The notes beneath the pieces are model-generated. The model had not been told where the DNA came from. It did not search any database and was given only the letters and a program-made list of their open reading frames with translations. Shown one piece after another: positions 1 to 64,000 of a stretch of DNA of 64,000 bases. A program made the position numbers and the translations under genes. This stretch comes from Anaerovibrio lipolyticus LB2005 (GTDB lineage Bacteria; Bacillota; Negativicutes; Selenomonadales; Selenomonadaceae): NCBI RefSeq assembly GCF_000621545.1, contig NZ_JHYA01000004.1:1-64000 (forward strand). The letters run 5' to 3'. Positions within the stretch are counted from its first letter, which is position 1. Each line of letters opens with the position of its first letter.

Positions 1-147
1 CATCTGAAGGGCAGGTTGCCTACGCGTTACTCACCCGTTTGCCACTAGGCTAGGAAGAGCAAGCTCCTCTTCGCCCCGTTCGACTTGCATGTGTTAAGCA
101 CGCCGCCAGCGTTCGTCCTGAGCCAGGATCAAACTCTCCAAAAAATT
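1..147 (-). rRNA. rrs: 16S ribosomal RNA, 5' end only (gene runs off the left edge)
   Basis: Read on the minus strand, this stretch carries the universal 16S start AGAGTTTGATCCTGGCTCAG followed by the conserved GACGAACGCTGGCGGCGTGC segment and the V1 helix. It continues to GTGAGTAACGCGTAGG at the left edge. Only about the first 140 nt of the gene are present. The exact 5' end (about 145-150) is estimated from the usual distance to the AGAGTTTGAT motif. Confidence 0.97.
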
Positions 148-240
148 ATTTTGAAGAACCTGAATGGCTCTTAAAGTTTCTAGAATTACCTTTTAATAAA
201 GGAATTTCATAGTTTTGCACAAACTATTATGTATGTTTAC

Positions 241-320
241 TGTTTATATAAACAGTACCATCATCTGGCTTGAATCATGTGTGCATGATTCTTGTTGCAT
301 TGTTTAGTTTTCAAAGAACA
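241..320 (-). promoter_or_regulatory. rRNA leader: boxA-like antitermination element and palindrome
   Basis: On the minus strand, 301-320 reads TGTTCTTTGAAAACTAAACA. This resembles the TGTTCTTTGAAAACT element seen in Firmicute rRNA leaders and spacers, which belongs to the antitermination/processing region. Downstream at 241-254 is a perfect 14-bp palindrome, TGTTTATATAAACA, likely part of the leader structure that is processed by RNase III. Apart from these and the promoter at 364-392, I see nothing else in the gene-free stretch 148-571. Confidence 0.6.
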
Positions 321-363
321 CTCTGCTTCCTCAGAAGCATTTGCTTCGTGAGTCAGCTTCTAT

Positions 364-392
364 ATAATATCTCAAAGAAGCTATTATGTCAA
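364..392 (-). promoter_or_regulatory. rRNA operon promoter (sigma-A type)
   Basis: On the minus strand a perfect -35 box TTGACA (387-392) is followed after 17 nt by the -10 box TATTAT (364-369). Transcription would start near 357, giving a leader of about 210 nt before the 16S gene. Perfect -35 boxes with optimal spacing are typical of rRNA promoters. Confidence 0.85.
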
Positions 393-511
393 GCATCTTT
401 TTGAATTATTTTTGTTGTCAAATTTCATACTAAAATGAATTGCAGTGACAACGTTGATAATATTACTACCATTTCAAGATATTGTCAATATAAAATATTA
501 ATTTTTCGTTT

Positions 512-552
512 TATTTAATAAAATTAGGACACCGATTTAAAACCGATGTCCT
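512..552 (-). terminator. Intrinsic terminator downstream of alr
   Basis: As minus-strand RNA the arms at 526-538 and 540-552 pair along 13 positions, using two G-U wobbles, and are followed by an AATTTTATT tail. On the plus strand the same wobbles become C-A mismatches. The hairpin is therefore directional and serves the leftward alr transcript. Confidence 0.7.
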
Positions 553-571
553 TGATTTTTACAATATCATT

Positions 572-1681
572 CTATCCCTTATATACTCTTGGCACTCTAG
601 GACTAAGCATACATGGAAGCTCGTAATTAATGGTTCCCAGCCAACTAGCTACTTCGTCCATGGTAAGGTCATCAGAGCCATACAATACAACTGTATCCCC
701 TTCCTTTATACCCTTTATTTCCGTTAAATCTACCATACACTGGTCCATGCAAATTCGCCCTGCTATCGGAGCCCTCTTGCCCTTATACTCCACTTCTGCC
801 TTACCACTGAGCATTCTGGTATATCCATCGGCATACCCAACTGGCAATGTTCCAATTAAGCTTTTGCGTTCAGCTGTCCAGGTACAGCCATAGCTTACAG
901 AATCACCCGCTTCCAGTTCCTTCAAAAAAGCCACCTTGGCACACAGTTTCATCAATGGCTTTAATTCAATACTTCTATTTACTTCCTCAGAGGGCCATAG
1001 ACCATATAAAATAATTCCGGCACGAACCATATCAAAATGGGTTTCCGGCATCTCTAAAATGGCTGCAGAATTAGCAATATGCTTTAATTCGATATTAATT
1101 CCTGCTGCTTCTACCTGATCAATAGCCCTTTTAAAGCTATCAAGCTGCTTATAGGAATAGGTTTTGTCTTCATTGTCTGCCAAAGCAAAATGGGAGAACA
1201 TTCCCTCCAGCTTTATACCTGGCAACGCTGCTATTTTTTTTGCCATTTCCCCTGCATCCTCTGGCTTAATTCCAATACGGTGCATCCCAGTATCAATTTT
1301 TAAATGTATCTTGGCTGTTTTGTTTCGTAATACGGCTTGTTCCGATATTGCTTTAGCCTGTTCATATTCAAAAACGGCCTGGGTTATATCGTAATCTACC
1401 AACATACCAGATGTATCCATAGGAGATGCCCCCAGAATAATGATTGGCGTAGTAAATCCTGCTTTACGCAAAGCAATAGCTTCGCTTAGAACTGCCACTG
1501 CCAAATAGGAGGCTCCCATCTCCACACATTTTCTCGCTATTGCCAACGCCCCATGACCATAAGCATCAGCCTTCACTACAGCACACCATTTAGTATTACC
1601 ATTAATACAAGTTTTTATATTCTTTATATTGGACTCCAGAGCATTTAAATCTATTTCAGCCCATACTGCTCTCATTGGCAT
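572..1681 (-). CDS. alr: Alanine racemase
   Basis: This is a pyridoxal-phosphate enzyme that interconverts L- and D-alanine in the cytoplasm and supplies D-Ala for peptidoglycan. The 369-aa length is normal for the family. The PLP-binding lysine lies in VVKADAYGHGA (Lys37), and the second catalytic base tyrosine lies in SVSYGCTW near residue 265. The start is supported by a GAGGGGG ribosome binding site at 1689-1695. It lies downstream of serS on the same strand. An intrinsic terminator sits directly before its Shine-Dalgarno sequence, so expression probably depends on readthrough or on a promoter inside serS. Confidence 0.97.
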   Translation of the reverse strand: MPMRAVWAEIDLNALESNIKNIKTCINGNTKWCAVVKADAYGHGALAIARKCVEMGASYLAVAVLSEAIALRKAGFTTPIIILGASPMDTSGMLVDYDITQAVFEYEQAKAISEQAVLRNKTAKIHLKIDTGMHRIGIKPEDAGEMAKKIAALPGIKLEGMFSHFALADNEDKTYSYKQLDSFKRAIDQVEAAGINIELKHIANSAAILEMPETHFDMVRAGIILYGLWPSEEVNRSIELKPLMKLCAKVAFLKELEAGDSVSYGCTWTAERKSLIGTLPVGYADGYTRMLSGKAEVEYKGKRAPIAGRICMDQCMVDLTEIKGIKEGDTVVLYGSDDLTMDEVASWLGTINYELPCMLSPRVPRVYKG

Positions 1682-1695
1682 GTATTATCCCCCTC

Positions 1696-1730
1696 AAAAA
1701 AATATAGCCCACCAACAAGGGTAGGCTATA
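1696..1730 (-). terminator. Terminator between serS and alr, abutting the alr ribosome binding site
   Basis: On the minus strand the arms at 1720-1730 and 1703-1713 form a stem (GGCTATA/TATAGCC plus ACC/GGT around one mismatch). It is followed by seven T residues (1702-1696). The T tract runs straight into the alr Shine-Dalgarno sequence at 1689-1695. No room remains for an alr promoter between hairpin and gene. Confidence 0.8.
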
Positions 1731-1744
1731 TAGTGATGAAAAAA

Positions 1745-3028
1745 TTACAGTTCTTCCTTTTTGATAACCTCTACGCCACCCATATAAGGAATCAATGCCT
1801 TTGGAATACGGATAGAACCATCCTCATTCTGATAATTCTCCAAAATAGCTGCAAAGGTACGTCCCACTGCAAGGCCGGAGCCATTCAGAGTATGGACAAA
1901 CTCTGGCTTACTCTTGGCATCGCGACGGAACTTAATATTGGCACGACGGGCCTGGAAATCAAGACAATTGGAGCATGAAGATATTTCACGATAACAATTC
2001 TGAGCAGGCATCCAAACCTCCAAGTCGTAGGTCTTGGCAGAGGTAAAGCCCATATCACCAGTGCAAAGGAGAACAACATGATATGGAAGCTCAAGAATGC
2101 GCAATACATCCTCAGCATCATCAGTCATCTTCTCCAACTCATCCCAAGAGTCCTCTGGCTTACAGAACTTAATAAGCTCAACCTTGTTGAACTGATGCTG
2201 TCTGATAAGACCACGGGTATCACGTCCGGCACTGCCAGCCTCGGCTCTATAGCAAGCGGTATATGCACAATACTTCTCAGTAAGGGTGGAACCATCAAGG
2301 ATTTCCTCGCGATGATAGTTGGTAGTTGGAACCTCTGCAGTTGGAACCATGTAATAGTCCAGCCCCTCCAGCTTAAACATATCCTCGGCAAACTTAGGAA
2401 GCTGACCAGTACCAATCATGCTATCTGTGTTTACAATGCATGGAGCCAGCATCTCCTTATAACCATGTTTGGTGGCATGCAGGTCCATCATAAAGTTTAT
2501 AAGAGCGCGCTCCAAGCGGGCACCCAATCCCTTATAGAAGGTAAAACGAGCACCTGTAACCTTCGCGGCACGTTCAGCATCAATAATATCCAGATCAGCA
2601 CCCAAATCCCAGTGAGCCTTTGGTTCAAAATCAAACTTAGTAGGCTCCATGAATTTTCTTACTTCAGGGTTATCGGTATCGTCAACACCATAAGGAACAT
2701 CATCCTTTGGCATATTAGGAATATGCAGCATAATATCCTTAAGGCTTTCCTCCACAGTTTTCAACTGGGCATCCAGCTTGGAGATTTCTTCACCAACAGA
2801 CTGCATTTCTGCTACTATGGAATCTGTATTTTCTCCTGCCTTCTTCATGGCACCAATCTGCTTGGATACAGTGTTACGCTTTGCCTTAAGGGTTTCTACC
2901 TCAGCCAGGATCTCACGACGGGTCTTCTCCAGGTCAGTGAATCCATCCAAAGACAAACTATTATTTCTCTTTTTCAGCATCTCCTTAACAGCTTCCAGAT
3001 TCTCTCTGACAAATTTGATATCTAACAC
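1745..3028 (-). CDS. serS: Seryl-tRNA synthetase
   Basis: This class II aminoacyl-tRNA synthetase charges tRNA-Ser. Its N-terminal part (roughly residues 25-105) has the heptad pattern of the long tRNA-binding coiled coil. Class II motif 2 is visible in [20 protein letters not shown], and motif 3 is in the [17 protein letters not shown] segment near the C terminus. I place the start at a GTG at 3026-3028 (product begins [10 protein letters not shown]). A GGAGGT site (3036-3041) lies 7 nt upstream of it, whereas the longer frame starting at 3052 has no such site. The length is 427 aa, normal for SerS. It has its own promoter at 3098-3126. Confidence 0.97.
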
Positions 3029-3062
3029 CTTAATGACCTCCATTATATCCAAAATATGTATA

Positions 3063-3126
3063 GGGAGCGAACTCCCATGATTTATCTCATCTTATTAATT
3101 CTACTATAAATTAAATGCTTTGTAAA
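3063..3126 (-). promoter_or_regulatory. serS promoter and short leader hairpin
   Basis: On the minus strand TTTACA (3121-3126) and TAGAAT (3098-3103) are separated by 17 nt. The resulting leader of about 60 nt contains a 5-bp hairpin with a TTCG loop (3063-3076). No T-box specifier structure is visible in this short leader. Confidence 0.65.
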
Positions 3127-3132
3127 AGAAGT

Positions 3133-3750
3133 TTAAATTCTTATTTCAAAATGTTTATGTGTATCATCATCCTTGTCATTGGCAGATGATTTAGCTGCAT
3201 TTGCACTATGGGATTCTCTCTGGCTAAACTCAGCTTTATCTTTTTCTTTATTAGCTTCCTTAATATTTGTTGGCGTCACAGGTTCATGTTCTTTCTTCTT
3301 CAAATAGTTAAGCACGGTAAAACCAATAAATGCCGTCACAAATACCAACACAAAGGGCCATATACTTATCCCACCAAAGCTGGAATTATTGTTTATATGC
3401 AAGGCATCGTTGCCGGGATCCTTAGTTTCTGTTTGGAGGATCTTATCTGAGGGCATATCGCCTGTAAGTACAGCTTGAGGCTCCGGAAGCTGATCCCTTT
3501 CCTTTGTATTCACTTCCTTTTGCACCTTACCGTCTCCAGAAGTATTGGTATTATGTTGTTGATTTTGGTTCTGATTTTTATTGGTCTTGTCCTCGGGAGA
3601 GGAAATATTGATATGAATCCCAAAATCCTTGCCAGGTGCTTCCGCTCCTGTATTTGAATCATTATTATGCCCTACATCGCCACTGTCCTGTCCCTTAGGA
3701 GAAACTGGTGGTGTAGGTGGTGTTGGTGCAGTAGGTACTTTGATGGCCAT
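3133..3750 (-). CDS. Hypothetical proline-rich single-pass membrane protein
   Basis: The product is not recognised. The 205-aa protein begins with a repetitive proline/threonine stretch (PTAPTPPTPPVSP). A long, low-complexity polar region rich in Asn, Gln, Asp and Lys follows. One hydrophobic segment, about 20 residues near residue 125-145 (WPFVLVFVTAFIGFTVL), is followed by a Lys-rich stretch. The C-terminal tail of about 60 residues is charged and ends in KHFEIRI. The pattern suggests an N-terminal region outside or low-complexity linker, one membrane anchor and a cytoplasmic tail. The start at 3750 is chosen because AAAGGA lies 6 nt upstream. It sits between a 101-aa membrane protein gene and serS, on the same strand. 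Confidence 0.75.
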   Translation of the reverse strand: MAIKVPTAPTPPTPPVSPKGQDSGDVGHNNDSNTGAEAPGKDFGIHINISSPEDKTNKNQNQNQQHNTNTSGDGKVQKEVNTKERDQLPEPQAVLTGDMPSDKILQTETKDPGNDALHINNNSSFGGISIWPFVLVFVTAFIGFTVLNYLKKKEHEPVTPTNIKEANKEKDKAEFSQRESHSANAAKSSANDKDDDTHKHFEIRI

Positions 3751-3776
3751 AACCGATCCTTTCAACTGAAACCGTC

Positions 3777-3817
3777 AAAAATAAGAAAAGGCCTTTGACT
3801 ATACCATCAAGGGCCTT
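3777..3817 (-). terminator. Intrinsic terminator after the 101-aa membrane protein gene
   Basis: The arms AAGGCCTTTGA (3788-3798) and TCAAGGGCCTT (3807-3817) pair. On the minus strand they are followed by the T-rich tail CTTATTTTT (3785-3777). Confidence 0.8.
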
Positions 3818-3823
3818 CCATAA

Positions 3824-4129
3824 TTATTTCACCTGTTCAGGATGACAACGCTTGCAAGGAGTATAGCCTTCAGCCTTTGCCTGCTTGTTGTTTTCCTCAG
3901 CTGTCTTTCCTTCATCAAAGATTATTGGCTGTAAAATTGTCTTTACCTTTGGGCAGCCTGGACGATGGTATACGCCGGTATAAGACTCTGCCACTCTTTC
4001 AATCTCAACCGTAGAAATGTTATTAAAATCATTTTCCAGGGAATCTGAATAAAGCTTATATCCCCCAATCAATAAAAGTACAATAATAACAAGTGCAATG
4101 CCTAATTTTGTGTATGCCTTTTTATCCAT
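3824..4129 (-). CDS. Membrane-anchored protein with a small Cys/His motif (Ada-like metal site)
   Basis: This 101-aa protein has an N-terminal membrane segment (about residues 8-26, LGIALVIIVLLLIGGYKLY) and a compact C-terminal domain. The domain contains YHRPGCP and GYTPCKRCHP. The spacing and the closing PCxxC pattern resemble the small Cys-containing metal-binding domain related to the N terminus of Ada, which is also found on secreted nucleases. Here it would be exposed outside the cytoplasmic membrane. The function is unknown. AGGAGG lies upstream of the ATG, and a terminator follows the gene. Confidence 0.75.
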   Translation of the reverse strand: MDKKAYTKLGIALVIIVLLLIGGYKLYSDSLENDFNNISTVEIERVAESYTGVYHRPGCPKVKTILQPIIFDEGKTAEENNKQAKAEGYTPCKRCHPEQVK

Positions 4130-4215
4130 TTGGATTCCTCCTAATATATGCTTCCTTGATTATACCACTATCAACCCATTAAGTATATATCTATTAGGAT
4201 TCATATTAAAGAAAT

Positions 4216-4240
4216 ACCCCTGCCCAAGGGAGGCAGGGGT
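4216..4240 (-). terminator. Intrinsic terminator of the glp operon
   Basis: A perfect 9-bp stem ACCCCTGCC/GGCAGGGGT (4216-4224 and 4232-4240) with a 7-nt loop lies just past glpF. The minus-strand tail TATTTCTTT is moderately U-rich. Confidence 0.8.
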
Positions 4241-4276
4241 AAAACTTTTTAGATAATTTTTCCTGTTATCGGATTA

Positions 4277-5005
4277 TCAGATGATACCGAGAGCGCTGGA
4301 TACTACATAGGCAGCAACACCACCGCAGAGTGGAGCAACTACTGGAACCCAAGCATAACCCCAGTTACTGTCACCCTTGTCAGGGATTGGAAGAATTGCA
4401 TGAGCAATTCTTGGACCAAGGTCACGAGCAGCGTTCATTGCATAACCAGTGCAGCCGCCAAGGGAAAGACCAAGAGCCCAGATCAAGCAACCTACGAGAT
4501 AAGGGCCAAAGCCAGGAGCAAGGCCGATGGAGCCCTGAACACCCTTGGAGAAGATGCACCAAATACCGAACATCAGGAAGAAGGTAGCGATAAACTCGCC
4601 GAGGAAACCAGTCATCTGGTTACCGCAAGCATTTGCAGTAGAGAATACACCAAGCTTGCTGCCTTCAGTCTCTGCCCAATGTGGGAGATATGCCAGGTAA
4701 ACAATGATTGCACCGAGGATACCACCGAGAATCTGAACGATGGAAGTAGCAGCGAACTGATCCCAAGTGTAAACACCAGCCAAAGTCTTAGCGATAGTAA
4801 CGGAAGGGTTGATATCTGCCTGAGGAGCACCGAGAGCAACGGAAGTGTAAACACCCATTACTACTGCGAAACACCATCCAGTAGTTGTGCAGATCCAGCC
4901 GCCACCGCGACCATAGCACTTGGCCAAAGTCATGTTTGCATTAACACCGCAACCAAATACCATCAGTACCATAGTACCGACGAACTCGCCTAACAAATTA
5001 TCCAT
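4277..5005 (-). CDS. glpF: Glycerol uptake facilitator (aquaglyceroporin)
   Basis: This MIP-family channel lets glycerol diffuse across the cytoplasmic membrane. The 242-aa protein has the six-helix pattern with two pore half-helices. The first signature is NPS at residues 66-68, instead of the usual NPA. The second is MNAARDLGPR at about 190-199. The Arg and Asp of the second motif match the glycerol-conducting subgroup. It is the last gene of the glpABCKF operon, so uptake is co-expressed with phosphorylation and oxidation. A GAGGGATG ribosome binding site precedes the ATG. Confidence 0.95.
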   Translation of the reverse strand: MDNLLGEFVGTMVLMVFGCGVNANMTLAKCYGRGGGWICTTTGWCFAVVMGVYTSVALGAPQADINPSVTIAKTLAGVYTWDQFAATSIVQILGGILGAIIVYLAYLPHWAETEGSKLGVFSTANACGNQMTGFLGEFIATFFLMFGIWCIFSKGVQGSIGLAPGFGPYLVGCLIWALGLSLGGCTGYAMNAARDLGPRIAHAILPIPDKGDSNWGYAWVPVVAPLCGGVAAYVVSSALGII

Positions 5006-5057
5006 TTTTACATCCCTCTTTCATTAAAATAAATATGAATGAATACTATAATCCATA

Positions 5058-5092
5058 TCTGACACCGGCACCCCTTACGAGCCGGTGCCAGA
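5058..5092 (-). other. Intercistronic stem-loop between glpK and glpF
   Basis: Minus-strand RNA forms a 12-bp stem (arms 5081-5092 and 5058-5069, one G-U) with an 11-nt loop. No U tract follows, so it is more likely an mRNA-stabilising or processing element than a terminator. Confidence 0.65.
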
Positions 5093-5142
5093 TAATGAAT
5101 CCACACTTAATCAGCAATTAAGCTGATACTTTGGAGTAAATA

Positions 5143-6757
<1,615 letters not shown>

Positions 6758-6812
6758 GATTATTATCTCCCTAAATAATAACTGCCCAAATCTTTTCACC
6801 AAATTTAGTGAC

Positions 6813-8033
6813 TTACTGCTCGTAAGCCTTTGCCAGTACCTGAATTGGGTGAGTTGTCTTGGCATTTGTGCCATGCTTGATCTGCTCACGGCAAGTACCG
6901 CAATCGCAGACAACCTTATGAGCACCACTTGCATTAATCTTGTCAAACAGCTCAGAACCAATCTTCATGGAAGTCTCATAGTTTTCCTTATGGAAACCAT
7001 AAGAACCGGACATACCGCAGCAGCCTGCATCAGCACTGTCGATATTTACTCCAATCTCCTTTAAGAGATCAACAGCTGGCATGCCCATACCCTGCGCACG
7101 CAGATGACATGGTGCATGATAGATGAACTTCTTGTCAGAAGAAACATGAACCTTCTTCAGCTCACCCTTCTCAGCAAGAATAGTAAGGAACTCGAATGCA
7201 TCGTAAACGTTCTTTGCAGCCTGAGCCATTTCCTCCTGAGCAAAGAGCTCAGTGTACTCAGCCTTCAGCATCAAGGAGCAGGAAGTGCAGCATGCAATTA
7301 CTGGAATATTCTTTGCAGCATACTCATTGATAATTGCAACATTATTGTCTGCATGGCTTCTTGCTTCATCCAGATAACCGCCTACAACCAATGGGGAACC
7401 ACAGCACTTGAAGCGGTCATCCATCAATACCTTGTAGCCGTTAGCATTCATAACCTTAACGAAAGCAACGCCAACCTCTGGATCATTTACATCGATAAAG
7501 CAGCCAGGGAAGAACAGAACTTCCTTGGTAAGACCCTCAGGCTGCTTGATTTCTTTGTACAGCTCGCGGAAATACTTGGTAGCAAATCTTGGAGACTTAC
7601 GCTGAGGTGCAATACCCATGGCACCCATCATGCCCATAGCTTCACCAATGGACATACCGATGTTTGCACAGGTTCTACCAAATGGAATGCTCTTAAGCAT
7701 ATCAGCCATCTGGAAGTTATGGCTCAGCATCTGGTCAGCCTGAGTATGCTTCTCAGGATGAGCCTTGTAATACTTAGCACGCTCCAGCATGTTAAGAGTT
7801 GCAACAGATACGCCGTTAGGGCAAGTAATGTCGCAGTTCTTACAGTTGGAACATAACTTTAAAGAATCCTCATAATCGCTCTCATCAGAGAAGTGCATAC
7901 GGTTATGAGCAGGACCTACGAGTTTTGGTCCTCTATAGTCTGGATTAGCCTTGGTAACTGGGCACACTGCAATACAAGATGTGCAGGCAATACAATTATC
8001 GGCTGAATCTCTTGCTCTTTCTTCTAACTCCAT
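6813..8033 (-). CDS. glpC: Anaerobic glycerol-3-phosphate dehydrogenase, Fe-S membrane-anchor subunit C
   Basis: GlpC ties the GlpAB dehydrogenase to the membrane and passes its electrons to the quinone pool. Two ferredoxin-type clusters are visible at the N terminus (CIACTSCIAVCP from residue 14, and CSNCKNCDITCP about residue 60). Two CCG-type repeats follow (FFPGCF...CCGSPL, and YHAPCHLR...CCGMSGSYG). The 406-aa length fits GlpC. The ribosome binding site is AAAGGGG. It follows glpB closely, with a gap of about 20 nt. Confidence 0.96.
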   Translation of the reverse strand: MELEERARDSADNCIACTSCIAVCPVTKANPDYRGPKLVGPAHNRMHFSDESDYEDSLKLCSNCKNCDITCPNGVSVATLNMLERAKYYKAHPEKHTQADQMLSHNFQMADMLKSIPFGRTCANIGMSIGEAMGMMGAMGIAPQRKSPRFATKYFRELYKEIKQPEGLTKEVLFFPGCFIDVNDPEVGVAFVKVMNANGYKVLMDDRFKCCGSPLVVGGYLDEARSHADNNVAIINEYAAKNIPVIACCTSCSLMLKAEYTELFAQEEMAQAAKNVYDAFEFLTILAEKGELKKVHVSSDKKFIYHAPCHLRAQGMGMPAVDLLKEIGVNIDSADAGCCGMSGSYGFHKENYETSMKIGSELFDKINASGAHKVVCDCGTCREQIKHGTNAKTTHPIQVLAKAYEQ

Positions 8034-8052
8034 AATATAATACCCCTTTCAA

Positions 8053-9294
8053 TCAAGCCTTGGCTGCCTTATAAGCAGAAGCTAAAGCCACACCATTGCC
8101 GGAATGCTCAAAGCAGAAATCATAGCCACTGAGGTTACGGCCTGCAACATAAACGTTCTCGAGAACTACATTGCCGGACTCATTAACACCGCGGAGAGTT
8201 GCATCTACTCTTACGCCAGTCTTTGCGAAGGTCTGCTTCTTGTCGGAGAAGAGCTGCTTGTTAACCCAACGCTCCTCGACGCAGTCGCACTCAACAGGAA
8301 GACCGAATACAACTTCCTTAGCCTCACCAAAATCACGCATGGTGATACCACCGCTGTAGAAACCACCGGTAGCAACAATGAACTTGTCAGCATTGTAAGT
8401 CTGGAGACGAACCTCGCCACCAGCCTTAACAGCTACAGCCTTGCTGCCTTCGATAACAGCTTCTTCAGCCTTGGCATTCTCAATAACAGTGATACCCTTC
8501 TTCTTTAATGCACTCAGGAGTACATCACGGAGACGGAGACCATTTACAGAAGGTGGCATTGCAGTAGTCTCAACTACTGGGCAGCCTAACTCTGCAACAA
8601 TTTTCTTATAAACTACATTGCCCTTCAGACCGAGAATCTGAGGAACAAGAATTACCTTGCCAGCGCCAGCGTTGCCCTTAACCTGGGAAACGAAATCAGC
8701 ATAACCAGCTTCAGTATCCATCCAAGAAGCAACGTCCTTGGTGGTTAAGTCACGAGCACCCTGATAATGAGGATCTACAGTAACAACAGTGTACTTCTTG
8801 TCATTACCAAGCTCCTTTGCAAGGTTCTCTGCAACCATGTCTACATAATAATCCTTCAAGCCCTTAATGCCTACGAGAACGATCTCGGAAGCCTCAAAGC
8901 ACTTGGAGCCCTGCATGGACTCTGGAACCAGGCAGGATGGCTTTAAAGTACCCACACCAGTAACAAGCCACTGCTGCTCATTGAGGGAACCTACATAAGG
9001 AAAGCCCTCAGCTGCAACCACATCCTGGAAGAACTTTACGGACTCTTCCAAAGCCTGGGTGCCAATCTTTTTATATGGATGCTCATCAGCAACTGCGCTA
9101 ACAGCCTGAGCAGGGTTAGCTACAGCCTTGCCGGAGTCATCATAACCTAATACGTCGATAACGCCACTGTTAAGAGGGAAAGTACCCGCACCATAGGACA
9201 GCAGTGTTACCTTTTTGCCCTGGTCTGCGCTAACAAGAGCGGACATCAGGCCAGCAAAACCATTACCGATAACAACTACATCTGACTTGCTCAT
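8053..9294 (-). CDS. glpB: Anaerobic glycerol-3-phosphate dehydrogenase subunit B
   Basis: This flavoprotein subunit (413 aa) of the anaerobic G3P dehydrogenase has an N-terminal dinucleotide-binding fold (VVVIGNGFAGLMSALV, residues 6-21). A C-terminal segment ends in the typical GYDFCFEHSGNGVALA. It functions as a complex with GlpA and GlpC. Its ATG overlaps the glpA stop by one base (TAATG), so translation is probably coupled. The ribosome binding site is GGGGG inside the end of glpA. Confidence 0.95.
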   Translation of the reverse strand: MSKSDVVVIGNGFAGLMSALVSADQGKKVTLLSYGAGTFPLNSGVIDVLGYDDSGKAVANPAQAVSAVADEHPYKKIGTQALEESVKFFQDVVAAEGFPYVGSLNEQQWLVTGVGTLKPSCLVPESMQGSKCFEASEIVLVGIKGLKDYYVDMVAENLAKELGNDKKYTVVTVDPHYQGARDLTTKDVASWMDTEAGYADFVSQVKGNAGAGKVILVPQILGLKGNVVYKKIVAELGCPVVETTAMPPSVNGLRLRDVLLSALKKKGITVIENAKAEEAVIEGSKAVAVKAGGEVRLQTYNADKFIVATGGFYSGGITMRDFGEAKEVVFGLPVECDCVEERWVNKQLFSDKKQTFAKTGVRVDATLRGVNESGNVVLENVYVAGRNLSGYDFCFEHSGNGVALASAYKAAKA

Positions 9295-10916
9295 TAACGT
9301 CTACCCCCATTTACATTGAACAATACTTCATACATGCCTCTGGTCATTTCAGCCTCGCGGAGAGTCTTACCCGCCATAACAGGAGTAATACCCTTCCATC
9401 TAGCCTGCAGGAAGTTCTTCATATCGCTGAGGGAATCACCGCAACCCTCAAGCTTGTTCTTGAACAGCTTGTTTGCAATTGCAGCACTGCGGATTGCGCA
9501 GTAGTTACCCTGGCAAGTACCCATTCCAAGACGGGTTCTTCTTCTAACATCTGCTACACTATGGCTGGTAGGCTCCTGAGCAATACGCATAACCTCTGCC
9601 ATAGTTACGTTCTCACACTCGCAGAGAACTTCGCGAGTCTCTGGGTTCTCCTTCAAGGTCTTAACAACCTCTGGGAACTTCTCAGTACCCAGACGGGTAG
9701 CAGCCAGATTTACGCCGTAGGATGGGAAGTACTGACGTGCAGCCTTCTTGTCAGCCTCGGAAACAGCCGGAACGAGATCCTCTTCTGCAGTACGGCACTT
9801 AGCAGTATTGCCAAGTTTTGGAGCCAAAACATCGCAGAACTTCTCAGCCATGAGACGGTAGGTAGTAAACTTACCACCGCAAATGGTCATCATACCCTTC
9901 AGACCATCTTCCTTCTCGTGGTCGAGAGTTACGAAGCCACGGGATGCATTACGGCCACCATCAGCTCCCTTAGGAACATACAGAGGACGGGAACCAGCGA
10001 ATACACGGAGGATACGGTAGTCGCGCAGATGCTCGAATACGCCCTCACCAGTCTTCATGAGCTCCTCAACCTCATCCCAGGAAGTAGAAGTATCCTCAGG
10101 ATCTGGGATAGTAATAGAAGAAGTACCAAGAATGGTAATGGAACCATGTGGTACGAAAATATCACCATTGGATGGCTTACGCAGACGGTTTACAACGCGG
10201 TTGGAAATTCTCTGGTTGAATGCAATCAGAGTACCCTTGGAAGGACTTACGGAGCAGTCCAAACCAGCCATCTGTGCCACCTTGCCAGCCCAAGGACCAG
10301 CAGCGTTTACCAGAATCTCGCACTCAATATCATATTCTTCTTTGGTAACATTGTCGCGAACGGTAATGCTCTTTACAGCACCGCTCTCAACATTAATCTT
10401 TATAAGTTCAGTATAAGTCTTGTAACGGCCACCATAACGTGCAGCAGACTGTACATTCTGCCAGGACATACGGAAACCATCGATGGCACCATCTGGAACC
10501 TCAAAAGCGCGAACCAGCTTGCGAGAAAGATTTGGCTCTAAGCTCCAAGCCTCTTCCTTGCTCAGCTCACGGGTCTTGATACCACTTTCAGCACAACCCT
10601 TTACCCAAGGATCTACGAAATCTGGATCATCACCCTCCACCTGTACGAACATACCGGAAATAGCCTCTACGCAAGACTTACCGATACGACGCAGAATGGT
10701 GTTTTCCTCGATACACTCTTTTGCTGCTTCCTGGTCTCTTACTGCATAGCGGGCACCACTGTGCAGAAGGCCATGATAGCGGGAGCTGGCACCATTAACC
10801 ATATCAAGCTTCTCAATCAGCAGGGCATCAATGCCACGCATAGAGAGGTCACGCAGGATACCAACGCCTGTAGCTCCGCCGCCTACAACGACAACCGTAG
10901 CTTTGTCCTTTACCAT
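9294..10916 (-). CDS. glpA: Anaerobic glycerol-3-phosphate dehydrogenase subunit A
   Basis: This is the catalytic flavoprotein that oxidises sn-glycerol-3-phosphate to dihydroxyacetone phosphate. The FAD fold is at residues 8-25 (VVVGGGATGVGILRDLSM). The C-terminal half carries a BFD-like [2Fe-2S] region with CECENVT and GMGTCQGNYC, as in the long (540-aa) GlpA type. It is the first gene of the operon, and its ribosome binding site is TGGGGGAT. A promoter and a structured leader of about 115 nt lie upstream. Confidence 0.97.
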   Translation of the reverse strand: MVKDKATVVVVGGGATGVGILRDLSMRGIDALLIEKLDMVNGASSRYHGLLHSGARYAVRDQEAAKECIEENTILRRIGKSCVEAISGMFVQVEGDDPDFVDPWVKGCAESGIKTRELSKEEAWSLEPNLSRKLVRAFEVPDGAIDGFRMSWQNVQSAARYGGRYKTYTELIKINVESGAVKSITVRDNVTKEEYDIECEILVNAAGPWAGKVAQMAGLDCSVSPSKGTLIAFNQRISNRVVNRLRKPSNGDIFVPHGSITILGTSSITIPDPEDTSTSWDEVEELMKTGEGVFEHLRDYRILRVFAGSRPLYVPKGADGGRNASRGFVTLDHEKEDGLKGMMTICGGKFTTYRLMAEKFCDVLAPKLGNTAKCRTAEEDLVPAVSEADKKAARQYFPSYGVNLAATRLGTEKFPEVVKTLKENPETREVLCECENVTMAEVMRIAQEPTSHSVADVRRRTRLGMGTCQGNYCAIRSAAIANKLFKNKLEGCGDSLSDMKNFLQARWKGITPVMAGKTLREAEMTRGMYEVLFNVNGGRR

Positions 10917-10949
10917 AACAATCCCCCATTTTCATTAATACACATATAA

Positions 10950-11066
10950 GATTCGGGCACCCCCGAACCATTGAATTTTTGTACAATTGCACATCGATTC
11001 AAGTGTAATAGTCACAAAATTTCAATTACCTCGTACAGTTTATACCATAGTCCTTGATTTTGTCAA
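10950..11066 (-). promoter_or_regulatory. glp operon promoter and structured leader
   Basis: On the minus strand TTGACA (11061-11066) lies 16 nt before TATAAA (11039-11044), with TGG directly ahead of the -10 box (extended -10). The leader contains an 8-bp hairpin (arms 10962-10969 and 10950-10957, 4-nt loop) about 35 nt before glpA. No U tract follows it, so it does not look like a classical GlpP-type antiterminator. A weak dyad GTG-N7-CAC lies just inside the transcribed region. The rest of 10917-11199 shows nothing else. Confidence 0.75.
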
Positions 11067-11199
11067 TAAAAAAAGGACATTATAAGATAGCAATAAATAA
11101 TAGTTGCAACGAAAATAAAGTATTTGTCAGACCAAATTCCCCTTAAAAATAGTAATGATTAGCCTTGAATTTGATAAATCTTGCTTATGCTAAATAGTT

Positions 11200-11646
11200 T
11201 TAAATAAAATACATAAGGTTATCCGGTTCTTTTTGTTTTTCTACATTATTTAGAATATCTTCCAAAGTAATTTCTTCCAAGCAGGATTTTACCGCATCAT
11301 CAAGCTGTGAGAAAACTATTTCCTGCATGGCCTTGTCCAATAAAGGTTGCTTTTCTTCTACTGTAGAATCTGTTTTTTCAACCATGGCGATTTCAATAGC
11401 AGTCAACACATCATAAGCAGTTATACTATTTGGCTCCCGATTTAGAAAATATCCGCCCTGGGAACCCTTAATTGATATAACAAGTCCCGCTCGCTTCAAC
11501 AAGGAAAAAACCTGCTCAAGATAAATTTTTGAAATGCCCATGGTCTCCGAAATGTGCAGCACGGTAATTGCCATTCCGTTTTTATAATTAGACGCCAAAT
11601 ATGACATGGCAGCAAGACCGTAACGACCCTTTGCAGAAATACGCAT
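11200..11646 (-). CDS. Rrf2-family transcriptional regulator (CymR-like)
   Basis: This is a winged-helix repressor of the Rrf2 family. MRISAKGRYGLAAMSYLA opens the domain, and the recognition region is ISKIYLEQVFSLLKRAG. The protein (148 aa) lacks the three clustered cysteines of IscR/NsrR and has only one Cys near residue 120. It therefore resembles the cluster-free CymR type that controls cysteine/methionine metabolism in Firmicutes. I chose the start at 11646, where the family's MRISxKGRYG begins and GGAAGG lies upstream. The 19 extra residues of the longer frame are not family-like. Divergence from metNIQ suggests it controls those genes. Confidence 0.9.
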   Translation of the reverse strand: MRISAKGRYGLAAMSYLASNYKNGMAITVLHISETMGISKIYLEQVFSLLKRAGLVISIKGSQGGYFLNREPNSITAYDVLTAIEIAMVEKTDSTVEEKQPLLDKAMQEIVFSQLDDAVKSCLEEITLEDILNNVEKQKEPDNLMYFI

Positions 11647-11714
11647 ATAATCATCATCCTTCCTATTAATAATATACCAAATATATAATTTACTTCTCCG
11701 CAAAACTCATATTA

Positions 11715-11742
11715 ATTATATATGTTTTCCATATTTTTTCAA
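11715..11742 (-). promoter_or_regulatory. Promoter of the Rrf2-type regulator gene
   Basis: On the minus strand TTGAAA (11737-11742) and TATAAT (11715-11720) are 16 nt apart, giving a leader of about 60 nt. Confidence 0.7.
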
Positions 11743-11765
11743 ATACCTATTGCTTTAGTAGGTAT
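11743..11765. promoter_or_regulatory. Candidate Rrf2/CymR operator (inverted repeat)
   Basis: ATACCTA-N9-TAGGTAT is a perfect 7+7 inverted repeat of 23 bp. This is the size and style of Rrf2-family operators. It touches the -35 box of the regulator promoter and overlaps the -35 box of the putative metN promoter, so one bound dimer could control both. Confidence 0.55.
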
Positions 11766-11778
11766 AATAAAGTATAAT
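11750..11778 (+). promoter_or_regulatory. Putative metNIQ promoter
   Basis: TTGCTT (11750-11755) lies 17 nt before a perfect TATAAT (11773-11778). The leader to metN would be about 190 nt. I looked for a SAM riboswitch in it and found none of the conserved core. Confidence 0.5.
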
Positions 11779-11973
11779 TCATAACTATAAAATATATTTG
11801 TATATTACCCACGCACTACATTAATCACGTACCTGGCTTAATATTATCCGTACTTTGCATTTACAATGAAAACAGGTATAATATTTTAGTGTATTATTAG
11901 ATTTACAACTATACACATGGATTGAATATAGTATATATTTTTATCCATATAATAATGACAGGATGTGAGTAAG

Positions 11974-13032
11974 TTGATTGATTTATCTCATATTGAGAAA
12001 ATCTATGACAGTGCCGCCGGTCCGGTTCATGCCCTAAAAGATATAAGCCTTCATATTAATAAAGGCGAGATTTATGGCATTATCGGCTTAAGTGGCGCCG
12101 GCAAGTCTACCCTGGTTCGCTGCATTAATCTTTTGGAGCGTCCTACCAAGGGAACAGTTACAATAGAAGGAAAAGATATCACTGCCATGAACAACAGTGA
12201 GCTTAGGGAAGCCCGCAAAGGAATTGGTATGATATTTCAGCATTTTAATTTGCTGTCAACTTCCACAGTATTTGATAATGTAGCATTTCCGTTACAGCTA
12301 TCAAATACCCCAAAGGATAAAATAAATAGCCGTGTAACTGAACTGTTGGATATGGTGGGCCTTGCTGACAAGGCTGATCAGTATCCATCCCAGCTTTCTG
12401 GTGGTCAAAAGCAACGCGTTGGTATTGCCAGGGCACTGGCCAGCAATCCCCAGATTCTCCTCTGTGATGAAGCTACCTCTGCCCTTGACCCGCAAACCAC
12501 AAAATCTATCCTACAATTAATTAAGGATATAAATAGGAAATTAAAGCTTACCGTGGTGGTAATCACACATGAAATGCAGGTTATCAAAGAGATCTGTGAC
12601 AAGGTTGCAGTAATTGACAAGGGTGTGATTGCCGAGCAGGGGGATGTGCTGGATGTATTTATCACCCCTCAAAAGCCAATTACTAAGGAGTTCATCAGCG
12701 TATTGCTCAGCAACGAGCTGCCTGTTGACTTTAGACATATTGAGATTAAAGATGAGCCATTTGAAGACAGTATTCTTCTTATGAGACTTACCTTTATTGG
12801 CGAAACAGCCAATGATCCTATTATTTCATCATTGGTGAAGAAATATGATGTAAGTGCAGACCTGTTCTTTGGAAGCCTTGACGACATTAAGGGGGCTCCT
12901 TTTGGCAGACTTATCATAGGTCTGGATGGCAGTCAGAATGACATTCACGCTGCCATGGATTATCTTCGTGAACAAAAAGTAAAGATGGAGGTGATTGGTT
13001 ATGTCAGCAGACATGCTTCCTCTCATCACTAA
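11974..13032 (+). CDS. metN: Methionine ABC transporter ATP-binding protein
   Basis: This is the ATPase of the D/L-methionine importer. Motifs in order are Walker A GLSGAGKST, signature LSGGQKQR, and Walker B ILLCDEATSALD. A C-terminal regulatory NIL domain (about the last 85 residues) is typical of MetN. I favour the TTG at 11974 as start, because AGGA at 11960-11963 then has a 10-nt spacing and the product opens MIDLSHIEKIY like other MetN proteins. The GTG at 11965 is possible but would sit 1 nt from that site. The 3' end overlaps metI by 32 bp. Confidence 0.95.
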   Translation: MIDLSHIEKIYDSAAGPVHALKDISLHINKGEIYGIIGLSGAGKSTLVRCINLLERPTKGTVTIEGKDITAMNNSELREARKGIGMIFQHFNLLSTSTVFDNVAFPLQLSNTPKDKINSRVTELLDMVGLADKADQYPSQLSGGQKQRVGIARALASNPQILLCDEATSALDPQTTKSILQLIKDINRKLKLTVVVITHEMQVIKEICDKVAVIDKGVIAEQGDVLDVFITPQKPITKEFISVLLSNELPVDFRHIEIKDEPFEDSILLMRLTFIGETANDPIISSLVKKYDVSADLFFGSLDDIKGAPFGRLIIGLDGSQNDIHAAMDYLREQKVKMEVIGYVSRHASSHH

Positions 13033-13654
13033 GGCTTTGGGCGAAACGGTTTACATGGTGGTTGTTTCCATGATTATTTCTTCCATTCTGGGCATTCCTT
13101 TAGGGGTTCTACTTCATACCACCTCCAAGGGACAAATTTTGGAATGTCTTCCTATTAATAGAGTTGTAGGCGCTATTGTAAACGCCATCCGCTCCATTCC
13201 CTTCATTATATTAATGGTAGCAATTATTCCGCTGACCCGCCTTATTGTGGGCAGTGCTATTGGTACAACAGCCGCCATGGTACCTTTGGTTCTGGCCTCT
13301 GTACCATTTATCGGCCGTCAGGTGGAAACCTCCCTTAGGGAAATACCATACGGTATAGTGGAAGCCGCCCAGTCCATGGGTGCTACTCCGCTGCAGATTA
13401 TCCGCAAGGTTTTCCTGCCCGAGGCCATGCCAAATATCGTGGCACAGCTTACCACAGTTATCATCAGTCTCATAGGTGAATCTGCCATGGCCGGTGCCAT
13501 AGGTGGCGGTGGTCTGGGTGATTTGGCAATCCGCTACGGTTATCAGCGTTTCCGTCCTGATATTATGATTGCCACCGTAATCGTCCTTATTATTATGGTT
13601 CAGATAGTGCAGTTTGCCGGCAACAAGCTGGCCAAGCATCTGGATAAGCGCTAA
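13001..13654 (+). CDS. metI: Methionine ABC transporter permease
   Basis: This is a five-helix ABC permease of about 217 aa that forms the membrane channel of the MetNIQ importer. The EAA loop is visible as EAAQSMGATPLQIIRKVFLP. The ATG at 13001 is chosen because GGAGGTGA (12987-12994) lies 6 nt upstream. A longer frame beginning with TTG at 12995 lacks proper spacing. Its start lies inside the metN coding end, implying translational coupling. Confidence 0.95.
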   Translation: MSADMLPLITKALGETVYMVVVSMIISSILGIPLGVLLHTTSKGQILECLPINRVVGAIVNAIRSIPFIILMVAIIPLTRLIVGSAIGTTAAMVPLVLASVPFIGRQVETSLREIPYGIVEAAQSMGATPLQIIRKVFLPEAMPNIVAQLTTVIISLIGESAMAGAIGGGGLGDLAIRYGYQRFRPDIMIATVIVLIIMVQIVQFAGNKLAKHLDKR

Positions 13655-13723
13655 AACGGATGTGGCTCTCTTTATACTTTATAATGAGAGAAATATAAAC
13701 ACTGACTTTAAGGAGGTCTTTTA

Positions 13724-14539
13724 ATGAAAAAGGTATTACTTATTTTATCAGCACTTGTATTTGCCATTGTGGCCCTGGCAGGCTGCGGGGCTGACAACAA
13801 GCAGGCATCCAACGACAGCAAAACACTGAAGGTTGGTGCAACTTCCGTTCCTCATGCTGAAATTCTTGAGCAGATTAAGGATGATCTGGCCAAGGACGGC
13901 ATTAAGCTGGAAATTGTTGAGTACAGCGATTATGTACAGCCAAACCTGAATCTGAACGACAAGGAGCTGGACGCAAATTATTTCCAGCACATTCCTTATC
14001 TTGAGGATTTTGTAAAGCAGCACCCTGAGGTTAAGCTGGTAAGTGCCGGCGGTATCCACATTGAGCCAATGGGCGTATACTCCAAGAAGGTAAAGAGCCT
14101 TAAGGAGCTCAAGGATGGTGCCTCCATTTCTATTCCTAACGATCCTACCAATGGTGGCCGTGCTTTAGCCCTCCTTGCCAAGGCTGGTGTTATCACCCTT
14201 AAGGATGGCGTAGGTGTAACCGCTACTATTCAGGATATTACTTCCAACCCTAAGAACATTAAGTTCCAGGAGCTGGAGCCAGCACAGGTGCCTCGTACCT
14301 TGGATGATGTTGATGCAGCTGTTATCAACAGCAACTTTGCAATGCAGGTTCAGCTGAACCCAGTTAAGGACAACATCTTCATCGAGGATTCCACCTCTCC
14401 TTATGTAAACATCGTTGCAGTTCGTACCGGTGACGAAAACCGCCCTGAGATTCAGGCTCTCATGAAGGCCCTGAAGTCCGAGAAGGTTAAGAAGTTCATC
14501 GCTGAAAAGTACAACGGTGCTGTAGTAGCCGCATTCTAA
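13724..14539 (+). CDS. metQ: Methionine-binding lipoprotein
   Basis: This NLPA/MetQ-family substrate-binding lipoprotein delivers methionine to MetNI. The signal peptide has the lipobox LAGC with the lipidated Cys at residue 21. The mature domain contains the family's SVPHAEILEQIKDDLAK and DANYFQHIPYLEDF segments. The length is 271 aa. A strong AAGGAGG site precedes the ATG, and a terminator follows the gene. Confidence 0.96.
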   Translation: MKKVLLILSALVFAIVALAGCGADNKQASNDSKTLKVGATSVPHAEILEQIKDDLAKDGIKLEIVEYSDYVQPNLNLNDKELDANYFQHIPYLEDFVKQHPEVKLVSAGGIHIEPMGVYSKKVKSLKELKDGASISIPNDPTNGGRALALLAKAGVITLKDGVGVTATIQDITSNPKNIKFQELEPAQVPRTLDDVDAAVINSNFAMQVQLNPVKDNIFIEDSTSPYVNIVAVRTGDENRPEIQALMKALKSEKVKKFIAEKYNGAVVAAF

Positions 14540-14553
14540 TTGAAAATGTAAAC

Positions 14554-14604
14554 AAGGCCGCCAGCTCAAGGGATAACTCCCAAGGGCCAGCGGCCTTTAT
14601 TTAT
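14554..14604 (+). terminator. Intrinsic terminator of metNIQ
   Basis: The arms AAGGCCGC (14554-14561) and GCGGCCTT (14590-14597) enclose a further paired CAGC/GGG-CCC region and are followed by TTTATTTAT. It may also act on the converging efflux operon. Confidence 0.8.
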
Positions 14605-14681
14605 GCTTTAGGTTTAAATGAAGTATTACTTAATGGTCAGTGGTTTAATATTTATTTTATCAACATTTAACACTATTTTAA

Positions 14682-15044
14682 TCATAAATCTTTTTTCATG
14701 GCTGTGGCCTTAAAACTCATATCTATTAATACTTCCAGCATTTTCTTATTGGCTTTCCGTAAATCAAGACTAATCCAATGCTGCTTGCTCATATGATAAG
14801 CAGGATAAATACCATCCTCTCTGAGTAAATCCTCCCGCATGGATACAGGGGCCTTCATATTAATCACTGTAATAATATGGTCGTCATCTATACCCAAATA
14901 ACTGGCGGAAATATCCATAAACAGACAAAACCATTTTTTGCTGACCCGATGGCGGAAAACAAAAGCATCCGAGTCATCCCATGGATAGTCTTCCTCTACG
15001 CCATATGTGCTTCGTATATATTCTATAGCCTGTTTCTTGGTCAT
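14682..15044 (-). CDS. MmcQ/YjbR-family protein
   Basis: This 120-aa protein has the CyaY-like YjbR fold, judged from YPWDDSDAFVFRHR, KKWFCLFMDI and the HWISLDL segment. The family is possibly DNA-binding, with no established biochemical role. The start at 15044 lies four bases after the stop of the RND permease gene, so the two are co-transcribed and probably translationally coupled. The upstream extension in the same frame lies within the permease gene and is rejected. Confidence 0.85.
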   Translation of the reverse strand: MTKKQAIEYIRSTYGVEEDYPWDDSDAFVFRHRVSKKWFCLFMDISASYLGIDDDHIITVINMKAPVSMREDLLREDGIYPAYHMSKQHWISLDLRKANKKMLEVLIDMSFKATAMKKDL

Positions 15045-15048
15045 AATA

Positions 15049-18000
15049 TCACTGCTTTTCCTTTTCCACGTGGTACATAGCTGCATACATGGTAGGTAAC
15101 ACCAAAAGTGTCAGCACTGTTGCCACAAACAGGCCACTGGCAATAGCTACTGCCATTGGTCCCCAGAAGGTACTGAACATCAATGGTATCATACCGAGAA
15201 TTGCAGCTGCCGCTGTAAGCATTATCGGTCTGAAGCGCATTACCGCCGAATCCACTACTGCATCCCAAGGAGTTTCACCATCCTCCAAATGCTTTTGTAT
15301 CTGGTCAATCAAAATAACCGAGTTACGTATTATCATACCGCTGAGGGCCAGAACACCCAGAATGGCAACAAAGCCCATGGCCTTGTTAAACAGCAGCATT
15401 CCAGCCGCTACACCAATAAGTCCCAACGGCGCAGTAAGTACGGTTAGAATCATCAGCTTAGCGTTTTTAAGCTGGAACATAAGCAAAGTCATAATTGCAA
15501 ATATCATAGCTGGAACAGGCTTCGTAATATTCCCCATGGATTTTTGGCTGTCTTTTAAAGCACCGGCAGCCTCAATCCTATAACCTGGAGGCAGATTATC
15601 TGAAATGTCCTTAACAGCTTCCAACGCCTTTTTAGTTGCGTCATTAGCAGTGCCGGAAAGAATATTGCCCTGAACAATTACGCATGGGACTAATCTCTCG
15701 CGACCAATAACACCATTTTCAGTTCTAAGGGAAATATCCGCCAGCTGCTCCAATGGCACATAGCCACGACCAGTATAAACAGGCAATTCTTTCACCTTGG
15801 ATATATCAGTGCGATCTATCTCTGACATCTCCAGAACTATATCCACCGTACGGTCCCCCTTATAGAACTGGGCTACCGTGGCACCGGTGAGCTCAGTATA
15901 TACCATCTTGGAAACAGCTTGGGCTGTCAACCCCATGGACTTCAACTTATCTTGATCATATTCAAGATGAAGGACCTTGCTTTTTTCGTGCCAATTAAGG
16001 TGAATTTCTGTGTTATTTTCATCCTGGGCTACACGATCAGCCACCTGTTCACCAATTTCCCGAACCTTCTCCTTATCACTGCCGTAAACCTTCAGCATAA
16101 TAGGATAATCTGAAGGCGGACCAGTCTGAATGAACTTTATATCATGACGAGCCTCAGGGAAGTTATTTTCAAGCTCCTCCCTGATTTTCCTGGTCAGTTC
16201 TGCTCGATGTTCAGCGTCCTTGGATACCACAATAAACTGGGAATAATTGTCGATTGGAGGCTCTGGAGTGAAAGGAAGCACAAATCGTGGAGCTCCTTCT
16301 CCCACATAGTAGCTGTAGTTTTCAATTTCATCAGCGTGTTGATCCAGAAAATCAGCAAAGCGTTTGGACACTTCCTCGGATTTTTTTAGGGAGGCACCAT
16401 CATTTAGACGCATGGAAATAATTATTTCCGGCCTGGTGGATGGAGGGAAAAATTCATTACGAACCAACTGCATTCCCACAATTGAAATGGCAAATATTCC
16501 CACAGTGGCCGTAAGAACCAGCTTTTTGTGAGTCAGGAACCATGTTAAAACATTGCGGAATAATGTATAGAATTTGCTCTGATACTGAACCGTCTCCCCC
16601 TCATCATTGCGCTTAACATCTACCTTAATAAGATGATAGCCATATAAAGGTGCTACCATGACAGACACAATCCAGGAAATAAGCAATGCCATAGAAATAA
16701 CTGGGAACAAGGCACTACAGAATTCTGATGCCAACCCTGCAGAAAATCCGACGGGAATAAAGCCGGCACATGTAATAAGGGTACCTGTAAGCATTGGCTT
16801 GGCCGTAGCCTTAAAAGCATAGCAGGCCGCCTCGAAACGGTCCAGCCCGGCTTCCAGCTTTACGCTCATCATCTCTACGGCTATTATGGCATCATCAACC
16901 AATAAACCTAAGGCGATAATCAAGGCGCCAAGGGATACCTTTTGAAGGTCAATGCCCAACATGTACATACCGCAAAAAACTGCGGCTAGCACCAAAGGAA
17001 TACAAAGAGCCACTACCATGCCAGTTCTGACGCCCAAACTTAGGAAGCTGACGGCCAGCACTATAATAATGGCCTCCCGTAGCGTGCTGATAAATTCATC
17101 AATGGATTCCTCAACCACCTTTGGTTGGTCTGAAACCTGATGAACTTCCAGTCCCACTGGAAGCATTTCATTTACAGATTTCATAAGGCTGCCTAAATCT
17201 TCACCCAAGGTAATAATATTCTGCCCTGGCTCCATGGATACGGCAACACCTACTGCTGGCTCACCATTATAAAACATCTTTGGGTCAGATGGCTCTGCAT
17301 AACGTATTTCCACCTTGGCAATATCACCCAGACGAAGCACCTTACCCCCCGCATTAATAGGGGCATTTTTTATATCATCAATATTTTCAAAGGTTCCGGA
17401 ATATCTTAAATAAACATTGTCCGTACTGGTCTCTATCATGCCGGAGGGGGTCATCTGATTTTGCCCCTTTAATGCATCAGACAGAGCTGTTGGACTTATG
17501 CCCAGCTCAGCCAGCTTGGCACTTTCTATTTCCACATAGACCTTTTCAGTCTGAACGCCAACCAATTCAACCTTCTGAACGCTTTTTACATTTGCCAGAA
17601 TCATGCGGCGAATTTCTTCCGCCTGCTGTCGCATTTCCTCATATGAAAACCCATCGCCGGTTACAGCATACAGGGAACCATATACATCATCAAAGCGGTC
17701 ATTGAAATAAGGGCCATAAACACCCTCGGGCAAATCCTTTTCCACATCGTGACAGAAATTTCTTACATCACGCCATGAATCACGAACATCACCATTATAA
17801 TCATCCTTTAAAAGCACATGAATAACAGTGGTACCATCCCGGGTGGTGCTCTTAACATAATCTATACCCGGCAAATCATTTATTTTTGATTCCAGCTTAT
17901 CAGTGACCTGCTGCTCCATCTGCTCTGCAGTGGCCCCAGGCCAGGCGGCAGTAACTACCATATCCCTGATAGTAAAATTAGGGTCCTCCATGCGTCCTAA

Positions 18001-18096
18001 TTTTATATAGGAAAAGATGCCCCCTACCACAAGTACAATAATGAAGTACCATACCAGTGCCCGGTTTTTCAGGGATACTTCTGTTAGATTAATCAT
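15049..18096 (-). CDS. RND efflux transporter permease subunit
   Basis: This 1015-aa inner-membrane pump of the AcrB/HAE family exports drugs or other amphiphiles with proton motive force. The N terminus is typical (one membrane helix, then LGRMEDPNFTIRDMVVTAAW). The proton-relay acidic pair lies in LGLLVDDAIIAVE in the fourth membrane helix. Two large periplasmic loops separate the helices. It requires an outer membrane, supporting a diderm host. The adaptor gene precedes it with one base between. No TolC-type outer-membrane channel gene is in this operon, so a channel encoded elsewhere must be used. Confidence 0.95.
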   Translation of the reverse strand: MINLTEVSLKNRALVWYFIIVLVVGGIFSYIKLGRMEDPNFTIRDMVVTAAWPGATAEQMEQQVTDKLESKINDLPGIDYVKSTTRDGTTVIHVLLKDDYNGDVRDSWRDVRNFCHDVEKDLPEGVYGPYFNDRFDDVYGSLYAVTGDGFSYEEMRQQAEEIRRMILANVKSVQKVELVGVQTEKVYVEIESAKLAELGISPTALSDALKGQNQMTPSGMIETSTDNVYLRYSGTFENIDDIKNAPINAGGKVLRLGDIAKVEIRYAEPSDPKMFYNGEPAVGVAVSMEPGQNIITLGEDLGSLMKSVNEMLPVGLEVHQVSDQPKVVEESIDEFISTLREAIIIVLAVSFLSLGVRTGMVVALCIPLVLAAVFCGMYMLGIDLQKVSLGALIIALGLLVDDAIIAVEMMSVKLEAGLDRFEAACYAFKATAKPMLTGTLITCAGFIPVGFSAGLASEFCSALFPVISMALLISWIVSVMVAPLYGYHLIKVDVKRNDEGETVQYQSKFYTLFRNVLTWFLTHKKLVLTATVGIFAISIVGMQLVRNEFFPPSTRPEIIISMRLNDGASLKKSEEVSKRFADFLDQHADEIENYSYYVGEGAPRFVLPFTPEPPIDNYSQFIVVSKDAEHRAELTRKIREELENNFPEARHDIKFIQTGPPSDYPIMLKVYGSDKEKVREIGEQVADRVAQDENNTEIHLNWHEKSKVLHLEYDQDKLKSMGLTAQAVSKMVYTELTGATVAQFYKGDRTVDIVLEMSEIDRTDISKVKELPVYTGRGYVPLEQLADISLRTENGVIGRERLVPCVIVQGNILSGTANDATKKALEAVKDISDNLPPGYRIEAAGALKDSQKSMGNITKPVPAMIFAIMTLLMFQLKNAKLMILTVLTAPLGLIGVAAGMLLFNKAMGFVAILGVLALSGMIIRNSVILIDQIQKHLEDGETPWDAVVDSAVMRFRPIMLTAAAAILGMIPLMFSTFWGPMAVAIASGLFVATVLTLLVLPTMYAAMYHVEKEKQ

Positions 18097-18097
18097 A

Positions 18098-19177
18098 TTA
18101 TTGGTCCTCCATCAGTCTTACCTTCTGGCCCTGGCGCAGCTTGTGTACACCTGCTGTGACCACAATATCTCCAACATTAAGGCCCATTACCCGCACGGAA
18201 TTATTACCAATTTCTTCAAATTTTATGTCCTTGAGACTTACAGTGTCCGTATTCTTATCAACCACCCAAACCTGGGAGGTGTCGTTAATCTGATAAATAG
18301 CAGACAGTGGCAATACCAGTCCATCCCTATTATCTCTGTCTCTCTCCTGACACTTTACACTGGCAGTCATGCCCAGCTGCATTCCCTTTGGCGGATTTTG
18401 AATGGAAATTCTGACCTTATAGGTACGGGAAACAGAATCAGCCATTGGGGAAATTTCCCTAACTGTTCCATTTACATTAACGCCTTTTAATGCCCAAAAG
18501 GAAACCTGGACGGTCCTGCCCAGCTCCACATCACCAAGGTGGTTCTCCGGAATATTTATTTCCACCTCAAGCTCATTGGTCTGCACCAAAGTCAATACAG
18601 TCTGACCAGCGCCAACCACCTGGCCCGCCTCAGCTGTGACGGATGAAATTACTCCTGAAGCAGAGGCCACCAGTGCTGTATAGCCTAAAGCATTATGGCC
18701 GGTTGTAGCACCAGCTACTGCCTGATTGTACTGAGCAAGAGCAGAATCATAAGCAGTCTGATACTGGTCAAGAACCATGGCTGGAATTGCTTCCTGGGCG
18801 TAAAGCTGCTGATAACGGCTCAAATTTGACTGGGCCAAATCAAGCTGTGCTTTGGCAGCTGCCACCTGGGCATCCCCCTGGTTAGACTGCTGCACCACAT
18901 CACGAGGATCAATGGACATAAGAACATCCCCGGAATTTACATGGTCACCCACCTGAACATTACGATTGAGAATTCGTCCCCCAACCTGAAAGGACATATT
19001 TGTTTCATAACGGCCTCTTACAGTACCAGTATAGGTACCCTCCACATTTATATCATGCTCCCCCACCTGCTGGGTCTTAACCAGCTGAGGCTTCTGTTCT
19101 TCATTATCCTTACCACAGCCGGACAACAATGAGGCCATCAATAATATAGATAGTAAAATAGCTATGAGCTTTTTCAC
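18098..19177 (-). CDS. RND efflux periplasmic adaptor lipoprotein
   Basis: This is a membrane-fusion protein of the AcrA/MexA type, 359 aa. It has a lipobox LLSGC with the lipidated Cys at residue 21. A lipoyl/barrel half (YTGTVRGRYETNMSFQVGGR) is followed by a helical hairpin of about 80 residues (DAQVAAAKAQLDLAQSNLSR), the second lipoyl half and the beta-barrel domain. It bridges the pump and the outer-membrane channel. Its start overlaps the marR end by 4 bp (ATGA). Confidence 0.95.
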   Translation of the reverse strand: MKKLIAILLSILLMASLLSGCGKDNEEQKPQLVKTQQVGEHDINVEGTYTGTVRGRYETNMSFQVGGRILNRNVQVGDHVNSGDVLMSIDPRDVVQQSNQGDAQVAAAKAQLDLAQSNLSRYQQLYAQEAIPAMVLDQYQTAYDSALAQYNQAVAGATTGHNALGYTALVASASGVISSVTAEAGQVVGAGQTVLTLVQTNELEVEINIPENHLGDVELGRTVQVSFWALKGVNVNGTVREISPMADSVSRTYKVRISIQNPPKGMQLGMTASVKCQERDRDNRDGLVLPLSAIYQINDTSQVWVVDKNTDTVSLKDIKFEEIGNNSVRVMGLNVGDIVVTAGVHKLRQGQKVRLMEDQ

Positions 19178-19638
19178 TTTATGTCACTCCCCTTTTTTCC
19201 AAACACCGTCTCGAAATTTGCCATGCCCAAGCGTGTAGCCATAATACCTATTCCTTTAATCATAAACTCGCTTTCGTCTTTAGAAAAGCCACCAGCCACA
19301 TAGTCCATGATTTTCTTTACTATGTCCTTGATTACAGGCTCCAATTTCTTTCCGTCCTCAGTTAGAAACAGCCTTTTCAAGCGACGGTCCACCTCATCAC
19401 GTTTGCGGTAAAGCATACCCTTTTTCTCGAGGATTTTAATCACCCGGGTTATAGCCGCCTTATCCACATGAAGTAATGAAGTCATATCATCCTGACTACA
19501 GCCCTCCTTATCGTATAACATTAACATCAAGGAAAATTCCGAATAGGTCAGCCCTAAATCCATAGTGGCTTCCACCACCAAAGACTGAACCCGTCTTCTT
19601 ATTATTCCAAAATTGATAGATGCGTTATAATAGTCCAT
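19174..19638 (-). CDS. MarR-family transcriptional regulator
   Basis: This 154-aa winged-helix regulator has the MarR core: LMLMLYDKEGCSQDDMTSLL, VDKAAITRVIKILEKKGML and the wing KRDEVDRRLKRLFLTEDGKK. It is the first gene of the efflux operon and overlaps the adaptor gene by 4 bp. It is thus very likely the ligand-responsive repressor of its own operon. CGGAGG precedes the ATG. Its leader has two hairpins (19668-19734). Confidence 0.94.
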   Translation of the reverse strand: MDYYNASINFGIIRRRVQSLVVEATMDLGLTYSEFSLMLMLYDKEGCSQDDMTSLLHVDKAAITRVIKILEKKGMLYRKRDEVDRRLKRLFLTEDGKKLEPVIKDIVKKIMDYVAGGFSKDESEFMIKGIGIMATRLGMANFETVFGKKGSDIK

Positions 19639-19667
19639 GTATTTGCCTCCGAAATTATATTAATCAA

Positions 19668-19734
19668 GATGAAAGCATACGGGCTTTCATCAGCCCTTAC
19701 ACGAAATCTAAAGTTCATCTTCATCCTTTAGATT
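19668..19734 (-). promoter_or_regulatory. Two consecutive stem-loops in the marR leader
   Basis: Minus-strand RNA forms a 9-bp stem AATCTAAAG/CTTTAGATT (arms 19726-19734 and 19705-19713, 12-nt loop). A second 9-bp stem GATGAAAGC/GCTTTCATC (arms 19683-19691 and 19668-19676, 6-nt loop) follows, about 30 nt before the marR start. The loop of the first contains GATGAAGATGAA, which could compete for the TTTCATC arm of the second. No U tract is present. Confidence 0.6.
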
Positions 19735-19899
19735 CGATTCACTAAGATTTCATAGTAAAAAGAAGTTGATTATTTCAACATTTACATTCTTAATTCTAAC
19801 AAACTCATAATTCATATTCAATAAGAATGGGATTAAATCCTACTATTCTCCCGTATAATTAAAAAATAACTACCTAAGTTGAGTGACCATATATTTTTA

Positions 19900-19950
19900 G
19901 ACACGAAAAAAGCTGTAAAAACGATAGGCGTTCGTTTTTACAGCCTTTTT
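19900..19950 (-). terminator. Strong bidirectional terminator of the small RNA
   Basis: A perfect 13-bp stem GCTGTAAAAACGA/TCGTTTTTACAGC (19912-19924 and 19932-19944) with a 7-nt loop is followed by T runs on both strands. On the minus strand it closes the small RNA. No gene is seen on the plus strand upstream that would need it. Confidence 0.85.
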
Positions 19951-20108
19951 CTTCCATTCATTTATATAATGAAAGTGGGTAAATAAAAGAGAGGGGTTTA
20001 TATGCGACACAGGGGAATGTCGCTTATAAGGGGTATATCAAAGTTCAAGCAGGAGAAAAAGGATTATATCTGGGGATCAGATGTTGTCCTTGGCTTTCCC
20101 TTTGACAT
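19905..20108 (-). ncRNA. Probable small regulatory RNA with C-rich loops
   Basis: A transcript of about 200 nt is bounded by a consensus promoter (20114-20142) and a 13-bp terminator hairpin (19912-19944). It has no convincing reading frame. Hairpin 1 has AAGGA/TCCTT and ATCTG/CAGAT stems (20059-20091) closing a loop with CCC. Hairpin 2 has a GCGACA/TGTCGC stem (20004-20009 and 20018-20023) closing the loop TTCCCCTG. Single-stranded CCCC motifs lie on either side of it (20030-20033 and 19993-19996). This is the layout of Firmicute sRNAs that block Shine-Dalgarno sequences through UCCCC motifs. I could not match it to 6S RNA or another named family. Confidence 0.6.
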
Positions 20109-20113
20109 GTCTT

Positions 20114-20142
20114 ATTATATGATTATCTTATGAGTATGTCAA
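20114..20142 (-). promoter_or_regulatory. Consensus promoter of the small RNA
   Basis: A perfect TTGACA (20137-20142) and perfect TATAAT (20114-20119) are separated by exactly 17 nt on the minus strand. The nearest downstream gene, marR, is 480 bp away and lies beyond a strong terminator. The promoter therefore drives a short RNA. Confidence 0.8.
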
Positions 20143-20245
20143 GGAACTTTTTGGATTTTTTTTGATTTTTTTTAAAAATTCTTGGAACATCTTCCAAAAT
20201 GTACATATATAAAGCACTCAAACTATCCCATAACATCCCCACCAT
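20123..20245 (-). CDS. Possible 40-aa small protein
   Basis: An open frame encodes MVGMLWDSLSALYMYILEDV followed by a basic, amphipathic C-terminal half (KKNQKKSKKFLDILIR). Initiation signals are weak: AAAGG lies 2 nt from the first ATG or 11 nt from the alternative ATG at 20236. A 13-codon frame just upstream has a good AAGGAG site and could couple to it. The 3' end overlaps the -35 box of the small RNA promoter. I regard it as doubtful. The rest of 20246-20370 contains only a perfect palindrome TTACCTATAGGTAA (20284-20297). Confidence 0.2.
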   Translation of the reverse strand: MVGMLWDSLSALYMYILEDVPRIFKKNQKKSKKFLDILIR

Positions 20246-20370
20246 TACCTTTGAACCCCAGCATAATACTCCTTATAAATCCTTTACCTATAGGTAATTA
20301 CACAATTAATGGTTATATTTTGTACACCTATCTATCTAAGCTGCTGGTGATCCAATATAGCAATTTTACC

Positions 20371-20421
20371 CAATAAAAAAAGTGGCACTTTTTTGAGTAT
20401 CTTTTCCAAAAGTACCACTTT
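20371..20421 (-). terminator. Intrinsic terminator of the M18 aminopeptidase gene
   Basis: The arms at 20379-20392 and 20408-20421 form a 7+6-bp stem around one mismatch (AAAGTGG/CCACTTT and ACTTTT/AAAAGT). Seven Ts follow on the minus strand. Confidence 0.8.
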
Positions 20422-20473
20422 ATCAACAAGCAAAATACTATTTTTACACAATCCTACGCCATTTTTCCCCTAG

Positions 20474-20528
20474 TTATCCACACTTATGAACAGTTATTCA
20501 CATAAAAAATGTGGATAACTGTGAATAA
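20474..20528. other. Cluster of four DnaA boxes
   Basis: TTATCCACA (20474-20482), TTATTCACA (20494-20502), TGTGGATAA (20510-20518) and TGTGAATAA (20520-20528) fall within 55 bp. They are arranged as two head-to-head pairs. The cluster lies downstream of the aminopeptidase gene, 28 kb from dnaA. Two boxes match the consensus exactly and two differ at one position. Confidence 0.7.
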
Positions 20529-20546
20529 TGCTTGGCTTCTGAAATC

Positions 20547-21848
20547 TTAATACCGGAATAATTCCCTAATAACCCGGCACAATGATATTTGATCAGCTGC
20601 CCCCATAGTCTCTCTGGCAGAGTGCATAGCCAAAATAGGTACTCCTATATCCACAGTACGTACAGGAACCAGAGCAGATGCTATGGATCCCAAAGTGGCA
20701 CCTCCGGGCATATCAGAACGATTAACATAGTGCTGACAAGGTATATCGTTCCCCTGACGGCACAGGCCCTTTACCATGGCTACAGCCTCTGCATCACAGG
20801 CGTAGCTTTGAGAGGAGGCCTGCTTAATAACAAAGCCCTCGTTCAACAAAGGACGATTGGTAGGATCAGTCTTATCAGGATAATTTGGATGGAGACCATG
20901 GGCAACGTCCACAGACAGCATAAAGCCACCATTGATCCCCTGCCACATCTGCTCCCGGCTATAACCCATACAGGTATATATACGCTCCAAAAGCTGCATA
21001 AGGTTGGCCGAGGCTGCTCCCTGCTTGGTACGACTGCCGATTTCCTCATTATCAAAGAGGGCTATTATATTTAGTCCTGCCCCCAGTGTTTCAGTTATAC
21101 CCTTTAGACAAGCTACCACAGAGGTAATATTGTCAAGGCGTGGTGAGGAAACCAGTTCTCCTGCCACTCCCAACTGACAGCCGGCTTCGTAAGGATAAAT
21201 GTTTAGCTCGTATGAAAGAATATCCTCCTTGGACACAGCCAACTCACTTACCAGCAGATCCTCCAAAAAGGCCTTGGCTGTATCCTTCCCATTTTCTTTA
21301 CCAAATACTGCCGCCAATGGCAGCATATCCTTTTGTTTATTAAGAGCCACACCCTCATTGATTTTCTTGTTCATGTGGATGGCCAGTGACGGAATGGTGA
21401 TCAATGGACGGGCAAAATCTATAAGCTCAGTCACGGGATTCATGGCATCCTTTCCCGCCAATACCACCTTCCCCGCAATAGACAGCGGCCTATCCAGCCA
21501 GGAATATAATATAGCCCCACCATATCCCTCAGTATTCAACAGACCGTAGCCATCCTTAATAACACCGGCCTCCGGCTTAATGCGAAAGCCGGGAAAATCC
21601 GTATGGGCTGCTGCCAGCTTCAGACTGTTCTTGGCTGTAAGATCACCATTTCCCAAGGTAAAGGCAAAAATAGACGAGCCATAAACCTTGGTGAAATACC
21701 TTCCATATCTTTGAAGCTCCCAGCCCTCAGTCCAGTCCAGCTCCTGAAAGCCTGCATTCAAAAGCTGCTCTGAGGCAGCACTGGCTGTATGCCAGGGAGA
21801 GGGAGATTTCTTAATAAATTCCAACAAATCTATTATATCGCCGTACAT
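20547..21848 (-). CDS. M18-family metalloaminopeptidase
   Basis: This is a cytosolic zinc aminopeptidase of the aspartyl-aminopeptidase (M18) family, which trims N-terminal residues from peptides. The 433-aa length fits. Metal- and active-site segments visible are AAAHTDFPGF (about residue 77), LFDNEEIGSRTKQGA (the acidic metal ligand region) and SVDVAHGLHPNYPDKTDP. The C-terminal part is PILAMHSARETMGAADQ, where the last ligand His lies. GGAGGT lies 6 nt before the ATG. Confidence 0.93.
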   Translation of the reverse strand: MYGDIIDLLEFIKKSPSPWHTASAASEQLLNAGFQELDWTEGWELQRYGRYFTKVYGSSIFAFTLGNGDLTAKNSLKLAAAHTDFPGFRIKPEAGVIKDGYGLLNTEGYGGAILYSWLDRPLSIAGKVVLAGKDAMNPVTELIDFARPLITIPSLAIHMNKKINEGVALNKQKDMLPLAAVFGKENGKDTAKAFLEDLLVSELAVSKEDILSYELNIYPYEAGCQLGVAGELVSSPRLDNITSVVACLKGITETLGAGLNIIALFDNEEIGSRTKQGAASANLMQLLERIYTCMGYSREQMWQGINGGFMLSVDVAHGLHPNYPDKTDPTNRPLLNEGFVIKQASSQSYACDAEAVAMVKGLCRQGNDIPCQHYVNRSDMPGGATLGSIASALVPVRTVDIGVPILAMHSARETMGAADQISLCRVIRELFRY

Positions 21849-21887
21849 ATTCCTACCTCCAATATAGTCTCCTATTCAAATTTCAGA

Positions 21888-23084
21888 TTAAGCCCCTTGT
21901 TCATTACTGTGTACAGGAATAATATACCACTGACAGGTTATTATAGCCAGCACAAAGCCTATAAGCATCATTACTGCCATGGGAACACCGCTGTCAGTGC
22001 CAAAAATACCCACAATCGGCATCATTACTGCTCCTAATATCATGGAGGAGCATCCCAGCATAGCAGAGGCACTGCCCGCATTTCTGCCCTGGGATGAAAG
22101 GGCCAGGGAAAAGCTGGCGGCACCCACAACAGATAAAGGTGCTACAGCAAACAAAAGCAATGCTACAATCACTGCAAAGGGAGCATTTAAGAAAAAAGCC
22201 CCTATCAGAAGTGCCGACATTACTGCCTGAATACATAGAGAATATTTCAGCATAATCTCATCCCGTACCCTGCCAGCTAACTTGCTGGGTATACCCCCCG
22301 TAAACAAAAGGGAAGCACCAATGCCTCCAAAAATATAGCTATACACCTGAGGAGAAACCTCATATATGCCCTGTAATACAAAGGATGAACAGCCTATATA
22401 TGTAAAAAAAGCAGCAAATTCAAACATTTGTACAAAGCAATGGCCCATAAAATACTTATTTCTCATAAGTATAGGAAAGGTCAAGAGAGTTCTGGTGATA
22501 TTTTTCAGTCTACGCTCCACAGGCAGACTTTCCTTGAAGATTACCGTTGCCCCGGCCATAACAAGGCCGATAATTGCCAATACCATAAAAACATGGCGCC
22601 AGCTGCCAAAGGCCAGTATCTGACCGCCCAAAACCGGAGCCAAAATAGGAGCCAGACCATTTACCATCATTAATATGGAAAAGAATTTTGTCAGCTCAGC
22701 ACCCTTACACATATCACGGGCAATTGCTCTGGATATTACAATTCCACAGGCACCGGCAAAGCCCTGGATAAAGCGGGCCGCCAGAAAAACCCATATATTG
22801 GTTGCCACAGCACAAACTACAGACACTGCCATAAATACCAGCATTCCCAATAAAAGTGGCAGCTTGCGCCCCTTCATATCGCTAATAGGTCCTGCAAATA
22901 TCTGACCAATGGACATACCCAGCATGGTCATAGTCAAGGTCATCTGTGCAATTGAAGTGCTGATGGCATAATCCTCCTGCATCACCGGCAGGGCTGGCAA
23001 ATACATATCTGTAGCCAATGGTGCCATGGCAGACATTATTCCCAAAAATATAACCAGCCAAAAAGAGCTCTTTGATTTACTCAT
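21888..23084 (-). CDS. Bcr/CflA-family MFS drug efflux protein
   Basis: This major-facilitator antiporter (398 aa, about 12 membrane helices) is of the Bcr/CflA type. The N-terminal MAPLATDMYLPALPVMQ and the loop-2/3 motif GPISDMKGRKLPLLLG are diagnostic. The substrate cannot be told; relatives export bicyclomycin, chloramphenicol or sulfonamides. The start at 23084 follows GGAGGT by 6 nt. The longer frame to 23150 reads through a terminator hairpin and is not used. An attenuator lies directly upstream. Confidence 0.93.
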   Translation of the reverse strand: MSKSKSSFWLVIFLGIMSAMAPLATDMYLPALPVMQEDYAISTSIAQMTLTMTMLGMSIGQIFAGPISDMKGRKLPLLLGMLVFMAVSVVCAVATNIWVFLAARFIQGFAGACGIVISRAIARDMCKGAELTKFFSILMMVNGLAPILAPVLGGQILAFGSWRHVFMVLAIIGLVMAGATVIFKESLPVERRLKNITRTLLTFPILMRNKYFMGHCFVQMFEFAAFFTYIGCSSFVLQGIYEVSPQVYSYIFGGIGASLLFTGGIPSKLAGRVRDEIMLKYSLCIQAVMSALLIGAFFLNAPFAVIVALLLFAVAPLSVVGAASFSLALSSQGRNAGSASAMLGCSSMILGAVMMPIVGIFGTDSGVPMAVMMLIGFVLAIITCQWYIIPVHSNEQGA

Positions 23085-23103
23085 TAAACTACCTCCTGAA
23101 TTT

Positions 23104-23202
23104 AAAGAAAAAGAAGCCAATCCCTGATCAGCTTCCCCTAAAATATACATATAAAACCATTGTCTGTGGCTTAATTATATACCAAATAGTACTCCTTTGT
23201 AA
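23104..23202 (-). promoter_or_regulatory. Promoter and terminator-type attenuator ahead of the Bcr/CflA gene
   Basis: On the minus strand a -10 TATAAT (23174-23179) with a weak -35 TTACAA (23197-23202, 17-nt spacer) starts a leader of about 85 nt. Within it, arms 23126-23135 and 23113-23122 form a 10-bp stem with a 3-nt loop. The run TTTTTCTTT (23112-23104) follows, which makes a complete intrinsic terminator 12 nt before the GGAGGT site. A short ATG frame of 10 codons precedes and enters the hairpin. Nothing else is seen in 23203-23300. Confidence 0.65.
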
Positions 23203-23323
23203 GCAATTTTTTCTTCCGCGGGTATGCTGCTCCATTATCTTCTTTGGATTTTTACATGAATATGGGCAAATATTCTAATAATTGTGATAATGATATACTT
23301 TTGGTATTTTTTATTATTCTATC

Positions 23324-23352
23324 TTGTATTAACTGGTACATTACGATATAAT
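23324..23352 (+). promoter_or_regulatory. Promoter of the DeoR-family gene
   Basis: TTGTAT (23324-23329) lies 17 nt before a perfect TATAAT (23347-23352). Downstream, a 7-bp inverted repeat ATACTCA/TGAGTAT (23363-23369 and 23404-23410) flanks a smaller AT-rich dyad and could be an autoregulatory operator. Confidence 0.6.
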
Positions 23353-23448
23353 TAACACAAACATACTCATAATATTATCATCTTTTTATGATTACTTTAT
23401 GTGTGAGTATTTGATGAGTTTATTTTTCGTTAGAATACAGGTGAATGA

Positions 23449-24222
23449 ATGAAAATCAATCGTCTCCGTAAAATTCAGGAACTGCTTGAAGAGAAAAAAA
23501 GCATTTCCATTAATGATCTGTGTACCACCTTTGATGTATCCAAAAATACCATACGCCGTGATATTGCCGAGCTGGAAAAGCGGGGCACCATCAGCAAGGT
23601 ATATGGTGGCATTGTGCTTCAGGAGCAGGAGGCTCCACAGGCCAAAGCTCCAACCATGGTACCAGAAGATAACAGTGACAAGATTCACAAGCAAAAAATT
23701 GCCCGTATGGCAGCCAGTCTGGTACAGGATGACGATGTTATCTACATAGATTCCGGTACCACTACCATGCACATGATGCCTTATCTGGAGGATAAGCACA
23801 ACATTACCATCGTTACTGCCAGCATTCACGTTATAAACATTGCGGCGGCATCTGCAAAATTCAACATTATTGCCACCGGTGGCACCATCTACGCCCCTAC
23901 CAAGGCCTTTGTGGGACCAAGCGTGCTGAACTGTCTGAAGCAGTACAACATTTCCAAGATTTTCATTTCCAGTACAGGGATTTCCATAGAAAACGGACTT
24001 ACCACTGCTTCTCCACTGGAATGTGATATCAAGCGTTATCTGGTGGACAAAACCGGTAAGAAAATTCTCATGGTGGACAGCACAAAAATTGATTCCGCAT
24101 CCCTTATTTCCTTCTGCAATCTGGACGAAATTGACTGCATTGTAGTGGATAAGGAGTTGCCAGCCCGTTATAAGGAATTCTTCGCAGAACATAATATAGA
24201 AGTTATCGTATGTGATGACTAA
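23449..24222 (+). CDS. DeoR-family transcriptional regulator
   Basis: This 257-aa repressor has the DeoR helix-turn-helix at residues 18-55 (SINDLCTTFDVSKNTIRRDI). It also has the sugar-phosphate sensor domain with DSGTTTMHM and ISSTGISIENGLTT. Family members sense phosphorylated sugars or polyols. No sugar operon adjoins it, so its regulon is not evident. The glp operon in this window is one candidate, because GlpR is a DeoR member, but that is only a guess. AGGTGA lies 4 nt before the ATG, and a terminator follows. Confidence 0.92.
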   Translation: MKINRLRKIQELLEEKKSISINDLCTTFDVSKNTIRRDIAELEKRGTISKVYGGIVLQEQEAPQAKAPTMVPEDNSDKIHKQKIARMAASLVQDDDVIYIDSGTTTMHMMPYLEDKHNITIVTASIHVINIAAASAKFNIIATGGTIYAPTKAFVGPSVLNCLKQYNISKIFISSTGISIENGLTTASPLECDIKRYLVDKTGKKILMVDSTKIDSASLISFCNLDEIDCIVVDKELPARYKEFFAEHNIEVIVCDD

Positions 24223-24230
24223 AGGATAAC

Positions 24231-24275
24231 AAAAATGCGACCTGCAGATATTGAATCTGTAGGTCGCATTTTTAT
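24231..24275 (+). terminator. Bidirectional terminator after the DeoR-family gene
   Basis: The arms at 24231-24249 and 24255-24273 pair over 19 positions with one mismatch, around a 5-nt loop. They end in TTTTTATT on the plus strand and in a T run on the minus strand. Confidence 0.9.
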
Positions 24276-24290
24276 TGTCATATTATAATA

Positions 24291-24423
24291 ATATGGCGAA
24301 AACCATCTTTGGACCGCTCGCGCTTAGTATTTTGCCTAGCGGTACTAAGTTCACCCTGCGCTTTCAGCTTGGATTCACTAAGTACCAAGGCAAAAAATGT
24401 CCTTCAGATGGTCCCCGCCATAT
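24291..24423. repeat. 133-bp palindromic element (MITE-like)
   Basis: The ends are imperfect inverted repeats of about 24 bp. ATATGGCG, ACCATCT and GGAC are shared in order, with small substitutions between them (24291-24314 against 24400-24423). The interior also pairs: TTTTGCCT with AGGCAAAA, and GGTACT with AGTACC. The whole element folds as one long imperfect hairpin. It lies between the convergent ends of the DeoR gene and the glutamate synthase operon and contains no reading frame. Confidence 0.55.
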
Positions 24424-24428
24424 AAATA

Positions 24429-26768
24429 TTACTTGTTATATGTGCGATACATCTTGATTGGCTCAGGATTGTCATTTATACTCCATACACCACATGGGCA
24501 TACACCAGCACAAATACCGCACCCAATACATTTATTTGGATCTGATACATAGGTCCAGGAGCCATCCTCATTTTCTATGCGGCTGATGGCCTTTTCCGGA
24601 CATGATTCCAGACACATCTTACAGTCACGGCAAGTACCGCAGCTTACGCAACGGGTATGATCATCTGCCGGGTCCCCCAGCTGACAATGATGGCACTTTT
24701 CAAAATAAGCCTTGGAAAGACGCTCTGCCGGAATCTTTTCCTTTTCAGGAAATGGAACATATTCCTTTCCCATTACATACAGATCAGCATAGTAAGCGGC
24801 CTTGATACCATCACCAATGGCATCGGTTAAACGACCAGGCTTAATAACATCACCGGCAGCAAAGACCCCCGGCAAAATTGATTTATCCTTATTGGTAATC
24901 AGCCAGCTGTCCCGGAACTTCTTAATAGAATCATCCTCTGGCAGGAAATCCAAAATTGGTGCCTCACCTATGGATACAATTACCTCATCTGCTGGGATAA
25001 AGCGTCCGTCATTGGCATAAACTCCATCCTTGGTAATCTTCTCCGTGAAGAACGGCCATACCAGCTTGCCGCCCCGGCCTTCCACATACTGAATTTCATC
25101 AGCAAAGGCCGCCGGCTTCTGCACATCTACAGCCACCACGGATTCAGCCCCCATATCAAAGGCCGCACGGCAGGTGTCCATACCGGAGTTACCGCAACCG
25201 ATTACCACAACACGCTTGCCAACCTTTGGATTTTCACTACGATTTACCTTCTTAAGGAAATCCAAACCCATAGTAAGCAGCTCCTTGCCCTCCCAGTTAA
25301 AGTAACGGGATTCATGTCCGCCATTGGCAATTATTACTGCATCATAGGTATCCTGAAAATGCTTAAAGCTATCCTTGTCCACCTTGCAATTTGGAACGAA
25401 TTTTACACCTATTTCTTCTATGCGTTTTAATTCTGCCTCCAAAAGATCATGGGAAAGCCTGCCTCTAGGAATAACCTGCTCCAGCTTACCACCCATTTTC
25501 TCTGCATCATCAAAGACGAATACCTCATGTCCCTTACGGGCCAGCTGCCAGGCTGCGGAAAGACCGGCTACACCACCGCCTATGATGCCCACCTTCTTGC
25601 CAGTGGACACAGCTGGCTTCTTCACCTTGGTAAAAGCAGAAAGATAACCCAATGGACCAATCTGAATTGCCTCATCAATGGTGCCACGGGTACAGCCATC
25701 CATACAAGGGTTAGGACAAACACTGCCACATACAGAGCCTGGGAATGGAGTGTACTGAAGCTCCAGCTCAATGGCCTCCTGCAATCTGCTCTGACGAATC
25801 AAATTATAGCGAAGCTGGGTAGGAATGCCAGTAGGACAGCTGAACTCACAAGGAGCCGCATACTTGGCATTATCCCAGCTTGGAACTCGTAAACGATAAA
25901 GGCCATTGGAAATGGTGTTATGAACCGCAAAATCATCCATGGCAACGTCAGAGAAAATACCTCCCTTTACCCATTCCTGGGTGCGGAACTCCTTTATAGT
26001 CATTTTCTTTGATGGAGTGGCACTCTTTTCCTCAAAGGTAAGAGGACGGAGCTTTTTCCACTGACTCCACTGGGAAAGCTCACCCTTTAACTCCTGACGC
26101 TCTATTTTGCCAAGGAATTCATCCATGCCGGAGTTGAGGAAATCAATATCCTCCTGCTCCAGCTCCAGACATTTAATGTCCTTTGGATAGGTGGATACAG
26201 GACCACGGACGTAAACCACGCCACCTACCATGCCTACGCAGGCCCGCTCCCCGAGAACAGACTCAAATTGTTCTGAATCGTAGCCACAGACGATGGCCCG
26301 GCCCCCTCCCATAAACTCAAAGGAGAAGGAACCTGTATTTTTCAAAATCCAAAGCTCCGGCTCTTCGTAAAGTGGGTCATGCTTCATCAGAGAACCACTG
26401 CGGGTACCAGCACGACCACCGATGAAAATCTTACCACCAGCGGAGCAATGGCCCGCAGTATCACCAGCGTCACCCTTTACGGTGATAACGCCACCAGCAT
26501 TAAGCCAGCCCACATCAGCGGAGGTGGAGCCTTCCACCACGATCTCCGTATTTGGCAGGCACATGGAGCCCACACGCTGACCCGCATTTGTAACGTGGAA
26601 GGTGAGTTTTTTTCCTTCACTGTTCCATAACGGACCACCTATATCATGCTGACCAGAAGCCGCAATTTCAAACTCAGTTTCTCCAGACCGTACAGCTGCT
26701 TCAATTTGAAGGAGCAGGTCTTGGGTGGACATACGCTCATGTCCCTTCATTGTATCAATTTTAAACAT
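24429..26768 (-). CDS. Split glutamate synthase: GXGXG domain fused to GltD-like oxidoreductase and ferredoxin
   Basis: This 779-aa fusion has three parts. Residues about 40-220 are the GXGXG beta-helix that in large GOGATs ends the alpha subunit (many Gly, e.g. GGVITVKGDAGDTAG). Residues about 300-690 are a GltD-type small subunit, with an N-terminal cysteine region (CEFSCPTGIP, CGSVCPNPC), an FAD fold GIIGGGVAGLSAAW and an NAD(P) fold VVVIGCGNSGMDT. Residues about 690-775 hold cysteine clusters of the ferredoxin type (CVSCGTCRDCKMC, CIGCGICAGVCPCG). It feeds electrons to the FMN subunit encoded upstream. AAGGAG precedes the ATG. Confidence 0.9.
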   Translation of the reverse strand: MFKIDTMKGHERMSTQDLLLQIEAAVRSGETEFEIAASGQHDIGGPLWNSEGKKLTFHVTNAGQRVGSMCLPNTEIVVEGSTSADVGWLNAGGVITVKGDAGDTAGHCSAGGKIFIGGRAGTRSGSLMKHDPLYEEPELWILKNTGSFSFEFMGGGRAIVCGYDSEQFESVLGERACVGMVGGVVYVRGPVSTYPKDIKCLELEQEDIDFLNSGMDEFLGKIERQELKGELSQWSQWKKLRPLTFEEKSATPSKKMTIKEFRTQEWVKGGIFSDVAMDDFAVHNTISNGLYRLRVPSWDNAKYAAPCEFSCPTGIPTQLRYNLIRQSRLQEAIELELQYTPFPGSVCGSVCPNPCMDGCTRGTIDEAIQIGPLGYLSAFTKVKKPAVSTGKKVGIIGGGVAGLSAAWQLARKGHEVFVFDDAEKMGGKLEQVIPRGRLSHDLLEAELKRIEEIGVKFVPNCKVDKDSFKHFQDTYDAVIIANGGHESRYFNWEGKELLTMGLDFLKKVNRSENPKVGKRVVVIGCGNSGMDTCRAAFDMGAESVVAVDVQKPAAFADEIQYVEGRGGKLVWPFFTEKITKDGVYANDGRFIPADEVIVSIGEAPILDFLPEDDSIKKFRDSWLITNKDKSILPGVFAAGDVIKPGRLTDAIGDGIKAAYYADLYVMGKEYVPFPEKEKIPAERLSKAYFEKCHHCQLGDPADDHTRCVSCGTCRDCKMCLESCPEKAISRIENEDGSWTYVSDPNKCIGCGICAGVCPCGVWSINDNPEPIKMYRTYNK

Positions 26769-26785
26769 ATCTTACCGCTCCTTCC

Positions 26786-28417
26786 TTAGCATACATACTG
26801 AATTCCCAGCTTGTCCGCAATGGCCTTGTCAGTAGAAACGAGGGCATCACTGCGGCCCACAGGCAATGAGCTGTTGCCAATAGGAGCCATCAGCTTTCTC
26901 AGCTCGGCATCAAAGGCCAAAACATAATCCACAATTTTCTGGGCACCCTTATCCACATCAAGACGCTTAACCAGACGAGGATCCTGAGTACAGATACCCA
27001 TTGGACACTTGCCAGTATTACAGGAATTACAGCGACCGTGTTCATTGCCCACACAGCCTAAAAGCTGAATGAGTACCTTACCCACAAATACGCCGTTGGC
27101 ACCAAGGCAGATCATCTTAAAGGCATCGGCTGCCGCATTGCCCGTAAGACCAATACCACCGCCGCCATAAAGAGGGATCTGACCCTGAAGGCCCTGCTTA
27201 ACGGCCGCATTGTAGCAGTCACGAATCTTGGAAACCACAGGATGACCAGTATGATCAAGGGAAACCTCATTGGCAGCACCAGTACCGCCCTGAATACCAT
27301 CCAGGAAGAAGCCACCGCAAATCTTATAGGGATCACGGAGCAAATTGTTATATACGGATACGGAAGTGGCAGAAGCCGCACACTTAATGGCAACAGGTAC
27401 TCTGAAGCCAAAAGCGGCATTAAGTGATAAGTGCATCTTCTGCACAGATTCTTCTATTGAATATAGGCCCTGATGATTTGGTGGTGAGGAAAGGGTTGCC
27501 TTTGGAACACCACGAATGGCCTGTACATGCTCTGCAACCTTGGCTGCCGGCAAAAGACCGCCATCACCTGGCTTTGCACCCTGTCCAATTTTAATAAGTA
27601 CACCGGCAGGATCCGTTACCATGTGGGGAATTGCCTTTATAATACGGTTCCAGCCAAAATGACCGGAGGCAATCTGCAAGATAAAATATTTTAGATAATC
27701 TGATTCCATTAATTTAACCGGCATACCGCCCTCACCAGAGCTCATACGAACTGGCAGACCGCACTTCTCGTTGAGATAGGCACAGGCCAGGGCCACAGCC
27801 TCCCAGGCACGGGTGGACAGAGCACCGATGGACATATCAGAAAAGATAAGAGGATAAATCCAGTTTACAGGTGGAGCCTTATGGTCCATAACCATCTTGC
27901 CATTTTCCAGTCTGAAGGGCAGCTCCTTTGGTGAAAGAACCCGTCCCAATGGGGAACGGATATCAAAGGTATGGCGGGCAGAATCCAGGGAAGGGTCTGT
28001 CATCTGAGAAATACGGCCAACCACAATGCTGTCCAATGTACGCTGAGCATTAAGATTTGTACGGCCACCACGCTTAATTGGACCGCTGTCCTTGGAAAGG
28101 AGCACCTGGCGAGTGTCCACATTGCGTACAGGACGAATGGCGTTGTTAGGGCACACCTTTTCGCACATGCCACAACCACGACAATAGTCAGTAAGACTTG
28201 CCTTCTGGGTAATAATAGGACGGGCAATATGACGATGCTCCGGATTTGGCTGGCTATCCGTGGATACCACGATGGACTGGGCCTGGGTCTTTACCTCAAT
28301 AGCCTTGAAGGAACAGGTGGCCACGCAGCTGCCGCACATGGTACAGCGGTCAGCATGATATTCGATTTTCCAAGAAAGGTCATTTACAGACACATCCTGT
28401 GTTTTTACTGCTTCCAT
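26786..28417 (-). CDS. Split glutamate synthase: ferredoxin plus FMN-binding synthase domain
   Basis: This 543-aa protein corresponds to the archaeal-type glutamate synthase core. Two ferredoxin-type clusters come first (CTMCGSCVATC about residue 25, CRGCGMCEKVC about residue 80). The FMN/2-oxoglutarate domain follows (IKIGQGAKPGDGGLLPA, GIQGGTGAA), and the 3Fe-4S cysteines are in CNSCNTGKCPMGIC. It makes glutamate from 2-oxoglutarate and ammonia channelled from the amidotransferase subunit. GGAGGT lies 6 nt before the ATG. The gene start overlaps the end of the amidotransferase gene by 13 bp. Confidence 0.93.
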   Translation of the reverse strand: MEAVKTQDVSVNDLSWKIEYHADRCTMCGSCVATCSFKAIEVKTQAQSIVVSTDSQPNPEHRHIARPIITQKASLTDYCRGCGMCEKVCPNNAIRPVRNVDTRQVLLSKDSGPIKRGGRTNLNAQRTLDSIVVGRISQMTDPSLDSARHTFDIRSPLGRVLSPKELPFRLENGKMVMDHKAPPVNWIYPLIFSDMSIGALSTRAWEAVALACAYLNEKCGLPVRMSSGEGGMPVKLMESDYLKYFILQIASGHFGWNRIIKAIPHMVTDPAGVLIKIGQGAKPGDGGLLPAAKVAEHVQAIRGVPKATLSSPPNHQGLYSIEESVQKMHLSLNAAFGFRVPVAIKCAASATSVSVYNNLLRDPYKICGGFFLDGIQGGTGAANEVSLDHTGHPVVSKIRDCYNAAVKQGLQGQIPLYGGGGIGLTGNAAADAFKMICLGANGVFVGKVLIQLLGCVGNEHGRCNSCNTGKCPMGICTQDPRLVKRLDVDKGAQKIVDYVLAFDAELRKLMAPIGNSSLPVGRSDALVSTDKAIADKLGIQYVC

Positions 28418-29511
28418 CTCTGTACCTCCAGTTCATTATCGATAACAATTACTTCACGCTCATTAGGATAGATATCCTTTTCCCTGTCACGGTCCGGCAT
28501 TATTTCATTAAGACCGCAGACCTCAGAGGAAATGGCTATCATATTTTCATCCTGGCCAAGAACGACCGGACGGAGCTTCTTGGAATCACAGCAGGTAATC
28601 ATTCGATTATCTGGCAGGGTGGCAATAATTGTATTTGGGCCATTGATTTCAAGATGGGCCAAAGACTGACGAATTGCCTTAAGCACCTCTTTATCCTCAC
28701 GCTCCTCGATTTCCTCAAATGGCAGTGGAGTAATAACGTGCTTGAAATAATTAATAGGCCACTTCAGCTCGTGAAGGACATAATGAAGGGTATACAGGAA
28801 GCACTGGGAATCGGATTCAAAACCGATGTAGCCACGATGGAGGGACTTCTGAAACTCCTTATTTTTTGTATAGAAGGTATTCTCGCCATTGGCACAGAGG
28901 GTATAGCCCTGCAAAAAGAAAGGGTGGGCCGCATAGCGAACAATATCATAATTAGTATTCTGACGGCACTGAACCACGATATTTTTCGCCATGAGTCCGC
29001 CATGATCATCCCAAAGATGGAAATAGGTGGCAATATCGCGGGGATCTCCTATTTCCTTTAAAGTAAGCACATCCGGCCAGAAGGAATAAACAAAGCCTTC
29101 CCCTGCCTCCTCCAGCATCTTGCGAAGGGCCAGACGGGTATCAAGCAAAAGGTTCTGCTTCTCTTCCTCGGACAGCTCATTGTAATGCTCCGGAAAATCG
29201 TAATTTCTGAAAACATAATATGGCATAGCCTGTATATCAAGTCCTGGACGCTTATCTGGAATAGGAATCCACTCAGCCAGCTGCACAAAGTTATGGGCAT
29301 CCATGTATTCCTCTACCATCTGGTTGCCCTTCTGGGTACAGGCCATGGAAAGGAGTGGTTTGTCTTTATAGTTGGCAAAAGTACCATATAAATCCTGCAT
29401 TACCATGGCGAAGCCTGAATTATCATGCCCCTCCTGCTGAGGAAGCATCAAATGTAAGGCTTTAGATGGATGAACAGGCACCTTACTTTTTATTGAACCA
29501 ATTCTACACAT
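28405..29511 (-). CDS. Split glutamate synthase: class II glutamine amidotransferase subunit
   Basis: This Ntn-type glutaminase releases ammonia from glutamine for the synthase subunit. The start is set at 29511 because removal of Met then exposes the catalytic Cys2 of MCRIGSI, and GGAGGAG lies just upstream. The frame to 29562 would bury this Cys. Further family features are QQEGHDNSGF and a nucleophile-pocket region ANGENTFYTKN. The protein is 368 aa, far shorter than the full GOGAT alpha subunit. It is the first gene of the operon. Confidence 0.92.
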   Translation of the reverse strand: MCRIGSIKSKVPVHPSKALHLMLPQQEGHDNSGFAMVMQDLYGTFANYKDKPLLSMACTQKGNQMVEEYMDAHNFVQLAEWIPIPDKRPGLDIQAMPYYVFRNYDFPEHYNELSEEEKQNLLLDTRLALRKMLEEAGEGFVYSFWPDVLTLKEIGDPRDIATYFHLWDDHGGLMAKNIVVQCRQNTNYDIVRYAAHPFFLQGYTLCANGENTFYTKNKEFQKSLHRGYIGFESDSQCFLYTLHYVLHELKWPINYFKHVITPLPFEEIEEREDKEVLKAIRQSLAHLEINGPNTIIATLPDNRMITCCDSKKLRPVVLGQDENMIAISSEVCGLNEIMPDRDREKDIYPNEREVIVIDNELEVQRWKQ

Positions 29512-29970
29512 CGTAACACTCCTCCAATACACCTTAATCAGATTTTTAGTTAAAAATGACAACTAAGTTAATTTTTAAAATACTCAGCAAAGACATTTGT
29601 TTTTCTGCAATACATCCCGTTTGAGTAACAAATATAATTATATGTATCATTATTCTAACTGTCAATATAATTATTCATATATTATTACAATAATATCCTT
29701 ATTTTTATTGTATTTATATGTTTTTCGAATAACTCTATAGTGTATATTTATACATATTTTATTCTCTGTTATACAGGAATATAAAAAAAATATTGTATAC
29801 AATACCAGTGAACCCTTGTCCTGTCTAGTTCGACCTAATTATTACAATATATCATATTATGTATGTTTTGTATTGTTTTTCGGTATACAAGCTAAATATT
29901 CTGTCATTTTACACCATATACATCTATTGGTATACTATAGCCCATGTGTAGGACAAAAGCCTTCTTATTT
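29512..29970 (-). promoter_or_regulatory. Consensus promoter of the glutamate synthase operon in an AT-rich gap
   Basis: On the minus strand a perfect TTGACA (29660-29665) and perfect TATAAT (29637-29642) are 17 nt apart. Transcription would start near 29630, leaving a leader of about 118 nt. No gene or clear RNA element is visible in the remaining AT-rich sequence 29670-29965. Confidence 0.8.
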
Positions 29971-29989
29971 TATAACGCCATTGTTCAAA
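29970..29989. repeat. 20-bp dispersed repeat, copy 1
   Basis: TTATAACGCCATTGTTCAAA occurs here and identically at 39406-39425. In both places it lies next to a hairpin. Confidence 0.6.
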
Positions 29990-29995
29990 CTAAAA

Positions 29996-30041
29996 CAGAC
30001 GCAAAAGCAAACGTAAATTTTTGCGTCTGTTTTTGCGTCTG
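29996..30041 (-). terminator. Terminator of the thioesterase gene with duplicated arm
   Basis: CAGACGCAAAA (29996-30006) can pair with either of two tandem copies of TTTTTGCGTCTG (30018-30029 and 30030-30041). On the minus strand the hairpin is followed by TTTTAG. The duplicated arm gives two alternative stems. Confidence 0.7.
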
Positions 30042-30060
30042 AAAGTAACTGTTAAATATT

Positions 30061-30465
30061 TTATTGCGCCTTCCCCAGGGCTTTGGCCATGAATTTCTCC
30101 TTCATTACTGCAAAGCGTTCATGGGTGCCGGAGCCGATTTCTTCCCTGTCATCAAAGGCCTTCACCTCAAAGGTTATCTTTCTGCCATCCACAGCAGTTA
30201 CCCGGGCCTCGGCCCTTACATTCAGGCCAGTAGGAGTTGCGGCCTTATGTTTAATATTCAGTGATATGCCCACAGTGGTCCAGCCCTCTGTTAATAATGG
30301 CTCCAGTGCCTCTGTGGCGGCCTTTTCCATAAGACATGTCATGGCCGGGGTGGCATAAACCTCCAGACTGCCACTCCCCATTGTTTTGGCTGTGTTTTTA
30401 TCTGTAACCCTTTCAGTTACGATATTCGTCAGCCCCACCTTTATTTCTTCCTTCATGAACTCCAT
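30061..30465 (-). CDS. Hotdog-fold thioesterase, FlK-like
   Basis: This 134-aa single-domain hotdog protein resembles the FlK (fluoroacetyl-CoA thioesterase) group. YATPAMTCLMEKAATEAL carries the conserved central helix, and GISLNIKHKAATPTG and RFAVMKEKF follow. It would hydrolyse an acyl-CoA thioester, but the true substrate is unknown and fluoroacetyl-CoA is unlikely. The start has GAGGTG 7 nt upstream. It lies between the bactofilin gene and the glutamate synthase promoter, and a terminator precedes it. Confidence 0.85.
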   Translation of the reverse strand: MEFMKEEIKVGLTNIVTERVTDKNTAKTMGSGSLEVYATPAMTCLMEKAATEALEPLLTEGWTTVGISLNIKHKAATPTGLNVRAEARVTAVDGRKITFEVKAFDDREEIGSGTHERFAVMKEKFMAKALGKAQ

Positions 30466-30495
30466 TACAAAACACCTCTCTCGCTTGTAATACTT

Positions 30496-30544
30496 AAAAT
30501 AAAAGAAAAGCTGTGACGAAATGAAATCATTTCATCACAGCTTT
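30496..30544 (-). terminator. Terminator of the M23 peptidase-bactofilin operon
   Basis: The arms AAAGCTGTGA (30507-30516) and TCACAGCTTT (30535-30544) extend inward through GAAATGA/TCATTTC. The tail CTTTTATTTT follows on the minus strand. Confidence 0.85.
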
Positions 30545-30552
30545 ATTACTAA

Positions 30553-30939
30553 TTAATCTGCAAATACTGGCTCTGCAGCTTTGAAGGTCATCTCGCTGTG
30601 GCCCTTGAATACGCCACCATCCTCAATCTTCAGGCTGCCAACCTTAACATCACCAATAAGGGAGCCAGTAGAATAGATGGACAAGCCATTTTCAATAGTT
30701 GCATTGCCCTCAACCTGACCGGAAACCATCAGCTCTGGAGCTACAATATCGCCCTTAACACGGCCGTTTTCACCAATAAGAACGTTGCCAGAAACTGTTA
30801 TAGAACCTTCAACGGTACCATCAACACGAAGATTGCTGCTACCATTAATCTCTCCTTTAATAATGGTGTTCGCACCAATAATGGTCTCTATATCATTTCT
30901 GTTAGTACCTTCCAACTGCTTCTTCATGCTACCAAACAT
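30553..30939 (-). CDS. Bactofilin
   Basis: This 128-aa protein is of the bactofilin (polymer-forming cytoskeletal) family. Residues about 20-115 are a beta-helix with repeating Gly/Val/Ile steps (TIIGANTIIKGEING, VRVDG-type turns, GNVLIGENGRVKGDI). Bactofilins polymerise without nucleotide at the membrane and often place cell-wall enzymes. Pairing with an M23 peptidase gene immediately upstream is a known arrangement and suggests a shared role in cell shape. Confidence 0.93.
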   Translation of the reverse strand: MFGSMKKQLEGTNRNDIETIIGANTIIKGEINGSSNLRVDGTVEGSITVSGNVLIGENGRVKGDIVAPELMVSGQVEGNATIENGLSIYSTGSLIGDVKVGSLKIEDGGVFKGHSEMTFKAAEPVFAD

Positions 30940-30963
30940 TGATCTTCTCCTTATAAAACGATC

Positions 30964-31899
30964 TTACCTAATATATCCTGACGGATTAACAACCTGACCA
31001 TTAACCCTAACCTCATAATGAACATGAGGGCCAGTGCTAAAGCCAGTGCTTCCCATATATGCAATAACCTGACCACGCTTAACATGATCACCAGCGCTAA
31101 CTACAACCTGCTGGGCATGTCCATATCTGGTCATGAAGCCGTTGCCATGATCAATATCTACCATGTTGCCATAACCGCCGGAATTCCAGCCAGCCACAGT
31201 AACGATACCATCAGCAGTAGCCACGATAGGAGTGCCATAATCATCAGCAATATCAATGCCTGGGTGAAAATCACTGCCACCCCATCTCATACCAAATGGA
31301 GAGCTTACATCACCAGTGGATGGCCAAATAGAAGGAGTAGATGCATTTACACTCTCCTGCTGCTGAATCTGACGATGCTGTTCATTTAAGATATCTCTTA
31401 ATCTGGTAAGGCTCGCCCTGCGCTGAGCAACCCGCTTTTCCACATTATCAAGAGCATTGCTTACATCCTTCAGATCCAACTGCTTATATGGACCACCCTG
31501 ACCATTATGGGTGCCATCACCAGCATTGCTGTTGGCATCACCAGTATCATCACCTGGAACACCGGAAAGCTGACGAAGCTCTTTTTCTATCTGACCGAGC
31601 TGTTCTACTTCATCCTGAAGGTTTGTTGCCTTCTTTGACAATTCCAGGAGCTGTTCCTGTTGAAGGCTGTTTGCTTCCTTAAGTTTCTCAATCTGTGAGG
31701 CTTCATTTCTCAGGGAATAACTACTGTACACGGAGTAGCTGAAGGCACCAGCCAACAATATAACCACTGCTGCAACAGAGAACAGTGCGTACTTAATCCA
31801 TTGCATTGGCAAATGCACACTTCGTACATCAGATCCCTGATGAGGGATAATCTTGATAGTATACTCGCGATTATCCACAGTATTTCCTTTCTTGTCCAA
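30964..31899 (-). CDS. Membrane-anchored M23 metallopeptidase with coiled coil
   Basis: This is a probable peptidoglycan endopeptidase. After a short cytoplasmic N terminus there is one membrane helix (about residues 38-62). A coiled coil (QQEQLLELSKKATNLQDEVE) and a Gly/Asn-rich linker follow. The C-terminal M23/LytM domain has the zinc ligands in HPGID and HVHYE. I chose a TTG start at 31899 (product MDKKGNTVDN), because GGAGGA lies 6 nt upstream of it. The longer frame contains that site within its coding sequence. The length is 311 aa. It is co-transcribed with the bactofilin gene. Confidence 0.93.
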   Translation of the reverse strand: MDKKGNTVDNREYTIKIIPHQGSDVRSVHLPMQWIKYALFSVAAVVILLAGAFSYSVYSSYSLRNEASQIEKLKEANSLQQEQLLELSKKATNLQDEVEQLGQIEKELRQLSGVPGDDTGDANSNAGDGTHNGQGGPYKQLDLKDVSNALDNVEKRVAQRRASLTRLRDILNEQHRQIQQQESVNASTPSIWPSTGDVSSPFGMRWGGSDFHPGIDIADDYGTPIVATADGIVTVAGWNSGGYGNMVDIDHGNGFMTRYGHAQQVVVSAGDHVKRGQVIAYMGSTGFSTGPHVHYEVRVNGQVVNPSGYIR

Positions 31900-31924
31900 A
31901 TAAAATCCTCCAAACAATTCATCA

Positions 31925-31967
31925 CAATAAAATAGACTCTATAGCTGAAACATTATATCATAGAGTC
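31925..31967 (-). terminator. Terminator after the DUF4446 gene
   Basis: GACTCTAT/ATAGAGTC (31935-31942 and 31960-31967) forms an 8-bp stem with a 17-nt loop. TATTTTATTG follows on the minus strand. Confidence 0.65.
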
Positions 31968-32009
31968 CATTAATTTTCAAATAGTAGAAATTATTTATCT
32001 TTTTATTAA

Positions 32010-32516
32010 TTATCGCTGAGCCATGGCTTGTCTCAGGGCATCTTCCTCTTCGCTGGTCATCTGATAAGTGGATTTTCCTGCAGTAATAGGCTTTACATAA
32101 CTGCGGGAATCCTCACGACCAAAAATACTGGACATTACAACGCCGTTATTATCTGAGTCAAGCATAGCAACAGCATAGCTAAGATCACTGCCCATATCCT
32201 CAAAGGCGCGGAAGCGGACAACAGCCACCTTTGTAATGGCCTGCTGAAGAAGAGCTTTTATATCCTCAATATTACGCTTGATTTCCTGATTTTCCTCGGA
32301 TACAGCCTTAGCGTCATCCACACAGCCAATTATAAGGCGTTCAAGATTGGCACCATCCACACCAGTCATCATTTTCTTGTAACGCTTCTTCATATAATTG
32401 ATATTATATATTACATTTATCATCATCAGATACATGACAATCATCAACACGCCCAGTGCAGCCACCATATAGCTGAGATTATTAACGACGAACTTCATTA
32501 TTTCGGTATTATCCAT
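32010..32516 (-). CDS. DUF4446-family membrane protein
   Basis: This 168-aa protein has one N-terminal membrane helix (about residues 15-38) and a helical segment. Its conserved C-terminal domain includes VAVVRFRAFEDMGSDLSYAV and the closing GREDSRSYVKPI. This is the DUF4446 pattern, regularly found next to parB in Firmicutes. The function is unknown. It lies 22 bp downstream of parB, in the same operon. Confidence 0.9.
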   Translation of the reverse strand: MDNTEIMKFVVNNLSYMVAALGVLMIVMYLMMINVIYNINYMKKRYKKMMTGVDGANLERLIIGCVDDAKAVSEENQEIKRNIEDIKALLQQAITKVAVVRFRAFEDMGSDLSYAVAMLDSDNNGVVMSSIFGREDSRSYVKPITAGKSTYQMTSEEEDALRQAMAQR

Positions 32517-32538
32517 TTACTGTAAACTCCATTTCATA

Positions 32539-33570
32539 TTAAACGTTAAACTTTCCTGTAGTGGAAAATTCTCTTAGCTTTTTCAGCTTTTCAGCATTAT
32601 CATTTGCCCTTACCTTTTCTGTAAGCAAATCAATGATTCTCTCCAAATCATCCTGGGAAGTAAAATCAATTTCCAGCTTTTTCTTCTTGCCTGTACCCTT
32701 TATACGAACCGACGTGCCGAGAACCATTTTTAACTTATCCTCTGCATCCAAAATAAACAGCTGAGCAGGATCTGTATCCACACCCTTGGTATCCACCGGC
32801 TTTTCATCAAAGTAATCAGGATGCTTTAACAGCTGTTTTACCAATGCTTCAACCTTACGTACAGACAAATCATTGTCTATTATAAAGTTTGCAGCCTTTT
32901 CTTGCAAGTCGATATCCTCAATGGCCAAAAGTGGCTTTGCCTGTCCCATGGAAATTTTGCCTTCCACCAGCATAGCCTGAATCTTCTCAGACAGCTTCAA
33001 AAGGCGAAGGAAATTGGCAATATGTGAACGGCTGCGGCCCACCTTCTTGGAAAGCATATCCTGGGTTAGACCATAATCAGATAAAAGATGATGGTAAGCA
33101 TGGGCCTCTTCAACAGGATTCAGGTTTTCACGCTGAATATTCTCAATGAGGGCAATTTCTGTCATCTGGGCATCGTTGAATTCCTTTATAATAGCAGGAA
33201 TTGTTTGCTTTCCAGCAAGCTTTGAAGCCCGAAGTCTTCTTTCACCGGCTATAAGCTCATATCCCTTGGCAGTCTTTCTGACAATTACTGGCTGAAGAAC
33301 TCCATATTCCTTTATAGAATCCTGAAGGGCATTTAAGGCTTCCTCATCAAATTCAGTACGTGGCTGATTTGGATTTACCTTAATTTTACTTACTTCTATC
33401 TCCTGTGGTGAAGCTGTTACCGCTGATACCTCAGATTTGCCGTCATTACTCTTTACAGCATGGAGCTGTTCCTTTTTGTTTTCCTGTGGCTTTGCAGGCT
33501 TATTTACTGTTGCGCCACCAAGACCTAAAGCACCAAGGCCACGGCCGAGGCCACCTTTTTTCTTAACCAT
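32539..33570 (-). CDS. parB: Chromosome-partitioning protein ParB
   Basis: This DNA-binding CTPase loads at parS and spreads to organise the origin region. The N-terminal tail MVKKKGGLGRGLGALGLGG stimulates ParA. Box II GERRLRASKLAG belongs to the CTP-binding region, and the helix-turn-helix is around YGLTQDMLSKKVGRSRSHIA. A C-terminal dimerisation domain ends the 343-aa protein. Its start overlaps the end of parA. Two exact parS sites are present in the window. Confidence 0.97.
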   Translation of the reverse strand: MVKKKGGLGRGLGALGLGGATVNKPAKPQENKKEQLHAVKSNDGKSEVSAVTASPQEIEVSKIKVNPNQPRTEFDEEALNALQDSIKEYGVLQPVIVRKTAKGYELIAGERRLRASKLAGKQTIPAIIKEFNDAQMTEIALIENIQRENLNPVEEAHAYHHLLSDYGLTQDMLSKKVGRSRSHIANFLRLLKLSEKIQAMLVEGKISMGQAKPLLAIEDIDLQEKAANFIIDNDLSVRKVEALVKQLLKHPDYFDEKPVDTKGVDTDPAQLFILDAEDKLKMVLGTSVRIKGTGKKKKLEIDFTSQDDLERIIDLLTEKVRANDNAEKLKKLREFSTTGKFNV

Positions 33571-34321
33571 TATCTATAACCTCCTGTGCAAGGTCCATAT
33601 ATGCCTGTGCTCCCTTGGAAGAAGGGTCATAGGCAAAAATTGGGCAACCATAGGAAGGTGCCTCACTAAGCCTTACGTTTCGTGGAATAGTAGTATTATA
33701 TACTCTGTCACCAATATGATTGCGAACCTCTGCCTCAACCTGCTGTGAAAGGTTGGTACGGGAATCATACATGGTGAGGACAACGCCCTCAATGTAAAGA
33801 TTTACATTAATTTTGGACTTAATCATTTCAATAGTATTGAGAAGCTGGGAAAGTCCCTCCAAAGCATAGAACTCGCACTGCAGTGGAATAAGAACAGAAT
33901 CTGCCGCAGCTAAGGAATTAAGAGTCAAAAAGCCAAGGGATGGTGGACAATCAATAATTATATAATCATAGTTATCCTTCACCTTGCTAATTGCCTTTTG
34001 TAGTCTATACTCTCTGTCCTCCAGAGAAGCCAGCTCAATTTCTGCACCAGCCAGACCAATCTGGGATGGAGCAATATCTATCTTGTATTCAGTCGGTAAT
34101 ATAATATCGGAAATTTCCCATTCATCGATTATAATATCGTATATACTGAGCTCCAGCTCCTGCTTGTTGATGCCAAAGCCACTTGTTGCGTTTCCCTGAG
34201 GATCACAGTCCACCAGCAATACCTTTTTTCCCTTTTCTGCCAAAGCAGCACTTAGGCTGACGGAGGTTGTGGTCTTGCCTACGCCGCCTTTCTGATTTGC
34301 AACAGCAATTACCTTGCCCAT
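33563..34321 (-). CDS. parA: Chromosome-partitioning ATPase ParA (Soj)
   Basis: This Walker-type ATPase drives origin segregation with ParB and also influences DnaA in relatives. The deviant Walker A motif is KGGVGKTTTS at residues 11-20, and Walker B is YIIIDCPPSLG. The length is 252 aa, the short chromosomal Soj type without an N-terminal DNA-binding domain. It is the first gene of the parA-parB-DUF4446 operon. Confidence 0.97.
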   Translation of the reverse strand: MGKVIAVANQKGGVGKTTTSVSLSAALAEKGKKVLLVDCDPQGNATSGFGINKQELELSIYDIIIDEWEISDIILPTEYKIDIAPSQIGLAGAEIELASLEDREYRLQKAISKVKDNYDYIIIDCPPSLGFLTLNSLAAADSVLIPLQCEFYALEGLSQLLNTIEMIKSKINVNLYIEGVVLTMYDSRTNLSQQVEAEVRNHIGDRVYNTTIPRNVRLSEAPSYGCPIFAYDPSSKGAQAYMDLAQEVIDNG

Positions 34322-34459
34322 TTAGTCACCGACCTTACTATACATAGTTGAATTTTTCGTACTTATACATTGTACCATTAATAGGAATTTTTTTCGATAT
34401 GAAAAGTAATTGTTTTTTATTTTTCTTCATGGCAAAATAGAGTGAGATTATTTACAAAA

Positions 34460-34475
34460 TGTTTCACGTGAAACA
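34460..34475. other. parS site 1
   Basis: TGTTTCACGTGAAACA is the exact 16-bp ParB-binding palindrome. It lies in the 175-bp gap between the divergent parA and methionine synthase activation genes. Confidence 0.95.
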
Positions 34476-34496
34476 ATTTGAATACGAGGTAATACT

Positions 34497-35165
34497 ATGG
34501 CAATCTTCAACTCGCCTTTTTTTGAAATAGACAAATCAGAAACAAAAAGATATGCCGGTCTCAGACAATCAGAATTCGATGAGAAAATAATTGAAGAAGC
34601 CTGTGAACTGGCGCGGTTAATTATTCACCCCACTGGTAACTGGGAAATATACGATTATGATGATACGTCCCAAACCATCGCTTCCACTCCCCCATTTCAT
34701 ATTCAGGGGGAATCCATCAAGAAGCATCTCATGGGATGTGATAAGGTGGTGCTGTTATCCGCAACTGTGGGGCAGGAAATTGAGGACAAAATAACTTCTT
34801 TATTTAAGGAAGGAAAGTATGCCCTGTCACTAATTCTTGATGCAGCAGCTACATCAGCAGTGGAACAAAATGCTGATTTAATGGAGAAGGCTATCTTTGA
34901 GAAAGTATCCCGTCAGGGATATAAAATGAAATGGCGTTTTAGTCCCGGCTATGGAGACTGGCCAATAGAGCAGCAGCCTGAAATGATACGTACATCAAAG
35001 GCTGATATAATAGGAGTCCACCTCACTGAATCCATGATGCTGGAGCCAAGAAAATCCATAACTGCAATTATAGGGCTATATATAATAGAAGGAAACTGTA
35101 CAAATGAAGCAGAAAAACACAATTGTGCAGCCTGTGATAAAACCAACTGTTTAGCTAGGAAATAG
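34497..35165 (+). CDS. Methionine synthase reactivation-domain protein
   Basis: This 222-aa protein corresponds to the stand-alone version of the MetH activation domain, which binds SAM and restores oxidised cobalamin. The family patterns are SATVGQEIEDKI, FSPGYGDWPIEQQPEM and the Cys-rich tail CAACDKTNCLAR. The adjacent metH lacks this domain, so the two form a split enzyme. GAGGT precedes the ATG. Confidence 0.9.
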   Translation: MAIFNSPFFEIDKSETKRYAGLRQSEFDEKIIEEACELARLIIHPTGNWEIYDYDDTSQTIASTPPFHIQGESIKKHLMGCDKVVLLSATVGQEIEDKITSLFKEGKYALSLILDAAATSAVEQNADLMEKAIFEKVSRQGYKMKWRFSPGYGDWPIEQQPEMIRTSKADIIGVHLTESMMLEPRKSITAIIGLYIIEGNCTNEAEKHNCAACDKTNCLARK

Positions 35166-35187
35166 CTTGCGTGTGAAGCTGGAAACC

Positions 35188-35207
35188 TATATACTGTCTA
35201 GTATATA
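35188..35207. other. Stem-loop between the activation gene and metH
   Basis: A perfect 8-bp inverted repeat TATATACT/AGTATATA encloses a 4-nt loop. There is no T tract, so termination is doubtful. Confidence 0.4.
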
Positions 35208-35309
35208 CCTATTATGTAGCTAATATTGATAATTGTTATGTCATGAATGGAACACCCACATGACAGGAACCTAACTAATACATTTACACATAATATAAGG
35301 AATGATTTT

Positions 35310-37685
35310 ATGATTCACATATTTGACGGTGCCATGGGCACAATTTTACAGCAAAAGGGACTTCTGGCTCCAGGCTATTGCCCCGAGCTTCTGAATGTAG
35401 ATAGGCCGGAGGAAATTACTGCTGTTCATCAACAGTATATTGATGCCGGATCCACTATAATAGAAACAAATACCTTTGGTGCCTCACCATTAAAGCTGGC
35501 TCATTATGATCTCAGTGAACGGGCCAGAGAAATTAATATAGCTGCTGTTAAAGCTGCCAGAGCAGCAGCAGGCGATAAGGTAAAAATTGCCGGCAGTATG
35601 GGACCAACAGGAAAATTCATAAAGCCATTAGGTGATTTGGATTTCGAGGATGCCTATGAAAACTATAAGGTACAGGCCGCTGCCTTAGCAGAAGGTGGCG
35701 CCGATTATATTCTTATAGAAACCTCCATTGACCTGCAGGAAATGCGTGCAGCTTTACTGGCTGCCAAGGAAGTTACCAAACTTCCAGTTATTTGTCAGCT
35801 TTCCTATAGCGAAGATGGCAGAACTGTTACTGGTACTGACCCACAAACAGCGGCCATTACCTTAGATGCAATGGGGGCAGATATTATTGGTATAAATTGC
35901 TCTCTTGGTCCTGAGCAGCTTGTGCCCATTGTAAAGATCCTTTCAGAAAATACAGAAAAGCCTATTAGTGTACAACCAAATGCGGGACTTCCACAGCTGG
36001 TTAACGGAAAAACCACCTTCCCTATGGGACCTGAGGATTTTGGTAATTGGGCCCCTAAGCTGGTGCAGGCTGGTGCGACCTATATTGGTGGCTGCTGTGG
36101 TACATCCCCGGCTCATATAGCAGCCATAAAGGATGCCCTAAAGGATTTCCCGGAACCAACCTTTAAGCCTCTGCGCCGTCGCCTTATGTTATCCAGCCGC
36201 AGTAAAACTGTAGCTGTTGATAAGGAGCTGCCAACAGTATTAATTGGGGAGCGAATCAATCCCACTGGACGTAAAAAGCTGGCAGCTGAAATCAAGGATG
36301 GGTCCTTCCTTTCCGTAAAGAAGGAAGCAATGGACCAGGTGAAGGCTGGTGCCAAACTTCTTGATGTAAATATGGGAGTTGGCGGTATAGACCAGGCCAA
36401 AGCCATGAAGAAGGCCATAACGGAAATATCCCAGCTCACTGATGCACCATTGGTAATCGACACCAGTGACCCAGAGGTTTTAGAGGCTGGCTTACGGGCT
36501 TATCCCGGCAGAGCATTAATCAACTCTGTCAGCGCTGAAAAAGAAAGACTTCGCACCTTTATCCCATTGGCAATAAAATATGGTGCAGCTATACTCTGTC
36601 TGCCATTAACTGATGATGGTATTCCCAAAACTGCCGAGGAACGCCTCAAGGTTATGGATATTATTATTAGTGAAGCCAAAAAGGCAGGCTTAAAGGACGG
36701 AGATTTTCTTTTGGATGGTCTGGTAATGACTGTGGCTGCTGACCAATATGCCTGTGCCCATGTGCTTAATACCCTTAGACTGTACAGAGAAAAATACGGT
36801 TATCCTGCCACCATGGGATTAAGTAATATTTCCTTTGGTCTGCCTAACAGGCCCCTAATAAACAGCACCTTCTTTGCCATGTGTCTGGCTGCTGGCCTGG
36901 ATGCGCCAATTATGAACCCTTATGATGAGCAGATGCAAAATGCTCTTATGGCCAGCATGGCGCTCTTAGGCAAGGACCCTAATGGCAAGGACTTCAGCAC
37001 CAATGAAAAAAATCTCTCTGTTCCTAAAAAGGCTGCTGTAGCAAAGCAGGAGGATTTAGCTCCCCTGGAGGCTATAAAGCAGGCAGTTATTGAAGGAAAT
37101 GCAGACGCCATGCCAGAGCTTCTTGAAAGAGCATTTGCCGACAATATCGATCCAAATAAGCTTACAGAAAAAGCCCTCACTGCTGCCATGAATGAAATAG
37201 GCGTTGACTTTGGGGCCGGACGAGTATTCCTGCCACAGGTTTTGCTTTCTGCAGAGGCAATGCGCAGTGCATTTAATATCATAAAGGAAAAATACCCTGC
37301 CAAGGAAGGTGAAGGCAAAGGTACAGTAGTCCTGGCCACTGTAAAGGGTGATGTCCATGATCTCGGTAAGAATATTGTTGGTGCTTTGTTGGAAAACAGT
37401 GGCTTCAACCTTATTGACTTAGGCAAGGATGTACCTGCAGAGGAAATTGTGGCTAGTGCCATAAAAAATGACGCTGATATAGTTGGTCTTTGCGCATTAA
37501 TGACCACCACCATGACGGAAATTGATGAAGTAATTCGCCAGTTAAAGGAAAGTGGAAATACTTCAAAGGTTATTGTTGGTGGTGCTGCACTGACCCAGGA
37601 TTATGCAGACGAAGCCGGGGCCGACTTCTATGCCCAGGACGCAGTCATCGCGTTAAACATCGCAAATGATATAATTTCTAAGTAA
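35310..37685 (+). CDS. metH: Cobalamin-dependent methionine synthase (without activation domain)
   Basis: It transfers a methyl group from methyl-tetrahydrofolate to homocysteine through cobalamin. Domains in order are as follows. The homocysteine/Zn domain (about 1-290) has ligand cysteines in GINCSLG and GGCCGTSPAH. The pterin domain (about 310-560) has IGERINPTGRKKL. The cobalamin cap and Rossmann domain have GDVHDLGKNIVGALL, with the cobalt-ligating His. The C terminus ends at 791 aa, without the reactivation domain. The start at 35310 is chosen by AAGGAA upstream and family alignment (MIHIFDGAMGT); the longer frame adds 21 unrelated residues. Confidence 0.95.
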   Translation: MIHIFDGAMGTILQQKGLLAPGYCPELLNVDRPEEITAVHQQYIDAGSTIIETNTFGASPLKLAHYDLSERAREINIAAVKAARAAAGDKVKIAGSMGPTGKFIKPLGDLDFEDAYENYKVQAAALAEGGADYILIETSIDLQEMRAALLAAKEVTKLPVICQLSYSEDGRTVTGTDPQTAAITLDAMGADIIGINCSLGPEQLVPIVKILSENTEKPISVQPNAGLPQLVNGKTTFPMGPEDFGNWAPKLVQAGATYIGGCCGTSPAHIAAIKDALKDFPEPTFKPLRRRLMLSSRSKTVAVDKELPTVLIGERINPTGRKKLAAEIKDGSFLSVKKEAMDQVKAGAKLLDVNMGVGGIDQAKAMKKAITEISQLTDAPLVIDTSDPEVLEAGLRAYPGRALINSVSAEKERLRTFIPLAIKYGAAILCLPLTDDGIPKTAEERLKVMDIIISEAKKAGLKDGDFLLDGLVMTVAADQYACAHVLNTLRLYREKYGYPATMGLSNISFGLPNRPLINSTFFAMCLAAGLDAPIMNPYDEQMQNALMASMALLGKDPNGKDFSTNEKNLSVPKKAAVAKQEDLAPLEAIKQAVIEGNADAMPELLERAFADNIDPNKLTEKALTAAMNEIGVDFGAGRVFLPQVLLSAEAMRSAFNIIKEKYPAKEGEGKGTVVLATVKGDVHDLGKNIVGALLENSGFNLIDLGKDVPAEEIVASAIKNDADIVGLCALMTTTMTEIDEVIRQLKESGNTSKVIVGGAALTQDYADEAGADFYAQDAVIALNIANDIISK

Positions 37686-37689
37686 ATTT

Positions 37690-38062
37690 TTAGCGGTGAA
37701 ACTTTTTCGGCTTCATCCCTCCGTCCAAATCATCATGTACTAAGTGTTTAGTCTTCTTCGAAGGCGACACAGTCGCACATACATCGATGTGTATATGTAT
37801 TTAGTACCCATGATGAGCCTACGGCATAAGGACTCCGATCTTGCAGGCGAAAAAATTCCCCCGCAAAATCATAAAGTAACGGGTGGCATTGGATAAGGAC
37901 ATGAAGCATGCTGAGCTCAAAATGACACATCAACTCGTAATCTATTTAAGCCAATATGAAGTGGCGGACGGCCGCGAAGCCCGTCCATACTAATTTAAGT
38001 ATATAAATAAAATTGATGTGGCACTGCGAAGCAAATGAATGGCCTATCCCATGACAGGACCC
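37690..38062. repeat. Structured, degenerate palindromic element after metH
   Basis: This 480-bp gene-free gap holds nested inverted repeats. CATCATG-TACTAA pairs with TTAGTA-(CC)-CATGATG (about 37731-37743 and 37801-37815). Smaller GCGAC/GTCGC and ATACA/TGTAT hairpins lie inside it. A second arm set, TGACACATCAA with TTGATGTGGCA (37923-37933 and about 38013-38023), encloses a GGACGG/CCGTCC hairpin (37975-37986 region). A segment ATGAATGG...ATGACAGGA (38036-38059) resembles one upstream of metH. No open frame is convincing. Confidence 0.45.
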
Positions 38063-38081
38063 GAATAAAATTATATGAAAA

Positions 38082-38097
38082 TGTTTCACGTGAAACA
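38082..38097. other. parS site 2
   Basis: A second exact TGTTTCACGTGAAACA lies 3.6 kb from the first, between metH and the AICAR formyltransferase gene. Confidence 0.95.
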
Positions 38098-38109
38098 ATT
38101 TCATATACA

Positions 38110-38145
38110 CAAATACCCTGCTCATATTGAGCAGGGTATTTTAAT
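38110..38145. terminator. Bidirectional terminator
   Basis: A 13-bp perfect stem (38112-38124 and 38128-38140, arms AATACCCTGCTCA) with a 3-nt loop has T or A tracts on both sides. It lies just past the end of the leftward AICAR formyltransferase gene. Confidence 0.85.
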
Positions 38146-38165
38146 ATAGTATATTGAATTAATAA

Positions 38166-39338
38166 TTAATGATGGAACAGGCGAATATGAGTAAATGCCA
38201 TGGTCATTCCATATTTATCTGCAGTTTCAATTACATTATCATCACGGATAGAACCACCGGCCTGGGCGATGAACTCTACACCACTCTTATGTGCACGCTC
38301 CACATTATCACCAAATGGGAAGAATGCATCAGAACCAAGGGCTACACCACTGATGGTCTTTAAATATGCTTTCTTTTCCTCTCTGGTAAGAGGCTCTGGC
38401 TTTTCAGTGAATACCCGCTTCCAGTCATCGGTTTCCAGCAGGTCTTCCCACTCCTCACCGATATATACATCAATAGCATTATCACGGTCTGGACGACGAA
38501 CCTCATCCTTAAATGGCAGCGCCAAAACCTTTGGATGCTGACGAAGATGCCACACATCAGCCTTGTTACCAGCCAAACGGGTACAGTGCACACGGGACTG
38601 CTGACCGGCACCAATGCCAATGGCCTGTCCGTCCTTGGCATAACAAACAGAATTTGACTGGGTATACTTTAGAGTAATTAATGCAATAAGAAGATCACGC
38701 TTTGCTGCTTCAGTGAAGGATTTTGACTTGGTAGGAATTTCCTTCAGGCATTCCTCGGTAATTTTCACATCATTGCGCTTTTGCTCAAAGGTAATGCCGA
38801 ATACTTCCTTCTGCTCCAGCTCAGCTGGCTTAAAGTTTGTATCCATCTGAAGTACCAGATATGTGCCCTTGCGCTTGGTTTTTAAAATCTCCAGGGCTTC
38901 AGCAGAATAGGATGGTGCAATGATGCCGTCAGAAACCTCTCTTGCCAGAAATGAAGCAGTCTGGGCATCGCATTCATCAGAAAGGGCCACGAAATCACCA
39001 TAGGAAGACATACGATCAGCACCTCTTGCTCTTATATAAGCAGTGGCAATAGGTGAAAGCTCAATACCTTCTACGAAGTAAACCTTTTGAAGAATTTCCG
39101 GTAATGGAGTGGCAACGGCAGCTCCAGCAGGACTAACATGCTTAAAGGATGCGGCTGCTGGAAGACCGGTGGCCTGTTTCAGCTCCTGAACCAACTGCCA
39201 GCTGTTCATGGCATCCAGCAAATTAATATAGCCTGGCTTGCCGTTTAATACTGTAAAAGGAATGTCCCCATTCTTTACAAATACCCGGGCAGGTTTCTGA
39301 TTAGGATTACAACCGTACTTCAATTCTAATTCTTGCAT
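38166..39338 (-). CDS. Stand-alone AICAR formyltransferase (PurH C-terminal domain homologue)
   Basis: This 390-aa protein matches the formyltransferase half of PurH, which converts AICAR to FAICAR with 10-formyl-tetrahydrofolate. Signature parts are LKYGCNPNQKPARV, FKHVSPAGAAVA (the catalytic His region) and the end ADKYGMTMAFTHIRLFHH. The N-terminal IMP cyclohydrolase domain of normal PurH is absent. IMP cyclisation must therefore be provided by another protein if this enzyme serves purine synthesis. AGGAG precedes the ATG. A structured leader of about 220 nt lies upstream. Confidence 0.9.
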   Translation of the reverse strand: MQELELKYGCNPNQKPARVFVKNGDIPFTVLNGKPGYINLLDAMNSWQLVQELKQATGLPAAASFKHVSPAGAAVATPLPEILQKVYFVEGIELSPIATAYIRARGADRMSSYGDFVALSDECDAQTASFLAREVSDGIIAPSYSAEALEILKTKRKGTYLVLQMDTNFKPAELEQKEVFGITFEQKRNDVKITEECLKEIPTKSKSFTEAAKRDLLIALITLKYTQSNSVCYAKDGQAIGIGAGQQSRVHCTRLAGNKADVWHLRQHPKVLALPFKDEVRRPDRDNAIDVYIGEEWEDLLETDDWKRVFTEKPEPLTREEKKAYLKTISGVALGSDAFFPFGDNVERAHKSGVEFIAQAGGSIRDDNVIETADKYGMTMAFTHIRLFHH

Positions 39339-39360
39339 CTTTTTACTCCTTTATTTAATT

Positions 39361-39558
39361 TATCAACTGCGCTATAATAATTCCAAGGACGTTTCAACTA
39401 CGTCATTATAACGCCATTGTTCAAATTTTTCTTCTTCAGAAGAAAAATCTTCCAATTAGCGTTTCAACGAGCTGGTAGATATGCTCGCCAGCTGTTGTAG
39501 TTTTTTTCCCTCCACCTAAAGAGGAAGGGAACATATTAAAGCTCGTTATTACAGCCAC
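39361..39558 (-). promoter_or_regulatory. Structured leader of the AICAR formyltransferase gene with a repeated motif
   Basis: As minus-strand RNA the leader contains a TTCCCT/AGGGAA hairpin (about 39507-39532) and a long-range AACGAGCT/AGCTCGTT pairing. It also has an ATTTTTCTTC hairpin (39425-39450). Two copies of GTTGAAACG-N3/4-TTGGAA lie at 39450-39468 and 39381-39398. The second copy sits inside a 10-bp stem (GCGTTATAAT with ATTATTATAGCGC) that holds a GACGT/ACGTC hairpin. I tested it by eye for the ZTP and purine riboswitch cores and found neither. Confidence 0.5.
39406..39425. repeat. 20-bp dispersed repeat, copy 2
   Basis: This is identical to 29970-29989 (TTATAACGCCATTGTTCAAA). Here it lies inside the structured leader, between its two hairpin regions. 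Confidence 0.6.
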
Positions 39559-39564
39559 GAATTT

Positions 39565-39593
39565 ACTGTAACATCAGTATGTTTTTTTGTCAA
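39565..39593 (-). promoter_or_regulatory. Promoter of the AICAR formyltransferase gene
   Basis: TTGACA (39588-39593) and TACAGT (39565-39570) are spaced by 17 nt on the minus strand. Confidence 0.65.
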
Positions 39594-39608
39594 TTCATTA
39601 GTGTGGGA

Positions 39609-39636
39609 TTAACTAGTGATAAGTGATACTTAAAAT
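39609..39636 (+). promoter_or_regulatory. Putative pfkA promoter
   Basis: TTAACT (39609-39614) lies 16 nt before TAAAAT (39631-39636), giving a very short leader to pfkA. Confidence 0.45.
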
Positions 39637-39656
39637 ATTTACAGGGGGTATAGAAT

Positions 39657-40619
39657 ATGTTAAAAAGCATTGGCGTTTTAACCAGCGGTGGCGACAGTCC
39701 TGGAATGAATGCAGCACTCCGTGCAGTTGTCCGTACTGCTCTCTTTGAAGGGGTAAAGGTTTGGGGTATTTACAATGGCTACCGTGGTCTTTTGGATGAA
39801 GAAATGGAAGAAATGACCTCCCGCAGCGTAAGTGATATTATTCAGCGTGGTGGAACAATTCTTGGTACAGCCCGCTGCAAGCGCTTTATGACTGAAGAGG
39901 GCCGTATGCAGGCCTATGAAAACATGAAAAAACGCGGTATTGAAGGTCTTGTCATTATCGGTGGTGACGGCAGTCTCCGTGGTGCTACCCAGCTCAGCCT
40001 GGAAACCGGAGTTCCTATTGTGGGACTTCCTGGAACTATTGATAACGATGTATGGGGCACCGATTATACCATTGGTTGCGATACAGCGGCCAATACCATT
40101 ATTGATGCCATTAACAAGCTCCGTGATACTGCTTCCTCACATAACCGCATTGCGGTAGTTGAGGTAATGGGACGCCACTGTGGCTGGCTGGCCATGCTGG
40201 CCGGTATTGCCGGTGGTGCAGAGTTTATTCTTGTCCCTGAGGAAGAGTATAATCTTGATGACATCTGTAACGGTATAATAAAATCCTACGAACAGGGCAG
40301 AAGGTATTCCCTTATCGTCGTTGCTGAGGGTGTGGGCAGCTCCCTTGATATTGGCAAATACATTGAAGAAAAGACAAATATGGATGTGCGTGTATCCGTA
40401 CTTGGTCACATTCAGCGTGGTGGTTCCCCTTCTGTGCGTGACCGCGTAAAGGCAAGTCAGCTTGGAGAAAAGGCAGCCCTGGCATTAATCGCTGGTCAGT
40501 CCGACGTGGTATTTGGCTTTAATCAGGGTAAGGTTGTAGCAATTGATCTTCACGATGCTATTACCAATAAAAAGCACATGAATGATGAGTTTATGCGTTT
40601 GGCAAAACAACTCAATTAA
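39657..40619 (+). CDS. pfkA: 6-phosphofructokinase (ATP-dependent)
   Basis: It phosphorylates fructose-6-phosphate to fructose-1,6-bisphosphate, the committed step of glycolysis. The length is 320 aa, as for bacterial PfkA. Motifs are TSGGDSPGMNAALRA (residues 10-24), IGGDGSLRGA (ATP site, with the Gly typical of ATP-dependent enzymes), LPGTIDNDVWGTDYT (catalytic Asp) and HIQRGGSPSVRDR. A GGGGG ribosome binding site precedes the ATG. It is a single-gene unit with its own terminator. Confidence 0.98.
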   Translation: MLKSIGVLTSGGDSPGMNAALRAVVRTALFEGVKVWGIYNGYRGLLDEEMEEMTSRSVSDIIQRGGTILGTARCKRFMTEEGRMQAYENMKKRGIEGLVIIGGDGSLRGATQLSLETGVPIVGLPGTIDNDVWGTDYTIGCDTAANTIIDAINKLRDTASSHNRIAVVEVMGRHCGWLAMLAGIAGGAEFILVPEEEYNLDDICNGIIKSYEQGRRYSLIVVAEGVGSSLDIGKYIEEKTNMDVRVSVLGHIQRGGSPSVRDRVKASQLGEKAALALIAGQSDVVFGFNQGKVVAIDLHDAITNKKHMNDEFMRLAKQLN

Positions 40620-40659
40620 TCATGTAATTACTGACGTATAAATTGGTTTTTAGTGACAA

Positions 40660-40844
40660 TTATTCACAAGTTAATAACAGCTTACTATTAAATTAAAAAT
40701 CCTGTAGACCCTTGTAATATCAAGGTTCTACAGGATTTTTTGTTTCCCTGTGGTAGACTTTTTAATAAGTTATCCACAATTTTATTCACATATTCACAAA
40801 TATGTTCGATTTTTTTGTGGACAATTCAATATTTCTGTGAATAA
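40660..40844. other. DnaA-box-rich region between pfkA and the next gene
   Basis: Boxes are TTATTCACA (40660-40668), TTATCCACA (40770-40778), TTATTCACA (40782-40790), ATATTCACA (40790-40798), TGTGGACAA (40816-40824) and TGTGAATAA (40836-40844). One matches exactly and the rest differ at one or two positions. The pfkA terminator lies among them. Confidence 0.6.
40695..40741 (+). terminator. Intrinsic terminator of pfkA
   Basis: The arms at 40695-40714 and 40721-40740 pair nearly perfectly (AAAAATCCTGTAGA and CCTTG) around a 6-nt loop. TTTTTTG follows. Confidence 0.9.
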
Positions 40845-41453
40845 TTAAATCTTGCCCATCTTTATAACTTCCTTCAATACCCTTACACTGAAGAGACCGT
40901 CAATAATTTCATCAATAGTCTTCCATGTGTTATCCTCATTGGACTTACCATATTTATCAACAACTGCATGATATACGGTATCCTCCACGCTTTCAGGAAT
41001 CAAAGGCTCCCAATGCTTGTGATCGTATTTCCTCTGCTTTATATTGTTCTGAGGTCTGCCCCCTTCAACCTCTATCTCACACAGAAATTGAATTTTCTTG
41101 TTCTGGGGATCCACCAGATAATGCTCCAGGAAATATCTGGAATCATCCGCCTCAGGACTATACATTTCATAGGTTGCGTATTCATAAGGCACCATCTTAA
41201 CCCAGGCTTCAATAACGTATTTATCCATGGTATATGGTCTTCGTACCCATCCGGAATCCTTTTTGTCTAAATAATAAACATAGGACTCATCCTCGGCAAA
41301 CCTTATAAATCTGCTTGGTGCCTTTTCAGCAGTATCCTCAGAAGAGCTGTCTGAGCTACCAGGTGGCTGTTGAACGCCATCGGCACTTACAATACTAAAG
41401 CTGCATAATATGGATAAAACAGTAAAAAGCAGTATGATACTTTTCTTCACCAT
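40845..41453 (-). CDS. Hypothetical secreted protein
   Basis: This 202-aa protein has a clear signal peptide (KKSIILLFTVLSILCSFSIVSADG, cleavage after SADA-like Ala near residue 24). A Ser/Asp-rich linker and a domain with RFIRFAEDESYVYYLDKKD and KYVIEAWVKMVPYE follow. The latter reads like the envelope domain often seen in Negativicutes that reports on a numerical field of each gene. I cannot name a function. The start at 41453 is chosen because AGGATG lies 5 nt upstream and the signal peptide then begins properly. It lies after rsmG on the same strand. Confidence 0.75.
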   Translation of the reverse strand: MVKKSIILLFTVLSILCSFSIVSADGVQQPPGSSDSSSEDTAEKAPSRFIRFAEDESYVYYLDKKDSGWVRRPYTMDKYVIEAWVKMVPYEYATYEMYSPEADDSRYFLEHYLVDPQNKKIQFLCEIEVEGGRPQNNIKQRKYDHKHWEPLIPESVEDTVYHAVVDKYGKSNEDNTWKTIDEIIDGLFSVRVLKEVIKMGKI

Positions 41454-41528
41454 AATCACATCCTGTCTGTGTAATCTATATAACATATCATATAACACTT
41501 CTATAAAAAATCCAATAATCCTTTAGAA

Positions 41529-42245
41529 TCAAAGAGGATTTTTATCAGGAGTTCCCGCCTTTCGTGGATAAACCTTTGGAGTGTTTTTTTCCTTTTTTAT
41601 ATAAATCACAGCCCGCTTATCTTCAAGGTATGGCAGCTTAACCTCCACACATTCTGCCTTGCCACCACCCAATATGGACAGGGCCTTTTTGGCAGCTTCA
41701 GCCTCCTCTGCAAATTTCATTCCCTTTAGGGCAGCAAAGGTACCGTTTTTCTTTACAAAGGGCAGACAATATTCTGCCAATACAGGAAGTCTGGCCACAG
41801 CACGGGACACCACCAAATCAAAGCTCTCTCTCAGCTTTTTATTTCTGGCACCCTCCTCAGCTCTGGCATGAATGCACTCCACATTTTGAAGTCCCAATTC
41901 GTCCACCACAGTCTGGAGAAAATTAATTCTTTTATTTAGAGAATCCAGAAGGGTGAGCTTTATACCAGGCTTAAAAATTTTCAAAGGAATACCGGGAAAT
42001 CCTGCTCCGGTACCCACATCTATTACGCTGATATCCCCCATAAACCTTCCATCGTCCCAGCAGGTCAGAGAATCTATCATGTGCTTTATGGCCACTTCCT
42101 TTGGCTCAGTAATGGCAGTAAGATTTATTTTTTCATTCCATTCAATAAGAAGCTGAAAATATTTATCAAACTGATCTATCTGAACTTCATTTAAGGAAAT
42201 ACCATATTTATCTGCTGCATCCTTCAAGTTCTCCTTAAAGCTCAT
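41529..42245 (-). CDS. rsmG: 16S rRNA (guanine-527-N7)-methyltransferase
   Basis: This SAM-dependent methyltransferase modifies G527 of 16S rRNA. The SAM-binding motif is [17 protein letters not shown] at about residues 75-91. The catalytic-fold segment [18 protein letters not shown] follows. The length is 238 aa. The start overlaps the end of mnmG by 11 bp, in the classical gidA-gidB order near the origin. Confidence 0.96.
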
Positions 42246-44145
42246 TTTTTGTCTCCTCTATCCTTTTTTGCTGTTCCAGATATATCATCAGCACGGAAAT
42301 ATCAGCCGGGGATACACCGGAAATTCTGGCGGCCTGACCAATGGAAATAGGCCTTATATCAGCCAGCTTTTCTCTGGCCTCATCTCTAAGATTAGCCACA
42401 AGAGCATAATCGATGGATTCCGGAATCAGCTTCTCTTCCAGCTTCTTCATCTTCTCCACCTGTTCCAGCTGCTTCTTTATATAGCCCTCATAGGTGATGG
42501 AAATTTCCACCTGCTGCTTTGCTTCCTCATTAATCTCTGGCAAGCCGAATATTTCCTTCAATTTATCATAATTAATATCAGGACGCTTCAGCAAATCGTA
42601 AAGACTGATGGTATTGCGGATTTCCTCAATGCCATTATCTGCCAGAAGCTTCAAGGTCTCCTGATTTGGATTCAGCTTTCTTTCCTTTAATAAATCAACA
42701 GTTTCATTAATAACCGCCATCTTTTTGGTAAATCTCTCCCAGCGATCATCCTTTACAAGGCCAACCTTTCGACCCAATGGAGTCAGCCGCTGGTCCGCAT
42801 TGTCCTGACGTAAAATCAGACGGTACTCTGCTCTGGAAGTCATAATTCTATATGGCTCACTGGTACCCTTGGTAACCAAATCATCAATAAGCACACCAAT
42901 ATAGGCATCAGAACGCTTTAAAATCAATGGCTCCTTGTTCTGCACCTTCAAAGCTGCATTTATGCCCGCAATAATACCCTGGGCTGCAGCCTCCTCATAG
43001 CCAGAGGTACCGTTAGCCTGTCCTGCGGAAAATAGCCCTGATATTTTCTTAAGCTCCAGGGTTGGCTTCAGCTGCAATGGATCAAGGCAGTCATACTCAA
43101 TAGCATAGCCCGCACGCATGACCTTGGCATGCTCCAGACCAGGAATGGTGTGGAGAAAATCTATCTGTACATCCATTGGCAAAGAGGTTGACATTCCCTG
43201 TACATAAACCTCATTGGTATGCAGTCCCTCCGGCTCAAGAAACAGCTGATGTCTTTCCTTATCTGGAAATCTTATGAGCTTTGTTTCAATTGAAGGACAA
43301 TATCTTGGGCCGATGCCCTTAATAATACCATTAGCCATTGGCGCCCTATCTATATTATCCATAATAATTTTATGGGTTTGGGCATTAGTATAAGTAAGCC
43401 AGCATGGAGTCTGCTCCCTTGTGGTAATATCACTCATAAAGGAGAAATTACGGGCCTCATCATTACCCGGCTGAATCTCCATCTTATCATAATCAAGAGT
43501 TCTGGCATCTACTCTGGCAGGAGTACCAGTCTTAAAACGCATCAGCTTAATGCCTGCATCCAATAGAGACTGGGACAGCTTTTCCGCTGAGCGCTGACCG
43601 CTAGGCCCACCGGAATATGTATGAAGACCGATAATAATCTGGCCCTTTAAATATGTTCCCGTTGCCAAAATAGCCGCATCACAAAGATACTGCTCCATAT
43701 TTTCGGTGATAATACCCTTTATCTCATTATCCTCAATAATGAGCTTATCAATCATCAGCTGCTTAACATCAAGGTTTTCAGTATTTTCGCATACTTCCTT
43801 CATGCGGAACTGATAATGCTTTTTATCAGCCTGGGCACGTATGGCATGAACAGCAGGACCCTTTCCGGTATTCAGCATCCTAAACTGAATACATGTCTCA
43901 TCTGCATTAATACCCATCTGGCCACCAAGAGCATCCAGCTCCCTTACCAAATGTCCCTTGGCAGGTCCCCCAACAGAAGGATTGCATGGCATAAGGGCAA
44001 TATTATCCATACTGAGAGTAGCCAACAATGTGCTACAGCCCATACGGGCAGAAGCCAAAGCAGCCTCCACTCCCGCATGACCGGCACCAATTACAATTAC
44101 ATCATATTTTCCAGCTATAAACAGCTTGTCAGTTGCGTTTTCCAT
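42235..44145 (-). CDS. mnmG: tRNA uridine-34 carboxymethylaminomethyl-modifying FAD enzyme
   Basis: With MnmE it installs the carboxymethylaminomethyl group at wobble U34. The FAD fold is at residues 13-30 ([18 protein letters not shown]). Signature regions [18 protein letters not shown] and [16 protein letters not shown] are intact. The length is 636 aa, as in other MnmG. It lies between mnmE and rsmG, and a multi-hairpin repeat separates it from mnmE. Confidence 0.98.
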
Positions 44146-44156
44146 TTATAAAATAC

Positions 44157-44233
44157 CTCATCCGGCTGCCAATGGCAGCTACCGTCGGAGCTCTGCTCCT
44201 AGTACCTTTAGGTGCTTCCCCAGAGGGGAAGGC
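44157..44233. repeat. Multi-hairpin intergenic repeat
   Basis: Four short hairpins with 3-4-nt loops follow each other. They are GCTGCC-AAT-GGCAGC (44165-44179), GGAGC-TCT-GCTCC (44187-44199), TACC-TTTA-GGTG (44203-44214) and CTTCCCC-AGA-GGGGAAG (44215-44231). Read on the minus strand it starts with the CCTTCCCC hairpin and ends in GGATGAGG. This style is seen in dispersed repeats of gut Firmicutes. Confidence 0.65.
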
Positions 44234-44236
44234 TAT

Positions 44237-45655
44237 TTATTTTCCAATACAGAAATTACTGAATATCTGATCTACAATATCGTCCTCAATGGTTTCTCCG
44301 GTTATTTCTCCCAGCTTTTCCCAGGCACTGCGAAGATCAATGACGATAAAGTCCTCACTCATACCCATATCAATTGTATTTATTGTTTCATCCAAAAGAT
44401 TAGCTGTCTGACGGAGAATTTCCCCCTGACGGGCATCACAAAGAGCCTGACTCTCCACAATATTAGTATGTCCGCCATAAACTATATCCTTAAGAAGGTT
44501 CTCAAGGGTATCCTTTCCTTCACCGCTCTTGGCGGACATAGGAACAATGCCACGAATCCTTGCATTGTGGCAATTCTTTATTTTTTCACTAATAATATCG
44601 TTATTTGTATCAGCTGACAAGTCCATTTTATTCATTATAACAATGACATTTCCCGGACAATTATCCATGAGCTGAATTATCTCCTCATCCTCTGAATTCA
44701 GCTCCTCATTGCTATCAAAAACTGCCAGCACAAGCTCTGCGTCATTGGCGTATGAATAAGCCTTTTCCACACCAATTTTTTCTACGATATCATCGGTATT
44801 GCGAATCCCTGCAGTATCAATCAGACGTAAAGGAATACCACCAATATTTACATATTCCTCAATGCTGTCACGGGTAGTACCGGGAACATCAGTAACAATG
44901 GCCCGCTCCTGTCCCAAAAGAAGATTCATAATGCTTGATTTTCCCGCATTAGGTTTACCAATAATAGCGGTTTTAAGTCCATCCCTAAGAATAATCCCCG
45001 TATTGGCTGATTCCAGAATTTTTCTAATTTTATCCTGCAGCAGCTTAACCTTTTCACGGGTATCCTCAAAGTCCATTCCCTCAATATCATCCTCTGGAAA
45101 ATCAATGGAGGCCTCAAGATGGGCAATGATGCTCAAAATATCATTACGAAAGGCCTTTATTTTATCGGAAAAGCCACCTGAAAGATGACTCATGGCCATT
45201 TGTAGTGAAGCCTTAGTCTTGGCATTTATTACATCCATTACGGCCTGGGCCTGACTTAAGTCAAGTCTGCCATTTAAAAAGGCCCGCTTGGTAAATTCTC
45301 CCGGCTCAGCAGCTCTTGCCCCCATGCGATATGTAAGGGATAATATTTCCCGCATAACAATGCTGCCACCGTGACACTGAATTTCCACCACGTCCTCGCA
45401 GGTATATGAATTTGGAGCATTCATCACAATACAAATAGCCTCATCAATGATCTTGCCCTGTTCATCCTGGACCTTACCATAAATAGCCGTTCTGTAGCCA
45501 TATTCCTCAATGGACTTTGCAGCAAAGGGTCTGAAAATCTTATTGGCAATGGAAATGGCTTTTTCGCCGCTGATTCTAATAATACCAATACCGCCTTCTC
45601 CGGGAGCTGTGGCAATGGCACTGATGGTTTCATCCATCAATTTTTTCTCCTGCAT
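44237..45655 (-). CDS. mnmE: tRNA modification GTPase MnmE
   Basis: This is the GTPase partner of MnmG in U34 modification. The N-terminal folate-binding domain begins DETISAIATAPGEGGIGIIR. The G domain holds GKPNAGKSS (P loop), DVPGTTRDS, DTAG and NKMD. The C terminus ends in CIGK, with the catalytic Cys. Two starts are possible. The ATG at 45655 has GGAGGA 3-4 nt upstream, and the ATG at 45637 has AGGAG 9 nt upstream and begins in register with the family. The total is 472 or 466 aa. Confidence 0.97.
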   Translation of the reverse strand: MQEKKLMDETISAIATAPGEGGIGIIRISGEKAISIANKIFRPFAAKSIEEYGYRTAIYGKVQDEQGKIIDEAICIVMNAPNSYTCEDVVEIQCHGGSIVMREILSLTYRMGARAAEPGEFTKRAFLNGRLDLSQAQAVMDVINAKTKASLQMAMSHLSGGFSDKIKAFRNDILSIIAHLEASIDFPEDDIEGMDFEDTREKVKLLQDKIRKILESANTGIILRDGLKTAIIGKPNAGKSSIMNLLLGQERAIVTDVPGTTRDSIEEYVNIGGIPLRLIDTAGIRNTDDIVEKIGVEKAYSYANDAELVLAVFDSNEELNSEDEEIIQLMDNCPGNVIVIMNKMDLSADTNNDIISEKIKNCHNARIRGIVPMSAKSGEGKDTLENLLKDIVYGGHTNIVESQALCDARQGEILRQTANLLDETINTIDMGMSEDFIVIDLRSAWEKLGEITGETIEDDIVDQIFSNFCIGK

Positions 45656-45685
45656 AAATCCTCCAAATTCATATTTAACAAAATA

Positions 45686-45718
45686 TAGAAAAGGCTGTCC
45701 CCAAAGGTGAGACAGCCT
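45686..45718 (-). terminator. Terminator between jag and mnmE
   Basis: AGGCTGTC/GACAGCCT (45692-45699 and 45711-45718) plus an inner CC/GG pair form the stem. TTTTC follows on the minus strand. Confidence 0.75.
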
Positions 45719-45744
45719 CTATAAATCATATTTCCTGGAGAGAA

Positions 45745-46416
45745 TTAATCTTCTCTGTCCTTGCGCTCATGATAATCGCGACGGCCACCACGCTTCAGTT
45801 CAATTACAACCTTACGATAAGGCTCATCACCAGAGCTATAGGTAGATACGCGATAATTATCCTGCAATGCCATGTGAATAATCTTTCTTTCATGACGATT
45901 CATTGGCTCCAGAACAATGCGTTCTCCAGTTCTTCTTACCTTGTCAGCCAATCTCATAGCCAGACGGCGCAGGGTATCCTCACGACGGCTTCTGTAGTTC
46001 TCAATATCGATAATAACGCGAACCTTATTATCAGTGAGACCGCGGTTAGCAGCCAGATTTGAAAGGTACTGCAAAGAATCAAGAGTCTGACCATGCTTAC
46101 CAATCAAAATGCCCAAATTATCGCCAATAAGATTGAAAATAGTACCATCCTCAGACTCGCTCTTTTCAATCTCTATATCCAGCTTCATAGCCTTAAAGAT
46201 ATCACTAAGGAATTTTTCTGCCTTTTCAATAGGTGAGAGTTCACGAACTACGGCCTTAACCCTTGCTGGCTTGCCACCAAGCAACCCCAGGAACCCCTTA
46301 GTTGGCTCCACAACCTCTACAAATTCAACTAAAGCAGGGTCAACACCAAGCTCACTCAAGGCAGCCTGCTTTGCTTCATCAACTGTTTTACCAGTCTTCT
46401 CAACTTCTAAAGACAT
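45745..46416 (-). CDS. jag: RNA-binding protein Jag/KhpB (Jag-N, KH and R3H domains)
   Basis: This 223-aa protein has an N-terminal Jag domain (EKTGKTVDEAKQAALSELG, with GFLGLLGGKPARV). A KH domain has the loop IGKHGQT, and an R3H domain has MNRHERKIIHMAL. It binds RNA and in relatives influences division and cell-wall synthesis. It lies 4 bp after yidC, as usual in Firmicute origin clusters. Confidence 0.95.
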   Translation of the reverse strand: MSLEVEKTGKTVDEAKQAALSELGVDPALVEFVEVVEPTKGFLGLLGGKPARVKAVVRELSPIEKAEKFLSDIFKAMKLDIEIEKSESEDGTIFNLIGDNLGILIGKHGQTLDSLQYLSNLAANRGLTDNKVRVIIDIENYRSRREDTLRRLAMRLADKVRRTGERIVLEPMNRHERKIIHMALQDNYRVSTYSSGDEPYRKVVIELKRGGRRDYHERKDRED

Positions 46417-46420
46417 TAAA

Positions 46421-47089
46421 TCAAGCAGCCTCCTTCTGGTCTTCTTTTCTGAACATATACCACTGCTGAGCCATCTGACATATATTCATTACTACCCAAT
46501 ACAGTACCAGACCTGCTGGGAAATTAATGGAGATGTAACCAATAAATATTGGCATGATGTACATCATCATCTTCATCTGCTGATTTTCCTGACCATTCAT
46601 TGCCATGGACTGACGCTGAGCCAGATAAGTAGTCAACGCAGAGAGAAGAGGCAATATATAGGTTGGGTCGGAATCAGACAGGCTGGACAACCATAAGAAG
46701 GTTGGATCACCGGAATACTCCAATCCGTACAGAGAATAATAAACACCCATGAGAATTGGCATCTGTACCAGAAGTGGCAGACAGCCTGCCAAAGGATTTA
46801 CCCCAGACTCCTGATAAAGCTCACCCATCTTCTGCTGCATGAGCTGTGGGTTATTCTTATAATCCTTCTGGATTTTCTTTAATTTTGGCTGAATCTCCTG
46901 CATTGCCTTCATGGACTTAATCTGCTTTGCATTTAAAGGATAAAGACAAAGCTTTACGCAGATAGTCATGAGAATGATGGCAACACCATAGTTTGGAAAG
47001 CCGGCCGCAACAGTAATGTTGTAAAAACCGTCCATAATAAGGCGGAAAAGATTTACAACAGGCTCAAATGCCGATGCTAAAAAATCCAA
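46421..47089 (-). CDS. yidC: Membrane protein insertase YidC (Oxa1/SpoIIIJ type)
   Basis: It inserts membrane proteins with or without SecYEG. The 222-aa protein has the five-helix insertase core and no large periplasmic domain. The motifs are NYGVAIILMTICVKLCLYPL, ESGVNPLAGCLPLLVQMPI and INFPAGLVLYWVVMNI. It starts with a TTG codon preceded by AGGATG. It is not a typical lipoprotein at the N terminus, unlike many Gram-positive YidC proteins. Confidence 0.96.
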   Translation of the reverse strand: MDFLASAFEPVVNLFRLIMDGFYNITVAAGFPNYGVAIILMTICVKLCLYPLNAKQIKSMKAMQEIQPKLKKIQKDYKNNPQLMQQKMGELYQESGVNPLAGCLPLLVQMPILMGVYYSLYGLEYSGDPTFLWLSSLSDSDPTYILPLLSALTTYLAQRQSMAMNGQENQQMKMMMYIMPIFIGYISINFPAGLVLYWVVMNICQMAQQWYMFRKEDQKEAA

Positions 47090-47145
47090 TTTAACACATC
47101 CTAATTTCTACAGTATAAAAACTGTCAAAAAAATAAAATCCTATT

Positions 47146-47358
47146 TTACGGAACCGGATCATATCCACCTTTATGAAATGGATGACAACGAAGAATTCTC
47201 TTTATTGCCAGATATCCACCCTTCACGGGTCCGTATTTTTCAATAGCAATCATCGCATATTCCGAACAGGTGGGAACATAGCGACAGGAAGGCGGCTTAA
47301 GTGGTGAAATATAAGAGCAATAAAACTCGATCATGAATAACATGAATTTCTTCACCAA
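47146..47358 (-). CDS. yidD: Membrane protein insertion efficiency factor YidD
   Basis: This is the small family protein between rnpA and yidC. It is 70 aa, with the conserved [20 protein letters not shown] and [19 protein letters not shown]. It is an amphipathic membrane-associated protein thought to aid insertion. It begins with TTG or the adjacent GTG. Confidence 0.95.
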
Positions 47359-47364
47359 TTATTC

Positions 47365-47712
47365 TCATCTCCCAAAAATTTCGGCCTTTCTGCCCAAGTT
47401 GAGAAAAGCCTTTTCGATAACATTGTATTTAACTTCCACAGCTGGTTTCCTGCCAACCAAGAGGATACAAATATCCCTCTTTATATCCTGCTGGTGCAAC
47501 CGGTAACACTCACGCATAAGACGCTTGACTCTATTACGCGCTACTGCATTGCCCAGTTTTTTTCCGGCAGCAAAGCCAACCTTGTCCTCCAGCCCGCTTG
47601 CTGTGAAGACATACAATACTAAGTACCTGTTTGCATAGGATTTCCCAAAACGGTGGACCTTTTGAAAATCGTTCCTACGACGCAGGATCCGACTTTTAGG
47701 TAACTTGTACAT
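47365..47712 (-). CDS. rnpA: Ribonuclease P protein component
   Basis: This is the protein subunit of RNase P, which matures tRNA 5' ends with the M1-type RNA. The 115-aa protein has the central RNR motif AVARNRVKRLMRECYR and the N-terminal LRRRNDFQKVHRFGKS. GAGGAT lies upstream of the ATG. A long hairpin (47742-47791) precedes its ribosome binding site. Confidence 0.97.
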   Translation of the reverse strand: MYKLPKSRILRRRNDFQKVHRFGKSYANRYLVLYVFTASGLEDKVGFAAGKKLGNAVARNRVKRLMRECYRLHQQDIKRDICILLVGRKPAVEVKYNVIEKAFLNLGRKAEIFGR

Positions 47713-47741
47713 GGCAAAATCCTCATTTCAGCAAATAGAAC

Positions 47742-47818
47742 ATAGAACCAGATACATAACTCATAAAAATAACGAGTATAACTGGTTCTATAGAGAAAAA
47801 TAGGCCACCGAAGTGACC
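47742..47818 (-). terminator. rpmH terminator followed by a long hairpin before rnpA
   Basis: On the minus strand GGTCAC-TTCG-GTGGCC (47803-47818) is followed by TATTTTTCTC, a full intrinsic terminator for rpmH. Directly after it, arms 47782-47791 and 47742-47751 (ATAGAACCAG/CTGGTTCTAT) form a 10-bp stem, with ACTC/GAGT inside, before rnpA. Together they would lower rnpA expression relative to rpmH. Confidence 0.7.
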
Positions 47819-47824
47819 ATATTA

Positions 47825-47959
47825 TTAAGCTGAAATCTTCTTTCTGCCTCTAGCACGTCTTCTAGCTAAAACCTGACGGCCACCCTTAGTCTTCATACGC
47901 TCACGGAAACCATGAGTCTTCTTCTTCCAATGATTGTTAGGCTGATAAGTCTGCTTCAA
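47825..47959 (-). CDS. rpmH: 50S ribosomal protein L34
   Basis: The 44-aa product begins [19 protein letters not shown] and ends [10 protein letters not shown], an ordinary L34. The start codon is TTG (47957-47959) with GGAGGT 7 nt upstream, so ATG-only searches miss it. It is the first gene of the leftward origin cluster. Its promoter is at 48043-48072. Confidence 0.97.
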
Positions 47960-48042
47960 TGTTGGCACCTCCTTATATTATTACGAGCAAAATACTCGGT
48001 CAAACCGCAATTACACATAGTCCTTGGATTTTAACTAACAAG

Positions 48043-48072
48043 ATTATAGACCACGCATTATTGTAGTGTCAA
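48043..48072 (-). promoter_or_regulatory. rpmH promoter
   Basis: A perfect TTGACA (48067-48072) lies 18 nt before a perfect TATAAT (48043-48048) on the minus strand. The leader of about 80 nt contains small CGGT/ACCG and CGAG/CTCG hairpins. Confidence 0.8.
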
Positions 48073-48111
48073 GAAAAAATACTAGGCAGGCTGGGTATAA
48101 GTCAATATTTT

Positions 48112-48350
48112 TGTGGATAAATCCTTCTTTTGAATTACATATACACCATTTTTTGTTGATAACTCCAAGATATTCTGCTATTATTATGAAGGTATTTCAC
48201 ATATACTTATCAACAGAGTCCGAGCTATACTTTTCGGATATATTATATAGAAGAAAATCATAAAAATATAATACACAAAATACCCAAACACTTGATTTAT
48301 CCACATACTTATTAACAAATGTGGATAAATTTATTTATCTGTTGATTATT
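48112..48350. other. oriC: Origin of replication, upstream DnaA-box region (oriC, part 1)
   Basis: Between rpmH and dnaA lie TGTGGATAA (48112-48120), TGTTGATAA (48154-48162), TTATCAACA (48207-48215), TTATCCACA (48297-48305), TTATTAACA (48309-48317) and TGTGGATAA (48320-48328). Three are exact consensus boxes. Together with the dnaA-dnaN gap this makes a bipartite, Bacillus-like origin. Confidence 0.85.
48156..48184 (+). promoter_or_regulatory. dnaA promoter, overlapped by a DnaA box
   Basis: TTGATA (48156-48161) lies 17 nt before TATTAT (48179-48184). The -35 box lies inside the DnaA box at 48154-48162, which fits DnaA autorepression. Confidence 0.65.
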
Positions 48351-48370
48351 TTTCGAGGAGAATTTTAGAG

Positions 48371-49762
48371 ATGAATCAAGACCAGCTTAATGAAATTTGG
48401 GACAGAATAATCACTGAGCTTCAGAATACATTGGCACCACAGGTAATTGAAAACTGGTTATCAATGCTGAGCCCTATGGATTATGACAATAATGTGATTG
48501 TTTTAAGTGCTCCAAATGATATTGTAAAAAAATTCATTGACGAGCGTTACATGACTATTATTGTGGACGCCTGCAAAAACACCCTTAACAAATCTGATGT
48601 TTCTTTTGAAATAAAGGTTGTTGAAAAGGCAGCTCCTGAACCTGAAGAACCAGTGGAAAATCTTTTCAATGACAATGATGGCAAGGCTTCCTTTGTGGCA
48701 GCCTATGATACCCCTGGTCAGATTGCACCTGGCGATGCTTCATCACTGAATCCACGTTATATTTTCGATACCTTTGTAGCCGGCAGCTTCAACCGTATAG
48801 CCTATGCCGCTGCCCAGGCTGTTGCCAAGAATCCTGGTAAAAACTACAATCCGCTGTTCATGTACGGCGGTGTGGGACTTGGCAAAACCCATCTCATGCA
48901 TGCCATTGGCCATGAGGTATTAAAAAACAATCCTGAAAAGAGAGTTCTCTATATCACTTCTGAGAAGTTCACCAACGAGCTTATTAACTCCATTCGTGAT
49001 AACACCACTGAGGCTTTCAGACAGAAATACAGAAATATTGACCTATTGATGGTTGACGATATTCAGTTCCTTTCCAAAAAGGAGAGAACCCAGGAGGAAT
49101 TTTTCCATACCTTTAATGCTCTCCATCAGGCCAACAAGCAGATTGTACTGTCCTCAGATAGACCTCCACATGAAATCAAAACTCTGGAGGAGCGTCTTAG
49201 TTCCCGCTTTGCCGGCGGTATGCTGACAGATATTCAGCCTCCTGATTTGGAAACAAGAATTGCCATTCTGAAAAAGAAAACTGAAGCAGAGCATATTGAT
49301 GTGCCAAACGAAGCCCTGGTTTACATAGCCAGCCGCATTGATAACAACATCCGTGAGCTGGAGGGCGCTCTCACAAGAGTGGTTGCCTACTCCGAGCTTA
49401 TTGGTGAAAAGATCACAACTGATTTGGTGGCAGATACATTAAAGGATGTATACCCTGAAAATCACAATAAGGAAATCACCATGGATGTTATTCAGGAGGT
49501 TGTGGCCAACCACTTTAATCTTAAGGTGGAAGACCTTAACAGCAGTAAGCGCACCAAGGCACTGGCTTATCCAAGACAGATTGCCATGTATCTCTGTCGC
49601 GAGCTGACCAATTCTTCACTGCCACAAATTGGTGAATTCTTTGGTGGCAGAGACCATACTACGGTTCTTCATGCCCACACCAAGATTAGCGAGGAAAAGG
49701 GCGAAAACATAAAACTTGATAATACTCTACAGGAACTTACCAAGCGCATTGAAAGACTTTAA
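48371..49762 (+). CDS. dnaA: Chromosomal replication initiator DnaA
   Basis: This AAA+ initiator binds DnaA boxes and opens the origin. The 463-aa protein has domain I at the N terminus (NEIWDRIITELQNTLAP), a short acidic domain II linker, and the AAA+ core with GGVGLGKTHLMHAIG and LLMVDDIQF. Domain IV carries the signature GGRDHTTVLHAHTKI. AGGAG precedes the ATG. The gene is flanked by both halves of the origin. Confidence 0.99.
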   Translation: MNQDQLNEIWDRIITELQNTLAPQVIENWLSMLSPMDYDNNVIVLSAPNDIVKKFIDERYMTIIVDACKNTLNKSDVSFEIKVVEKAAPEPEEPVENLFNDNDGKASFVAAYDTPGQIAPGDASSLNPRYIFDTFVAGSFNRIAYAAAQAVAKNPGKNYNPLFMYGGVGLGKTHLMHAIGHEVLKNNPEKRVLYITSEKFTNELINSIRDNTTEAFRQKYRNIDLLMVDDIQFLSKKERTQEEFFHTFNALHQANKQIVLSSDRPPHEIKTLEERLSSRFAGGMLTDIQPPDLETRIAILKKKTEAEHIDVPNEALVYIASRIDNNIRELEGALTRVVAYSELIGEKITTDLVADTLKDVYPENHNKEITMDVIQEVVANHFNLKVEDLNSSKRTKALAYPRQIAMYLCRELTNSSLPQIGEFFGGRDHTTVLHAHTKISEEKGENIKLDNTLQELTKRIERL

Positions 49763-49781
49763 GCAATTATTCCACATTTTC

Positions 49782-49995
49782 TGTGAATAACTATGTATAT
49801 TCCCTGTAGAAGAAATGTAGATAAAATTAAGGGAAGGATTATTCTGTGATTACTGTGGATATCCTTCCCTGTTTTATCAACTTTTTATAAACATGTGGAC
49901 TTTCTTTTTTTTCAAAGACTCCATCCACTTATCCACTTTTCCACAGGCCCTACTATTACGACTACTATTTTTTATATATATAATCATCATAAATA
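49782..49995 (+). other. oriC: Origin of replication, unwinding region with DnaA-trio (oriC, part 2)
   Basis: In the dnaA-dnaN gap there are TGTGAATAA (49782-49790), TGTGGATAT (49854-49862), TTATCCACT (49929-49937) and TTTTCCACA (49937-49945). A GC patch GGCCC follows, then the triplet run TACTATTACGACTACTAT (49951-49968), then the AT-rich TTTTTTATATATATAAT. This order (boxes, GC patch, DnaA-trio, AT-rich) is the basal unwinding system described for Bacillus subtilis. Confidence 0.85.
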
Positions 49996-50012
49996 CATAA
50001 GGGGTGCATAAC

Positions 50013-51128
50013 ATGAAATTTATATGCCAAAAAAACGATTTACTCCAGGCAATTCAAACTGTATCAAAGGCAGTTTCCTCAAAGCCTCAAAATCCAATCC
50101 TTTCAGGAATCTATATAAAAGCAGAAAATAATACCTTGGAGCTTCAGGCCACAGATTATGAAATCGGCATTATCTGTAAAATAGAGGCTGAGGTATCAGA
50201 ACCGGGCAATATTGTATTATCTGGCAGATATATTCAGGATGTTATAAGAAAGCTCCCTGGTGTTACTGTGGAATTTGAATATGATCGTCAGGAGAAAATC
50301 TCCCATATTCGCTCCAATCGTTCCCATTTCACATTGCTCAGCATGTCTGCTGACGATTTTCCTATTATTAAGAAATTAGAGGCAAATAAGAGCTTTACTA
50401 TAATGGATAATGTGCTTCAGGAGCTTATTGGCAGAACCACCTTTGCCTGCTCCAATGAAGAAGCAAGACCTGTATTTACAGGCTGTTTACTGGAACTTAA
50501 CGATGCTTCTGTAGTCATGGTTTCCACTGATACAAAGAGATTGGCTATTCAGTCAAAGGTTCTGGAGGACTTTGAGGGCCAGAGCAAGATGATTATTCCT
50601 TCAAAGATTTTGAATGAAATTCATAAGCTGCTGTCCTCTGATATGCCACGTCCTGTAAATATCAATTACAATTCCAACCAGATTAGCTTTGAATTTGATA
50701 ATACATATATTTCTTCACGTCTTATTGATGGACAGTTCCCTGATTATCATAGGGTAATGCCAAGTGATTTTGGTACCAGAATAAAGCTGAATACCGAGGA
50801 GTTCCGTTCCGTTGTGGACAGAACTGCTCTTATTTCCCGTACCAATGATTACAACGTAGCCACCATGGAATTTGCCAATGGTATGGTTCGTATTACCTCT
50901 GATAACCCGGAAATCGGTAATGCCGATGAGTCCCTTACTGCTGAAATTGATGGTGATGATATTGTTATTTCCTTCAATGCTGACTTTGTTTCAGATGTAT
51001 TGAAGATTATCAACACCAAGGAATTCTATATGTCACTTAATAATTCACTGAGCCCTGCAGCTATTCGTATGCTGGATGATGAATCCTTTACTTATATCAT
51101 CACACCAGTTCGTACTCCGGGCCAGTAA
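50013..51128 (+). CDS. dnaN: DNA polymerase III sliding clamp (beta subunit)
   Basis: This ring-shaped processivity factor begins MKFICQKNDLLQAIQTVSKA and ends with the conserved ALRML-like AIRMLDDESFTYIITPVR. The ATG at 50013 is chosen, with AAGGGG 8 nt upstream. A GTG frame beginning at 50004 overlaps that site. The protein is 371 aa. Confidence 0.98.
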   Translation: MKFICQKNDLLQAIQTVSKAVSSKPQNPILSGIYIKAENNTLELQATDYEIGIICKIEAEVSEPGNIVLSGRYIQDVIRKLPGVTVEFEYDRQEKISHIRSNRSHFTLLSMSADDFPIIKKLEANKSFTIMDNVLQELIGRTTFACSNEEARPVFTGCLLELNDASVVMVSTDTKRLAIQSKVLEDFEGQSKMIIPSKILNEIHKLLSSDMPRPVNINYNSNQISFEFDNTYISSRLIDGQFPDYHRVMPSDFGTRIKLNTEEFRSVVDRTALISRTNDYNVATMEFANGMVRITSDNPEIGNADESLTAEIDGDDIVISFNADFVSDVLKIINTKEFYMSLNNSLSPAAIRMLDDESFTYIITPVRTPGQ

Positions 51129-51143
51129 TCAAAGAGGTAAGCT

Positions 51144-51374
51144 ATGTCTAATATTGAAAAAATAGAAGTAAATACTGAAACTATACAGCTGGACCAGTTT
51201 TTAAAATGGGCCGGTGTTTTGGAATCCGGTGGCCAGGTGAAGCTCATGATCGAGGATGAGATGATTCTGGTAAATGGGATAGTGGAAACAGCCCGCCGCA
51301 AAAAGCTCCATGACGGTGATGTGGTAGAAATCAAGGAAATGGGCTCATGGCAGGTTGTTTTCAAGGGAGAATAA
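51144..51374 (+). CDS. yaaA: S4-domain RNA-binding protein (YaaA type)
   Basis: This 76-aa single S4 domain protein contains LDQFLKWAGVLESGGQVKLM and ILVNGIVETARRKKLHDGD. It is the conserved small gene between dnaN and recF in Firmicutes. It presumably binds structured RNA; its role is not settled. Confidence 0.93.
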   Translation: MSNIEKIEVNTETIQLDQFLKWAGVLESGGQVKLMIEDEMILVNGIVETARRKKLHDGDVVEIKEMGSWQVVFKGE

Positions 51375-51380
51375 CAGGTC

Positions 51381-52502
51381 ATGAAGCTGAAGCACCTGAA
51401 GCTTGTGGGATACAGGAATTACGAGGACCTGTCCCTGGATTTATCTGATGGAACGAATATATTTATCGGCAGAAATGCTCAAGGAAAGACCAATATCCTT
51501 GAGTCTGTTTGCTATGCCTCCATGGGAAGCTCCTTTAGGACCAGTACGGATAATGATCTTATTATGTGGAATCATCCTGGAAGCTCTGTGTCCATTGATT
51601 TTCAGCGTATGGGTGTGGACAATAAGCTGGAATTTATTTTTCAGCGGGAAAAACGACGTCAGATTATTCATAACGGCAGTAAAATAAAGGCCAAGGAGCT
51701 TATTGGTATAATTAATGTGGTGCTGTTTTCTCCTGAGGATCTTACCCTTATAAAGGGGGCTCCTTCTGAGCGCAGAAGATTTCTTGATATGGAAATATCT
51801 CAGGCCAGTCCTGCCTATTATGGTGAGTTAATAAAATATAACAGATTATTGCAGCAGCGGAATACCCTTCTAAAGAGCATCAGGGAGGGAAAGGCCCAGG
51901 CTTCAATGCTGGAAATGTGGGACAGTCAGCTGGTGGACAGTGGCATAAAAATCATTGGCAAGCGTCTGGAAACGGTAAAAAAACTAAATATGCTGGCAAA
52001 TCTTATGCAGAGGCGAATTTCCACCAACGAGGAAAATCTGTCTCTTTCTTACTGTATCAAGGGATACACAGGACTTGTGGATAAGATAGATGAAAACATG
52101 ATTTTATGGTATAATGAGACGTTGCGTGAAGTAACACGTGAGGATATATATCGTGGTTCCACCAGTATAGGTCCTCACCGTGATGATATTCAGATTTATG
52201 TAAATGGCATAGATTTGAAGGCCTTCGGTTCCCAAGGTCAGCAGCGTACAGGAGTATTGTCCATGAAGCTGTCAGAGCTGGAATTTATCCGTTCTGAAAA
52301 GGGCGAATATCCAATTTTGCTTTTGGATGACGTTATGAGTGAGCTGGATATGAACCGGCGGCAGCAGCTTTTGGAATTCATCAAAAAGGAACATATACAG
52401 ACAATTATTACCGCCACTGACAAGGCTTATTTCCCGGAGGATGCTAATTGCGTATTTTATAAGGTGTCCGGGGGAACCGTTGAGGTAAGTGACAGGATGT
52501 GA
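51381..52502 (+). CDS. recF: DNA replication and repair protein RecF
   Basis: This SMC-like ATPase loads RecA at gaps. Walker A is GRNAQGKTNILE at about residues 30-41, the signature-like region is GSQGQQRTGVLSMKLSELE, and Walker B is PILLLDDVMSELD. The length is 373 aa. Confidence 0.97.
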   Translation: MKLKHLKLVGYRNYEDLSLDLSDGTNIFIGRNAQGKTNILESVCYASMGSSFRTSTDNDLIMWNHPGSSVSIDFQRMGVDNKLEFIFQREKRRQIIHNGSKIKAKELIGIINVVLFSPEDLTLIKGAPSERRRFLDMEISQASPAYYGELIKYNRLLQQRNTLLKSIREGKAQASMLEMWDSQLVDSGIKIIGKRLETVKKLNMLANLMQRRISTNEENLSLSYCIKGYTGLVDKIDENMILWYNETLREVTREDIYRGSTSIGPHRDDIQIYVNGIDLKAFGSQGQQRTGVLSMKLSELEFIRSEKGEYPILLLDDVMSELDMNRRQQLLEFIKKEHIQTIITATDKAYFPEDANCVFYKVSGGTVEVSDRM

Positions 52503-52506
52503 TACC

Positions 52507-53421
52507 ATGTCAGCTCCCAGAAAAGGCAAGCTGGAGAAAATGAATATTATACTTCCCCAGATTGTGAAGTCTATGGGAATTGGCAAGGAATTTTCTTCCC
52601 ACATGGTGATGTTTTACTGGCCGAAAATTGTGGGAAAGCATATTTCTGATAATGTATCACCTGTGAAGCTGGAATTTAAGAAGCTGTTTCTTTATACTTC
52701 TCATCCTATTTGGGCTACCCAGCTTTCATACATGAAGGATGAAATAAAAAATAAAATAAACAGCTTTATGGGTGAATATCTGGTGGAAGATCTGGTATTT
52801 ACCAACATAAAGCCAGAAAAAATTGATTTTGATGATAACGGCAATGAAGTTGATATGGGCCGGGAAATTCAGAGGATGGATATTTCTGATGAAAATGTCA
52901 GTGAAATATCCCGTGACCTTGAGGGAGTAAAGGATGATGACCTTAGAAAAATTCTTCTGAAGGTCCAGATTAACGATGAAAAATTTAAAAAATACCGCAA
53001 AAATACCAATTGGCATCCCTGCAGCAAATGCAATACCCTGTGTCCGCCAGAGGATCAGCTTTGTGACAGCTGTAAGCGGAATGCCAATATAGATAGGCTG
53101 AAAAGCATAAGAAGATACCTTATGGATGTACCCTGGGCAAGATTTTGCGATATTGTAAAAACTATTCCCTGCACTGCAGAGGAAGTAAATGAGCAGCGTA
53201 TTATACTGATGCAGATACTGGCATCAAAGATAAGCTCAACAAATACTGATTGCATGGAGGCCACCATACTTACCATGCTTTATAAATCTGTTTCTCCGGA
53301 TAAGCTGACTCCGGAGCTGAGACAGAAAACTATAGAAAAATTCAAATATGATTTTATGGACAGCTTTGCCATGAAAACGGGCAAAAAATACCATAAGAAC
53401 ATAAAGCATAAGAATGTTTGA
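52507..53421 (+). CDS. DUF721 (DciA-like) protein with a zinc-finger extension
   Basis: This 304-aa protein has an N-terminal DUF721 domain (about residues 8-90, with FYWPKIVGKHISDNVSPVKL and IWATQLSYMKDEIKNKIN). That domain is shared with DciA, an ancestral helicase operator. An acidic middle follows, then a four-Cys finger CSKCNTLCPPEDQLCDSC, then about 110 further helical residues. The extension is longer than typical DciA-like proteins. The ATG at 52507 has AGGATG upstream. It lies 4 bp after recF and before gyrB. Confidence 0.85.
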   Translation: MSAPRKGKLEKMNIILPQIVKSMGIGKEFSSHMVMFYWPKIVGKHISDNVSPVKLEFKKLFLYTSHPIWATQLSYMKDEIKNKINSFMGEYLVEDLVFTNIKPEKIDFDDNGNEVDMGREIQRMDISDENVSEISRDLEGVKDDDLRKILLKVQINDEKFKKYRKNTNWHPCSKCNTLCPPEDQLCDSCKRNANIDRLKSIRRYLMDVPWARFCDIVKTIPCTAEEVNEQRIILMQILASKISSTNTDCMEATILTMLYKSVSPDKLTPELRQKTIEKFKYDFMDSFAMKTGKKYHKNIKHKNV

Positions 53422-53437
53422 TTTGGAGGAGAATTAA

Positions 53438-55414
<1,977 letters not shown>

Positions 55415-55485
55415 TTTTTTGACATTTTTTAATTTATTTTTCAGAATTGTGATATATACTCTCTATAAAGAGGTGAATATTGACT

Positions 55486-56349
55486 ATGAATACATTAAAA
55501 ACAACAGTATTAATGGCCCTGCTTATGGGTATTATGATAGCCATCGGCAGTGCCTTTGGAGGACGTCATGGAGCTATGCTTATGCTGCTGATTTCCCTGG
55601 GTATGAACTTCTTTACTTATTGGTTCAGTGATACCATGGTATTGAAAATGTATGGTGCCAGGGAGATATCCCAGGAGGAGGCTCCACAGCTGTTTAATAT
55701 GGTTGCCGGTTTGGCTGCCAATGCACAGCTTCCAATGCCTAAGGTTTGCATTGTAAATAGTGCTATTCCTAATGCCTTTGCCACTGGCCGTAATCCTTCA
55801 CATGCAGCTGTGGCTGTAACTACGGGAATTATGAATGCCCTGTCTCCGCAGGAGTTAAGTGGTGTTCTTGCCCATGAGCTTTCTCATATTAAGCATCGTG
55901 ATACTCTGATTTCCACTGTGGCGGCAGCTATTGCCGGTGTTATTTCCATGATTGCCAATATTGCCCAATGGTCCATGATTTTTGGCAGCAGCTCTGATGA
56001 TGACGATAATGGTAATATTGTTGGTCTTTTGGCCACCATTATACTGGCTCCGTTGGCTGCAGCACTGATTCAGATGGCTATTTCCCGCTCCCGTGAGTAT
56101 GAGGCGGATAAGTCAGGGGGAGAAATTTGCGGCAATCCAAATTATTTGGCTGATGCCCTGCAGAAGATTGAATATTATTCAATGCATGCAAGACCAATGG
56201 AACAGGCTACTCCAGCCACTTCCCACATGTTTATAATTAATCCTTTGGCTGGCTCAAATATGAAGCTGTCCACACTTTTCAGCACTCATCCTGCTACCAG
56301 CGAGAGAATTCAGCTTCTCCGTCAGCAGGCAGCTGCCATGGGAAAATAA
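55486..56349 (+). CDS. htpX: Membrane zinc protease HtpX homologue
   Basis: This M48-family membrane protease helps remove misfolded membrane proteins. It has two N-terminal membrane helices, the active site HELSHIKHRD (about residue 128), two further hydrophobic stretches and the third ligand in REYEADKSGGE. The ATG at 55486 is used, with GAGGTGA 9 nt upstream. A TTG two codons earlier has poor spacing. The protein is 287 aa. Confidence 0.95.
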   Translation: MNTLKTTVLMALLMGIMIAIGSAFGGRHGAMLMLLISLGMNFFTYWFSDTMVLKMYGAREISQEEAPQLFNMVAGLAANAQLPMPKVCIVNSAIPNAFATGRNPSHAAVAVTTGIMNALSPQELSGVLAHELSHIKHRDTLISTVAAAIAGVISMIANIAQWSMIFGSSSDDDDNGNIVGLLATIILAPLAAALIQMAISRSREYEADKSGGEICGNPNYLADALQKIEYYSMHARPMEQATPATSHMFIINPLAGSNMKLSTLFSTHPATSERIQLLRQQAAAMGK

Positions 56350-56365
56350 ACTAAAAAAGCAATAA

Positions 56366-56403
56366 AAAAGACTGCTCTTTGATGTGAGCAGTCTTTTATT
56401 TTT
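56366..56403. terminator. Bidirectional terminator between htpX and the guanylate-kinase-like gene
   Basis: A 12-bp stem AAAAGACTGCTC/GAGCAGTCTTTT (56366-56377 and 56386-56397) has an 8-nt loop. T runs occur on both strands. Confidence 0.9.
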
Positions 56404-56415
56404 TTTAATGCCATA

Positions 56416-56985
56416 TTATGAATTGATTTTGGTGACCTGGGTTTTACCTATGAGTCCCATGATTGCCATAAGCTGATCAAGGGATTTTTCTTGGTCCTTA
56501 ATATTTTTGATAACAAAATCAGTGTTTTTCCAGTTATCAAACTCACCATTATTTTCTGCATATTCAAGATGATACTTCATGTCCACATTGTTGTGTCCCA
56601 TCTTGAGCATACGATCAATAAGAGTAACATAGTCAACCATGATAAATACTGTTTCCAGATTATTGGTCAACAGCTTGCTGACCTGCTTTACACCATTAAT
56701 GGTAAGCATGGTAACAGAAATCTTTTCAGTTTTTAGAGCATTAAGCACATCATTTTTTAAAAGGCCGTAATAATCACCCTTGTAAGTGACCTTCACTATC
56801 CAATCCTGTTTGAGAAAGTCACTCTGGCTCAGAAACTTGGTTGTAGTACGATTTTTGTCGAATTCCATAGGTGCCCTGGTGGTATAAACAGGAATGTAGT
56901 GAACTCCCATCTCAACCAATCTGGATATGAGTGTTGATTTACCACTGGCATGAGGGCCTATTAATGCATAAATTTTCGAGGTCAT
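56416..56985 (-). CDS. Guanylate-kinase-like P-loop protein
   Basis: This 189-aa protein has a P loop IGPHASGKSTLISRL near the N terminus, then TTRAPMEFD and a FLSQSDFLK segment that resemble guanylate kinase. Essential GMP-binding residues of true Gmk are not obviously all present, and the family member's substrate is uncertain. It is monocistronic, and its end faces htpX across a shared terminator. The start at 56985 has GGTGA upstream. Confidence 0.8.
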   Translation of the reverse strand: MTSKIYALIGPHASGKSTLISRLVEMGVHYIPVYTTRAPMEFDKNRTTTKFLSQSDFLKQDWIVKVTYKGDYYGLLKNDVLNALKTEKISVTMLTINGVKQVSKLLTNNLETVFIMVDYVTLIDRMLKMGHNNVDMKYHLEYAENNGEFDNWKNTDFVIKNIKDQEKSLDQLMAIMGLIGKTQVTKINS

Positions 56986-57099
56986 ATACATCACCATCAA
57001 TTCATTCTGTAAAAAACGATACTTCTTATGGTACTATATATTCATTTTATCACAAAAAAAAACAAATAAGTAGAGGCAAATCAAATTAATTTCAAAAAA

Positions 57100-57197
57100 A
57101 TATTAACGAAAACACAAAACGGGCAGCTACCGAACGCTACCCGTTTCATGCCATCTACCTATTTCCACCAAAACACTGTCCCCACAGTGTTCACCCA
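57100..57197 (-). ncRNA. Candidate small RNA or attenuated leader upstream of the guanylate-kinase-like gene
   Basis: A minus-strand promoter (TTGAAT 57226-57231, 17 nt, TATTAT 57203-57208) starts a transcript near 57197. It contains a perfect 8-bp hairpin AACACTGT-GGGG-ACAGTGTT (57172-57191). It ends in a terminator-like hairpin AAACGGG/CCCGTTT (57117-57123 and 57140-57146) followed by TGTGTTTTC. No reading frame is evident. It could be a small RNA of about 95 nt or an attenuator of the gene at 56416-56985. The rest of 57001-57287 shows only promoter-like AT-rich sequence. Confidence 0.45.
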
Positions 57198-57287
57198 AAA
57201 TGATAATAACATAATTTCATACGAAATTCAATTATTCTATGATATTATTAAATAAAAGTTTTGAATTTTTTATAAGGGGCGAAAAAA

Positions 57288-58193
57288 ATGATTCAGGGGA
57301 TTATAGATATTGGTTCAAATACTGTTCGCATGGCAATTTATGAAATTGAGAATGGTGCCATGGAACTTATTTTAAAGAAAAAGCATATGGTGGGATTGGC
57401 AGCCTATCTTAATGACAATATTATGAGTCAGGAGGGTGTGGACAAGGTCTGTCAGGTTCTGGATGAATATAAGGAATTTCTGGATGTATTCAGCATAAAC
57501 AATGTTATGGCCTTTACCACTGCTGCTCTAAGAAATTGCAAAAACAGCCAGCAGGTGGTGTCGGAAATAATCCAACGCACTGGTATTAATATCGTGGTTA
57601 TATCCGGAGACAAGGAAGCTGAATATGATTTTGTAGGTGCCACCAGAAATATTGATATGAGTGAGGGGCTTCTTGTGGATATTGGCGGTGGCAGTACGGA
57701 GCTGGTTTATTATGAAAATAACCAGATTACTCATAAAATAAGTCTGCATATTGGCTCCTTGGGATTGAAAAAGGAATGCTGTGCTTCCTTTATGCCAAAT
57801 AGTGACGAAGTTGAAAAAATGTATACCAGATCCCAGGAAATAATAGACAGCGCCAGTGATTTTAAGGATATTAAATCAAAGGTAATCTGTGGCATTGGGG
57901 GGACATTTAAGGGAACCAGAGCACTTTACAATGCCCTTTATAGTACTGACAGGAGAAATAAGGAGATAGATACGGCCAAATTGTCTGACATGATAAGACG
58001 TTTTGTATCCACGGGAAAGCTGACGCAGGCCGAGTCCGTTATTCTCATGAAAAATATTCCTGACAGAATACATACCATTATTTCTGGTATGGTTATCGCA
58101 GATGTGATTGCCAAAAGGTTTGCCGCTGAAAAGGTTATTTACAGCGATTCAGGGGTTCGGGAGGGCTTTATCTATTCGGAAATCATAAAATGA
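57288..58193 (+). CDS. Ppx/GppA-family phosphatase
   Basis: This 301-aa member of the exopolyphosphatase/guanosine-pentaphosphatase family belongs to the ASKHA fold. The N-terminal phosphate loop is GIIDIGSNTVRMAIYEI. The second loop is VDIGGGSTELVYYENN, and the catalytic Glu region lies in the GDKEAEYDF segment. It is the short, two-lobed form without the C-terminal HD domain. It would hydrolyse polyphosphate or pppGpp; which one cannot be told. AAGGGG precedes the ATG. Confidence 0.88.
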   Translation: MIQGIIDIGSNTVRMAIYEIENGAMELILKKKHMVGLAAYLNDNIMSQEGVDKVCQVLDEYKEFLDVFSINNVMAFTTAALRNCKNSQQVVSEIIQRTGINIVVISGDKEAEYDFVGATRNIDMSEGLLVDIGGGSTELVYYENNQITHKISLHIGSLGLKKECCASFMPNSDEVEKMYTRSQEIIDSASDFKDIKSKVICGIGGTFKGTRALYNALYSTDRRNKEIDTAKLSDMIRRFVSTGKLTQAESVILMKNIPDRIHTIISGMVIADVIAKRFAAEKVIYSDSGVREGFIYSEIIK

Positions 58194-58348
58194 TAACTTG
58201 TTCAGAAATAATGACAAAACGAGGCTCCTTATTAGCCATAAATGCCTATTTATCAAAGGATTACAGGGATTTAATCTTTATATATTGGGCAAAATATGGT
58301 ATAATAAGGAGCTAATTGATTTTGTATTAAACTTTTTGAGGTGAGATA

Positions 58349-60778
58349 GTGGAATTCGGCGAAGGTAAGATTTTACCGGTAAATCTGGAACAGGAGATGC
58401 GTAATTCTTATATTGATTACGCCATGAGTGTTATTGTTTCCAGAGCAATACCAGATGTTCGTGACGGTCTGAAGCCTGTACACAGACGTATTCTTTACGC
58501 TATGCAGGAAGCCGGCATGACTCCTGGAAAACCATATAAAAAATCCGCACGTATTGTAGGCGAAGTATTGGGTAAATATCACCCACATGGTGATAGCTCC
58601 GTATATGATGCTATTGTTCGTATGGCTCAGGACTTTTCCATGCGCTATATGCTGGCAGATGGTCATGGTAACTTTGGTTCCGTGGATGGCGACCCTGCTG
58701 CAGCAATGCGTTATACTGAGGTTCGTATGTCAAGAATTTCTGAGCTTATGCTTCAGGATATTGACAAGGAAACCGTTGATTTTACGCCTAACTATGATGA
58801 ATCCTTAAAGGAACCAACTGTACTGCCATCAAAGTTCCCTGAGCTTTTGGTAAACGGTACATCCGGTATAGCTGTAGGTATGGCCACCAACATTCCTCCT
58901 CATAACATGAATGAGGTTATTGATGGTGTGCTGATGCTTATTGATAATCCTGATGCTACTGCTGAGGAGCTTATGACCGTTATTAAGGGACCAGATTTCC
59001 CTACTGGCGGTCTTATTATGGGTACTGCTGGCATTAAGAGTGCTTATTCCACCGGTCGTGGTCAGATTAAGATGCGTGCCAAGGCAAATATTGAGACCAT
59101 GTCCAATGGCAAGCCTCGTATTATCGTTACTGAGCTTCCATATCAGGTGAATAAGGCACGTCTTATTGAAAAGATTGCTGAGCTGGTTCGTGAAAAGCAG
59201 ATAGAAGGTATTACTGACCTTAGAGATGAATCTGACCGCAGCGGTATGCGTATCGTTATGGAGCTTCGCAAGGATATAAATCCTGATATTATGCTTAATC
59301 AGCTCTATAAGCATACCCAGATGCAGGAAACCTTCGGCGTTATAATGCTGGCTTTGGTGGAAAATCAGCCAAAGGTGCTGACCCTGAAGCAGGTTCTCCA
59401 CTACTACATTAAGCATCAGGAAGATGTTATTACCAGACGTACCCGCTACGAGCTGGCTAAGGCCGAGGCAAGAGCCCACATTTTGGAGGGTTTGAATATT
59501 GCTCTGGACCACATTGATGCAGTAATTACCACCATTCGTGAGTCCCGTACTGCTGATATTGCCCGCACTGCCCTTATGGAAGGCTTCAGCCTCAGTGAAA
59601 AGCAGGCACAGGCTATCCTTGATCTGAGACTTCAGCGCCTCACCGGTCTGGAGCGTGAGAAGATTGAGGAAGAATACCAGGAAATTTTAAAGAGAATTGA
59701 ATGGTTGAAGTCTGTATTGGCTGATGAGTGGAAAATTATGGAAATCATCAAGGAGGAGCTCACCGAGGTTAAGCGCAAGTTCGGTGATGAGCGTCGTACC
59801 AATATTACCCACGATATGAGTGAGATTGATATTGAGGATATGATTGCTGATGATGATGTGGTTATTTCCATTACCCACAGAAATTATATCAAGCGCATTA
59901 AGCTGGATACATATAGGAGACAGAATCGTGGCGGTACCGGTGTAAATGGTATGCCTACCAAGGAGGATGATTTCGTTGAAAATCTCCTGATTACCACCAA
60001 CCATCACACCATCCTGTTCTATACCAACAAGGGCCGCGTATATTATCTCAAGGCTTATCAGATTGCAGAGGCCAGCCGCACCGCCAAGGGTACAGCTCTC
60101 ATTAATCTGCTGAAGCTGGATAAGGACGAGAAGGTTAGTGCTGTTATTCAGGTAAGGGATTATGATCCTGATAAGTACCTCTTTATGGCCACCAAGATGG
60201 GTGTAGTTAAGCGTGTAAGCCTGTCTGACTTCAATACCTCCCGTAAGATTGGCGTTATTGCCATCAGCCTTCAGGAGGATGATGAGCTCATCGGTGTTAA
60301 GATTACCAATGGTCAGCAGAAGATTATGCTGGGTACCAAAAATGGTATGGCCATTGCCTTTGAGGAGGACCAGGTTCGCGTTATGGGCCGCGTAGCCAGA
60401 GGCGTAAAGGGTATCAGACTTACCCCTGGTGACGAGGTGGTGGCTATGGACAGCCTGAAGGAAGATGCTGACGTGCTTACCGTTACTGAGTGTGGTTTGG
60501 GCAAGCGTACTACCATTGACCAGTACACCGTTCAGCACCGCGGCGGTAAGGGCCTGATTAACCTTAAGGTTACTGAAAAGACCGGTAAGGTAATTGGCAT
60601 GGCTGTGGTTCAGGAGGATCATGAGCTGCTTCTTATTACTGAGGGCGGTGTGGTTCTGAGAACATCCATCAGCGGTATCAGCCAGATTGGCCGCAACACC
60701 CAGGGTGTTATCATTATGAAGCCAAGTGAGGGAGATAAGGTTTCCTCCATGGCAACTCTGTTGCAGAAAAATGACTAG
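58349..60778 (+). CDS. gyrA: DNA gyrase subunit A
   Basis: This DNA-cleaving subunit of gyrase is 809 aa. The start is a GTG (58349) with GAGGTGA upstream. The catalytic Tyr lies in [12 protein letters not shown]. The quinolone-resistance region reads [18 protein letters not shown], with the usual sensitive serines. The C-terminal beta-pinwheel has a GyrA-box variant QHRGGKG. A terminator follows. Confidence 0.98.
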
Positions 60779-60792
60779 CATTTAATTAAATT

Positions 60793-60838
60793 AGGGGATG
60801 TCGCACTGAGAGAAATTAGTGACGATGTCCTCTTTTTT
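60793..60838 (+). terminator. Intrinsic terminator of gyrA
   Basis: AGGGGA (60793-60798) pairs with TCCTCT (60828-60833), and TCG/CGA and CACT/AGTG pair within. TTTTTT follows. Confidence 0.7.
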
Positions 60839-60843
60839 GGTGC

Positions 60844-60890
60844 AAAAAAATATGGGCGACTGCACTAGGCAATCGTCCATATTTTTTTTA
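60844..60890. terminator. Bidirectional terminator of the LCP gene
   Basis: A 10-bp stem ATATGGGCGA/TCGTCCATAT (60850-60859 and 60873-60882) extends inward with TGC/GCA. It is flanked by A7 on the left and T8 on the right, so it works on both strands. Confidence 0.85.
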
Positions 60891-60894
60891 AAGT

Positions 60895-62142
60895 TTAATT
60901 TGCGGTTTTTCCGGCACTAGGTACTGTAGGAGATGGAGTTGGCCCCTTGGTTTTTGGCTTGGTTTCCTGCACCACAGGCTCCTGCTTCATTGATGACTCC
61001 TCTTTTTCGTAAGGGTCCTTTCTCAGCTTTTCATCAGTGGACTCCCTCTTGGTAATTTGCTTTGCTCTTTCTATATCCTCAGTGTTCTCATGACGATATA
61101 TTTCCCTTGCCTCCTCAGCATTGAGCTCCCGGGCATTGTTTGGAATGGATTCCTCATATTCACGGGTATCCTCTGCCAGATCATCTCTGAGATTCTTATC
61201 CAGGGTAGTATCAAGGGTATTGGCAACAGTAGTTCTCAGCTTGCCCAGATCAGGAATCCAGTAGCTTACACCATCTATATACATTGGCTTTCCAGGCAGC
61301 ATTTCTGCCTGCAGCCCTGATTTTTGGGCATCCTTAAGGGAGGTGGCAAATTCAATAAGCTGCTTTACAGAAAGGTCTGTCTGTACCGAGCCCACCACTT
61401 CCTTGATAATAGACGGAATACGTGGAATAATAGCCGGGGATGTTACCTTATCCATTACGGCCTGCATGAATTTTTGCTGGCGTCTGATACGGCCAATATC
61501 ACCCTCCTCATCACGGTAACGTACATAGGTAATGGCAGTATCGCCGTCCATGTGTTGTAATCCTGGCTGAAGGTCGATGAGAAGGCCACCATCATCATCC
61601 CATACATCCTCGTAGTACATTCGCTTTTCTACGTTTATATCCACGCCTCCTATGGCATCAATAATTTTCTTGAAGGATTTTATGTTAATCAGGATATGGT
61701 GCTCCATGTGAACACCAATTAGATCCTCCACAGTGTCCTGAGTCAGCTCATAGCCTCCATAGGCATAGGCTGCATTAATTTTATCAAAGCCATATCCCTT
61801 GATTTTTACACGGGTATCACGAGGAATAGACAGGAGAGCCGCCTTTTTCTTTTTAGGGTCCAATGTGGCTATCATCAGAGTATCTGAACGGCCCACATCA
61901 CCTTCTCGCTCATCCACACCCATAATCATAACGATAATTTTATCCTTGGCCGTCATAAGATTTGTCTTTTCCGGCTTGGCAGGCTTATCAAAGAGAACGG
62001 ATGAAGCAAACAGGGCTCCTGCCACTGCCGCAATTGCAAAGGCACATAGGAGCAGGAACATTGGCCAGAAATTGCTTTTCTTTTTCCGGCGTCGCTTAGA
62101 GCGGTAGATGGGTGGCTCTTGATTGTATTTATTATTTGGCAA
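60895..62142 (-). CDS. LytR-CpsA-Psr (LCP) family protein
   Basis: This membrane-anchored phosphotransferase-type protein attaches anionic polymers to peptidoglycan in relatives. The 415-aa protein has a basic cytoplasmic N terminus, one membrane helix (about residues 28-50) and the LCP domain. The domain holds the Asp/Arg residues in MIMGVDEREGDVGRSDTLMI, SIPRDTRVKI and YVRYRDEEGDIGRIRRQQKF. A long Pro/Lys-rich tail ends it. Which polymer is transferred in a diderm Firmicute is unclear. Confidence 0.92.
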   Translation of the reverse strand: MPNNKYNQEPPIYRSKRRRKKKSNFWPMFLLLCAFAIAAVAGALFASSVLFDKPAKPEKTNLMTAKDKIIVMIMGVDEREGDVGRSDTLMIATLDPKKKKAALLSIPRDTRVKIKGYGFDKINAAYAYGGYELTQDTVEDLIGVHMEHHILINIKSFKKIIDAIGGVDINVEKRMYYEDVWDDDGGLLIDLQPGLQHMDGDTAITYVRYRDEEGDIGRIRRQQKFMQAVMDKVTSPAIIPRIPSIIKEVVGSVQTDLSVKQLIEFATSLKDAQKSGLQAEMLPGKPMYIDGVSYWIPDLGKLRTTVANTLDTTLDKNLRDDLAEDTREYEESIPNNARELNAEEAREIYRHENTEDIERAKQITKRESTDEKLRKDPYEKEESSMKQEPVVQETKPKTKGPTPSPTVPSAGKTAN

Positions 62143-62236
62143 TATCTTCGCTTCCTTTTTTTATATGAAAGAATTGTATTTTAAAATTTAAACTGCCCAA
62201 ATAGTATATTATTTTCAAATAACTTATGCAACTAAT

Positions 62237-62455
62237 TGTGGATAATATTTCCGTTTTTTCAAGTATAATTTTGAAAAATGAAAAGGAGATGTAAAATATC
62301 CACAAGTTTTATTGGATATTTTTGAAAAAATGAACCTATATATTGTGTTTTTGATGGAAAAAGCCACTATATATTGAGTTATTCACAAAGTTATCCACTT
62401 TATCCACAGAAATAGAACACATATTATGTGTATAAATGATAATATCTGTGGATAA
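62237..62455. other. DnaA-box-rich region between the LCP and TPR genes
   Basis: Boxes are TGTGGATAA (62237-62245), ATATCCACA (62296-62304), TTATTCACA (62379-62387), TTATCCACT (62391-62399), TTATCCACA (62400-62408) and TGTGGATAA (62447-62455). Three are exact. The last one ends directly at the TPR gene stop codon. This 313-bp gap contains no gene. Confidence 0.65.
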
Positions 62456-63709
62456 TTATTTCAAACGGTCATAATGCTGTCTGGCCTTTTCATTATTAGG
62501 GTCAAGCTCTTTGGCTTTGCCAATATCCTGAAGGGCCTGGTTGATATTACCCATTTGTTCATAGGTAAGTCCCCGATAAAGGTAGGCCTCTGCAAAATCA
62601 CTATCCATGCTGATTGCCTTTTCCAATGCTTCCATTGCTCTTTCGTATTCACCAGTTGCCAGATATATTTCACCTAAAAGACAATAGTCGTATTTCTTCG
62701 GTTTATTATTGGACATTTCCTTCTGTACATTGCTTAAGGCATCCTCATATTGCTCCATGGCCAGATAGGTTCTGGCTATATATCTATTTATACCAGGGAA
62801 TTTAGGATTCAGGCGAAGAACCCTATTGTAGTTTTCCATGGCCTTATCATAATCATGGTATACATCGTTATAAAGCATACCCAGATTGCAATAGCCATAA
62901 TCGTAGGAAGGGTCTATCTGTACAGAGGTTTCAAAGCATTCACGGGCCTTTTCATAGTTCATCAATACATCTTCATAAATTATTCCCAGATTGTTATATG
63001 CCTTGACATACCGAGGATCGTAGCTAAGAGCTTTTTGATAGCATTCAATGGCGTTAGAATAATCCTTGTTATTATCATAATCAAGGCCATCATTATATGC
63101 CAGCTTTGCCATTGCTGTATTATATGTAGATGAAGTATGTGGTTCATTTCTCATAAATTTGTCTCGAAGCTGCTTCATACGGAAGCGGATATTCTGCTTT
63201 TCTATTTCGCTGTAGGCCCGGGCATATTTATGCTTCAATTCATCCATTTCACGTATCAGACGGTTACGCTCCTCCCTTTGTCGACAGCTTTTCTGGATAG
63301 ACTCAATAGAAGTGTGCTTAAAGTCGTTGGTGTCTACCACCGCAACAAGATGGCAATAATACATGGTACCATTTCCTCTGGTTGAGCTGGTAAATTGTGG
63401 CAATCCCTGAACTTTTATAACGCTGGCAGCATAGCTATGTAATTCAGAAAAGGTCAGCTGGTCAAAATACAATTCAGGTGAAGTGTCAACAAAAATAGCA
63501 GCCTGCTCGCTGGCAATTTGCAATGCCTCATACTTGGCACGTTCTTTGGCAAGTGCTTCATCTTCAAGCTCATTGTTTATCAGGAAGTAGGAGCCATCAC
63601 CTTCTACCTGATGCCTCTCTGCAAATGCTGATGTGGAAAGAAATAATGGCAATAATAGGATTATTCCCATGATTAATATGTTTTTCTTGAGTGTGTTTAG
63701 GCTATTCAT
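62456..63709 (-). CDS. Secreted TPR-repeat protein
   Basis: This 417-aa protein has a signal peptide (KKNILIMGIILLLPLFLSTSAFA). An N-terminal domain of about 130 residues follows (ADELELEEALAKERA-type region). At least five tandem TPR units fill the C-terminal half (for example AIECYQKALSYDPRYVKAYN, YEKARECFETSVQIDPSYDY). TPR proteins act as scaffolds, and this one would work in the envelope. The start at 63709 is chosen by the signal peptide and GAGGTG upstream; the longer frame to 63772 lacks both. Confidence 0.9.
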   Translation of the reverse strand: MNSLNTLKKNILIMGIILLLPLFLSTSAFAERHQVEGDGSYFLINNELEDEALAKERAKYEALQIASEQAAIFVDTSPELYFDQLTFSELHSYAASVIKVQGLPQFTSSTRGNGTMYYCHLVAVVDTNDFKHTSIESIQKSCRQREERNRLIREMDELKHKYARAYSEIEKQNIRFRMKQLRDKFMRNEPHTSSTYNTAMAKLAYNDGLDYDNNKDYSNAIECYQKALSYDPRYVKAYNNLGIIYEDVLMNYEKARECFETSVQIDPSYDYGYCNLGMLYNDVYHDYDKAMENYNRVLRLNPKFPGINRYIARTYLAMEQYEDALSNVQKEMSNNKPKKYDYCLLGEIYLATGEYERAMEALEKAISMDSDFAEAYLYRGLTYEQMGNINQALQDIGKAKELDPNNEKARQHYDRLK

Positions 63710-63789
63710 CTTCAGCACCTCTACTCCCTTATGATTATCTTGTGAAAATATCGTTATGTTATTTATATACATTAAGCTACATAAGTGTT

Positions 63790-63818
63790 ATAAAAAACTC
63801 CCAGCTGGTGCCGGGAGT
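63790..63818 (-). terminator. Terminator after the Rpn-family gene
   Basis: ACTCCC/GGGAGT (63797-63802 and 63813-63818) forms a hairpin and is followed by TTTTTT on the minus strand. Confidence 0.75.
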
Positions 63819-63835
63819 CATTTAAAAGCAAAATA

Positions 63836-64000
63836 TTAAATTATAGCATTTTTCTTGCCAATTTCTTTTACTTGTTCAACGGTGAGCTTAGTGGCACGGG
63901 CAATCATTTCTATAGATAATTTTTCTTTGAGCAACTCTATTGCAACCTCAGCTCTACCTTCAGCTCTATTTCTCTCAATTACCTCACACATCTCGCTCAC
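63836..64000 (-). CDS. C-terminal end of an Rpn/PD-(D/E)XK nuclease family protein (truncated by the window)
   Basis: The last 54 codons are visible on the minus strand. They contain NRAEGRAEVAIELLKEKLSI and MIARATKLTVEQVKEIGKKN. A Glu/Arg-rich helix followed by a small helix-turn-helix-like tail is typical of Rpn-family recombination-promoting nucleases, also labelled PD-(D/E)XK transposase-like proteins. The catalytic part lies outside the window, so integrity cannot be judged. Confidence 0.75.
   Translation of the reverse strand: MSEMCEVIERNRAEGRAEVAIELLKEKLSIEMIARATKLTVEQVKEIGKKNAII

Follow-up and report, generated by a model that had tools for sequence, protein, structure and literature searches.

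A putative small RNA gene with conserved, unpaired C-rich elements in the genus Anaerovibrio

Anatomy of the sRNA gene

The window analyzed here, 64,000 nt of the genome of Anaerovibrio lipolyticus LB2005 (contig NZ_JHYA01000004.1, positions 1 to 64,000), carries on its minus strand, behind an M18 aminopeptidase gene, a putative small RNA (sRNA) gene with the parts listed below; the 16 species compared comprise clade A (ten species) and clade B (six species).

20114..20142, minus strand: promoter TTGACA-17-TATAAT (promoter scan)
19905..20108, minus strand: sRNA of about 204 nt (full-length covariance match 20108-19905, 233.7 bits)
20036..20107, minus strand: hairpin 1, with outer stem, inner stem and apical stem-loop (fold, compensatory changes)
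20072..20075, minus strand: apical CCCC of hairpin 1, partly paired and unconserved (absent from L013, L014, L015 and clade B)
20051..20056, minus strand: UCUCCU in hairpin 1, within the 3' strand of its asymmetric internal loop (no variation in clade A)
20030..20033, minus strand: C-rich region 1, UACCCCUU, in the linker of the two hairpins (predicted to be unpaired with a probability of about 1.0; 15/16)
20004..20023, minus strand: hairpin 2, GCGACAUUCCCCUGUGUCGC, with CCCC in the loop (identical in 15/16)
19984..19998, minus strand: C-rich region 3 with U-rich tail, AACCCCUCUCUUUUA, unpaired (15/16)
19905..19951, minus strand: terminator hairpin (fold and conservation)

The promoter, composed of TTGACA (20142-20137), a 17-nt spacer and TATAAT (20119-20114), matches the sigma-70 consensus at 12/12 positions, which confirms the element named in the original prediction. 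It was the sole 12/12 site among the 29 promoter-like sites in 15000-25000, with runners-up at 10/12, and the total of 29 was close to the shuffled mean of 24.8. A-tracts lie directly upstream, and the -35 box with its adjoining bases, TTGACATACTCAT, was kept in 13 of the 16 loci of the genus, with one or two changes in the other three (L019-L021). A search of the 16 genomes for TTGACATACTCAT with at most one mismatch gave 134 matches versus 50 for the reversed pattern, an excess that is uninterpretable because the pattern includes the -35 box. Regulator boxes, scored in the 16 promoters against consensus sequences that we assumed, were as groups near the shuffle level; individual scores at or above the shuffled 95th percentile, namely cre-like (9/10 in L014, 8/10 in L012 and L013), PerR-like (11/14 in L007, L012 and L016), Fur-like (10/14 in L018 and L021) and Rex-like (10/14 in six promoters), were set aside as evidence of regulation.

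As judged from the -10 box, the 5' end of the transcript is predicted near 20108. The sRNA stretch folded at -62.5 kcal/mol, as compared with a shuffled mean of -29.6 (z -8.66; 0/200 shuffles equal), in the order hairpin 1, CCCC linker, hairpin 2, single-stranded CCCCUCUCUUUUA, a weak hairpin and the terminator. The CCCC motifs previously placed at 19993-19996 and 20030-20033 are correct, and of the two hairpins said to display CCC(C), the one at 20004-20023 indeed folds (-9.4, z -5.65), whereas 20059-20091 is only the upper part of 20107-20036, whose apical stem-loop (20068-20082) holds CCC in its loop in the window species. When hairpin 1 was truncated to 20107-20041, with the end of its 3' strand missing, it folded little better than shuffled sequences (z -1.73; 12/200 equal). 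The 13-bp terminator stem noted before is also present (19944-19912), flanked by T-runs on both sides and listed by the simple scan on the plus strand only; on the minus strand, TTTTTTC can pair with an A-run, which gives a stem of 20 bp and a loop of 7 nt (-24.7 kcal/mol, z -8.2). Judged from the sequence, the gene has the own promoter and the intrinsic terminator that characterize C-rich sRNAs directed against Shine-Dalgarno (SD) sequences. In the five species folded, the C-rich regions had predicted unpaired probabilities of 0.91-1.00, lower values being obtained only for the ACCCAC of clade A (0.57-0.59) and, in L001, for the apical CCCC (0.75), and the predicted structure displays at least two conserved unpaired C-rich regions, as is characteristic of anti-SD sRNAs.

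Distribution and genomic context

The sRNA was detected in all 16 Anaerovibrio genomes (the window genome G000 and 15 relatives) by BLAST, by the full covariance model and by a core model. The full model scored 162-234 bits in these genomes, as compared with at most 34.4 bits in 173 other genomes of the family. It matched 37 of 189 genomes at E<=0.1. Of these, 21 lie outside the genus, and their matches were attributed to terminator similarity once six alignments from five of them had been viewed, which were terminator-driven or incoherent. BLAST at E<=0.1 matched 41 of 100 genomes, comprising the 16 of the genus and 25 others, whose short matches (E 0.003-0.1) were disregarded as fortuitous. 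The core model, which excludes the terminator, gave no match in 364 other genomes of the class, on a scale at which the filters lose some weak matches; with its presence in 16/16 genomes of the genus, this bears out the suggestion of a lineage-specific gene. Furthermore, the exact 20-mer of hairpin 2, searched over 84,980 species, gave 15 stretches, all in genomes of the genus (G001-G015). The sRNA had no match on plasmids or in phage records, and the exact hairpin 2 pattern occurred 0 times in viral contigs. Each Anaerovibrio genome holds one strong copy; second matches are either weak (<=24 bits) or represent the terminator read on its mirror strand.

A scan against Rfam (4227 families), which includes a model of RsaE, yielded no family at the gathering cut-off, and matches to the sRNA were sub-threshold only. 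The scan was run at the gathering cut-off over the whole window, at E<=10 on the sRNA and at E<=5 on four relatives; the best score on the sRNA stretch was that of BTnc231, on the other strand, with 20.5 bits against a cut-off of 80.4. Among the papers found on small RNAs and transcriptomes of Anaerovibrio, on Negativicutes and on Veillonella Hfq, no title or abstract opening concerns an Anaerovibrio sRNA, and the gene has apparently not been described before.

The M18 aminopeptidase gene lies upstream of the sRNA on the same strand in 15 of the 16 genomes, at a distance of about 300-580 nt; in the exception, L007, for which no M18 match was seen, the contig starts 736 nt ahead of hairpin 2. 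Downstream, clade A has MarR and membrane-fusion/efflux genes in nine species and, in L012, a DeoR-like gene in convergent orientation; all six clade B species have two convergent ABC transporter genes there. Since the following genes vary while the place behind M18 is kept, the sRNA is not tied to the gene behind it. Of 23 loci with an M18 gene from other genera, none contained such a promoter followed by a CCCC cluster within 900 nt behind that gene.

Two further observations concern the region next to the M18 gene. A hairpin behind it, at 20372-20424, is missing from the simple terminator scan. In addition, five 9-mers that we take to be DnaA-box-like (TTATCCACA, TTATTCACA and TTATCAACA) lie within about 110 nt, at 20419-20528, just downstream of the gene, and this segment is possibly a DnaA-binding or titration site. 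Four or five of them are kept in the clade A loci L127-L130, and four copies of TTATCAACA occur in another genus (L133); none occurs in the clade B loci L131, L132 and L134, and 22 other loci have at most one degenerate match. Outside the cluster, the remainder of the loci contains 0-8 DnaA-box-like matches in about 4 kb.

Conservation and covariation of the structure

The core of the sRNA barely changes between the clades and consists of GAUAUACCCCUU, then GCGACAUUCCCCUGUGUCGC, then AACCCCUCUCUUUUA, then the terminator with the loop GCCUAU. The few deviations are UAAUCCUU instead of UACCCCUU in the linker of L011 (AAUCC for ACCCC), one linker change in L021, and two changes in L018, i.e. a G-to-A exchange in hairpin 2 that replaces a U-G pair by U-A, and a third C-rich motif that reads AAACCCUCUCUUUUA (CCC). 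Six of the seven pairs of hairpin 2 and 16 of the 19 counted pairs of the terminator never vary, and in neither was any pair changed on both sides in the 16 loci of the genus; it is the sequence itself that is held. The loop GCCUAU (19924-19929) is invariant in 16/16 genomes, although a terminator loop need not be conserved.

Hairpin 1, in contrast, has undergone much sequence change across the genus and retained its structure, with compensatory changes within clade A, within clade B and between the clades. In the apical stem of clade A, two of five pairs were changed on both sides, a count reached by 13/500 shuffles; it was taken over nine of the ten species (eight distinct sequences, L010 left out), with 100% of cells paired. 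In the clade B stems (95% of cells paired), three of 17 pairs were changed on both sides, all of them in the inner stem, as in only 1/500 shuffles. Between the clades, the outer stem shows an exchange of A-U for G-C, with five sequences changed on both sides. When the outer stem, hairpin 2 and the terminator were counted jointly, 467/500 shuffles reached the observed number of pairs changed on both sides, so that real covariation is confined to hairpin 1. The measure of further pair types was reached by 125/500 shuffles in clade A and 78/500 in clade B. The structures came from folds of these same sequences, which gives them an advantage over slid versions, and the second clade A helix (AAGGA/UCCUU) was left out of the counts because the aligner had shifted three rows there. 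The expectation that conserved hairpins with compensatory changes and invariant CCCC would be found thus held for hairpin 1 and for the near-invariant unpaired CCCC, but not for hairpin 2 and the terminator, which lack covariation.

The original prediction had regarded the apical CCC(C) of hairpin 1 as a functional motif, which this comparison does not bear out. Three clade A species out of ten lack it, their apical loops reading GAUGU (L013), UACGA (L014) or AAUUA (L015), and nothing corresponds to it in the apical part of the hairpin in the six clade B species, so that it is not the conserved motif. The place matching the internal loop UCUCCU of clade A is occupied in clade B by ACCCCUC.

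Complementarity to SD sequences and candidate targets

We examined the words complementary to the C-rich elements at the starts of 617 genes, which had been chosen without using their SD sequences. AAGGGG occurred at SD positions at 2.95/kb versus 0.34/kb further upstream, AGGGGT at 1.62/kb versus 0.20/kb, and AGGAGA at 6.04/kb versus 0.15/kb. Same-letter permutations were as common or commoner at SDs (5/5 for GAGGGG, 11/14 for GAGAGG and 7/14 for AGGGGA), indicating that the match of the C-rich motifs to SDs is generic. For the linker segment, 26 of 200 leaders had a duplex energy below -11, as compared with 7.8 for shuffles; the mean duplex energy over the 200 leaders was not clearly better than that of shuffled segments, with 7 (H1), 6 (S1), 16 (S2) and 15 (S3) of 40 shuffles showing an equally low mean. 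When G000 was compared with G001, a clade B genome, over 146 ortholog pairs, no segment showed a clear excess of jointly strong sites over shuffles. The seed GAGAGGGG-N3..11-ATG was matched 121 times in the 16 genomes, a count that includes the sRNA's own complement, versus 73 times for the reversed control.

The best duplex predictions, made over a third of the organism's own genome, were thiD, a DJ-1 family protein and two genes presumed to encode an enoyl-CoA hydratase-like and a Tat-signal-like protein. Three of them were followed up. For thiD, six of ten leaders in clade A keep an AGAGAG-type site, whereas none of five in clade B has it at the SD; the two others keep G-rich but varying SDs. 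A recurrent site also precedes a gene that we take to be UDP-GlcNAc 2-epimerase-like in five of the six clade B genomes (L107-L111). Its leader contains GAGAGGGGTTTATG, most of which, GAGAGGGGTTTAT, is the exact complement of AUAAACCCCUCUC in the sRNAs of six of the ten clade A species; this site may be no more than the SD of the gene.

By biology, the most attractive candidate targets are the mRNAs of glycerol kinase. The window contains an FGGY kinase gene, presumably glycerol kinase (glpK), at 5143-6642 on the minus strand; glycerol kinase-like genes also lie in L336-L353, and most Anaerovibrio genomes carry two close paralogs, some in fragments. In 18/18 glpK leaders examined, out of 30 matches beginning at residue 1, AGGGGGAU stands 5-8 nt before the ATG, and it could form eight base pairs, including one G-U, with AUUCCCCU of hairpin 2. 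The shared run of 11 nt places the glpK leader only among the 14 best-conserved of 146 ortholog leaders, and glpK duplexes with the sRNA rank 19 to 180 of 746.

Discussion

RoxS/RsaE of Bacillus and Staphylococcus is described (PMC4409812) as a trans-acting sRNA with conserved groups of C and four C-rich regions proposed to pair with SDs. The Anaerovibrio sRNA likewise has four C-rich elements but no match to RoxS/RsaE in the Rfam scan, and whereas RoxS is common to two genera, it was found in one genus of another class. IsrR occurs throughout the genus Staphylococcus, and PMC9410917 ascribes to it three unpaired C-rich regions (two in loops, one in a linker), an intrinsic terminator, and first stems conserved in sequence with little covariation. 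The same paper gives IsrR two conserved Fur boxes and a poorly conserved terminator and H3, whereas no Fur box was seen in the 16 Anaerovibrio promoters with the consensus that we assumed, and the terminator is nearly invariant. FsrA of B. subtilis, whose C-rich motif binds the SD (as cited in PMC9410917), is alike in having such a motif and differs in that the Anaerovibrio sRNA has no visible Fur box. IsrR and FsrA were compared with the sRNA in sequence through the Rfam scan only. LhrC of Listeria binds Hfq and has three CU-rich sites that are redundant, one of them being the terminator loop (PMC4132741). It is multicopy, in contrast to the single strong copy here, and the terminator loop of the Anaerovibrio sRNA is conserved but, unlike that of LhrC, not C-rich. 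Since it has no Rfam match and no Fur box, is single-copy and belongs to another class, we did not file the sRNA with RoxS/RsaE, IsrR or LhrC; by analogy, it is best read as a separate, genus-restricted family working in the manner of these three.

We consider it likely, from the anatomy of the gene and the analogy with these systems, that the sRNA acts in trans by pairing with SD regions and lowering translation. We infer its transcription, Hfq binding, SD pairing and repression as follows. The sRNA would be transcribed from its own strong promoter and end at its own terminator, and the C-rich elements that it displays, four short unpaired stretches located in the hairpin 1 internal loop, between the hairpins, in the loop of hairpin 2 and before the terminator, would pair with the G-rich SD sequences of a set of mRNAs, which would block ribosome binding and thereby reduce translation. 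A U-rich stretch together with a U-tailed terminator is typical of Hfq-bound sRNAs; the presence of such a stretch after the last C-rich region, and of the U tail, makes Hfq binding likely, and Hfq is encoded in 16/16 genomes (in G005 cut by the contig end), so that the sRNA is probably Hfq-assisted. Since target prediction gave no clear excess over shuffles, the claim of SD pairing rests on anatomy and analogy.

The strict invariance of hairpin 2 and the terminator exceeds what SD pairing would need, and could reflect a bound protein. Hairpin 2, CUCUCUUUUA and the terminator loop might thus form a protein site, for Hfq, a cold-shock protein or another protein that the RNA titrates or by which it is carried, with SD pairing being secondary. 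This would agree with the lack of covariation in hairpin 2 and the terminator although the clades have diverged widely around them, and with the lack of a clear excess in the target predictions; stems kept in sequence with little covariation are also read as a possible protein site for IsrR (PMC9410917). We nevertheless regard a protein-binding or sponge RNA as rather unlikely: among the unpaired parts, those conserved best are rich in C and flanked by bases that pair with SD-like sequences, and the change of the internal loop between the clades exchanges one SD-complementary sequence for another, which is more in keeping with pairing than with a single fixed protein site. An iron-sparing sRNA under Fur, as an Anaerovibrio counterpart of IsrR or of FsrA, which is under Fur control, appears very unlikely. 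The sRNA is indeed rich in C and present throughout the genus, and the targets predicted for some clade A species include a gene for an iron-sulfur protein, but Fur-like 19-mers in the 16 promoters reach 10-11 matches, as compared with a shuffled mean of 11.1, for the consensus that we assumed.

The constant place of the sRNA behind the M18 gene, on the same strand, would suit a product of its 3' UTR or of read-through, or a mere attenuator of the MarR-efflux operon downstream. Both are highly improbable, since the sRNA has its own consensus promoter, a terminator-like hairpin lies between it and the M18 gene (20424-20372, minus strand, -17.5 kcal/mol, z -4.6 in the window), and the following genes differ and have the opposite orientation in 7 of the 16 genomes. 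That the locus instead encodes a small protein on the opposite strand is extremely unlikely. The original prediction had seen no good frame, and indeed none is conserved on either strand in the 16 species, the sense frames being short and not common to the set; in the window species, however, the plus strand does hold a frame of 43 aa (20002-20133, MRHRGMSLIRGIS...), with a perfect-looking, well-spaced SD, AGAGAGGGG. This SD looks fine because the complement of an anti-SD element resembles an SD. The ATG is present in only 6/16 species, where it opens frames of 22-43 aa, with indels and stops breaking the frame, and the sequence changes follow the base pairing of the other strand, along which the consensus promoter also points.

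The sRNA looks like a case of convergent evolution, in that a C-rich, multi-element sRNA in one genus of Hfq-bearing diderm Firmicutes follows the same logic as RoxS, IsrR and LhrC, but no homology to a described family was detected. With UCUCCU rewritten into ACCCCUC from clade to clade within a fixed architecture, the rewiring of sRNA target sets becomes open to testing. More speculatively, the sRNA might be a genus-wide hub for glycerol and propionate catabolism, abundant, Hfq-assisted and equipped with four anti-SD elements, which arose with a lipid-and-glycerol lifestyle; we consider this unlikely, but if it were true, the sRNA would set the translation of glycerol kinase and of genes that we take to belong to the propionate pathway, for a CoA-transferase and a glyoxalase-fold protein resembling methylmalonyl-CoA epimerase. 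Since A. lipolyticus is a lipolytic organism of the rumen, an RNA that controls its catabolism would be of practical interest.
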